Part shown: in pieces, positions 1-44,259 of the stretch
Layout: every line of letters starts with the position of its first letter
Numbering within the stretch: the stretch's first letter is position 1
Source: Gammaproteobacteria bacterium
GTDB taxonomy: Bacteria > Gemmatimonadota > Gemmatimonadetes > Longimicrobiales > Gaopeijiaceae
Assembly: GCA_009843625.1 (NCBI GenBank)
Contig: VYDD01000127.1
Span: 337-44,595 of the forward strand
Length of the DNA stretch: 44,259 nucleotides
Direction: 5' to 3'
The notes under the pieces: generated by a model
Databases searched by the model: none
The model's input: the letters and a program-made list of their open reading frames with translations, nothing else
What the model was told of the DNA's origin: nothing
Translations under genes and position numbers: made by a program

Positions 1-1
1 G

Positions 2-367
2 CTCGCGTTCGATCCCGGAACACGGGGCGAGGGGTTCCGGCTCGCGGTAAGCCCCCGGCACGGGCGCGACCAAAGCGGCGTCCACGGGCTCATGGACGGC
101 GGAACGTTCCACGCAATGACGCCCGCCACGGGACGGGACTGGCGGCTCGACGCCGAAGCCGGCTACGGGCTCAAGAGCCCCGGCGCCGGAGGCGCGCTCG
201 ACAGCTACACCCGCCTGTCGGCGGATGGCCGGAACCGTTCTTGGTCGTTCGGCAGCCGGTACAGCGTAAGCCAGACGCTCCGGCTCGGCATCGAGGGATC
301 GCGCAGCCAGCTGCCCGGCCAACACCCCAACATCGGACTCAGACTTGCACTCGACTTCACCTTCTGA
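2..367 (+). CDS. C-terminal fragment of autotransporter-like outer-membrane beta-barrel protein (5' end outside window)
   Basis: Frame is open from the window edge and ends ...QHPNIGLRLALDFTF* with alternating hydrophobic strands and a terminal Phe, typical of outer-membrane barrels. Confidence 0.6.
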   Translation, partial: LAFDPGTRGEGFRLAVSPRHGRDQSGVHGLMDGGTFHAMTPATGRDWRLDAEAGYGLKSPGAGGALDSYTRLSADGRNRSWSFGSRYSVSQTLRLGIEGSRSQLPGQHPNIGLRLALDFTF

Positions 368-599
368 ACGGGGTCCGAAGGCCGATCGCGACACCCCATG
401 ACCGAAGAGGATGAACGCCGAGGCGATGCCTCCGGGTTGGGTCGGACAAACGGCGTGTTGTTGCTGCGGTGTTCCCGTCAATTGACGCCGGTAATCCAGC
501 GATTCGGCAACGCGCCAACCCGATTCGGACCCCACAGCAGGAATGGCAGATCGTGCAGTCCTGATTAGACTTACGTGATTCCCTGCCGTGATTCAGGCC

Positions 600-1250
600 T
601 CATGTGCTCCGCCCGTCCGGCGACACCGACGGCCAGTGCGCCCCGCCGTCATCCACCAGCCGCATCCCCGCACCGCCGTCCCGGTGGTGCATCCAGATGC
701 CCAGGCCGTTCTCCCCCACCCCGCCGCGTCCGATCGGGTCGCGCCGCACCACGATGAACTCGCCGTCCGGCGTCCATGCGGGGGTGACCGCGCGCGAGTT
801 CAGGTCGTGGAAGACCGCCCTCGCGTTCGACCCGTCCGCGTCCATGACCCACAGGTTGTCCTGACCCCCGCGGTCGGAGATGAAGGCGATGCTCCCCCCG
901 TCCGGCGAGATGCGCGGGTGGTAGTTGATGGCCACCCCGCTGTCCTGGGTGAGCGACTCCGCCGCTCCGCCCTCCGCCGGCACCCGGTAGATGTGGCCCA
1001 GCAGGTCGAACACGACCCAGGAGCCGTCGGGCGCCAGGTCCACCGACATGCGCGTCCCCTCGGTGGTGGTGAAGTCGATCTCGCGGGTCTGGCCGCGGGG
1101 CAGGCGCACGTCCCAGCCGTCCTGTGCGGCTGCGGGGGGAGCCGAAGCCGCAAGCGAGCAGGCCAGCAGACCGGCGGCCGCCGCCGCGGCGGTGGGGAAA
1201 CGTGTCGAAAAGAGAGGTCGACGCCCAACGGGCAGGGTGGTCGTGACGCG
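600..1250 (-). pseudogene. TolB/WD40-like beta-propeller protein, apparently 3'-truncated (probable remnant of a TolB-amidohydrolase-type protein)
   Basis: Signal peptide MRVTTTLPVGRR...ASAPPAAAQ; propeller motifs ISPDGGSIAFISDRGGQDNLWVMDADGSNARAV and TPAWTPDGEFIVVRR; ORF stops at SVSPDGRST*. Confidence 0.55.
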
Positions 1251-1520
1251 CATCCGGGGCCTCCTGGTCCAGCGGTGGGTAGACAATCGCCCAGGGGTCG
1301 ATAGTGCCGCTCCGCGCGACTCCCGCGCAAGCGGATTCCGGCGGCGTCCAGGCAGGCGGCCGGCCCCGCAGGTGGGCGGGCGCGTCCCTCGGGACGGCGG
1401 TGCAGATCGCGCTTGACAAGCCCGCTTCTTCCCCCGCTATTGAAGCTTGTGTCGGTGCGTCCGATTCGGCGCCGGCGCCGCGCATGATTCGATGCGTTTT
1501 GTCAATCGAGGGGAGGCACG

Positions 1521-3977
1521 ATGAGGATACTTGTCGCCGGAATGATGGTTCTCGGCGTGGCCATCGCAGGCAACGATTCCGGGATTTCATTGGCTGACGG
1601 ACCCTGGGGCGCGGAGCCTGCGGCACCCGTCTCGCCCGCGCTCGCGGTGAACCCCACCGGCGCGCCGCATCCCGCCCCTGAAACCCTCACCACCCTGGTG
1701 CGCACCTATTGCGTGGTGTGCCACAACGACGTCCTCCTGACCGGCAACACCACCCTGCAGGCCTTCGAGGTGGAGAACGCGACCGCCAACGCCCAGACCG
1801 CCGAGCGCATGATCATGAAGCTGCGCGCCGGCATGATGCCGCCCCCGGGCTTCCCCCGGCCCGGCGGCGACTCCCTGCTGGCGCTGGTCGAGACGCTCGA
1901 GTCCACCCTCGACGAGGCCGCGGCGCGCAATCCCAACCCCGGCAGCCGCACCTTCCAGCGCCTCAACCGCGCCGAGTACGAGGCCTCCGTCGAGAGCCTG
2001 CTGGGGCTCACTGTCGACGCCGGCCTCTACCTGCCCCTCGACACCAAGAGCGCCAATTTCGACAACATCGCCGACGTCCAGCTGCTCTCGCCGACGCTCA
2101 TGGACGCCTATCTGAACGCGGCTGCGGAGATCAGCCGGCTCGCGGTCGGCAACCTCGAAGTCCAGCCCAGCGAGACCACCTATTCCAAGTCCGGCTACTT
2201 CTCCCAGTGGGAGCGCATCGACGGGGCGCCCTTCGGCACCCGCGGAGGAATCTCCGCCCTGCACAACTTCCCCGCCGATGGCGAGTACAGCGTGAAGATG
2301 GCCTTCGACCACACGACCACGGGGGAGTTCTTCGGCAACGTCACCCAGGGCGAACAGATCGAAATCTCCATCGACGGAGAGCGCGTGGCGCTGCTCAACG
2401 TCGACCAGTTCATGCACGTCGCCGACCCCAACGGGGCGAACCAGGAGAGCCAGTCCTTCTTCGTCACCGCCGGGCCGCACGAAGTCTCGGCGGTCTTCCT
2501 CAAGCAGTTCGAGGGGCCGGTGCCCGACCTCATGTCGCGTCACGACTGGTCGCTGGCCGATCGCCGCATCGGCGCGGACGGGTACGGCATCACCGCCCTC
2601 CCGCACATCAAGGATCTGACCATTGCGGGCCCGTTCCAGGTGACCGGCGTGTCCGAGAACCCGGTTCGCCGCCACATCTTTACCTGCCGTCCCACCGCCC
2701 CCGGGGAAGCGGAGGCTTGCGCGCGCGACATCGTGACCCGTCTCGGCTCCGCCGCGTTCCGGCGCTCACTGACCGAACTCGACATCTCCGAACTCATGGA
2801 GTTCTACCGCCAGGGGGAGGACGCGGCCGGCTTCGAGACCGGTGTGCGGCTCGCCCTGCAGGCGATCCTGGCGAGCCCGGACTTCGTGTTCCGCTTCGAG
2901 CCGGTTGCGGGCAGCGCGCGCGACGGCAGCTATCGCATCAGCGAGCTGGCCCTGGCCAGCCGGCTCTCCTACTTCCTCTGGGGCACGCCTCCCGACGAGG
3001 AACTGGTGTCGCTGGCCGAGCGCGGCCGGCTCTCGGACAACCTGCGGGACCAGGTCGAGCGCATGATCGCCGACCCGCGTTCCGACGCGCTCGGCACCCG
3101 CTTCGCCAACCAGTGGCTGCGCCTCCAGGACCTGGATCTGGTGCATCCGGACCGCCTGATGTTCCCCGACTACCACCAGCAACTGGCCGATGCCATGACG
3201 AGGGAGACGGAACTCCTCTTCATGAACCTGGTGCGCGAGGACCGGAGCTTCCTCGAGCTCTACACGGCCGACTACACCTTCGTGAACGAACGGCTGGCGA
3301 AGCACTACGGGATCCCGGGGGTCGTGGGCGAGGAGTTCCAGCGCGTCGAGTACCCGGACGACCGCCGGGCCGGCATCTTCGGCCACGGCAGCGTCCTCAC
3401 CCTCACTTCGGTGGCCAACCGCACCTCCCCGGTGTTACGCGGCAAGTGGGTGCTGGAGGTGGTTCTGGGCACGCCGCCACCGCCCCCTCCGCCGGGCGTT
3501 CCCGACCTGGAGGAGACCGAAGCCGTCGAGGGCACCACCATCCTGACGACGCGCGAGCGCATGGAGCGGCACCGGGCGAGCCCGGTTTGCAACGCCTGCC
3601 ACCAGTTCATGGATCCGATCGGGCTGGCGCTCGACAACTTCGACGTGACCGGCAAGTGGCGCATCCGCGAGCACGGCATCCCGCTCGACACCCGCGGAAC
3701 CTTCTACGACGGGAGCGATGTGACCAGCCCGCAGGAGCTGCGCGCGGTGCTGCTGGAGCGTCCGGAACCGCTGATCCGCCACTTCACCGCAAACCTGATG
3801 GCGTACGCGCTCGGTCGCCGAATGGAGTACTACGACCAACCCGAGATCCGCGAGATCGCGCGCAAGGCGGCGGTCGAAGGCAACCGCATGTCGGCCTTCA
3901 TCCGCGGCGTGGTCGAGAGCGAGGCCTTCCAGATGAGGAGCGCCGCCACGGTGGAGGACGCACAGAGCGGCAGTTGA
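1521..3977 (+). CDS. DUF1587/DUF1592/DUF1588/DUF1585 domain-containing c-type cytochrome (planctomycete-type)
   Basis: Signal peptide; heme motifs CVVCH and CNACH; RLNRAEYEASVESLLG, AILASPDFVFRFE and RLSYFLWGTPPDEEL; SD GGGAGG upstream of ATG. Confidence 0.9.
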   Translation: MRILVAGMMVLGVAIAGNDSGISLADGPWGAEPAAPVSPALAVNPTGAPHPAPETLTTLVRTYCVVCHNDVLLTGNTTLQAFEVENATANAQTAERMIMKLRAGMMPPPGFPRPGGDSLLALVETLESTLDEAAARNPNPGSRTFQRLNRAEYEASVESLLGLTVDAGLYLPLDTKSANFDNIADVQLLSPTLMDAYLNAAAEISRLAVGNLEVQPSETTYSKSGYFSQWERIDGAPFGTRGGISALHNFPADGEYSVKMAFDHTTTGEFFGNVTQGEQIEISIDGERVALLNVDQFMHVADPNGANQESQSFFVTAGPHEVSAVFLKQFEGPVPDLMSRHDWSLADRRIGADGYGITALPHIKDLTIAGPFQVTGVSENPVRRHIFTCRPTAPGEAEACARDIVTRLGSAAFRRSLTELDISELMEFYRQGEDAAGFETGVRLALQAILASPDFVFRFEPVAGSARDGSYRISELALASRLSYFLWGTPPDEELVSLAERGRLSDNLRDQVERMIADPRSDALGTRFANQWLRLQDLDLVHPDRLMFPDYHQQLADAMTRETELLFMNLVREDRSFLELYTADYTFVNERLAKHYGIPGVVGEEFQRVEYPDDRRAGIFGHGSVLTLTSVANRTSPVLRGKWVLEVVLGTPPPPPPPGVPDLEETEAVEGTTILTTRERMERHRASPVCNACHQFMDPIGLALDNFDVTGKWRIREHGIPLDTRGTFYDGSDVTSPQELRAVLLERPEPLIRHFTANLMAYALGRRMEYYDQPEIREIARKAAVEGNRMSAFIRGVVESEAFQMRSAATVEDAQSGS

Positions 3978-3996
3978 TCCGTCCTATGGTGGGGTA

Positions 3997-4019
3997 GGTG
4001 CCGGTGGTGCGCCGGCACC
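3997..4019. terminator. Inverted repeat between convergent genes, candidate bidirectional terminator
   Basis: GGTGCCGG-TGGTGCG-CCGGCACC, 8-bp perfect stem between convergent ORFs; no U tract. Confidence 0.45.
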
Positions 4020-4023
4020 CGCT

Positions 4024-4527
4024 TCACGCCGCGGATTCACCCTGCCGCTGGCCGAGTTCCGTCTCCAGCAGGAGCAGCGCCGACTTGTCGTCGCCCGCCA
4101 GGCGCAGCCGGCCGACGATGTCGGAGGCGACCTTCTCCTCCTGCACCTGCTCGTTGACGAACCACTGCAGCATCACCTGGGTGGGGTAGTCGGTTTCCTC
4201 CACGGCGAGGCGGTAGAGTTCGCCGATGAGCGCGGTCACCTTGCGTTCGTGGGCCAGCGCCGCCTGGAACACCTCCAGGGGCGAACCGAACTCCGAGGGC
4301 GGGGCGTCGATGCGGCCTAGATCGACCCGGCCCTCGCGGTCGTTCACGAAGTCGAAAATGCGCAGCGCGTGCTCCCGCTCCTCGTCCGACTGCATGCGCA
4401 TCCAGTGGGCGAAGCCGGGGTATCCCGTCCGCTCGAAGTACGCGCTCATGGCGAGGTAGTAGTGGCTGGCGTAGAACTCCTGCGTGATCTGCTCGTTGAG
4501 CGCCGCCTGAACTCTGTCTCCAATCAT
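4024..4527 (-). CDS. Ferritin-like iron storage protein
   Basis: MIGDRVQAALNEQITQEFYASHYYLAMSAYFERTGYPGFAHWMRMQSDEEREHALRIFDFVNDREG: ferritin EExxH-type ligand pattern. Confidence 0.93.
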   Translation of the reverse strand: MIGDRVQAALNEQITQEFYASHYYLAMSAYFERTGYPGFAHWMRMQSDEEREHALRIFDFVNDREGRVDLGRIDAPPSEFGSPLEVFQAALAHERKVTALIGELYRLAVEETDYPTQVMLQWFVNEQVQEEKVASDIVGRLRLAGDDKSALLLLETELGQRQGESAA

Positions 4528-4574
4528 CTGTTCCTGTGTCCCGTGGGTTGGTGAAGAAGGCCTGCTCCGCGCGT

Positions 4575-6344
4575 TCAGTACCCCAGAGCCCTTCCGCCGC
4601 GCCGGGGATCGGACCACGCCGTGAGCAGACCGTCCACGACGACGATCATCTGGACATCGCCGGAGAGGCCGCCCCGCTCCACTACGACGTGACCGAGCGC
4701 CTCCAGCCGCGAGACGGTCTCCGGCGAGAGCGCTCCCGCCTCGTAGAAGATCTGGTCCGGCAGATGCTGGTGATGGACCCGCGGCGCCAGAACGGCCTCG
4801 ACCACATCCATCTCGAAGTCCACGACGTTTGAGATCGTCTGGAACACCGTGGTGATGATGGTCGCGCCACCCGGGGTGCCGGTGACCATTCGCAGCTCTC
4901 CGTCCGGCCCCAGGACGATGGTCGGCGACATGGAGGACAGCATCCGCTTCCCCGGCTCGATGGCGTTGTTCTCGCCCTGCACCAGGCCGAACTGGTTGGC
5001 GAAGCCGGGCCTGGCGGCGAGGTCGTCCATGTCGTTGTTCAGAATGAAGCCCGCCCCGGTGACGGTGACCTTGCTTCCGTACCAGGAGTTCACCGTCGTG
5101 GTGACCGACACGGCGTTGCCGTCGGCATCGACGATGGAATAATGGGTCGTGTTCTCGCCCTCCTCGGGGACCGTGGCACCGGGAGACGTCGCGGCTTCGC
5201 CCGCGCTCTCCAGTCCGGGACCGATCTCGGAGGACGGAGTGGCGGCATCCAGGGAAATGGTCGCTCCCCGCTCGCTCGCGTACGCCGCCGAGGTCAGGTT
5301 CTCCAGCGGCATTTCCACGAAGTCCGGATCCGCCAGGTAGTGGTTGCGGTCGGCATAGCCTCGCCGCCAGGCCTCGGCATGCAGATGGATCGTCCGCGCC
5401 GACTGCCAGCCAAGGGAGGCAAGGTCGTAACGCTCCAGGATCCCGGCGGTCTGGGCCATCGTGACGCCGCCGGACGACGGGGGCGGCATCGAGATGACCG
5501 TGTGGTCCCGGTATTCGAACGCGACCGGCTCGCGCCAGACCGCCTGGTACTCGGCGAGATCCCGGCGGGTGAGGATGCCGCCGCCACGTTCCATCTCGGC
5601 GATGATGAGGTCGGCCGTTTCCCCTGCGTAGAAGTCGTCGCGGCCGAGATCGCGGAGGCGCCTCAGAGTGCTGGCCAGGTCCGGTTGGCGGAGCGTGTCC
5701 CCGACGGCGGGCGGCTGGCCTCCGCGGGGCAGGAACTGCTCCGCCGAGGCCGGAAAGGCCTGAAGGGCCGCGACCATCGCGTCGCCCAGGGAGTTCAGGA
5801 AGCGCGGCCGCACGGGGAAGCCTCCGGCAAGCTCGATGGCGGGATCCAGGAGCGCGGCCCATTCCATGCGCCCGAAGCGCCGATGGATTTGCCACATTCC
5901 GTCGACGGTTCCGGGCACGCCGACGGATAGATGGCCGACGACGACGTCCTCCGTGACTTCGCCGGCGTCATCCAGGTACATGTCCCGCGTCGAGGCGAAG
6001 GGGGCGCGGGCGCGAAAGTCGAGAGCCGCCGTTTCGCCGCCTGCCGTCCGAAGCACCAGAAACCCGTCACCTCCGAGGTTCCCGGCTTCCGGGTTGACCA
6101 CGGCCAGCGCGAACATCACCGCTACCGCGGCATCCATCGCGTTCCCGCCAGACCTGAGGACGTCGACACCGACCTGGCTGGCGAGTTCATCGGTCGTGAC
6201 GACCATCCCGTTGGTCGCGGTGACGGGGGCAGGTGTGTCCCGGTACCGCCACGACTCCGGAAACGCGGTCCCTCTCGCCGGCGAGGGATCCCCACAGCCG
6301 ATGCAGGCAAAGAGCGCCAGGGCGAGTGCCGCGTGAACTCTCAT
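4575..6344 (-). CDS. ggt: Gamma-glutamyltransferase
   Basis: Lipoprotein-like leader; TTHYSIVDADGNAVSVTTTVNSWYGSKVTVTGAGFILNNDMDDLAARPG (catalytic Thr region), KRMLSSMSPTIV, TGTPGGATIITTV. Confidence 0.95.
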   Translation of the reverse strand: MRVHAALALALFACIGCGDPSPARGTAFPESWRYRDTPAPVTATNGMVVTTDELASQVGVDVLRSGGNAMDAAVAVMFALAVVNPEAGNLGGDGFLVLRTAGGETAALDFRARAPFASTRDMYLDDAGEVTEDVVVGHLSVGVPGTVDGMWQIHRRFGRMEWAALLDPAIELAGGFPVRPRFLNSLGDAMVAALQAFPASAEQFLPRGGQPPAVGDTLRQPDLASTLRRLRDLGRDDFYAGETADLIIAEMERGGGILTRRDLAEYQAVWREPVAFEYRDHTVISMPPPSSGGVTMAQTAGILERYDLASLGWQSARTIHLHAEAWRRGYADRNHYLADPDFVEMPLENLTSAAYASERGATISLDAATPSSEIGPGLESAGEAATSPGATVPEEGENTTHYSIVDADGNAVSVTTTVNSWYGSKVTVTGAGFILNNDMDDLAARPGFANQFGLVQGENNAIEPGKRMLSSMSPTIVLGPDGELRMVTGTPGGATIITTVFQTISNVVDFEMDVVEAVLAPRVHHQHLPDQIFYEAGALSPETVSRLEALGHVVVERGGLSGDVQMIVVVDGLLTAWSDPRRGGRALGY

Positions 6345-6513
6345 TCGCTTTCTCCTCTCCGGCAATCGCAGGAGCCTCCCGGGACATACACGTTCTCGCC
6401 GGGAAGCCCGGATCCCGCCGAGTCGGCCCTCAATGTACCGATCTTCCGATTCCGGGCCAGAGTGCGCTTTACTCCGGCCGCCTTCCCCTGTAGCTTTCCT
6501 GCTCCCCGTCTCC

Positions 6514-6533
6514 GGCGTTTCAGCTGAAACGCC
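6514..6533. promoter_or_regulatory. Perfect 20-bp palindrome immediately upstream of rnpB
   Basis: GGCGTTTCAG|CTGAAACGCC. Confidence 0.4.
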
Positions 6534-6541
6534 CGAGAATG

Positions 6542-6910
6542 CGGAGCGCACGAGTGAGGATCGCTGGCGGGTTCGCCCGCTGGAGGAAAGTCCGAGCTCC
6601 ACAGGGCAGGGTGCCGGGTAACGCCCGGGCGGCGTAAGCCGACGGAAAGTGCCGCAGAGAGCAGACCGCCGATGGCCCCCCGGGGCACAGGCAAGGGTGA
6701 AAGGGTGCGGTAAGGGCGCACCGGGCCGCTGGCAACAGGGGCCGCATGGCAAACCCCACCCGGAGCAAGGCCGAATAGAGGACGAGGAGTCGCCCGCTCC
6801 GCCCGAGTCCCGGGTAGGCCGCACGAGGCCGGCAGCGATGCCGGTCCCAGATAAATGATCCTCCCCCGTCTTCGGGCGGGGACAGAACTCGGCTTATTCC
6901 GTGCGCTCCG
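6542..6910 (+). ncRNA. rnpB: RNase P RNA, bacterial type A
   Basis: GAGGAAAGTCCGAGCTCC, ACAGGGCAGGGTGCCGGGTAACGCCCGG, AGTGCCGCAGAGAGCAGACCGCC, GGGTGAAAGGGTGCGGTAAG, GAGCAAGGCCGAATAG, AGATAAATGATC, ACAGAACTCGGCTTAT; P1 is 10 bp: CGGAGCGCAC (6542-6551) with GTGCGCTCCG (6901-6910). Confidence 0.97.
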
Positions 6911-6943
6911 CCGCGGGGGCGCAGCCGGTCTCGGCCGCAACAG

Positions 6944-7017
<74 letters not shown>

Positions 7018-7026
7018 TCCTTTCTC

Positions 7027-7047
7027 GCGGGGCCATCCGCGCCCCGC
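7027..7047. terminator. Hairpin between tRNA-Arg and convergent pstB
   Basis: GCGGGGC-CATCCGC-GCCCCGC, 7-bp stem; no clear U tract. Confidence 0.35.
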
Positions 7048-7057
7048 CGCACGGCGA

Positions 7058-7846
7058 TCAGCCGTAGCGCCCCTCGATGTAATCGGCGGTCTGCCGGTGC
7101 TGCGGGTTCAGGAAGACGTCCTCCGTACGGCCGTGCTCGATCAACTTGCCGATCAGCATGAACACGGTCTCCTCGCTGGCTCGCCGCGCCTGGGCCATGT
7201 TGTGGGTCACGATCAGGATCGTGAACTCGCCCCTCAGCTCCCAGATGAGCTCCTCAACGGCCGCCGTGCCCTTGGGATCGAGCGCCGAGCACGGTTCGTC
7301 CATGAGCAGCACGGCGGGCTTCACCGGGAGCAACCGCGCGATGCAGAGCTTCTGCTGCTCCTCGAGCGACAGTTCGGTGGCCAGGGTGTCGAGCCGATCC
7401 TTGACCGAGTCCCAGAGCAGCACCTTGCGCAGGGAATCCTCGACCAGTTCCTCTTTGCGGGAGCGGGAGACGCGGTGGCCGCGGGCGTGCAGTCGGTGGC
7501 CGAAGCTCACGTTGTCGCGGATGGAGAGCGGCAGGGGATTCGGGCGTTGAAACACCATCCCCACCTGCTTGCGCACCTGCACCAGCTCTACCTCCGGCGC
7601 GTAGATGTCCTGGCCCAGAATCTCGATGCTTCCCGTGGTTCGGACGTAGCCGAGCCGCTCGTTGATGCGGTTGCAGCTCCGGAGCAGGGTGGATTTGCCG
7701 CAGCCCGAGGGACCGATGAGCGAGGTGATGATGCCCTGCTTCACGTGCAGGTTGACATCGAAGAGGGCCTGGAAGTCTCCATACCAGAGGTTGAGGCCGC
7801 GGGTCGCGATCGCGGCAGGTGCGGGAGCGGCAGCCGGCTCAGCCAA
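7058..7846 (-). CDS. pstB: Phosphate ABC transporter ATP-binding protein, PstB paralog 1 (degenerate signature motif)
   Basis: Walker A GPSGCGKST, Q-loop VGMVFQRPNP, Walker B/D-loop AVLLMDEPCSALDP and switch His IVTHNMAQA are present; signature is LSLEEQQKLCIAR instead of LSGGQQQR. Confidence 0.92.
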   Translation of the reverse strand: MAEPAAAPAPAAIATRGLNLWYGDFQALFDVNLHVKQGIITSLIGPSGCGKSTLLRSCNRINERLGYVRTTGSIEILGQDIYAPEVELVQVRKQVGMVFQRPNPLPLSIRDNVSFGHRLHARGHRVSRSRKEELVEDSLRKVLLWDSVKDRLDTLATELSLEEQQKLCIARLLPVKPAVLLMDEPCSALDPKGTAAVEELIWELRGEFTILIVTHNMAQARRASEETVFMLIGKLIEHGRTEDVFLNPQHRQTADYIEGRYG

Positions 7847-8642
7847 AGCGTCCCTCGATGTAGTCGTGGGTGCGCGGATCCTTGACGATGCCGCTGAAGA
7901 TACGCGCCGTGTCGCTGGTTTCGACGTGCTCGCCGGTCAGGAAGAACGCAGTCCGATCCGCCAGCCGCCTCGCCTGCTGCACCAGATTGGTCACCAGCAC
8001 GATCGACATCTCGTTCTTCAAGTCCTTGAGGACATCCTCTATGCGCATCGTGGTGACCGGATCCACGGCGATCGAGAACTCGTCCAGGAGCAGGAGATCG
8101 GGTTCCTGCGAAAGCGCGCGCGCGATGGTGAGGCGCTGCTGCTGGCCTCCGGAGAGCAGGCTTCCGAGCGAGTCCAGGCGGTCCTTGACCTCTTCCCAGA
8201 GCGCGGCGCGTCGGAGGCACCGTTCGACGATCTCGTCGAGCTCGCTCCCCTTGCGCACGCCCCGCAGGCGCGGAGCCAGGGCAACGTTCTCGTAGACGGT
8301 GAGCGGGAGCCCCACCGGGAGCGGAAAGACCACGCCGATGCGGCTGCGCAGGGCGTACACATTGCGCACGCGGCGGATATCGCGGCCGTCGAAGGTGATC
8401 CGGCCCTCCACCTCCATCCCGGGGATGAACTCGTCCATGCGGTTGAGCGCGCGCAGGAACGAGGTCTTGCCCGAGCCCGCGGGGCCGATGACCCCCAGGA
8501 TCTCGTTCCGGCGAATGGAGAGATCCAGCCCTCGCAGCGCCACATGGTTCCCGTAGCGAATCGTGAGGTTCTGCACGACCACCTTCGCGGAAAGCGCCTC
8601 GGCCGAGGCGCCGCCGCCGTTGGGCGCCCCGCCCGCTACCAT
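7839..8642 (-). CDS. pstB: Phosphate ABC transporter ATP-binding protein, PstB paralog 2 (degenerate Q-, D- and H-loops)
   Basis: Walker A GPAGSGKTS and intact LSGGQQQRLTIAR; Q-loop VVFPLPVG (Gln lost), D-loop DEFSIAVDP, switch region LVTNLVQQA (His to Asn). Confidence 0.9.
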   Translation of the reverse strand: MVAGGAPNGGGASAEALSAKVVVQNLTIRYGNHVALRGLDLSIRRNEILGVIGPAGSGKTSFLRALNRMDEFIPGMEVEGRITFDGRDIRRVRNVYALRSRIGVVFPLPVGLPLTVYENVALAPRLRGVRKGSELDEIVERCLRRAALWEEVKDRLDSLGSLLSGGQQQRLTIARALSQEPDLLLLDEFSIAVDPVTTMRIEDVLKDLKNEMSIVLVTNLVQQARRLADRTAFFLTGEHVETSDTARIFSGIVKDPRTHDYIEGRFG

Positions 8643-9526
8643 TTCTTTCTCCCGCGCACGTACACGCGAAAGGCGATGGAGAGCGCGTTCATCGCCAGCA
8701 CCATGGAAATCAGCACCAGCGCCACGCCGAAGGGCAGCGCTTCCGGAGCGTCGGGCACCTGTGTGGTGATCACGAACAGGTGGAGCGACATCGCCATCGT
8801 CTGGTCCAGAACCCCCTGGGGCAGGAACGGGAGGAAGAAGGCTGCGCCGGTGAACATGATGGGAGCGGTCTCTCCCGAGGTGCGCGACACCTCCAGGATG
8901 ATGCCCGTGAGGATGCCGCTGAGGGCGTTGGGCAGCACGATGCGGCGAATGGTCTGCCAGCGGGTTGCGCCCATGTTCCAGCAGGCTTCCCGGAAGGCTC
9001 GCGGCACCGCCTGCAGCGACTCGCGGGTGGACACGATGACGACCGGGAGCGTCATCACCGCCAGGGTGAGGCTGGCCGCCAGAATGCTCGTGCCGAAGCG
9101 GAAAAAGAGCACGAAGGCGCCCACCCCGAACAGGGCGTGCACGATCGATGGCACCCCCGCCAGGTTGATGATCGCGAGGTTTATGGCGCGCGTGAGCCAG
9201 TTGTCGGGGGCGTATTCGCTCAGGTAGACGGCGGCCGCCACCCCCACGGGCACGGACGCGATCAGCGCCACGACCACCAGCCACACCGTCCCCACCAGGG
9301 CGGGTAGAATGCCCCCGGCGGTCATGCCGTCCACCGGCGGCGTGGTAAGAAACTCCCAGGAGATGACGGGGCCGCCCTCTACCACCAGCAGCGCCATGAT
9401 GATCACGACCGGGAGGATGAGCAGCGCGGTCATCAGTCCGAGCAGAGCGCGCACCAGCCACTCGATCTTCCGGTCGCGCGCGTTCAGCGAGGTGCCCGCG
9501 AACAACGGGGCCGCCGTACCGGTCAT
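8636..9526 (-). CDS. pstA: Phosphate ABC transporter permease PstA
   Basis: Polytopic; GVPSIVHALFGVGAFVLFF, SLTLAVMTLPVVIVSTRESLQAVPRAFREACWNMGATRWQTIRRIVLP (EAA motif); overlaps pstB paralog 2. Confidence 0.94.
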   Translation of the reverse strand: MTGTAAPLFAGTSLNARDRKIEWLVRALLGLMTALLILPVVIIMALLVVEGGPVISWEFLTTPPVDGMTAGGILPALVGTVWLVVVALIASVPVGVAAAVYLSEYAPDNWLTRAINLAIINLAGVPSIVHALFGVGAFVLFFRFGTSILAASLTLAVMTLPVVIVSTRESLQAVPRAFREACWNMGATRWQTIRRIVLPNALSGILTGIILEVSRTSGETAPIMFTGAAFFLPFLPQGVLDQTMAMSLHLFVITTQVPDAPEALPFGVALVLISMVLAMNALSIAFRVYVRGRKKW

Positions 9527-10464
9527 GGGCGCCCCCGCTCCCCCTTCCTGCGGATCCCGCGCATGATGATATCGGCGGCCAGGTTGATCGCGAAGGTCAC
9601 CAGGAAGAGCAGGATGCCCAGCGTGAAGAGTGCCCGGAAGTGATCGGAGCCGACGGCCGTCTCGCCCAGTTCCGCCGCAATGGTGGCGGTGAGCGCGCGA
9701 ACGGAGTCGAACACGCTGTCCGGGAGGTTGATGGAGTGGCCGCTGGCCATGAGCACGACCATGGTCTCGCCGAACCCTCGTCCCACGCCCAGCAGCACCG
9801 CCGCCACCAGGCCGTTCTTCGCCGCGGGAATCACCACCTTGCGAATGACCTGCCAGCGGGTGGCGCCCAAAGCCTCGGCTGCTTCCCGATAGCCGTCCGG
9901 GACCGCCTTGAGGGCGTCCTCGGCGATGGTGGTCATGATGGGCGCCGCCATCAGCCCCAGGATGATCCCGGCGTTCAGGACGTTCAGCCCGATGGGAACG
10001 TCGAAGATGTCGATGATCAGCGAGTTCATGATGCTGAACCCGATGAAACCCCACACGACGGAGGGGATGGCCGCGAGCAGCTCGACGAGCACCTTGAGCG
10101 TTTCGCGCACCCGGCCGCGCGCGAATTCACCGATGAACACGGCGGCCGCCAGCGAGAAGGGGATCGACACCACCATCGCCAGCCCCGTAATGCTCGCCGT
10201 CCCCACGATGAGCGCCAGCGCGCCGTAGGTGGCATCCAGCGCCGAGGTGGGCCGCCAGGCGATGGAGCCGAAGAACTCGCCCGCGTCGAATTCGGTGAAC
10301 ACGAACCCGAGGCCTTCGCGCGCGATGAAGGCGAAGATTCCGCCGATGAAGAGGATCGCCGAAGTGCCGCCGATGAAGACGAACACCGTCACCGCGCGGT
10401 CCGCGTACCAGGCGCGGCCGCGGTGGTCGAAGTCGCGCGAGCGGGCGAGCGCCTGCGGATTCAT
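9523..10464 (-). CDS. pstC: Phosphate ABC transporter permease PstC
   Basis: LLAAIPSVVWGFIGFSIMN, PIMTTIAEDALKAVPDGYREAAEALGATRWQVIRKVVIPAAKNG; overlaps pstA. Confidence 0.94.
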   Translation of the reverse strand: MNPQALARSRDFDHRGRAWYADRAVTVFVFIGGTSAILFIGGIFAFIAREGLGFVFTEFDAGEFFGSIAWRPTSALDATYGALALIVGTASITGLAMVVSIPFSLAAAVFIGEFARGRVRETLKVLVELLAAIPSVVWGFIGFSIMNSLIIDIFDVPIGLNVLNAGIILGLMAAPIMTTIAEDALKAVPDGYREAAEALGATRWQVIRKVVIPAAKNGLVAAVLLGVGRGFGETMVVLMASGHSINLPDSVFDSVRALTATIAAELGETAVGSDHFRALFTLGILLFLVTFAINLAADIIMRGIRRKGERGRP

Positions 10465-10494
10465 TGAGGGCCGATCAGGCGTCCCTGTTCCGGG

Positions 10495-11370
10495 CTACTG
10501 TACGCACTCGGCGGGCATCGCCGGGGTGTAGCCCAGCTCCAGCATGATGCACTGCCCGGCATCGCCCAGCACCCAGTCGAGATAGGTCTTGACCGCGCCC
10601 GCCGGACTACCGGAGGTGTACATGAGCAGGGGCCGCGAGATCGGGTAGCTGCCATCGAGCGCCGTCTCGATCGAAGGGGCGACGCACGGGTCGCCGGCGG
10701 TGCCCATGACGCAGGGCATCGTGACCTCGGGGGTTGCGTAGGCCATCCCGCTGTAGCCGATCGCGCAGGGCGTCTGGGCCACCAGGTGCACCACGTCCTT
10801 CGAGCCGTGCATGTCGTGCGACCCGAGCTTGAAGTCCTCGTTGTCGAGAACCGCCTCGCGGAAGTACGCAAAGGTGCCGGAGTTGTTCTGCCGGCTGACG
10901 CGGACGATCTCGTCCGATGCGCACCCCGGCACCTGAACGTCGAGCTGGCTCCAGCGCTCGATCGTGCCGTTCTCTCCGTAGATGCGCGCCAGTTGGTCCA
11001 GGGTAAGCCGGCCCACCGGATTGTCGCGGTGGACGTACACGGCCAGCGCGTCGTGGCCGACCAGGTGCTCCACGGGATCGTTGCCGTTCGCGCGAGCCGC
11101 CTCCATCTCCCGCGAGGTCATCTTGCGGCTCGAGTTGGCGATGTCCACCGTGCCGTTGATCATCGCCGAGATGCCGGTGCCGGAGCCGCCGCCCGAGACC
11201 GCCACGGCGACCTCGGCGTCGACTGCGCTGTACGCTTCCGCCCAGGCCTGGGCGACGGTGATCAGCGTATCCGATCCCTTGTTCTGGATCACCGCGCGCG
11301 CGCTGTTCTCGGCGCCGCCACCGCAGGCGATGACAAGGATCGACAACAGGGTGGACATGCTACGTCTCAT
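10495..11370 (-). CDS. pstS: Phosphate ABC transporter substrate-binding lipoprotein (PstS family)
   Basis: Lipobox LVIACGGG; NKGSDTLITVAQAWAEAY, SGGGSGTGISAMINGTVDIANSSRKM, RQNNSGTFAYF; first gene of the pst cluster. Confidence 0.92.
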   Translation of the reverse strand: MRRSMSTLLSILVIACGGGAENSARAVIQNKGSDTLITVAQAWAEAYSAVDAEVAVAVSGGGSGTGISAMINGTVDIANSSRKMTSREMEAARANGNDPVEHLVGHDALAVYVHRDNPVGRLTLDQLARIYGENGTIERWSQLDVQVPGCASDEIVRVSRQNNSGTFAYFREAVLDNEDFKLGSHDMHGSKDVVHLVAQTPCAIGYSGMAYATPEVTMPCVMGTAGDPCVAPSIETALDGSYPISRPLLMYTSGSPAGAVKTYLDWVLGDAGQCIMLELGYTPAMPAECVQ

Positions 11371-11499
11371 TCTCGGTTCCCTCCATGGATGATCACTGCA
11401 ATCGGGCATACCCGCTCCCTGCGTCGGAAGCGGGGCCACCATAACCTATCCGCACGGCGGGCCCTCCGATACCGGGCGCCGGTGCGCCGCGCGCTTCTG

Positions 11500-12639
11500 T
11501 TACGAAAGTGTTGCCTCGCCGGGACGCAAACGCCGATCGGAGCCGCCGCGCGCCAGCTTCCACACGCCCACGGTGAGCACCGGTACGACGTACACGGCCA
11601 GGAAGACCCAGGTCATGGTCCCGTACCCCCGCGCGATCAGGTCGATCAGCCCGAATTGGGCGATGAGGGCGCCGCCGACCAGCAGGCCTGTGCCGATCCC
11701 GGTGCGCAGGCGGGCGGGCATCTCCGCCTTGCGTCGCGCGTAGACCGCCGCTATGCGCTCGTTCACCGCGTGGATCATCCCCGCCCCGGTCTCGATCAGG
11801 GTTCCGAAGAGCGCCAGCTGGAACGCGAGTTGGAACCAGCGCATGCCGAGCGTTTCGAGCAGCGCGTTCGCGGGGACGGTGCGGTCCAGGATCTCCGGGT
11901 ACTGCCCCACCATGGCGAGGTAGAAGAGCAACCCGGGGATGATGGCGATCGGGCCGGCCAGCAGGCCCGCCGAGACCGCCTCGCGGCGGGTGCCGACGTG
12001 CCGCATCACGAATAGCAGGCCGGGAATGGTCGCGAGGTTGTAGGCGGCGTAGCGCACGCCGGCCAGGAACCAGCCCTCGCCCGCCGGGACGGCGGCGAAC
12101 CTCTGCGAGATCTCTCCCCCGAACGAGACGAAACAGAGGATGAAGAAGAGGACGAACACGGCGTAGAGCACGAAGGACCACCCGGCGAAGAAGCGCTCTA
12201 TGGTCCTCGACCCGCTGAACACCAGGTAGCCGATGGCGGCGATCATGCCGAGCACCCCTGCAACGTAGCTGATGCCGAAGGTCTCTTCGAGTATGCTGCC
12301 GGCCGCGGCCGCGATGACGGCCAGAACCAGCATGAGGAACGCCAGGTATGCCGCCTCGTAGGCGACCCACCAGCGCCCGCCCAGGAGGCGGCGGAAGAAG
12401 GTTCGGTAGTCGTAGGCGGAGAAGCGGCGGGCGAAGTCGAAGGTCACCGCGCAGGTCGCGCTCCAGATCACCGTGGACACCAGCAGCATGGCCATGAGGC
12501 CGCCGCGGGGGCCTTGCGTGAGGAAGAACTCCACGAGTTCGCGCCCTGTGCCGTAGCCTCCCGCGATGACCACCGACTGAAAGACGAATCCCGGGAGCAG
12601 GTAGCGGCGGAAGAAGGAGTGCTGGGCGGACGTGGTCAC
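11500..12639 (-). CDS. YkvI-like polytopic membrane protein (putative APC/LeuT-fold transporter)
   Basis: About 10 hydrophobic segments; FQSVVIAGGYGTGRELVEFFLTQGPRGGLMAML; probable GTG start (start uncertain). Confidence 0.7.
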   Translation of the reverse strand: MTTSAQHSFFRRYLLPGFVFQSVVIAGGYGTGRELVEFFLTQGPRGGLMAMLLVSTVIWSATCAVTFDFARRFSAYDYRTFFRRLLGGRWWVAYEAAYLAFLMLVLAVIAAAAGSILEETFGISYVAGVLGMIAAIGYLVFSGSRTIERFFAGWSFVLYAVFVLFFILCFVSFGGEISQRFAAVPAGEGWFLAGVRYAAYNLATIPGLLFVMRHVGTRREAVSAGLLAGPIAIIPGLLFYLAMVGQYPEILDRTVPANALLETLGMRWFQLAFQLALFGTLIETGAGMIHAVNERIAAVYARRKAEMPARLRTGIGTGLLVGGALIAQFGLIDLIARGYGTMTWVFLAVYVVPVLTVGVWKLARGGSDRRLRPGEATLS

Positions 12640-12856
12640 GGTCTGGTCTCCGGGCGAGGGCCTGCGGGGCCACGCGGGCGGGGGTGCGAGCCTTGAGCCT
12701 ACGGGGGCCGGATCGGCATGGCAAACCGGCACGGCCACCTCGGGGCGGTCCGCGGCGAAATGTGGCACGACTCTTGCCACGTGTTTCCCCAATCGGACCT
12801 GGCTGAAACCGGACATGCGCCGTTCGCGTAAGGCGCCGGGAGACAGGGGGAGTGGG

Positions 12857-13024
12857 ATGAGCACGGAAGAACGAATCAGGCACCTGGGAAGAGCGGCATC
12901 GAGGGCGGAGGATGAAGGGAGGTACCGGGAAGCCCGCAATCTGCGGCTTCTGGCGCGTGACGCTCGACCCATCTCTTCCTTGAAGGACGTTCCGAACATT
13001 CCCCTGGCCGGTTCGAGGGAATGA
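12857..13024 (+). CDS. Small 55-aa charged protein of unknown function
   Basis: MSTEERIRHLGRAASRAEDEGRYREARNLRLLARDARPISSLKDVPNIPLAGSRE; purine-rich RBS GGGGGAG before ATG; followed by a hairpin. Confidence 0.5.
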   Translation: MSTEERIRHLGRAASRAEDEGRYREARNLRLLARDARPISSLKDVPNIPLAGSRE

Positions 13025-13061
13025 GTATCGGCTGAGTCGAGATGTGTGGTGGGGTGGTGAT

Positions 13062-13093
13062 GCCCCCGGGCCCGTGAAAGCGGGTTCGGGGGC
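13062..13093 (+). terminator. Strong hairpin downstream of the small ORF
   Basis: GCCCCCGGGCCCG-TGAAAG-CGGGTTCGGGGGC: 13-bp stem with two G-U pairs, followed by TTTGGTATT. Confidence 0.55.
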
Positions 13094-13274
13094 TTTGGTA
13101 TTGAGCGCCCGGCGCTACCGGGTCTCCGCGGTCTCGGCCACCGGCGACATGTCGATCGGCAGCAGAAGGCCTGAGTGCCAGCATCTTGACAGCCGATGAT
13201 GGATTTCCGTCGTTGAGGGACGGGCGGTCCGTTGGCCGCCAGGTTGGAGGATTGCCGCAGCAGGGAGCAGGGCC

Positions 13275-14351
13275 ATGAGATTGAAGGGAAGCGATTGGCG
13301 CGTGGTCGGAGGGATGCTGGCCTGGCTGGCGGTCGGTGCGTGCGCGGGCGACGACGAGCCGGGCGAATCCTTGTCCGGCTCGTCCGGGGAGGCGCGGGTG
13401 GCCGCCGCGACCATCACCGAGGCGGACTTTCTGGACCGGGTGGCGATCCTGGCCCACGACTCCATGCGGGGCCGGGCCACGCCCAGCCCGGAGATCGAGG
13501 AGGCCGCACGCTGGATTGCGGGAGAGCTCGCTGCAATGGGACTCGAACCCGGGGGTGGCGGGGGCGGGTTCATCCAGCGCTACTCCTTCCGTCCCCGGTT
13601 CGTTGATGTCGAAGCCCCTGCGGTCGACGCGCCCAACGTCGCCGCCGTGCTGACGGGCAGCGATCCGGAACTGCGGAACGAGTACGTCGTGTTCACTGCC
13701 CACATGGACCACGTGGGAGTGCGGGATCCGGACGCGAGCGGGGACAGCATCTACAACGGGGCCGACGACGATGCTTCCGGTACGGCCGCGGTCATCGAGA
13801 TCGCCGAGGCGTTCGCCGCGCTCGAAGAGCCGCCCCCGCGGTCGACGGTATTCCTGCTGGTGAGCGGAGAGGAGCGGGGCCTGCACGGAAGCCGCGCCTA
13901 CGCCGACGACCCGCCGGAGCCGGTCGCCTCGGGGCGCATGGTGGCCAACCTCAACATGGACATGGTGGGCCGCAACTGGCCCGACACCATCGTGGCCATC
14001 GGCAAGGAGCACTCGGACCTGGGCGCGACCCTGGAACGCGTCAACGCGGCGCATCCGGAACTCGGCATGACCGCCATCGACGACCTGTGGCCGGACGAGA
14101 ACTTCTACTTCCGTTCGGACCACTACAACTTCGCGCGCAACGGTGTGCCGGTCCTCTTCTTCTTCAACGGGACCCACGACGACTACCACCGGCCGAGCGA
14201 CGAGGTCGAGCTGATCGACGCCGATAAGGGAGCGCGCCTGACCCGGCTCATCTTCTACCTGGGGCTCGAGATCGCCAGCGCTCCGGAGCCGCCGGAGTGG
14301 AATCCCGAGAGCCGCCGGCTGATCGTCGAGATGATCGAGAGCAGGCCATGA
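13275..14351 (+). CDS. M28-family metallopeptidase lipoprotein
   Basis: Lipobox-like [75 protein letters not shown]. Confidence 0.93.
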
Positions 14352-15016
14352 GCATCAGGCTGATGCCGCTGGAAGACTATCGGGAGTATTCCGTCCGGGA
14401 TATGCGCGCCCGTGCGCGCGCGTTCCGCGAGGAAGTCCGCCGCCGCCGCACGGTGCGCGACTTCTCGCCGCGCCCGGTGCCGCGCGGGATCATCGAGGAT
14501 TGCCTGCTGGCCGCCGGCTCCGCCCCCAACGGCGCCAACCATCAGCCCTGGCATTTCGTCGTGGTGAGCGACCCCGCGGTGAAGACGCAGATCCGCGAGG
14601 CCGCGGAGGAAGAGGAGCGGGCCTTCTACCGGGGACGGGCGCCGGACGAATGGCTGCGCGCGCTCGCACCCCTGGGCACCGACGAACACAAGCCCTTCCT
14701 GGAGATCGCGCCGTACCTGATCGTGATCTTCGCCGAGAGCTACGCTCTGCTGCCCGACGGAAGCCGCCGCAAGAACTACTACGTGACCGAGTCGGTCGGC
14801 ATCGCCACGGGGCTTCTGATCACGGCCCTCCATCACGCCGGACTGGCTTCGCTCACCCACACGCCCAGCCCCATGGGCTTCCTGAACCGTATCCTGGGCC
14901 GTCCGAAAAACGAGCGCCCGTTTCTGTTGCTGGTGGTGGGGTATCCGGCGGACGACGCCAGGGTGCCCGTGATCGGCAAGAAGTCCCTGGACGAGATCGC
15001 GACCTTCAGCGGGTAG
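14348..15016 (+). CDS. Nitroreductase family protein
   Basis: [66 protein letters not shown]; start overlaps the upstream stop. Confidence 0.92.
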
Positions 15017-15134
15017 CAAACCCGTGGCCGGCCACTCGCATTGCGGGTTGGTCTTGGATAAACTCCGCCCATGGGCACCCGCCGGGGCGCGGGCACCTGT
15101 CAACGGTTCCACCCGTTCAACCGGACGAGGCACA

Positions 15135-17054
15135 ATGGGACGCCTGGATGCAGACACAGGACGGGACTCGGCGGAGATCCGCGCCTTCACAAAGGCGATT
15201 CTGAGAGACCTCAAGGCCCTGGAGAGAATGCTCTCCGAGGGCATGATCGAGTCCGGGGTGCGCCGCTTCGGCGTGGAACAGGAGTTCTTCCTGGTGGACC
15301 GCGGCTGGCGCCCGGCGACCGTCGCGCTCGATGTGCTGGAGCATCTTCCCGAAGACACCTTCACCACCGAGCTGGCACTCTTCAACCTGGAGGCCAACCT
15401 CCAGCCCAAGCTCCTGACCGGGCGCTGCTTCTCGGCCATGGAGGTCGAAATCGAAGAGCGGCTCGCGCAGGCGCGCGCCTCCGCTCAGCGGCAGGGGGCC
15501 GACATCGTCCTGTGCGGCATCCTGCCGACCCTGGGCAAGTCCGACCTGTCCATGGACAGCATCACGCCCATGCCCCGCTACTACGCCCTCAACGATGCGC
15601 TCAACCGCATCCGCGGCGGGTCGTCGTACCGGCTGCGCATCGAGGGCACCGACGAGATCTTCGTCGAGCACGACTCGGTGATGGTGGAGGCGTGCAACAC
15701 CAGCTACCAGGTGCACCTTCAGGTTTCCGCGGAGGAGTTCCCGAGCTTCTACAACGTGGCCCAGCTGGTCACCCCGCCGGTGCTGGCGGCGTGCGTCAAC
15801 TCCCCGCTCCTCTTCGGCAAGCGGCTCTGGAACGAGACCCGCATCGCGCTCTTCGAGCAGTCGATGGACACGCGCAGCGCAACGCCGCACCTGCGCCAGA
15901 CCAGCACGCGCGTGCGCTTCGGCGAGCGCTGGATCAACAAGTCGGTGACCGAGCTCTTCGAGGACGACATCGCGCGCTTCCGCGTGCTCCTGACCGGAGA
16001 GGTGACGGAGGATCCCTTCGAGGTGCTTGCACGGGGCGGCGTGCCCCGGCTCCCCGCGCTGCAGCTGCACAACGGCACGGTATACCGCTGGAACCGCCCC
16101 TGCTACGGCATCAGCGAAGGCAAGCCGCACCTGCGCATCGAGTGTCGGGTGCTGCCCTCCGGTCCCACGATCATGGACGAGGTTGCCAACGCCGCCTTCT
16201 GGATCGGTCTCGTGCTCGGAGGCGCCCGGGAATACGGAGACGTGGCCAGCCGCGTCGACTTCGATTACGCCAAGGCCAACTTCGTGGCCGCCAGCCGCCG
16301 AGGCCTGGACGCCGGTTTCCACTGGCTCACCGGCGAGACCGTGAGCGCGCGCGATCTCCTGCTGGGTGAACTGCTTCCGCTGTCACGGAGCGGGCTCGAG
16401 GAGCTGCAGATCGAGGAGACCGAGATCGACCACTACCTGGGGATCGTTCAGGGCCGCATCGAGTCCGGCATGACCGGCGCGATGTGGCAGCTCAAGTCGC
16501 TGCGCAGCATGAGCGGCCAGGGATCGGCCGCCGAGCGCATGACCGCGCTCACCTCCGGGATGGCTCATCGGCAGCGGGATCCGCGTCCGGCGCACACCTG
16601 GGAGCCGGCCGAGATCTGGGAAGCGGGCGGCTGGCGCTACAATTTCCTGAAGGTCGAGCAGTACATGGTGACCGACCTGTTCACCGTGCACGAGGACGAG
16701 CCCATCGAGCTGGCCGCCTTCCTGATGGACAAGCAGAACATCCGTCATGTGCTGGTGGAAGACGACGACCACACCCTGGTCGGGCTGGTCTCGTACCGCG
16801 CGATCCTGCGCCTGGTCGCCGCCTCCGGCGTCCCCGGAATCGAGGAGTCCGATCCCATCCGCACCATCATGGCCTCCGACGTGGTGACCGTGGAGCCCGA
16901 GACTTCGACCCTGGAAGCGATCAGGATTATGCGCGACAAGCGCGTGTCCGCGCTCCCCGTGGAGAAGAACGGCAAGCTGATCGGAATCATCAGCGAGCGC
17001 GATTTCCTGCCGATCGCCTACCAGCTGCTGGAGGAGAAGCTGGAGGAGGTCTGA
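15135..17054 (+). CDS. Glutamate-cysteine ligase family (GCS2) protein fused to a C-terminal CBS-domain pair
   Basis: GCS2 region VRRFGVEQEFFLVDRGWRP...LPSGPTIMDEVANAAFWIGLVLG; CBS repeats MVTDLFTVHEDEPIELAAFLMDKQNIRHVLVEDD and MASDVVTVEPETSTLEAIRIMRDKRVSALPVEKNGKLIGIISERDFL. Confidence 0.88.
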   Translation: MGRLDADTGRDSAEIRAFTKAILRDLKALERMLSEGMIESGVRRFGVEQEFFLVDRGWRPATVALDVLEHLPEDTFTTELALFNLEANLQPKLLTGRCFSAMEVEIEERLAQARASAQRQGADIVLCGILPTLGKSDLSMDSITPMPRYYALNDALNRIRGGSSYRLRIEGTDEIFVEHDSVMVEACNTSYQVHLQVSAEEFPSFYNVAQLVTPPVLAACVNSPLLFGKRLWNETRIALFEQSMDTRSATPHLRQTSTRVRFGERWINKSVTELFEDDIARFRVLLTGEVTEDPFEVLARGGVPRLPALQLHNGTVYRWNRPCYGISEGKPHLRIECRVLPSGPTIMDEVANAAFWIGLVLGGAREYGDVASRVDFDYAKANFVAASRRGLDAGFHWLTGETVSARDLLLGELLPLSRSGLEELQIEETEIDHYLGIVQGRIESGMTGAMWQLKSLRSMSGQGSAAERMTALTSGMAHRQRDPRPAHTWEPAEIWEAGGWRYNFLKVEQYMVTDLFTVHEDEPIELAAFLMDKQNIRHVLVEDDDHTLVGLVSYRAILRLVAASGVPGIEESDPIRTIMASDVVTVEPETSTLEAIRIMRDKRVSALPVEKNGKLIGIISERDFLPIAYQLLEEKLEEV

Positions 17055-17106
17055 AGGGGTTTTCCATCCACGGCAACACAGGACTGGCGGTAGCCGGATG
17101 ATGGCA

Positions 17107-17135
17107 TTGCATACAGTGATATCGATACCTATCTT
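17107..17135 (+). promoter_or_regulatory. Candidate sigma70-like promoter of the toxin-antitoxin pair with a palindrome in the spacer
   Basis: TTGCAT-17 nt-TATCTT; TATCGATA (17120-17127) within the spacer. Confidence 0.45.
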
Positions 17136-17186
17136 CCATGCGTTCCTGGGCATTCAAGGCACCGACGGCAAGGCAGGAAGGCACCT

Positions 17187-17432
17187 GTGGCGAGCATCAT
17201 CATCCGCAACCTGGAGGAAGGGGTGAAGACACGTCTTCGCGTAAGGGCAGCCGAGAACGGGCGTTCGATGGAAGAGGAAGCGCGCGTCATCCTGCGCAAG
17301 GCGGTCGGTCGCAGGCCGGCCCCGGCGAAGGGGCTGGGGACGGCGCTCCAGGAGTTGTTCGAGCCGCTGGGTGGCGTGGAACTGGAGATCCCTGCCCGGG
17401 ATCCGATGCGCGACCTGCCTCGATTCGACTGA
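17187..17432 (+). CDS. FitA/VapB-like ribbon-helix-helix antitoxin
   Basis: MASIIIRNLEEGVKTRLRVRAAENGRSMEEEARVILRKAV; GTG start with AGGAAGG RBS; 12 nt before a PIN toxin. Confidence 0.88.
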   Translation: MASIIIRNLEEGVKTRLRVRAAENGRSMEEEARVILRKAVGRRPAPAKGLGTALQELFEPLGGVELEIPARDPMRDLPRFD

Positions 17433-17444
17433 GGTCGGGGGACG

Positions 17445-17870
17445 ATGGTGATTCTCGACACCAACGTCGTCTCGGAGTTCATGCGCCGGCATCCCGAACC
17501 CGCCGTAGTCGCCTGGCTGAACGCCCGCCCGCCACATGACCTGTTCGTGACGGCGGTGACGGAGGCGGAGGTTCGGACGGGCATCGCCTTCCTTCCTGCC
17601 AGAAGGCGTCGCAGACACCTGGTTCGTGCTGCCGACCGCGCCTTCAACGAGCTGTTCGAGGATCGCGTGCTGCCTTTCGAGCGTGAGGCCGCGCGCGTGT
17701 ATGCAGGCATCGCCGCGGAACGACGCAAGGCGGGCCGCCCGATTTCCCAGTTCGATTGTCAGATTGCGGCGATCGCCCGCTCGTTGGGCGCAGCGGTGGC
17801 AACCCGGAACACAAGGGATTTCAATGGAACCGGCATCCCCGTTCTGGATCCCTGGGAGAACTGCGGGTGA
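17445..17870 (+). CDS. FitB/VapC-like PIN-domain ribonuclease toxin
   Basis: PIN acidic residues retained: LDTNVVSE, TEAEVRTG, FDCQIAAIA, TRNTRDF. Confidence 0.92.
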   Translation: MVILDTNVVSEFMRRHPEPAVVAWLNARPPHDLFVTAVTEAEVRTGIAFLPARRRRRHLVRAADRAFNELFEDRVLPFEREAARVYAGIAAERRKAGRPISQFDCQIAAIARSLGAAVATRNTRDFNGTGIPVLDPWENCG

Positions 17871-17931
17871 TGCGAACGTGGGAAAGGTCCGATGCCCGCG
17901 CCACGGGTTTGGCGCCCAACGCCGTGACGGA

Positions 17932-19050
17932 TCAGATACGGATGTAGATGCGGCGCTTGTGCAGCAGCCAGGCGACCCCCAGCCAGAACACGACCTGCGC
18001 CAGCGCCAGGCCCAGCGAGCCGTTGTAGTCGCCCGCCCAGGACTGGAAACCGTTGCGGAAGGTCCAGTCGTAGAGGGATGACGCGGCGGCGTCGGGCGCA
18101 GGGATCCGCGCCATCGTCTTGGCGGCCATTCCGGACGCCACGAAGATTGCGATCGAGTTCATTCCGTAGGCCGTGAACGGTGCGCTCCAGATCCCCCGCC
18201 ATTGCTTGACGTCGATGGCCCAGAACATCGTGCCCAGCAGGAGGAGCGCGGTTCCGGCGGTGAAGACCACATAGGAACTGGTCCACAGGTTCTTGTTGAT
18301 GGGGAAGACGAGGTCCCAGGCGAGTCCCAGCGCGACCATCACCGCGCTCGCCATCCACATCTCCCAGGCGAGCCGGCGGCCGGAGCGGCCGCTTTGGAGC
18401 CGTTCGCCGCAGAAGATGCCCAGGAGACAGGTGGCGATCGCCGGGAAGGTTGAGAGCAGCCCTTCCGGGTCCCATGTGCCCGACCACAGACGCCCGGGCA
18501 TGAGGATGCGGTCGATATGGGCGGCGAGGTTGCCGTCCGGCGAGAGGTCGCCCGGTGCGGAGCCGGGGACCGGCACCAGCATCAGCACGGCCCAGTAGGC
18601 GAGGAGGAGCGTCGCGGTGGCGGCTATCCTCCCGCGCGCGGAGGCCCACAGGTACAGCCCGGCCGCCGCGAAGTACACGAGGCCGATGCGCTGGAGGACG
18701 CCGTAGAGGCGCATCTCGCCGAAGTCGAAGTCCGGGATGGCGCGCATGGCGAGGCCGATCGCGATGAGAATCAGCGAACGGCGGATGACGTGCCGGAACA
18801 GGCTGGAGCGGCTGGTTCCTCCCGCGAGCCGGCGCCGGAAGGAGAACGGGATCGCGACGCCGACGATGAACAGGAAGTAGGGAAAGATGAGGTCGGTGGG
18901 GGTCCAGCCGTGCCACTCGGCGTGGGCGAGAGGCGCGTACACGTAAGCCCAGCTGCCCGGGTTGTTGACCAGCACCATGCTCGCGATGGTCAAGCCCCGG
19001 AACGCGTCCAGGGAGAGGAGGCGGTCCGAGGGGGAACTGGCGTCGAGCAT
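17932..19050 (-). CDS. DUF5009 / heparan-alpha-glucosaminide N-acetyltransferase-like membrane acyltransferase
   Basis: RLLSLDAFRGLTIASMVLVNNPGSWAYVYAPLAHAEWHGWTPTDLIFPYFLFIVGVAIPFS; multiple TM segments. Confidence 0.87.
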   Translation of the reverse strand: MLDASSPSDRLLSLDAFRGLTIASMVLVNNPGSWAYVYAPLAHAEWHGWTPTDLIFPYFLFIVGVAIPFSFRRRLAGGTSRSSLFRHVIRRSLILIAIGLAMRAIPDFDFGEMRLYGVLQRIGLVYFAAAGLYLWASARGRIAATATLLLAYWAVLMLVPVPGSAPGDLSPDGNLAAHIDRILMPGRLWSGTWDPEGLLSTFPAIATCLLGIFCGERLQSGRSGRRLAWEMWMASAVMVALGLAWDLVFPINKNLWTSSYVVFTAGTALLLLGTMFWAIDVKQWRGIWSAPFTAYGMNSIAIFVASGMAAKTMARIPAPDAAASSLYDWTFRNGFQSWAGDYNGSLGLALAQVVFWLGVAWLLHKRRIYIRI

Positions 19051-19061
19051 GTGGGGCCGGG

Positions 19062-20177
19062 CTACGCCACCACCTCCGCGAACGCGTCTCCCATCTTCTC
19101 CAGCGCCTCCTGCAGCTCGTGCTCGGGCGGACCGAACCCGAGCCGGAGGTAGTGGTCCATGCCGAAGTGGTCGCCGGGCACCACCAGCACGGACTTCTCG
19201 GCGCGCAGCTTCTCCGCCAGCACACTTGAGTTGACGGGAGCGTCGTAGCGGACGTAGCAGATGGCGCCCGCGTCGGGGGGATGGTAGCGGAAGAGGCCGT
19301 TTTGGGACTCCATCCACTCGGTGACCAGCGGCAGGTTGCGGCGCAGGATCGAGCGCGTGCGGGCGAGGATGCGGGCGCGGGCTTCCGGGGCCAGAGCGGC
19401 GGTCGCGAGGATGTCGGAAAGGGTCGCGGGCGTGATGGTGGTAAAGTCGGTTCGCGCCCACAGGGTCTCGGTGATGTCGGCCGGGGCGACGATCCAGCCG
19501 ATGCGCAGCCCCGGTGTGCCGTACGCCTTGGAGAGCGAGTTGGTCACGATGGTGCGCTCGTACTCGCCCCACATGGAGGGCGTGGGGATGCCGGAAAGCT
19601 CCGCGCCCTGGTAGACCTCGTCGCACAGGATCCACGCGCCGGCGCGTTCGGCAGCCTCCACGATGCCCCGGCGCGACTCGGGGGTCAGGGAGGCGCCGGT
19701 CGGGTTGTTGGGGTTGGTGATCAGGATGAAGCGAACGTCGTCGTCGAGGATGGCGCGCAGCTGGTCGAGGTCGGGTTGCCAGCCCGTCTCCTCAAGCAGC
19801 TCGAAGGGGCGCACCAGGCCGCCGAAGTTCCGCACCAGCCCGGGCACCTGCATGTAGTTCGGGACCATGACGGCCGCGGGGGTGCCCGGCTCCATCAGCT
19901 GCCAGCAGGCGGCCAGGTTGGCCTCCGCGCCGCCGGTGGTGACCACTACTTCATCGGGCGTGACGTCGTCGTAGAGGGCGGCGATGCGCTCCCTCAGCTC
20001 GTCCGATCCGTTCGACTGCCCGTATCCGAGGATCGACGCGCCCAGGTTCTCGATGCCGGTGAGATCGAGCAGTTCGTCCAGCGAGAGCGGGTCCACTCCG
20101 CTCTCGGAAAGGTTGTAGCGAACGCGGTGTTCGAATACGGACTGCCAGCGCTCCATCTCGAATCGGTCGAGCTTCAC
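19062..20177 (-). CDS. PLP-dependent class I/II aminotransferase
   Basis: ITNPNNPTGASLTPESR, ILCDEVYQGAELSG, VTNSLSKAYGTPGLRIGW (PLP Lys). Confidence 0.93.
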   Translation of the reverse strand: MKLDRFEMERWQSVFEHRVRYNLSESGVDPLSLDELLDLTGIENLGASILGYGQSNGSDELRERIAALYDDVTPDEVVVTTGGAEANLAACWQLMEPGTPAAVMVPNYMQVPGLVRNFGGLVRPFELLEETGWQPDLDQLRAILDDDVRFILITNPNNPTGASLTPESRRGIVEAAERAGAWILCDEVYQGAELSGIPTPSMWGEYERTIVTNSLSKAYGTPGLRIGWIVAPADITETLWARTDFTTITPATLSDILATAALAPEARARILARTRSILRRNLPLVTEWMESQNGLFRYHPPDAGAICYVRYDAPVNSSVLAEKLRAEKSVLVVPGDHFGMDHYLRLGFGPPEHELQEALEKMGDAFAEVVA

Positions 20178-20200
20178 GGGCTTGCCTCTCCGGGTTCAGG

Positions 20201-20290
20201 GCGCGCGCGGGGCGCGTTGATGTGGTTTCGGGCCGCGCGCGCGGTGCGTTGACTTGGCGCGCGCAGGCGCGTTGATGCTGATTTCGGGCG
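20201..20290. repeat. Three-copy imperfect tandem repeat rich in alternating GC
   Basis: Units at 20201 (GCGCGCGCGGGGCGCGTTGATGTGGTTTCGGGC), 20235 (GCGCGCGCGGTGCGTTGACTTG, short) and 20257 (GCGCGCGCAGGCGCGTTGATGCTGATTTCGGGC). Confidence 0.6.
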
Positions 20291-20306
20291 TCGGTTCGAA
20301 CGGCGG

Positions 20307-21812
20307 CTAGCGAATCCCTACCAGGCCGCGCACGGACTCGATGAGGGCGTCGCTGTCCCAGCCGATGCCGTGCCGGAAGACAATGCTCGTGTTGCGGATG
20401 TGCCCGTCGGCTTCGACATCGCCCTCCACGACCGCGAGATCCGCGCGCTTGCCGGGCTCCACGCTGCCCACGTCGTCGTAGATTCCCAGTACGCGGGCGC
20501 CGTTGGCGCTCATGATTTCCGCCACCTCGGGAGCGGTGAAGCCGGCTTCCAGCAGCAGCTCGAAGTTGCGCTGGTCGCCCAGCCCCGGCGGCGCCGCGCC
20601 GTAGCCGGTCGGGTCGACGCCGGCGGCCAGGAGCCCTCCCGCCTGTACAAAGGCGTACTCGTAGTCCATCGCCACCCGCAGCAACTCGGGAGAGAGGCCC
20701 ACGCCGGATGCGGGGTCGGCGCCCCGGATGCGGTCGAACTGCGCCCGCACTTCGGCAGCCACCTCGGGCGCCAGGACTTCCCAGACCCGGGGATCGAGGT
20801 CGCTGCGTCCCGGAACGGAGATCTCGTAGACAGCGAGCGTTGATGTCATCGACACATCGTTGTCGACCATGTCCCGGAAGGTCTGCTGCACCTCCGGGCC
20901 GTTGACGTCCAGGTCCCCGTAGGTGTTGCGGAACCCGGGCGGGCACTCGTCCGGCTGCTTGGAGGGATCGTACTCGCTGTTCGCGAAAAGGCCGTGCTCG
21001 AGGTTGTCGATCCCGAGCGCCACCGCCTCCCTGTAACCCACTGAGCAAAGATGCGCAGTGACGTTTATGCCATGGGCATGGGCCTCCTCGATCGCGGCGC
21101 CCAACTCGGCGCGGCTGATCCAGGTGTAGGCCTTGAACCAGTCCACGCCCTCCTCGGACCAGTAGCGCACCACCCGGCGCGCGGACTCCGGTCCGTCCAG
21201 TTGCGCCATCGTGCGGCTCCCCTGCTGTCCGGTGAGGTAGGGTCCGGTGATGAAGATGGTCGGCCCGACGGCGAGCCCGGCCTCGATTTCCTCCTGCAGG
21301 TTGATCTCCTCGTAGGGCGCGCGGGCGCCGGTGGTGCGGATGGTCGTCAGTCCGGAGGCCAGATAGAGCCTGGGAGCGCTGAAGGAGAGCTGCGCTGCCC
21401 GCCCGCCGGCCGCCGTGTAGAAGCTGTGGTTGTGCAACCCGATCAGCCCGGGCATCACCGTGTGTCCCGCCAGGTCGAGCACTTCGGCGCCATCGGGCAC
21501 GTCGACCTCGCCGTCGTTGCCCACGGCCGCGATGCGGCCGTCCGCGATTACCACCGTCTGTCCGTCGCGCGCGGGTTCGCCGGTGCCGTCGAGGAGCTTG
21601 ACCCCGGTGAGCGCCACCGGGTCGGCGTCGACCGCGATCAGGTCGGCGAACTCCTGGGTGACATCCGCCATCGGCTGGGCCGCGGAGGCCTCCGGCGCGG
21701 GTGCATCCGCTTCCTGCGGGGCTGGCGCCTCGCACGCGATGGCCAGCGCCAGGACGGCGGCCGGCAGAAGCAGCTTCGCGAATGGGGCATGTCGTTCGCG
21801 TGGATCTCTCAT
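20307..21812 (-). CDS. Secreted amidohydrolase-family lipoprotein (imidazolonepropionase-like)
   Basis: Lipobox LALAIACEA; LDLAGHTVMPGLIGLHNHSF (HxH); SANGARVLGIYDDVGSVEPGKRADLAVVEGD. Confidence 0.92.
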   Translation of the reverse strand: MRDPRERHAPFAKLLLPAAVLALAIACEAPAPQEADAPAPEASAAQPMADVTQEFADLIAVDADPVALTGVKLLDGTGEPARDGQTVVIADGRIAAVGNDGEVDVPDGAEVLDLAGHTVMPGLIGLHNHSFYTAAGGRAAQLSFSAPRLYLASGLTTIRTTGARAPYEEINLQEEIEAGLAVGPTIFITGPYLTGQQGSRTMAQLDGPESARRVVRYWSEEGVDWFKAYTWISRAELGAAIEEAHAHGINVTAHLCSVGYREAVALGIDNLEHGLFANSEYDPSKQPDECPPGFRNTYGDLDVNGPEVQQTFRDMVDNDVSMTSTLAVYEISVPGRSDLDPRVWEVLAPEVAAEVRAQFDRIRGADPASGVGLSPELLRVAMDYEYAFVQAGGLLAAGVDPTGYGAAPPGLGDQRNFELLLEAGFTAPEVAEIMSANGARVLGIYDDVGSVEPGKRADLAVVEGDVEADGHIRNTSIVFRHGIGWDSDALIESVRGLVGIR

Positions 21813-21882
21813 GGGTCCTCCTCGTACGCGATGTCGTTCCAGAGCATCAAAAAGGCACGGCTGCGGGGCGCCGCACAATGGG

Positions 21883-24170
21883 TCAGGGCTCGACCTCGAA
21901 GACGAACTTCATCCCGGCCTCGAGGTGCTCCGCGATGTGGCAGTGCACCATCCAGCGTCCGGGGTTGGACAGCTCCAGCAGGATGTCGGTGGTGGATCCG
22001 GTCGGGAGCAGCACCGTGTCCTTCCACACAAGGTTGTCGTTGGCGACGCCGTTCTGCGAGAGCACCAGAAAGCGCTGCCCGTGGATGTGCAGCGGGTGCT
22101 GCATGGCGTGAAACGCGTTGCGGTCGTTGTGAAGCCGGATCTTGACCACGTCGCCCACGCGGAAGCGCCAGTTGATGTCCATGTTCTCGCGTCCGGTCCC
22201 GGGTTCGCGCAGGATCCAGTGCGCCTGGCCGCCGTCGCTCGCCCAGTTCATGACCGGCATGGTGCCGCTCCACTCCACCGGGTTGAAGTACACCCAGTCG
22301 TAGAGCATCGACTGTTCGACGGCGCGGGGAAGATCCTCGACCTCGAGGGTGAGGTCCAGCGAGTGGTCGACGGGGCGGTCGAAGTGCTCGCGGTAGGCGT
22401 CGATGTCGCGCGCGACGTCCGCGTGCTCGCGCAGGGTCGCGAAGGCGTGTGCGTGATCGACCGCGGCGGGCTCGGGGTCGACGACGATCCGGCCCATGAC
22501 CCGTGACTCGCTCAGGAAGACGCCTTCCCTGTGGCTGATCGCCTGCACCCGGTTGGCGAGCACGAACTCGCCTGCCTCGTCGAAGCGCACCTCCACGACG
22601 TAGCGCGCGGGCGGGAGATGACGACGCTCTCGGCCATCACCTCCCGCTCGAACCTGCCCACATCGGAGGCGACCACCTTGACGGGAAGGGGGGCCGAGGC
22701 GCTGGACGGGATGACGGGGTCGCCGGTCAGGATGCCGGACGGGTCGAGCGTGGCGGAACTCTCGTCCGCGCGAGCGAACGACAGGTTGAACGTGCGCGTG
22801 TTGGAGACGTTGGTGAGGAAAAAGCGCACGACCTCGCCGCGCCTCACGCTCAGCGCGTAGCCCGGCTCGCCGTTTACGAGAAGGATGTTGCCGAAGCGGC
22901 CCATCAGCGCGTAGTTGCTCGCGTTCTCGCCGAAGGGCACGATGCCGTCCTCTCCCAGCAGAAGGTCGTCCAGCATCAGCACCTGTTCCTGGTTCGCCGG
23001 GCCGTAGTAGTCCGGGCGCGGCGAGTCGACCAGCATGTTTCCGTAAAGGCCCAGTTCCTGCTGGATGTCCTCGCGGTGATGAGGATGGTACCAGTAGATG
23101 CCGGCGTCCGGGAAATGGATCTGGTAGCGGAAGGTCTCGCCGGGCTCGACAGAGTCCTGGGTGACCCCGGGGACCCCGTCAAAGCGGTTGTCGAGACGGA
23201 TGCCGTGCCAGTGGATGGCCGTCGGCAGCGGGGTGCGGTTGGTGAAGTTGACGAAGATGGTCGCGTTCTCGGGCACCTGGATGAGGGGGCCCGGCTGCTG
23301 CCCGTTGAAGGCAAGCATGACCACCGGGCGGCCGCCGATGTCGCGGCGGACGAAGTCGGCTTCGAGGTCGAGCGTGCCGCCGTCGCCCAGGCGCACCAGT
23401 TGACGCGGGCGCACCGGCGGGAGGTCCTCCGGCGCCGGGGCTTCCGGCAGATAGCCGTCCACGCGCGGCCGCAGCGCCATGATGCCCGGGAGCATCGGCA
23501 GGCCGGGGTACATGGGGGGCAGGCTCCACGTGGATCCGTGTGTGCCGCCGGCGTGGTCATGGGACATGCCGTCGGGCGCGCGAAGTGCCTCGGGGGCCTG
23601 TGCCAGCAGGTCGTGGGCCTCCATCAGGCTGCTGGGCGAGCGGCCGCGCAGCACGAGGCGGCCTTCGCGCTCGGTGGCGTTGGCGGACGCCTCCGCGGTG
23701 ACCATGATGAGGAACTTGTTGAACGAGATTCGGCCGAGGGGATTGCGGCCGTTCCCCACCGGCCCGAGCCGGATCACCGGATCCAGCGTGGGGGTGGTCG
23801 CCCAGGCCACGTAGGCCTCGAATGGGCCCAATTGGCCGGGGTCGGGAAGTCCGCTGATCCAGGCGGTCAGGTTGGACACATGGTTGCCCTCGGCGGTCAC
23901 CGTCACCCCGAAGGGACCGGGCACCCGGCCCAGTTCGACCACTCCCCAGGCATCCCGCGCGCGGGCCGTGGCATGCAGGTCGAAGCAGAAGAGATCGGTC
24001 TGCGTTTGCCCCACGGGAGAGGCCGCGCCGCCGGCCAGTCGGGCGCCCCGGGCCCCCGCGGAACAGAGGCTCGAGAGGTCGGACTGCTGGGGTGCGAGCG
24101 CCGCGGCGCATCCCGGCAGGAAGCCGGCCAGGGCCACCACGCTCAACGCCGCCTGCAACAGGTCGCGCAT
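21883..24170 (-). pseudogene. Multicopper oxidase with an extra N-terminal secreted domain; reading frame broken near 22601-22619
   Basis: Frame 1 (24170 to ~22615): HWHGIRLDNRF, YWYHPHHREDIQQELGLYGN. Frame 2 (~22600 to 21883): FHAMQHPLHIHGQRFLV, GRWMVHCHIAEHLEAGM. The two halves join colinearly against the intact paralog at 28060-29724. Confidence 0.85.
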
Positions 24171-24241
24171 CGTCTCCCACGCCTGCAAGGTGAATCTCCA
24201 GGTGCCCGTTTGGGTTCCCGGACGGTTGTTCCATAATATGG

Positions 24242-25873
24242 GTGCCCGCCGCGCACGCGAATGAAGATAGACCCTTGCCCCGGGAGACGGCCGTGAAGAC
24301 GAGGGAAGCGCACTGGTACCACTTGGCCGCCGCTCGAATGTCGCGGCGCGATTTCGTGAGGATCGGCCGCGATGTGGCCGGCATCGTCGCGCTCGGCTCG
24401 CTGGGCGCCTGCCGGGACGACCGCACGGCGCAGCTGGCCGTCTCGCCCTTCCCGTCGGGGGTCGCGTCCGGCGATCCCGACGCCGAAGGGATGGTGCTTT
24501 GGACGCGGCTTTCGGCGCAGGGGATGCGCGAAGCGGGTTTGGCGGCGGAGCCGGTCGCGGTGCGCTGGGAGGTGGCGGCCGACGAGAGCTTCGCGCGCAT
24601 CGTTCGCCAGGGCACCCAACTGGCCGTGCCCGAACTCGGTCACTCGGTACACGTGGAGGTGGAGGGACTCGAATCCGACCGGCCGTACTGGTATCGCTTC
24701 ATGACGGGAGGCGACCAGAGCCCGATCGGACGCACCCGCACCCTGCCCGCGCCCGGCGCGCCCGCCGACCGGCTGCGCTTCGCGTTCGCCTCGTGTCAGA
24801 ACTACGAGCACGGCTACTTCACCGCATACCGGCACATGGCGGCGGAGGAACTGGACCTGGTCTTCCACCTCGGCGACTACATCTACGAGGTGGGATACGG
24901 CGACAACCTGGTGCGCGCGCACGAGGCGGGCGAAGTGTTCACTCTCGACGACTACCGCGCCCGCTACCTGCTCTACCGGTCCGACCCCGACCTGCAGGCC
25001 GCCCACGCGGCGTTCCCGTGGGTGATCACCTTCGACGACCACGAGGTGGACAACAACTGGGCGTCCGACGTAGCCGAGGACGACCAGTCTCCCGCGCAGC
25101 TTTTGCTGCGCCGCACCGCCGCCTTCCAGGCCTTCTACGAGTTCATGCCCGTGAGGCGCTCGTCCATGCCCAGCGGGCCCGATATCCAGGTCTACCGGCG
25201 ACTGCACTTCGGCGGCCTGGCCGACCTCCATGTGCTGGACAGCCGCCAGTACCGCTCCGACCAGGCATGCGGCGACACCAACGGGCCGCTTTGCCCGGAG
25301 GCCCTCGAGCCCGGCCGCACCATGCTCGGGGCGGAGCAGGAGGAGTGGCTGTTCGGGGGCCTGGCCGGGTCGGAGAGCCGCTGGAACGTCCTGGCCAACC
25401 AGGTCATGATCGCGCGGCTGGAGGGCTCCCGCGACGGCGAGCCCACCGTCTCGATGGACCGCTGGGACGGCTACCCGGAAGCGCAGGGCCGGCTGCTCTC
25501 CTTCCTCGACCAAACCCGGCCGCCGAACCCGGTGGTGCTCACCGGCGACATCCACAGCAACTGGGCGGCCGACCTGAAGGCGGACCCCCGCGACCCGTCG
25601 TCCAGCGTCGTGGGCGCCGAGCTGGTGGGCACCTCCATCAGCTCCGGTGGAGACGGTCAGGACACGCGTCCAGGTACCGCCGACTCGCTGGCCCGCAACC
25701 CGCACATCCACTTCTTCAACGCCCAGCGAGGCTACGTGCGCTGCTCGGCCACCCCCGAGCGGCTGGCCGCCGACTACCGCGTAGTGCCCTACGTCACGCG
25801 CGCGGGGGCTCCGGTCGAGACGCGCGCCTCGTTCGTGGTCGAAGCGGGCCGGCCGGGACTCCTGCCGGCGTGA
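24242..25873 (+). CDS. PhoD-like alkaline phosphatase, probably Tat-exported
   Basis: Twin-Arg SRRDFVRIGRDVAGIVALGSLGAC; FPSGVASGDPDAEGMVLWTRL, FASCQNYEHGYFTAYRHMAAEELDLVFHLGDYIYE, TFDDHEVDNNW, TGDIHSNW; start uncertain (24242 or GTG 24293). Confidence 0.93.
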   Translation: MPAAHANEDRPLPRETAVKTREAHWYHLAAARMSRRDFVRIGRDVAGIVALGSLGACRDDRTAQLAVSPFPSGVASGDPDAEGMVLWTRLSAQGMREAGLAAEPVAVRWEVAADESFARIVRQGTQLAVPELGHSVHVEVEGLESDRPYWYRFMTGGDQSPIGRTRTLPAPGAPADRLRFAFASCQNYEHGYFTAYRHMAAEELDLVFHLGDYIYEVGYGDNLVRAHEAGEVFTLDDYRARYLLYRSDPDLQAAHAAFPWVITFDDHEVDNNWASDVAEDDQSPAQLLLRRTAAFQAFYEFMPVRRSSMPSGPDIQVYRRLHFGGLADLHVLDSRQYRSDQACGDTNGPLCPEALEPGRTMLGAEQEEWLFGGLAGSESRWNVLANQVMIARLEGSRDGEPTVSMDRWDGYPEAQGRLLSFLDQTRPPNPVVLTGDIHSNWAADLKADPRDPSSSVVGAELVGTSISSGGDGQDTRPGTADSLARNPHIHFFNAQRGYVRCSATPERLAADYRVVPYVTRAGAPVETRASFVVEAGRPGLLPA

Positions 25874-26032
25874 ATGCCGTGCAAGCCCGGGTTCCCGGCC
25901 AACTCCTTCCCCCTCCGGGGGAGCCGCATTCATCACGGCCTCGTGCGCGCGAGGTCCGAATCAGGTTACTATGACCGGACGGGCCCGCGCGGGTCCGGAA
26001 ATCCTGTTGCCATCCTGCCGAAGGAGTTCGCC

Positions 26033-27397
26033 ATGCGAACCAGCGTCGTCCATTCGACCATCGTGAAAACCGGGGCCGCCGTTCTGGCGCTCGCTCTGGC
26101 GGCCGCGCCCGCAGCCGGCCAGTGGACATCGCTCAAGCCGGGCAGCGACAACATGGACGTGCTCGGCCACGTCCCCCTCGGTCCGCAGCTCAGCATCGCG
26201 GACATCGAGCTCGAGCAGGAAATGCACCGTCCCTACGCCTACGTCGCCCGCATGGTCTACGGAGAGGTGGGTCCCAAGGGCACCGACATCATCAACCTGG
26301 AGGATCCCGAGAAGCCGGAGGTGATCTACCGCTGGCGCATCGAGAACCAGGATCTGCACCAGCGCACGGGCGGCATGGACGTCAAGTACTTCAAGCTCGA
26401 CGGCCGCTACTACGTGGTGCAGTCCCTGCAGTTCGGCCAGGGAGGCCCCAACCCCGACCTGGGCGCGGTCATCCTGGACGTCACCGGGCTCCCCGATCCC
26501 ACCACGGTTCGCGAGGTCGCGCGCATTCGGGAGCCGGAGCTCCCCGGGGGCTTCCACAACATCTTCATCTACAAGCACTCGGATGGACGCGTCCTGCTTC
26601 TCACTACGGTGCGCGGCCCGTTCGCCCACGCCTACGACATGGCGAAGGCGGTCGACGGTGATCCGTCGGACGCGCTGGCGGGACGGATCCCGGTTCCCGA
26701 GTCCCCGCTCGGACAGGGAAGCGGGCGCGGCTATCACGACTTCTACGCCGCCTGGCACCCCGACACCGGGCAGGACCGCTTCTACGGCGGCGGCACCGGG
26801 GGCTACTACGTCTACAACATCAGCGACCTGGACAACCCGGAGCTGGTGGTCACGATGACGGGCATCAGCGGCGTCCGCTCGGGCCACACCTTCACGCCCA
26901 GCCCGGACGGCCGCTACGTCATCGCCGAGACCGAGTACCAGTACGCGCCGCTGCGCATCTTCGACCTCCAGCCCGCGCTCGAGGGGACGCAGACGAACAT
27001 CAACCGGCCCATCTCGGCCTGGACCGCCGACTGGCAGAACCTGGTGCACAACCACGAGGTGCGCTGGCCCTACGTCTTCGTCTCCGGGTATCTCGACGGT
27101 CTTCAGATCTTCAGCCTGATGGATCCGACCAACCCGGTCACCGTGGGCTACTACGACACCTACGTCGGCTCGCCCAACGCACGCGACTTCCGCACCCCTG
27201 TGTTCAACGGGGCGTTCGGCGTGGACGTGCGCAACGAGGACGGACTCATCGTCGTGAGCGACATGAGCACCGGCTTCTGGACCTTCCGCATGGAGGGGTT
27301 CAGCGGATGGAACGGCGAGGACTGGGGCATGCCGGACATCTCCAGCGTCCAGAAGTGGGACGAGACCCGTCCGCGCCCGGTCAGCCAGGAGCCCTGA
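26033..27397 (+). CDS. Secreted LVIVD-repeat beta-propeller protein
   Basis: Signal peptide ending AAPAAGQ; repeats such as YVFVSGYLDGLQIFSLMDPTNPVTVGYYDTY and GGYYVYNISDLDNPELVVTMTG. Confidence 0.85.
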   Translation: MRTSVVHSTIVKTGAAVLALALAAAPAAGQWTSLKPGSDNMDVLGHVPLGPQLSIADIELEQEMHRPYAYVARMVYGEVGPKGTDIINLEDPEKPEVIYRWRIENQDLHQRTGGMDVKYFKLDGRYYVVQSLQFGQGGPNPDLGAVILDVTGLPDPTTVREVARIREPELPGGFHNIFIYKHSDGRVLLLTTVRGPFAHAYDMAKAVDGDPSDALAGRIPVPESPLGQGSGRGYHDFYAAWHPDTGQDRFYGGGTGGYYVYNISDLDNPELVVTMTGISGVRSGHTFTPSPDGRYVIAETEYQYAPLRIFDLQPALEGTQTNINRPISAWTADWQNLVHNHEVRWPYVFVSGYLDGLQIFSLMDPTNPVTVGYYDTYVGSPNARDFRTPVFNGAFGVDVRNEDGLIVVSDMSTGFWTFRMEGFSGWNGEDWGMPDISSVQKWDETRPRPVSQEP

Positions 27398-27415
27398 TCC
27401 CACGATGGTGACCTG

Positions 27416-28027
27416 ATGATGGGCAAGATGCTGCTGGTGCTCGCGCTTCTCGCCGGGATTGCTCGGGGAAGCGGAGATCCCTCTCCCGGGATTCCTCCGG
27501 CGACGTGCGCGCTGCCGGATGCCGTCGGGCCGACCGAGGCGTTCCACGTCCCGCTGCCCGAATCCGCCGCCCCGGTCGACGCGCCCGCGTATTACGCCTT
27601 CCCGGTGGTGAGCACGCGCAGGCTTCCGGGCACGGGCCTCGCGGCGGGACTGGGCGAGGTGACCTTCCCCGACTCCCCGTTCGGGGTCACCCTGGCGGAG
27701 GACGGCAGCTACGTGCTCGACGTGTGGCTCTCGGTGGAACGCCTGATGGCGCCCCGCGAAGGCGTCTATGTGGGATGGCTGACCACGCCGAACCTGGACA
27801 AGGTCGAGCGCATCGGCGCGCTGGCCGGCGGCGGTCCGCTCCGAGGCCGGGCGCAGTGGAACAAGTTTCTGCTGGTGGTCACGCTCGAGCCCGCCGACGA
27901 TCCCGGGGCCGCGATGTGGACGGGCCCGGTGGTGATGCGCGGCATGTCCCGCAGCGGGCAGATGCACACCATGGCGGGGCACGGCGCCTTCGAAGAGGAG
28001 AACTGCGCCGCCTACGGCTACGATTGA
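27416..28027 (+). CDS. Secreted protein of unknown function; stand-alone homolog of the N-terminal domain of the fused MCO
   Basis: SPFGVTLAEDGSYVLDVWLS...YVGWLTTPNLDKVERIGALAGGGPLRGRAQWNKFLLVVTLE aligns with GPFGVTVTAEGNHVSNLTAWIS...YVAWATTPTLDPVIRLGPVGNGRNPLGRISFNKFLIMVTAE of the 24170 ORF. Confidence 0.8.
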   Translation: MMGKMLLVLALLAGIARGSGDPSPGIPPATCALPDAVGPTEAFHVPLPESAAPVDAPAYYAFPVVSTRRLPGTGLAAGLGEVTFPDSPFGVTLAEDGSYVLDVWLSVERLMAPREGVYVGWLTTPNLDKVERIGALAGGGPLRGRAQWNKFLLVVTLEPADDPGAAMWTGPVVMRGMSRSGQMHTMAGHGAFEEENCAAYGYD

Positions 28028-28059
28028 GGCAGCCGACGCCGGTGCGCCTCCTTCACGGA

Positions 28060-29724
28060 ATGCGAGTCCTTCTCCTGGCCGTCCTGCCGGGCGCGCTCGC
28101 GGCCCAGGAGCACCAGATGATGGGCCACGGCGCCCACGGCGAAGCCGGCGGCTGGCGCATGCCGCCGATGGACATGACCATGCCCATGGTGCCCGGGCTC
28201 GAGAACGCGCTCCCGCCCGTACGCCCGTTTCTCATCGGGGACGGCATGGATCCCGCGATGTTTCCGGCGGCCGAGCCCAGCCGGCGGGTGGTTCTGGCGA
28301 ATGGCGACACCCTCGACATGGACGTGTCCGTGGTTCGGCGCACGATCGGCGGGCGCGACTACGCCATGCTCGGATACGGCGGCCAGTACCCGGGTCCCCT
28401 CATCCAGGCCGACCGCGGCTCACGCATCATGGTGCGGGTGACCAACCGCATTCAGCTGCCCACGACGGTCCACTGGCACGGCATACGGCTGGAGAACCGC
28501 TTCGACGGCGTCGCCGGCTTGACCCAGGATCCCATCGCCGATGGCGAGACCTTCACATACGAGATCGACGTTCCCGACGCCGGCATGTTCTGGTACCACC
28601 CTCACATCCGAGAGGACATCCAGCAGGACCTCGGGCTCTACGGAAACCTGCTGGTCATGCCGGCCGCCCCGGACTATTACGGTCCCTCCCACCGCGAAGA
28701 ACTGCTCGTGCTCGACGACGTCCTCATCGACGAGCAGGGCCTCATCCCCTGGGGGGAGGAAGCGCCCACGCACGCGCTCATGGGGCGCTTCGGGACGGTG
28801 ATGCTGACCAACGGGGTCGACGACCACCGCATCGAAGCGCGCGCCGGCGAGGTGGTCCGCTTCTACCTGACCAATGTCGCCAACACGCGCACCTTCAACG
28901 TCCGCTTCGGGAATGCGCGCGTGAAGCTGGTCGCTTCCGACATCGGCAAGTTCGAGCGCGAGACCTGGGTGGAGAGCGTGGTCATCGCGCCCGCCGAGCG
29001 CTACGTGGTGGACGTGCGCTTCCCGGAGGCCGGGCAGGTGGGCATCACCAACACGATCCAGGCCGTGAACCACTTCCGCGGCACATTCTACCCGCACGAG
29101 GACACGCTGGCGGTGGTGAGCGTGAACGGCCCCGCTGTCGACGACGCCGTCACGCAGGCGTTCGATGAACTGCGCGAGAACCGCGACGTGGCCGAGGACA
29201 TCGAACCCTTCCGGGCCCTGCTGGGCAAGCCGGTGGACTACGAACTGGTGACCACGGTCCGGGTGCGCGACCTTCCCGTGCCCATCGTGGCGTCGATGGA
29301 GGCCGACACCTTCTATGTGCCGCCCGTCGAGTGGAACGACGGCATGCCGATGATGAACTGGCTCTCCACGGGCACCCAGGTGACCTGGATCCTGCGGGAG
29401 CCGGCCAGCGGACGCGAGAACGGGGACATCCAGTGGCGCTTCCGCGTGGGCGACGTGGTAAAGATCCGGGTGTTCAACGATCCCGAGTCGTTTCACCCGA
29501 TGAACCATCCCATCCACATTCACGGGCAACGCTTCCTGGTGACCGAGCGCGACGGCATCCCCAACACCAACCTGGTGTGGAAGGACACCACCATCCTGCC
29601 GGTGGGCTCGACCATGGATCTCCTCGTGGAGATGTCGAATCCGGGGTCATGGATGGTGCACTGTCACATCGCGGAGCACCTGCACGCGGGAATGATGTTC
29701 GTCTTCGAGGTTACGGAGGAGTAG
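28060..29724 (+). CDS. Laccase-like multicopper oxidase (intact)
   Basis: VHWHGIRLENRFDGV, WYHPHIREDIQQDLGLYGN, HPMNHPIHIHGQRF, WMVHCHIAEHLHAGM; signal peptide MRVLLLAVLPGALAAQ. Confidence 0.94.
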   Translation: MRVLLLAVLPGALAAQEHQMMGHGAHGEAGGWRMPPMDMTMPMVPGLENALPPVRPFLIGDGMDPAMFPAAEPSRRVVLANGDTLDMDVSVVRRTIGGRDYAMLGYGGQYPGPLIQADRGSRIMVRVTNRIQLPTTVHWHGIRLENRFDGVAGLTQDPIADGETFTYEIDVPDAGMFWYHPHIREDIQQDLGLYGNLLVMPAAPDYYGPSHREELLVLDDVLIDEQGLIPWGEEAPTHALMGRFGTVMLTNGVDDHRIEARAGEVVRFYLTNVANTRTFNVRFGNARVKLVASDIGKFERETWVESVVIAPAERYVVDVRFPEAGQVGITNTIQAVNHFRGTFYPHEDTLAVVSVNGPAVDDAVTQAFDELRENRDVAEDIEPFRALLGKPVDYELVTTVRVRDLPVPIVASMEADTFYVPPVEWNDGMPMMNWLSTGTQVTWILREPASGRENGDIQWRFRVGDVVKIRVFNDPESFHPMNHPIHIHGQRFLVTERDGIPNTNLVWKDTTILPVGSTMDLLVEMSNPGSWMVHCHIAEHLHAGMMFVFEVTEE

Positions 29725-29732
29725 TGCCGCCG

Positions 29733-30215
29733 ATGTCATCACGCATGCCGTTCGTCATTGTGGTCCTGCTGATTCCGGGGTGTGCGGGATCTCCGGAGGC
29801 TCCGCCGGCGTCTCCTTCCCCCGAGCCCGCGGCTGTGGAGACGCCGGCTGCGGACGACGCCCCTCCCGCTGCGGCATCTCCGGCTCTTGTCGCCTTCTAT
29901 ACGGAGGAACAGGCCCGCCGCGGGCAGCGCGCGTTTCGTCAGGTCTGCTCCGACTGCCACTACACGAGCGAGTTCAAGGGCCCGGTGTTCACGGACGTGT
30001 GGGCGCGCCGCACCGCCCGCGACCTGTACCGCGAACTGCGCCGCACGATGCCCGACGACAACCCGGGAGGACTGCCGCGCCAGACCTACGTGGATGTGAT
30101 GGCGTACATCCTGGAGTTGAACGGCTATCCCGCCGGTTCCGACGAACTTCCACCCGACGATCAAGTCCTGGGGAGCTTCAGGCTGACCCCGCCGGAACAG
30201 GATCCGGGGCGTTGA
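29733..30215 (+). CDS. Lipoprotein-type small c-type cytochrome
   Basis: Lipobox LLIPGCAG; Pro/Ala linker; [19 protein letters not shown] (CxxCH); [17 protein letters not shown]. Confidence 0.87.
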
Positions 30216-30312
30216 CCCGCAGTCCCATGTTTCGGTACACTTGTCGGCTGTCGGCCCTTCGCCCGGGAATGGCGGCGGCCGCACCCGGACCAGAGTTTTC
30301 GGAGCCCAGGGA

Positions 30313-30597
30313 ATGAAAGAAGGAATTCACCCGGCGTATCACCCGGTGGTGTTTCAGGACGCGTCCAACGGTTACGCGTTCCTGACCCGATCGACCGTCA
30401 AGAGCGACAAGACCATCAAGTGGGAAGACGGCAACGAGTATCCCCTGGTCAGCCTAGAGATCTCGAGTTCTTCGCACCCGTTCTACACGGGCACGCAGCG
30501 CATGGTGGATACCGCGGGCCGCGTCGAGCGCTTCCAGCAGCGCTATGCGCGACAGATGCGCAAGAAGTCCGACGCGGACGGGTCGGACGGGAAGTAG
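30313..30597 (+). CDS. rpmE2: 50S ribosomal protein L31, type B (cysteine-free)
   Basis: [79 protein letters not shown]. Confidence 0.95.
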
Positions 30598-30608
30598 CCG
30601 GTCCGGGG

Positions 30609-30980
30609 ATGGCGGCGGACACGATCTTCTCCCGCATCGTCCGACGGGAGATTCCGGCCGACATCGTCTATCAGGACGACCTGGTGACCGCATTTCGCGA
30701 TATCGAGCCGGCCGCCCCCACGCATGTGCTGGTGGTGCCCAACCACACCATCGCAAGCGCGCGCGACGTAACGGACGACGACGAGCCGGTGCTGGGCCGC
30801 ATGTTCGCGGTCGCGGCGCGGATCGCACGGGAGCAGGGCATTTCGGAAACCGGATACCGGTTGATCGTCAACTGCGGCGAGGACGGGTGCCAGGAGGTCT
30901 ACCACCTCCACATGCATCTGATCGGGGGACGCCCGCTGGGACCCATGCTCGCGGGTCCCCGGGGCTCGTCCGCCCACTAG
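30609..30980 (+). CDS. HIT-family (HinT-like) protein
   Basis: [21 protein letters not shown] and the histidine triad [16 protein letters not shown]. Confidence 0.95.
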
Positions 30981-30999
30981 CACTCAAGGAAGGCGCAAG

Positions 31000-31305
31000 G
31001 TGGCAAAACGAGGAAAGATCGAACAGAACCTGAAGCGCGCGAAGCTGATCGAGCGCTATGCGGAGCGCCGTCGCGAGCTTCGGCAGATCATTGCCGACCC
31101 GGACAGGTCCACGGAGGAGAAGCGGGAAGCCCAATGGGCGCTGCGGAAGCTGCCGCGCGATTCCAGCGCGACGCGCTACCGGAACCGCTGCGGCACCTCG
31201 GGACGGCCCCGCGGCCACATCAAGAAGTTCGGGCTCTCCCGCATCGCATTCCGCGAGTGGTCCCTGGAGGGGAAGATCCCCGGGGTCCGCAAGTCCAGCT
31301 GGTAG
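31000..31305 (+). CDS. rpsN: 30S ribosomal protein S14, long form without zinc ribbon
   Basis: [43 protein letters not shown], 101 aa. Confidence 0.96.
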
Positions 31306-31330
31306 CGCCCGGCCCGGGCGGCCCGCGGCG

Positions 31331-32200
31331 GTGTCCGCTCCCGCCGTCATCGCCGACGAACTCGGCGCCCACGTCTCGGTAGCGGGCGGGGTCGAGCGCG
31401 CGCCCGGCCGTGCGCGGGACATCACCGCCCTCAACCTTCAGCTCTTCACCAAGCAGCCGAACCGCTGGGCCGAGCCCACCCTCGACGGCGGGCGGGTCCG
31501 CGCCTTCAGGCAGGCGCGTGCGGCCGCCGGCATCCGGTGTGCCGCCGCACACGACTCCTACCTCATCAACCTGGCGTCCCCGAATCCGGACCTCTGGCGC
31601 CGGTCCCTGGACAGCTTCCGGGCCGAACTGGCGCGCGGCCGCGATCTGGGCCTGGACTTTCTCGTCACGCACCCGGGGAACGCCACCGACGGCGACATCG
31701 CCAGCGGCATCGCCCGCAACGCCGCGGCTCTGACCGAGGCGCTCGACGGGTGTCCGGATGGACCCCGCGTGCTGCTCGAGCTGACCGCGGGCGCCGGCAC
31801 CACCGTCGGAGGCCGGTTCGAGCACCTCGCCGCGATCCGCGGGGGCGTGAGCGCGCCGCTGGACCAGCGCATGGGCGTGTGCTTCGATACCTGTCACGCG
31901 TTTTCCGCCGGGTACGATCTGGTTGGTGGCTACGAGGATGTCTGGCGGGCTTTCGACGACGCGCTCGGTCCGGGCTCGCTCGAGCTCTTTCATCTGAACG
32001 ACTCGAAGCATCCCTTCGCTTCCCGCCGCGACCAGCACGAGATGATCGGCGAGGGTACGCTGGGCGAGGCTCCCTTTCGCCGCATCATGCGGGACGCCCG
32101 CTTCCAGGACATCCCCAAGCTGCTGGAGACGCCCAAGGGCGACGACGTGGTGTCGAACGACCGGCGCAACCTGGCACTCCTGCGTTCCTGGCGCACGTGA
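31331..32200 (+). CDS. nfo: Endonuclease IV (AP endonuclease)
   Basis: LGAHVSVAGGVERAPGRA, LQLFTKQPNRW, AAHDSYLINLASP, GVCFDTCHAFSAGYDL, FHLNDSKHPFASRRDQHEMIGEGTLG. Confidence 0.94.
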   Translation: MSAPAVIADELGAHVSVAGGVERAPGRARDITALNLQLFTKQPNRWAEPTLDGGRVRAFRQARAAAGIRCAAAHDSYLINLASPNPDLWRRSLDSFRAELARGRDLGLDFLVTHPGNATDGDIASGIARNAAALTEALDGCPDGPRVLLELTAGAGTTVGGRFEHLAAIRGGVSAPLDQRMGVCFDTCHAFSAGYDLVGGYEDVWRAFDDALGPGSLELFHLNDSKHPFASRRDQHEMIGEGTLGEAPFRRIMRDARFQDIPKLLETPKGDDVVSNDRRNLALLRSWRT

Positions 32201-32880
32201 CCGGGGCGCGGGTGCGAGGTCTGGCGGTCGTGAAAGGCCCGGCTCGCAGGCTGGTGTATGCCGGGCTTCTCCATCTGATGCTGATGGCGCTGTCGGCGGT
32301 GCCAGCCGCGGCGCAGATGCCGCTCACGGTGGAGGTGCGTGGGGGCGGGGTGTACTCGACCCCATTCGCCCGGGGGATTGCCGTGGTGCCGGCCGAGCTC
32401 GAGGCGGTGGCGCGCGACCTGAAGGTGGGCCCGCGGCCCGCCCCGGTAGCCGAGCTGGCCCTGGCGGCCCGGCCCGGGCCTGCGCTCGTGCTGGAGTTCC
32501 GTTCGGGTGTGAGCATCGCCGACGTGGCCGGAGCGGGCGGGGGCAACTCCTGGCCGGCCGGCCGGATGACCGCCGTCCACATTCTGGGCGGGGTTCGGGT
32601 TCCGCTGTCGCCCCTGCCGGAGGCGGACGTGCGTGCAGGGGCGGGAAAAGTGCTGTACCTGAGCAGCGACGTGAATCTGCTGGAAGAGAGCGGACGGACC
32701 GGCATGCTGCTGTCCGGCGGGTTCGGGTACCGCCTCCCCGGTCCGTTTCCAGCGGTCGGGGTGGCCGAGGCGCAGTGGCACGAGTTCGATCCTGCCCCGC
32801 TGGACGAAGCGCGCGCGGCAGCCGGTGCGGTCACTCGATTCCTCGCCTACCTCGCCGTGCCGGTGTGGGGGACGCCGTGA
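32197..32880 (+). CDS. Hypothetical secreted protein, possibly an outer-membrane beta-barrel
   Basis: Signal-like LLHLMLMALSAVPAAAQ then strand-rich sequence; start overlaps the nfo stop. Confidence 0.55.
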   Translation: MTGARVRGLAVVKGPARRLVYAGLLHLMLMALSAVPAAAQMPLTVEVRGGGVYSTPFARGIAVVPAELEAVARDLKVGPRPAPVAELALAARPGPALVLEFRSGVSIADVAGAGGGNSWPAGRMTAVHILGGVRVPLSPLPEADVRAGAGKVLYLSSDVNLLEESGRTGMLLSGGFGYRLPGPFPAVGVAEAQWHEFDPAPLDEARAAAGAVTRFLAYLAVPVWGTP

Positions 32881-33590
32881 ACCTGTGGCGGGGAACCGGA
32901 TCGACGTGGCGGGCGGCCGTGTTGGGCGCGGTGCTCGTCACCGCCTGCGACAGCGCGACCGTCCCGGCGCTTCCGGGCCCCTACGACTTCCGCCTGGCCG
33001 TCTACGGCACCGACGGCCGCGCCCGCCAGCGAACCTTCCACTGGGACCGGGGCGCCGTCGTGCCGGTGTTCGTGGTGGACGCACAGCCGGGCGCTGACGA
33101 CCTGCGGCGGGCTCTTGAGGGGGCGGTGCGGGCATGGCGGTCCGCCGCGGTGTTCGGCGAAGTGCGGTTGCGGGAGACCACCGACCTGGGCGAGGCGCGC
33201 GCGGTGCTGCGCTGGCACGATGCGACGGGCGTTCTCTCGACCCCCATGACGTGCCTGGGGCCCGTGACGGGCGCGGCCTCGACGCTCGGGTGCCTGAACG
33301 ACCCCCGCGACGCGCTGCGCACCTGGCCCCGCCGCGACGGCGAACCCTCGCAGGTCATCTACCGCGTCGTCATCCGCCGAACCGACGACAGGGAGCTGCT
33401 CGACCGGCTGGTCATCCACGAGATGGGACACGTCCTGGGCATCCTGAGCCATTCGCCGGACCCGTCCGACATCATGTGGGCGGGCCCGGATCTGCCTCCG
33501 GCGCCCACCGCGCGCGATCGAAGCACCCTTCGTTCCCTCTACCAGACACCCGTGGATCTTCCCGTCGAATCGGCGTCTCCCGGACAATGA
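32877..33590 (+). CDS. Matrixin/metzincin-like zinc metalloprotease lipoprotein
   Basis: Lipobox LVTACDS; HEMGHVLGILSHSPDPSDIMW; start overlaps the upstream stop. Confidence 0.75.
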   Translation: MNLWRGTGSTWRAAVLGAVLVTACDSATVPALPGPYDFRLAVYGTDGRARQRTFHWDRGAVVPVFVVDAQPGADDLRRALEGAVRAWRSAAVFGEVRLRETTDLGEARAVLRWHDATGVLSTPMTCLGPVTGAASTLGCLNDPRDALRTWPRRDGEPSQVIYRVVIRRTDDRELLDRLVIHEMGHVLGILSHSPDPSDIMWAGPDLPPAPTARDRSTLRSLYQTPVDLPVESASPGQ

Positions 33591-33660
33591 CCGCGCGGTG
33601 TCGTCCGCGGGCTGCCCGAGCCGGGTGGTGGATCATCGGCGCCGTTGACTCGACTACCGA

Positions 33661-34815
33661 ATGCCTGTACCCTCCGCGCAACCGAGTCGGCTCGCTCATC
33701 CCGTCGAGCCCGTCCTCACCAGGAGATTGCCTGCGGTGAGCAGTCAGAGCCCGCGTTCCGGAAGCGCCCGGAATCCGCGCATGCCGGTGGCCGTGCTCGG
33801 AGCCACGGGAATCGTCGGCCAGCGTCTGGTGCGCATGCTCGCCGGACACCCCTCGCTGCGGCTGGCCGAAGTCGTTGCATCGTCACGGAGCGCCGGACGG
33901 CGCTATGCGGACGTGGTGCAGTGGAGCCTGACCGGGGACATCCCGGACACGGCGGCCGGCCTGCCGGTGCGTGCCGTGGGCGATCGGCTGCGGAGCCGGC
34001 TGGTGCTCTCCGCTCTGCCGCGCGCCGTCGCAACCGACCTGGAACTCGACCTCGTCCGTGCCGGTCACGTCGTCTGCAGCAACGCCTCCGCCCACCGTCA
34101 GCGGGCGGATGTGCCCCTGATCGTGCCCGATATCAACGCCGGAGATCTGGATCGGATCCGATCCCAGCCCTGGTTCGCCCGGGGAGGCGCGCTGGTGACC
34201 AACCCGAACTGCGTCGTCGTCGGAGTTGCGCTGGCGCTTGCCCCGATCGAGAGGAGTTTCGGGATCGAAGAGGCCACGCTGGTCACCTTGCAGGCGCTGT
34301 CCGGCGCCGGGCTCAACGGCACGGCCGCGGTCCGGATGTCCGGAAACGTCGTTCCCTGGATCTCCGGCGAAGAGGAAAAGATCGGCCCCGAGCTCAACAA
34401 GATCCTCGGTACCCGCATTCGGGTCGCCGCCAGCACGAACCGGGTGCCCGTGCTCGACGGGCACATGGCGCATGTCTTCCTGACGCTGCGTGCGCCGGCT
34501 CAGCCGGAGGAGGTCGAGCGCTGCCTGCTCGAATATCGGCCATGCTCATCGCTGCCCGAACTGCCGACGCTCCCGGAACGGCCCATCGCGGTGCGCCGGG
34601 AGCCCGACCGGCCGCAGCCTCGCCTCGACATCGGCGCCTCGCGCGGCATGGCGGTCAGCGTCGGCCGCATACGCTCCGCCCCCCCACACGATCTCGCGCT
34701 CGTCACCGTGGTGCACAACGGGGTGCGGGGCGCCGCCGGAGCGTGTCTGGCCAACGCCGAACTGTGTGTCCTGCGCGGGCTGCTCGAGAGCGGCGGATCG
34801 AGGGACGGAGGCTGA
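33661..34815 (+). CDS. asd: Aspartate-semialdehyde dehydrogenase, archaeal/fungal-type
   Basis: VAVLGATGIVGQRLVRML, ALVTNPNCVVVG (catalytic Cys), LQALSGAGLNG, SGEEEKIGPELNKILG; start uncertain. Confidence 0.87.
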   Translation: MPVPSAQPSRLAHPVEPVLTRRLPAVSSQSPRSGSARNPRMPVAVLGATGIVGQRLVRMLAGHPSLRLAEVVASSRSAGRRYADVVQWSLTGDIPDTAAGLPVRAVGDRLRSRLVLSALPRAVATDLELDLVRAGHVVCSNASAHRQRADVPLIVPDINAGDLDRIRSQPWFARGGALVTNPNCVVVGVALALAPIERSFGIEEATLVTLQALSGAGLNGTAAVRMSGNVVPWISGEEEKIGPELNKILGTRIRVAASTNRVPVLDGHMAHVFLTLRAPAQPEEVERCLLEYRPCSSLPELPTLPERPIAVRREPDRPQPRLDIGASRGMAVSVGRIRSAPPHDLALVTVVHNGVRGAAGACLANAELCVLRGLLESGGSRDGG

Positions 34816-34825
34816 TCGCCGGCTG

Positions 34826-34855
34826 TTGGACAAACGCGGGCGGCATCGCTACTTT
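34826..34855 (+). promoter_or_regulatory. Candidate promoter of the ncRNA/leader
   Basis: TTGGAC-18 nt-TACTTT. Confidence 0.45.
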
Positions 34856-34860
34856 TGCCC

Positions 34861-35055
34861 TGCGTTTCGGAGGCCCATCGATAATTGAGCCAACACAATG
34901 AGGCCGGGACTGGCTCTCGCGCCGGACGCAACGCCCCGGGAAAGGGGACTGCGGAACTCGCGGGGAGGTCGCCAAGGATTCGTACCCGGGCTTCAAATAT
35001 CTCCTCCGAAATGCCGGGAGGCTGGCGTCCGACGGGGCGCCGGTCTCCTGTTTTT
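34861..35055 (+). ncRNA. Candidate structured ncRNA or leader RNA with its own terminator
   Basis: 12-bp closing helix 34862-34873/35003-35014 (one G-U), rod-like interior pairings, then a 13-bp terminator hairpin and TGTTTTT. Confidence 0.4.
35017..35055 (+). terminator. Rho-independent terminator
   Basis: GGAGGCTGGCGTC (35017-35029) pairs with GGCGCCGGTCTCC (35036-35048) through 13 bp including three G-U, followed by TGTTTTT. Confidence 0.7.
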
Positions 35056-35093
35056 CTGATGGTCGTATTCGTGTCCGCAGCGGGAAGGGAGAG

Positions 35094-35510
35094 ATGCCGC
35101 GGGTAAGGATCACGCGGAGAATGCACTTCTGCGCCGCCCACCGACTGCACCGGACCGACTGGTCCGATGAGCGCAACCACGAGGTGTTCCGCAGCTGCGC
35201 CAATCCCAACTGGCACGGCCACAACTACGAGTTGGACGTGACCGTGGAGGGACCGGTCGACCCGGACACGGGTTACGTCATGGACCTGAAGCAGTTGCGC
35301 GATCTGGTGCAGGGCGGTGTGATCGACGAAGTGGACCACGCCAACCTGAACATGGATGTCGGTTGGCTGGACGGGATCATTCCCACCACGGAGAACGTGG
35401 TGGTGGCGATCTGGCACAGGCTGCGCGAACGCATGCCTCCGGAGGTGGAACTGGTGAAGCTGATCCTGTGGGAGACGCCGAGAAACCGGGCGGAGTACTC
35501 GGGTGAGTAG
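35094..35510 (+). CDS. 6-pyruvoyl-tetrahydropterin synthase (PTPS-I type)
   Basis: [20 protein letters not shown] (CxxxxxHGH), [52 protein letters not shown]. Confidence 0.92.
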
Positions 35511-36159
35511 CCGCGGTCTGGGACTCCTGCGGGGGAACGGCCCCGCCCCGGGTCGAGCGAAGGCAGCCGGTTCCCCCGCGGATTCGCTGGCCCGGGCCTC
35601 GTTCGAAGAACTCGTGACCGAGATCATCCGCCGCATCGGCGAGGATCCCGGCCGGCAGGGTCTGGTGCGCACGCCGGAACGGGTGGCGCGGGCGATGGAG
35701 CTCTTCACCAGCGGGTACGCGCAGGCGCCCGAGGACGTGATGGCCGGCGCGCTCTTCCAGGAGAGCCACCAGAACATGGTGCTGGTGCGCAACATCGAGA
35801 TGTATTCCCTGTGCGAGCACCACCTGTTGCCGTTCTTCGGCAAGGTCCACGTGGCGTACATCCCGAACGGGCGGATCGTCGGGCTATCCAAGACCGCGCG
35901 CATCGTCAACGTCTTCGCGCGCCGGCTCCAGGTTCAGGAGCGGCTGACCGAGCAGATCGCCCAGGGGCTGTGGGATGTCGTGCATCCACAGGGCGTAGGC
36001 GTGATCGTGGAGGCGCACCACCTGTGCATGATGATGCGTGGCGTCGAACAGCAGAACTCCTCGACCCTCACGTCGGCGATGCGCGGGTCGTTTCTGGAGG
36101 ACTCGCGGACCCGCGAGGAATTCCTCGCGCTGGCGCTGAAGGCGGGGAACCTGGAGTAA
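35503..36159 (+). CDS. folE: GTP cyclohydrolase I
   Basis: [80 protein letters not shown]. Confidence 0.97.
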
Positions 36160-36163
36160 GCCC

Positions 36164-36874
36164 GTGAGCGACCTTGCGGGCTGCTCCGCGCTGGTGACGG
36201 GCGCGACCAGCGGAATCGGCGCAGCGTGCGCGCGAGCCCTGGCATCCGCCGGGGCGGAGGTGTTCCTGGTGGCGCGCCGGCGCGACCTGCTCTCCCGCAT
36301 CGCGGACGAGACCGGCGGGCACGATCTGCCCGCGGATCTCGGCGACGACAGCCAGGTGGAGGACCTGTCGGCGGAGGTGGCGGCGCGCCTGGACGGTTCG
36401 CCCGATGTCCTCGTCCACGCGGCGGGCGTGTTCTCCCTCGCCCCCCTGCACGAGACCGGCGTGGAGGATCTGGACCGCAGCCTGACCGTCAACCTGCGGA
36501 GCGCCTTCCTGTTGGCGCGCGCCTTCCTTCCCGGCATGCTGCGCCGGAACCGCGGACACATCGTGCTGGTGGGATCGGTGGCGGGACGCACGGCGTTTCC
36601 AGAGAACAGTGCCTACTCCGCCTCCAAGTTCGGGCTGCGCGGCATGCACGAGGTGCTGCGCGAGGAAACCCGCGGAACGGGCGTGCGCACTTCGCTGGTC
36701 GAGCCGGGCGCGTGCGACACTCCGCTCTGGGATCCCATTGACCCGGAGCGCCATCCCGGGCTTCCGCCCCGGGACGGAATGCTCGAGCCTCGGCAGGTGG
36801 CCGAGGCGATCCTGTTTCTCGTCACCCGCCCCTCCAGCGTTCAGATCCCCCTTCTGCAGATCGAGCGCACGTGA
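36164..36874 (+). CDS. Short-chain dehydrogenase/reductase (candidate sepiapterin-reductase-like step)
   Basis: VTGATSGIGAACARAL, VLVGSVAGRTAFPENSAYSASKFGL (YxxxK); 4 nt after folE. Confidence 0.92.
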   Translation: MSDLAGCSALVTGATSGIGAACARALASAGAEVFLVARRRDLLSRIADETGGHDLPADLGDDSQVEDLSAEVAARLDGSPDVLVHAAGVFSLAPLHETGVEDLDRSLTVNLRSAFLLARAFLPGMLRRNRGHIVLVGSVAGRTAFPENSAYSASKFGLRGMHEVLREETRGTGVRTSLVEPGACDTPLWDPIDPERHPGLPPRDGMLEPRQVAEAILFLVTRPSSVQIPLLQIERT

Positions 36875-36908
36875 GGCGGGCGGTCCCGATCCTGCGCCGT
36901 CGCCGGTC

Positions 36909-37553
36909 GTGAATCCGCAGCTCACCGAGCGCCTGATCTGTCCGCGTTGCGGTCCCGGCTTCGGCCTGGTGCTGCGTGCGGACCGGGTGGAGCAGGGGAG
37001 GGTGCTCGACGGCTTTCTGGGCTGCTCCAACTGTCGCGTGCTCTACCCGGTTGCGCGAGGCGTCGCAGACCTGCGTCATCCTCCGCGTTCGCGGTCCCAT
37101 CGTCGCGCTCGCGCCGTTGCTCCGCCGACGTCGCGGGATGCGCCGGAGCGCGATGCGCTGCGTCTTGCCGCGCTGATCGGCGTGGCTCGGGGCCCCGCGT
37201 TGATCGCGGTTGCCGGCGACCTGGCGGGCCACGCATCCGAGCTGGCCTCCCTCCTCCCCGACGTGGAGGTGGTGGCGCTGGCCCCCCGGTTCCACTCCAA
37301 CCCCCCTGCGGGAGCGACCCATCTCATGGCATCCGAACGACTGCCGCTGCGCGACGGATCGCTGGCTGGGATCGCGCTCGCCGGGTCGTGGGCCGAACTT
37401 CTGCTCAAGGACGGTTTACGATGTCTGGCGCGCTCCGGGCGCATTGTCCTCGTGGGTGCGTCTCCCGAAGGCGAGAAGGTGTTCCATGGCCAGGGCCTGA
37501 CGGTGCTGGCGGACGAAGCGGGCGTGCTGGCTGGGCGCCTCGGTCAGGGGTAG
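36909..37553 (+). CDS. Trm112-like zinc ribbon joined to a degenerate methyltransferase-like domain
   Basis: LTERLICPRCGPGF...LDGFLGCSNCRVLYPVARGVADLR (two CxxC pairs); C-terminal region lacks a clear GxGxG motif. Confidence 0.65.
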   Translation: MNPQLTERLICPRCGPGFGLVLRADRVEQGRVLDGFLGCSNCRVLYPVARGVADLRHPPRSRSHRRARAVAPPTSRDAPERDALRLAALIGVARGPALIAVAGDLAGHASELASLLPDVEVVALAPRFHSNPPAGATHLMASERLPLRDGSLAGIALAGSWAELLLKDGLRCLARSGRIVLVGASPEGEKVFHGQGLTVLADEAGVLAGRLGQG

Positions 37554-37560
37554 AGCGTGT

Positions 37561-37589
37561 TTGCTTCCCGCCCCGGCTGCGGATAGTTT
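37561..37589 (+). promoter_or_regulatory. Candidate promoter upstream of the TPR gene
   Basis: TTGCTT-17 nt-TAGTTT. Confidence 0.4.
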
Positions 37590-37646
37590 TTGCAGCCATC
37601 GGCACTCGCGATCCCCATCCTCCTTCCCCCGTAAGCAACGTACGAA

Positions 37647-38087
37647 ATGGGTTGGATAAAAGGTCTTTTCGGGGGCTCCGGCCCCGACAAGACAGACTAC
37701 CATGAGGATGCGCGCGCCCTCGTCGAGGAGGGCAGGTTCCAGGACGCGCTGAACTCCTTCAATCTCGCCCTGAAGGAATCTCCCGGAGATCCGATCATCC
37801 TGCAGGAAATCGCCATGGTCTACACCCGGATCGGGATGTCGGACGAAGCGGCGAAGACCTATCGCCACGTTTTGCGCAAGCACCCGGATACGGCCGGGGC
37901 CCACTACGGGCTCGGGTTTCTGCTGCGGCGGGCCGGACAGAAGAGGGCCGCCGTAGATCACCTCAGCACCTTCCTGGCCAACCCTCCGCAGGGCTCCGAG
38001 TACGAGCAGCACATCTCCCACGCGCGCAGCACGCTCGCGACCCTGATGCGTGAACTGGAGCAGGGGTCCGCCGATGGGGATGGATAG
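37647..38087 (+). CDS. TPR-repeat protein
   Basis: ARALVEEGRFQDALNSFNLALKESPGDPIILQEIAMVYTRIGMSDEAAKTYRHVLRKHPDTAGAHYGLGFLL. Confidence 0.85.
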   Translation: MGWIKGLFGGSGPDKTDYHEDARALVEEGRFQDALNSFNLALKESPGDPIILQEIAMVYTRIGMSDEAAKTYRHVLRKHPDTAGAHYGLGFLLRRAGQKRAAVDHLSTFLANPPQGSEYEQHISHARSTLATLMRELEQGSADGDG

Positions 38088-38517
38088 GGAGGTCCGGCTT
38101 TCCTGGCTTGGCTCCGGCCGTGCCTACGAGGGGCGGTCCGGGGTTGGCGATCCCGCTGTGATCATCGACGGAGAAGGCGCGCGCGGGCCTTCCCCGATGG
38201 ACACGGTCCTGTTGGGTGTCGCGGCCTGCATGGGGATCGACATCGAGGAGATTCTGCGCAAGTCGCGGGTGCCGCTCGAGGAACTGGATTTCGTCGTGCG
38301 GGGTGCGCGCGCGGAAGATCATCCCCGGCGCTACACCCGAATCGACTTCGACATCGCTCTCTCCGGGCCCCGACCCGGGGACGAAGCGCGGGTCGAGCGC
38401 GCGGTCGAACTGTCGCGCGACAAGTATTGCAGCGCCCTCAATTCGCTTCGCACCGACATCCGGCTGACGACCCGCATCCGGACCCGAACGCCGGCTTCGA
38501 CGCCGGGGGCGCCGTGA
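38074..38517 (+). CDS. OsmC-family protein
   Basis: SPMDTVLLGVAACMGIDIEEIL and SRDKYCSALNSL: both OsmC cysteines present. Confidence 0.9.
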   Translation: MGMDREVRLSWLGSGRAYEGRSGVGDPAVIIDGEGARGPSPMDTVLLGVAACMGIDIEEILRKSRVPLEELDFVVRGARAEDHPRRYTRIDFDIALSGPRPGDEARVERAVELSRDKYCSALNSLRTDIRLTTRIRTRTPASTPGAP

Positions 38518-40319
38518 CCTCCCCCACGCTCACCAGCCTGTTTCTCGAGGCCGTCGATCGATTCGGGGACGCAACCGCGCTAAGGGCGCCGAACGCCGAC
38601 CTGACGTGGTCGCGGATCTCCTACAATGAAGTGTTCCGCACTGCCAGGGCGGCGGCCAGCGGGCTGCGGGCGCTCGGGGTTGAACGCGGAGACGCGGCGG
38701 CCATCCTGTCCAACAACCGCCCCGAGTGGGCGATCGCCGACTACGCCTGCCTGTGTGCGGGCGTCCGCGACGTCCCCATCTATCCCAGCCTGACCGCGCC
38801 GCAGATCGCCTACATCCTGCGGGACTCCGGTGCTCGGGCGGTCTTCGCCGAGGACGAGGAACAGCTGACCAAGCTGATGGAGATTCGGGACCAGTGCCCC
38901 GAACTCCGTCACATCATCGTTTTCGATCCTCCGGGCGAGACTCCCGAAGGCGTCCTGGCGTGGCGCGACTTCGTACAGCTCGATCCCGTCGGCCTGAGCG
39001 ACGAGGCGTTTCGCGAGGAGGCGCTCGCCGCGCGGCCCGAGTCGGTTGCCACCATCCTCTATACCTCGGGCACGACCGGGAATCCGAAAGGCGTGCTGCT
39101 CACGCATGCCAACGTCGGGTCCAACGTGCGCGTCTCCCGCACGCTGCTCGACATTTCCGACACCGACAACACGCTCAGCTTCCTGCCCCTGTCGCACGTC
39201 TTCCAGCGCATGGTGGACTACGTGTTCTTCAACGTGGGGTGCACCATCGCCTATGCCCGTGACATGACGACCGTGGCCGAGGACCTGAAGATCGTCCGGC
39301 CGACCGTGGCCGTTTCGGTTCCCCGGCTGTACGAGCGGGTGTACAACGCGGTGACCGGAGCGACTGGCGTGAAGGGACTGCTGGTGGGCTGGGCGGCATC
39401 CGTGGGGCTCGCGCACGCCGACGCGGTGCTGGCAGGCCGCGATCCGGGCTGGTGGACGCGGGCCCGCAAGTCCCTGGCCGACAAGCTGGTGTTCAGCAAG
39501 CTGCGCGCGGCCGTGGGCGGACGGCTGCGTTTCTTCGTCAGCGGCGGCGCACCGCTTTCGCCCGGCATCAACAAGTTCTTCTTCGCCGCCGGGCTTCAGA
39601 TCCTCGAGGGATACGGGCTGACGGAGACCAGCCCGGTCACCAACGTGAACACCTTCGAGAACTTCCGCATCGGCACGGTGGGCAAGGCGGTTCCGGGCAC
39701 GGAGATCCGCATCGCCTCCGACGGCGAGATCTGCATTCGCGGCCCCCAGGTCATGAAGGGATACTTCAACCGTCCCGAGGACACCGCCGAAGCCATCGAC
39801 GAGGAAGGGTGGTTCAAGACGGGCGACATCGGCGAACTCGACGAAGACGGCTTCCTGCGCATCACCGACCGCAAGAAGGACATCATCGTCACCGCGGGCG
39901 GCAAGAACATCGCGCCGCAGCCCATCGAGAATGATGTCAAGCTCGATCCCTACATCGAGCAGGCCGTCATGGTGGGCGACCGGCGACCCTTCCCGTCGCT
40001 CCTGGTGGTGCCCGACTTCGAGCAGTTGAACCAGTGGGCGGCCGCAAGCGAGATCGACGCGTCGGACCCCGGGGCGCTGCTCCGTGATGCGAGGTGCCAG
40101 GAGTTCCTGGGGGGCAGGGTGAAGGAGTCGCTGGCGGGGCTGGCCCGCTTCGAGATGCCCAAGAAGACGGCTTTCCTGGCGTCGACGTTCACGATCGAGG
40201 ACGGGACGCTCACCCCGACGCAGAAAGTGCGGCGACGGACCGTGGAGGAGCGTCACGGCGCGCTCATCGAGTCGCTGTACGACGAAGCGAACGTCGACCG
40301 CGACTACTTCACCGACTGA
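38514..40319 (+). CDS. Long-chain fatty-acid-CoA ligase (AMP-dependent synthetase)
   Basis: ATILYTSGTTGNPKGVLLTHANV, GYGLTETSPVTNVN, GWFKTGDIGELDEDGFLRITDRKKDIIVTAGGKNIAPQPIE; GTG start overlaps the osmC stop. Confidence 0.96.
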   Translation: MTSPTLTSLFLEAVDRFGDATALRAPNADLTWSRISYNEVFRTARAAASGLRALGVERGDAAAILSNNRPEWAIADYACLCAGVRDVPIYPSLTAPQIAYILRDSGARAVFAEDEEQLTKLMEIRDQCPELRHIIVFDPPGETPEGVLAWRDFVQLDPVGLSDEAFREEALAARPESVATILYTSGTTGNPKGVLLTHANVGSNVRVSRTLLDISDTDNTLSFLPLSHVFQRMVDYVFFNVGCTIAYARDMTTVAEDLKIVRPTVAVSVPRLYERVYNAVTGATGVKGLLVGWAASVGLAHADAVLAGRDPGWWTRARKSLADKLVFSKLRAAVGGRLRFFVSGGAPLSPGINKFFFAAGLQILEGYGLTETSPVTNVNTFENFRIGTVGKAVPGTEIRIASDGEICIRGPQVMKGYFNRPEDTAEAIDEEGWFKTGDIGELDEDGFLRITDRKKDIIVTAGGKNIAPQPIENDVKLDPYIEQAVMVGDRRPFPSLLVVPDFEQLNQWAAASEIDASDPGALLRDARCQEFLGGRVKESLAGLARFEMPKKTAFLASTFTIEDGTLTPTQKVRRRTVEERHGALIESLYDEANVDRDYFTD

Positions 40320-40349
40320 GCGGGCCTTCCGGAATCGAGGGAGCTTCGG

Positions 40350-40703
40350 GTGTCCGACGCGCACCGGGTGGTGCTGATTTCAACGCCGGGAGCCGAAGCC
40401 GGGCGGCAACTGGCCCGCGCCCTGGTGGAGGAACGGCTGGCCGCGTGCGGGAGCGTAGTGCCCGCAGTGACGTCGGTGTACCGCTGGCAGGGCGCGGTGG
40501 AGGAGGAGGAAGAGGCGCTGGTGGTGCTCAAGACGGCGGCCGACCGGGTCGAAGCGCTCACGCGGCGGACGCGCGAACTCCATCCCTACGAGGTTCCGGA
40601 GATCCTCGCTCTCCCCGTTGCGGCCGGCAATCGCGCTTATCTGGAGTGGGTTATCGAGGAGACGCGCACCGCGCCGTCCGGGCCCGCCGACGCGCCGACC
40701 TGA
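40350..40703 (+). CDS. cutA: CutA1 divalent-cation tolerance-type protein
   Basis: LVEERLAACGSVVPAVTSVYRWQGAVEEEEEALVVLKTAADRVEALTRRTRELHPYEVPEILALPV. Confidence 0.95.
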   Translation: MSDAHRVVLISTPGAEAGRQLARALVEERLAACGSVVPAVTSVYRWQGAVEEEEEALVVLKTAADRVEALTRRTRELHPYEVPEILALPVAAGNRAYLEWVIEETRTAPSGPADAPT

Positions 40704-40797
40704 TGGACAGGCTTCCCCGCGGGGCCCATATTGGTGCCGGCATCGGGGGATTCGCCTCCCGTCTCCACGAACACCCAACCGGTCGCGCGAGGGAAAC

Positions 40798-40944
40798 ATG
40801 AGCTGGGTGCCTGGCGGCTACATCTTCACCCACGTGGTCTTCTGGGGCGTCGTGGCGCTGGTCGCGGTGGGAACCAACGCGGTCGCGATCATGATGGTCA
40901 CCGGTCTGATGCTCCTTCTGGTCCCGGAGTCGCTCAGGCGCTGA
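40798..40944 (+). CDS. Small (48 aa) membrane protein
   Basis: MSWVPGGYIFTHVVFWGVVALVAVGTNAVAIMMVTGLMLLLVPESLRR, one or two TM segments. Confidence 0.5.
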   Translation: MSWVPGGYIFTHVVFWGVVALVAVGTNAVAIMMVTGLMLLLVPESLRR

Positions 40945-40966
40945 GCCCTCCCCGGAGGAGGACTGA

Positions 40967-41200
40967 ATGCTGCTGAAGATACTGGGCGGCGTCCTCGCGC
41001 TTGCGCTCGGCGTCTTTATGGGGCTCTCCTTCGGCAAGGGCCCTACCGTGGAAGAGGTCGAAGAGCGAATGGGCAAGAACCTGCCCCGGGAGCGGGCCAC
41101 CCGCCACTTCACCTTCCTCGGCCTGATGCAGAAGAAGCAGCAGCGGGGGTCGCACCGTCGCCGCCAGAGGTCCCGCGGGCCGTTCGACCTGTCCAGCTAG
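40967..41200 (+). CDS. Small (77 aa) single-TM protein with a basic tail
   Basis: MLLKILGGVLALALGVFMGLSFG...QKKQQRGSHRRRQRSRGPFDLSS; GGAGGA RBS upstream. Confidence 0.55.
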   Translation: MLLKILGGVLALALGVFMGLSFGKGPTVEEVEERMGKNLPRERATRHFTFLGLMQKKQQRGSHRRRQRSRGPFDLSS

Positions 41201-41218
41201 GCCAGACTGCCGTGGGGG

Positions 41219-42787
41219 CTACCCCACCAGCCGGGTGACCAACACCAGCACGGTGCCGATGATCCCCCCGAGCACGTAGCCCAGCCGCACGATCAGCTTC
41301 AGCTCCCGCTCCGTCACCCGCCGCACGATCTGCTCCATGCGCGCGGCGGGAAACGCCAGCACCTTCTCCTCGACGCGACGCGCCACGTCGATCTGCCGAA
41401 CCACGGCGGGCACCTGAGCCTGCAGCCATTCCCAGACCGGTGCGCTCAATCCCTCCTTCAGACGGTCGGCGGCGCCATCCGGAAGCCAGCGCGCGGGAAC
41501 TCCGATGGGGCGGTCGAGGACGGTGTCCACCAACTGGCGGGTGGTGCCGTCGATCAGTTGGGCGGCGGCGTCGCTGCGGGCGAGGGATACCAGCCCGCCC
41601 GCGATCGACGCGGGAGGAACGCGTTCCAGCACCTCGCCCCAGCTTCGCGCACCCGCCTCGTGCAATGCCGCCTCGAGCTTCTCCACCAGGAAGCTGCGCG
41701 TGGCGGGATCGCGGGCCGTCGAGGCCACCCAGTCGGCCAGCGTCCGGCGCGCCGCGACCACGCTCTCGCTGTCAGCCTCGCCCAGCACCAGGTGGACGGG
41801 GCGGCGCAGGAAGTCTACGACCGCGTCGTTGATGCCGCGCGACATGGCCGCCTGCACGGCGGGATCCTTCAGTAGATGCGCGATCTGCTCCGCGCCCTCT
41901 TCCCGGATGGTGTCCAGCACCCGATCCACGGTGTCTTCGGTGATGACCAGGCGCGCCACCACCCGCTGGTGAAAGCGCAGGTCGCGCAGAAATCGCTGCA
42001 ACAGATCGTGGATGCCCCGCTCGAAGCGGGCCCGCGCCCGATCGTCCTCCAGCAGGGCGCCGAGCCGGGCGATCGCGAGCGGCAGGTAGTTGGAGAGCCC
42101 GCGCTCGAATGCCGCCACCATTCCGGGCGGAATCGTCTGCTCGAAGGTCTTCTCGGGCGAGAGCAGCGAGCGGGCGGCCGACGACAGGTAGTCGTCCACC
42201 GCGCGGTAGAAGCCGTCGCTGCCCAGCGTGCCCTCCATCCATCCGTCGAGCGCGGAGGCCAGAGCGGCGCTGCGCGCGGGCGTGAGCGCGCCGCCGATGG
42301 GCACGTCGGAGAGCGCTTCCACCACCGACCCGGCGCGGTCGGCGACCGCACGCTCGAACTCCTCGGAGTCGAGCCAGGCCGCGATCTGCTCACGGACCCT
42401 GGCCGCCGAGTGGTGCAGAGCCGATTCCACCTCGGGCAGGATCGACTCGGGCAGCATCTCCCGGAGGGAACCGCGCTCCTCCAGGAGCAGCACGTCCACG
42501 AACCCGCCCAGGCGCCGGTCGAAGGCACGCCGGAATTCCTCGTCGGCGAAGGTCCGCTCCAGGTCGGATTCGGTGAGCAGGCGGTTCCCCACCGTGCGCC
42601 CGATGGCCGCAGCCAGGCGGGGCTGGTTCTTGGGAACCGCGCCCTGGAGGAGGCCGATCTTCCTGCCGCGCACGCGCAGCGGCTCGTACGGGTGGAAGAG
42701 CATCCAGATCGCGACCGAGTTGGTCAGCCCGCCCGCCAGCGCACCGAAGGCGATGGTGAGCAGCGGGGCGATCAGGTTCTCGAGCAA
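41219..42787 (-). CDS. DUF445-family membrane protein
   Basis: APLLTIAFGALAGGLTNSVAIWMLFHPYEPLRVRGRKIGLLQGAVPKNQPRLAAAIGRTV; C-terminal TM helix. Confidence 0.9.
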   Translation of the reverse strand: MLENLIAPLLTIAFGALAGGLTNSVAIWMLFHPYEPLRVRGRKIGLLQGAVPKNQPRLAAAIGRTVGNRLLTESDLERTFADEEFRRAFDRRLGGFVDVLLLEERGSLREMLPESILPEVESALHHSAARVREQIAAWLDSEEFERAVADRAGSVVEALSDVPIGGALTPARSAALASALDGWMEGTLGSDGFYRAVDDYLSSAARSLLSPEKTFEQTIPPGMVAAFERGLSNYLPLAIARLGALLEDDRARARFERGIHDLLQRFLRDLRFHQRVVARLVITEDTVDRVLDTIREEGAEQIAHLLKDPAVQAAMSRGINDAVVDFLRRPVHLVLGEADSESVVAARRTLADWVASTARDPATRSFLVEKLEAALHEAGARSWGEVLERVPPASIAGGLVSLARSDAAAQLIDGTTRQLVDTVLDRPIGVPARWLPDGAADRLKEGLSAPVWEWLQAQVPAVVRQIDVARRVEEKVLAFPAARMEQIVRRVTERELKLIVRLGYVLGGIIGTVLVLVTRLVG

Positions 42788-42800
42788 GGGGCGACCTGGC

Positions 42801-43736
42801 TCACGGTGCGCGATGGTAGAGGATGCCGCGCACGGGATAGGCGACGGTCTCGATCGTGATCGAGCCCTCCACTTCCGAGATGGCGATCAGGGGCAACTGT
42901 GGACCCGGCCCCTCCCCGGCCTCCATGTGCGTGCTCATGGCCTCGATTCTACCGGTCAGGTCGGCGTCGGGCGACTGGAAGCGCCACGCAACCGGAACGT
43001 CCCGCCGGGCCGGCTCGAACGCCCTGGAGCGGGTCGCCGTCACCGTCACGTCCGGCCAGTCGAAATTGCGCGCGCGCAGCATGCCCCATCCCTGGAACGT
43101 GGAGTCGGCGGCCGCATCGAAAGGTCCGCGCAGAAACACGTGGATGTCCTCGGAGACGAGAAGCGCCCAGCTTTCGGGCATCGCGTCCGAGGCCTGACGC
43201 GCGAAGGAAATGTCGACCAGCGTCCCCGCAAGGGCGTTCTCGGACAGAATGGTCGAGGCCTCTCTCACCTGGACCAGTTCTCCCGGACGACTGCTCCATC
43301 CCGCCACCGCCTCCCCGAGCCACATCTCCAGTTCCCGGCCCGCGCTGCGATACAGGAGGGCCGTCAGCGCGTCCCGTTCCGCAACGACGATGCGGATGCC
43401 CTCGTGGGGAATGATGCGCCATGGCGCGCGGACCGGGGGAGTCTCCCACGAGGACTGGAAGAACGCGTCCCACACGCCTCCGCGCGCCAGCCAGATGCGG
43501 GCGTCCCGGTCGACGGCCTCCTCACGGGTGCTCGCCGAGAACGACCAGGCAACCACCAGCGGGCTCTCATCCTCTAACGCAAAGAAGGCCAGATGACGCT
43601 CGTACCGATTGCCCGCGAACGAGTCCAGCGGCGCAAGGGCCGGGTCTTCGACGCGCGCGCTGCCGGGGTTCCCGGGCTCGGCGGTGCATGCGGCGGTCAC
43701 CAGGAGCGCCGCGGGCAACAGGCGGGCCATGCTCAT
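42801..43736 (-). CDS. Hypothetical lipoprotein
   Basis: MSMARLLPAALLVTAACTAEPG lipobox; continuous ORF of 311 aa. Confidence 0.6.
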   Translation of the reverse strand: MSMARLLPAALLVTAACTAEPGNPGSARVEDPALAPLDSFAGNRYERHLAFFALEDESPLVVAWSFSASTREEAVDRDARIWLARGGVWDAFFQSSWETPPVRAPWRIIPHEGIRIVVAERDALTALLYRSAGRELEMWLGEAVAGWSSRPGELVQVREASTILSENALAGTLVDISFARQASDAMPESWALLVSEDIHVFLRGPFDAAADSTFQGWGMLRARNFDWPDVTVTATRSRAFEPARRDVPVAWRFQSPDADLTGRIEAMSTHMEAGEGPGPQLPLIAISEVEGSITIETVAYPVRGILYHRAP

Positions 43737-43848
43737 CGGACGGGGGCCGCAGCTTGACGAAACGCGGTCTCGACCACCACGTTGCCGCCGGGACGAACCC
43801 ACCCGCCTTTCACCACGCCCATCCATCCCCTCCTCAGAGCAGATACCC

Positions 43849-44259
43849 ATGGAATACAATCCGGACCTTCCCTTCTACCGGCGGCTGCACTGGCAGGTTC
43901 TTGCCGCGATGATCCTGGGTTCGCTCGCCGGGGTCACCTTCGGCGAAGCCGGGGCCGAGGCGATCGGCTGGATCGGCGAACTGTTCATGCGGCTGCTGAG
44001 GATGATCATCGTGCCGCTGGTGCTCACCTCGATCGTGTCCGGAGTGGCGTCGGTGGGTGGAGGCCGGGCCGTGGGCCGCCTGTTCGGCAAGACGCTGGGA
44101 TACTACGTCGTGTCCAGCTTCCTCGCCGCTTCGGTGGGGCTCCTGATGGTCAACCTCTACCGGCCGGGGGTGGGGTCCAACATCGTCGAGGCATCCACCG
44201 GCACCATGAGGTGGGACGCGCCGGAGTCGTTCATCCGGGTCGTCCTCGGCAGACTGCCG
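43849..44259 (+). CDS. Sodium:dicarboxylate symporter (DAACS/SDF family), truncated by window end
   Basis: MEYNPDLPFYRRLHWQVLAAMILGSLAGVTFG...IGELFMRLLRMIIVPLVLTSIVSGVASVG. Confidence 0.92.
   Translation, partial: MEYNPDLPFYRRLHWQVLAAMILGSLAGVTFGEAGAEAIGWIGELFMRLLRMIIVPLVLTSIVSGVASVGGGRAVGRLFGKTLGYYVVSSFLAASVGLLMVNLYRPGVGSNIVEASTGTMRWDAPESFIRVVLGRLP

Follow-up and report, generated by a model that had tools for sequence, protein, structure and literature searches.

A probable divergent 6S RNA (ssrS) across the phylum Gemmatimonadota

Introduction

6S RNA imitates an open promoter and keeps RNA polymerase in check. In E. coli, the ssrS gene that encodes it is followed by fau, annotated as 5-formyltetrahydrofolate cyclo-ligase. 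The pRNA start site of the E. coli molecule is U44, and the 6S RNAs of B. subtilis and A. aeolicus form a so-called central bubble collapse helix, in which distal nucleotides of the 5' bubble pair with the 3' strand of helix P2 (PMC8876501). A further relevant system is Ms1 of Actinobacteria, a 6S-like rod that occurs throughout a phylum lacking an annotated 6S RNA, and that binds the core polymerase. Our literature survey found no paper on 6S RNA that also names Gemmatimonadetes, Gemmatimonas or Longimicrobi-, a mention in a supplement being possible.

Here, we analyzed a stretch of 44,259 nucleotides from contig VYDD01000127.1 (assembly GCA_009843625.1, of gemmatimonadotal lineage), hereafter the window. 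The first-pass annotation had proposed a structured RNA at 34826–35055, with 6S RNA as the first idea and a leader of the downstream pterin operon as the alternative. Our analysis indicates that this RNA is a divergent, phylum-wide and apparently unannotated 6S RNA (ssrS) of Gemmatimonadota, a reading to which we assign a probability of about 0.93. The RNA resembles E. coli ssrS (the RF00013 type) in its size, in the layout of closing stem, bubble and apical stem, in a P2 helix with UGAGCC...UUCA at the equivalent place, in a probable pRNA start region and in having a neighbor from the folate/pterin pathway (fau in E. coli; PTPS-folE here). Unlike the 6S RNAs described by RF00013, the window copy falls below the detection level of that model.

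Fold and conservation of the RNA

The elements of the locus, all on the forward (+) strand of the window, are as follows, each with the evidence on which it rests.

34826–34855, +: predicted promoter TTGGAC-18-TACTTT; weak against the consensus, with similar elements at the equivalent place in relatives
34862–35055, +: full extent of the predicted 6S RNA gene (ssrS), roughly 190 nt with the terminator; matches of models R1 and R2
34862–34873, +: 5' strand of the closing stem, with its partner at 35003–35014; one G-U pair, covariation
34880–34891, +: 5' strand of helix P2 (GAUA-A-UUGAGCC), the predicted pRNA template; minimum free energy (MFE) fold, covariation, alignment to CUGAGCC of E. coli ssrS
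34892–34911, +: 5' strand of the central bubble, carrying GAGGCCGGG at 34900–34908 as the predicted 5' strand of a bubble-collapse helix; conservation and constrained folding
34894–34894, +: inferred template position of the pRNA start, with predicted pRNA 5'-GUUGGCUCAAUUAUCGAUGGG; in the alignment, it lies opposite the U within E. coli GAGCCGAU, the start site U44
34912–34966, +: apical rod with hairpin CCCC-GGGAAA-GGGG; covariation of the apical helices
34985–35001, +: CCCGGGCUUCAAAUAUC, the 3' strand common to P2 (34989–35001) and the alternative collapse helix (34985–34994); folding and covariation
35003–35014, +: 3' strand of the closing stem; fold and covariation
35015–35055, +: intrinsic terminator with a 16-bp stem, 4-nt loop and TTTTT (hairpin 35015–35050); sequence, and hairpins at the equivalent place in relatives
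35094–36159, +: neighboring genes outside the RNA, PTPS (35094–35510) and folE (35503–36159); Pfam PF01242 and PF01227

Folding of the region 34862–35055 gave an MFE of -96.9 kcal/mol, against -79.3 +/- 4.7 kcal/mol for shuffled sequences (z of -3.76, with 1 of 200 shuffles equally good), and the MFE structure comprises the closing helix of 12 bp along with the apical rod and the terminator hairpin. Together with the conservation seen in relatives, these values bear out the proposal of a structured RNA at this position. Sequence searches with blastn placed the RNA at 96–100% identity within the genus and at about 70–79% in other genera of the family.

The pairing itself is conserved: across 22 relatives, 92.9% of the cells of a 40-pair structure were paired, compared with 84.1% upon shuffling and 37.9–54.0% when the partners were slid, and 23 of the 40 pairs showed two-sided changes with pairing kept—values reached by none of 500 shuffles. 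The 12-bp helix between 34862–34873 and 35003–35014, described initially with one G-U pair, is present as such, and the covariation check on relatives spoke clearly in its favor, with two-sided changes in 10 of 12 pairs among 22 sequences and in all 12 among 78. The apical helices covary in both the 22- and the 78-sequence alignments; one MAFFT alignment (A2) was left out, its 3' closing strand being misaligned. As both the closing and the apical helices covary, the RNA is delineated as a rod of closing stem, large asymmetric central bubble and apical stem, which, at about 160–200 nt, is the architecture of 6S RNA.

A short protein-coding gene, at 34885–35106 or 34898–35059, would be another way to account for the interval, in which open frames of 73 and 53 amino acids are indeed present. 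The ATG at 34898 is unconserved, frame-shifting length differences occur in 13 of 21 relatives and most frames contain stops. The reading frames, which the first-pass annotation had named as a point to examine, are therefore not conserved among relatives, and we regard a coding function as practically dismissed.

Identity and distribution

Searches against Rfam, at gathering as well as loose thresholds, returned no credible match on the window locus, and a search of the whole genome of origin with RF00013 up to an E-value of 10 gave no match, in the interval or elsewhere; the Rfam comparison suggested in the first-pass annotation hence left the window copy unrecognized. SRP RNA was ruled out as an identity, its gene being located elsewhere in the same genome. 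Two covariance models were built instead. R1 derives from 22 relatives and has the main fold with a GAAGCC helix; R2, which replaced the R1 structure, derives from Gemmatimonadota sequences only and contains a 6S-type P2. The window copy is the single R1 match in its whole genome (E-value of 2e-28), and R2 matches it at 34858–35025 with 124.7 bits.

R1 matched 283 of 298 sampled Gemmatimonadota genomes (111 of 119 genera), nearly always once per genome. R2 recovered four of the 15 genomes without an R1 match, so that the RNA occurs in about 96% of the 298; in the other 11, the majority of which are fragmented assemblies, neither model found a copy. Near-complete genomes without a match to either model include G198 (3.1 Mb in 2 contigs, 92% complete), G190 and G059, in which the RNA has either been truly lost or diverged strongly. 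When 84,980 species genomes were scanned for an exact pattern, 30 loci emerged, all labeled Gemmatimonadota, Gemmatimonadetes, Gemmatimonadales, Longimicrobiales or Gemmatimonas. Two copies were observed in some genomes of f3 and in one of f5 (f1 to f11 being our labels for families within Gemmatimonadota), namely in G044 (L083 and L084), G036, G048, G052 and G278; in G044, one copy lies beside PTPS-folE while the other is diverged and located elsewhere, resembling the 6S-1/6S-2 pair of Bacillus.

Members of sister families provided a link to 6S RNA. At an E-value of 1 or below, RF00013 matched 32 of the 298 genomes, mostly from f5, with 3 of 298 above the cut-off. In 26 of these 32 genomes, the RF00013 match shares its place and strand with an R1 or R2 match—for example, at 51028–51188 versus 51024–51198 (G278, contig C30) and at 12796–12979 versus 12801–12979 (G229, contig C365)—while, of the other six, G310 and G225 were non-coincident and four fell outside the position comparison. 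Two coincident matches exceeded the gathering score (L063 with 56.6 bits and L064 with 53.3 bits), and many of the coincident loci lie upstream of PTPS-folE, as in the window. Independently built models meeting at near-identical ends in 26 multi-megabase genomes cannot be a product of chance. The RF00013 match in G225 (E-value of 0.7) is distant from the R1 match and was taken as a chance hit. In G310, the RF00013 match (L062, 62.5 bits, contig C266) was set aside, being missed by R1 and R2; it looks like a proteobacterial 6S RNA although the assembly is gemmatimonadotal, and since a normal copy is found on a different contig of G310, L062 may represent a foreign contig or contamination.

The reverse comparison points in the same direction. 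In a 10-kb stretch of E. coli K-12 (L162), R2 ranked ssrS, annotated at 4984–5166, first, with a match at 4993–5162 on the right strand (E-value of 0.008, the next being 0.29; the model E-values are rough and the score of 15.6 bits is modest). The alignment sets CUGAGCCGAU with UUGAGCCAAC and GGGUUCAAGGG with GGGCUUCAAUAA. R1, unlike R2, did not find E. coli ssrS. The RF00013 coincidence, the R2 match to ssrS and the covariation of P2 (see below) support the original idea of a 6S RNA and, at the level of sequence comparison, establish homology. Hence, the RNA is not a new class, but a divergent 6S RNA that goes unrecognized by Rfam in most Gemmatimonadota genomes.

Helix P2 and the predicted release of the RNA

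In the MFE fold, UUGAGCC (34885–34891) pairs with GGCUUCAA (34989–34996) as a 6S-type helix P2, and the invariant UUGAGCC...GGGCUUCAA corresponds to this helix across families, with compensatory changes. The conserved P2 (UGAGCC/GGUUCA) lies beside the bubble, as expected of a 6S RNA. We found 94.1% of the P2 cells paired, with two-sided changes in 49 cells and in 6 of 10 pairs, and none of 500 shuffles scored as high—even though the alignment used had been fitted to a competing helix and not to P2. One pair is A-U in 31 sequences, U-A in 23 and C-G in 7, and in four f2 sequences, UUGGGCC is matched by GGGCUCCAA, with G-C in place of A-U. The motif GAGCC(A/G)A(C/U), which covers the pRNA start region, forms with P2 the most conserved part of the RNA.

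These observations bear on whether the molecule could be a 6S-like RNA of the Ms1 kind, which would bind the core polymerase instead of the holoenzyme and would not template pRNA synthesis. Ms1 is structurally related to 6S RNA (PMC9130861), and secondary structure alone cannot separate the two. However, the strongest conservation falls on precisely the pRNA start region and P2, and members of sister families match the 6S model of Rfam; we thus deem an Ms1-like RNA very unlikely, and holoenzyme binding is what 6S homology would predict here.

For the 6S RNA favored by these data, the strand CCCGGGCUUCAA can enter either of two competing helices, i.e., P2 (UUGAGCC/GGCUUCAA) or a helix formed by GAAGCCGGG and CCCGGGCUUC. 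The latter relates to a GGCCGGG/CCCGGGC stem that the first-pass annotation had placed within the main rod: the stem exists as an alternative helix, but the MFE fold has P2 on the same 3' strand. The GAAGCCGGG element is conserved in f1 and f3, and in part also in f2 and f5, with GAGGCCGGG as the window version, and the GAAGCCGGG/CCCGGGCUUC helix is paired in 87% of cells, displays few two-sided changes and is missing in f4. Folding calculations favored P2 in the free window RNA (P of 0.84), whereas the strand switched to the collapse helix (P of 0.89) once the 5' side was blocked as far as the predicted start of the pRNA. The same switch was calculated for 19 of 27 f1, 6 of 7 f3 and 0 of 10 f4 sequences, and was absent in most f5 sequences.

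The geometry of this second helix equals that of the central bubble collapse helix (PMC8876501), and we therefore read it as the release form; the GGCCGGG/CCCGGGC stem would fit a collapse helix that frees 6S RNA after pRNA synthesis. By homology, the rod would imitate an open promoter and occupy the RNA polymerase holoenzyme containing the primary sigma factor. When NTPs return, the polymerase would start copying at about 34894 and proceed back past 34885, yielding a short predicted pRNA, 5'-GUUGGCUCAAUUAU..., a synthesis that would open P2; the freed CCCGGGCUUC strand could then pair with GAGGCCGGG, collapsing the bubble and releasing the RNA. That the RNA is expressed, binds polymerase, templates a pRNA from 34894 and is released by bubble collapse is in each case projected from described 6S RNAs. 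The comparison also reveals differences: γ-proteobacterial 6S RNAs have a 9-bp hairpin in the 3' bubble, whereas a bubble-collapse helix is predicted to act in release here, and the latter, in contrast to those of B. subtilis 6S-1 and A. aeolicus 6S RNA, is G-C rich and near-invariant in f1 and f3 but lacking from other families of the phylum.

Transcription unit and genomic context

The terminator and a promoter-like element suggest that the RNA forms its own transcription unit. The proposed promoter TTGGAC-18-TACTTT is present, but it agrees with the consensus at only 3 of 6 positions in each hexamer, and a consensus scan of the locus did not report it; the equivalent position in relatives is occupied by TATATT or TATCTT, often with TTGAC upstream (-35), which renders the window element plausible despite its weakness. 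A terminator is present, as claimed, and is a strong intrinsic one, but its stem is 16 bp long instead of 13 and adjoins the closing helix immediately, its first nucleotide being 35015.

Downstream of the RNA and on the same strand, the window encodes PTPS, folE and a short-chain dehydrogenase (35094–36871). This order of 6S RNA, PTPS, folE and short-chain dehydrogenase on one strand is kept through much of the phylum, and the genes upstream of the RNA vary between loci. Among 76 loci with enough flank, 52 have a same-strand PTPS that starts within 600 nt downstream of the RNA, across f1–f5 and f9; in f6, PTPS lies 1.3–1.4 kb from the RNA. Such proximity in several families is what a cis-acting leader of the PTPS-folE operon, with a riboswitch-like aptamer and a terminator, would predict. 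However, the last nucleotide of the closing helix is 35014 and the first of the terminator is 35015, with none in common, and both can therefore form together, leaving no antiterminator and no switch geometry; aptamer and expression platform share no strand, and PTPS is not always downstream. Furthermore, the RNA persists intact with its own terminator where unrelated genes follow, e.g., cytochrome b (L024) or a luciferase-like monooxygenase (L123), and 6S homology already explains the conserved bubble. The leader proposed as the alternative in the first-pass annotation is thereby weakened to an exceedingly unlikely reading, and the RNA is best seen as a trans-acting 6S RNA with a conserved neighbor—given its intact occurrence elsewhere and a terminator free of overlap with the closing helix.

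The recurrent position beside pterin/folate genes, which parallels the ssrS-fau arrangement of E. coli, constitutes a lead, and the folate/pterin theme common to both loci may be a coincidence. A functional tie, in which read-through past the 6S terminator, set by polymerase sequestration, would couple pterin/folate synthesis to growth phase, appears unlikely to us.

Implications

The RNA appears to fill a gap, as the Rfam 6S cut-off is passed in 3 of 298 genomes versus a presence in about 96% of them. The alignments yield a better 6S detection model for the phylum along with a predicted pRNA that is amenable to testing, and the natural variants with and without a strong collapse helix provide a means to study 6S release. 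The window also carries an RNase P RNA of class A at 6543–7017, followed 30 nt downstream by a tRNA gene.
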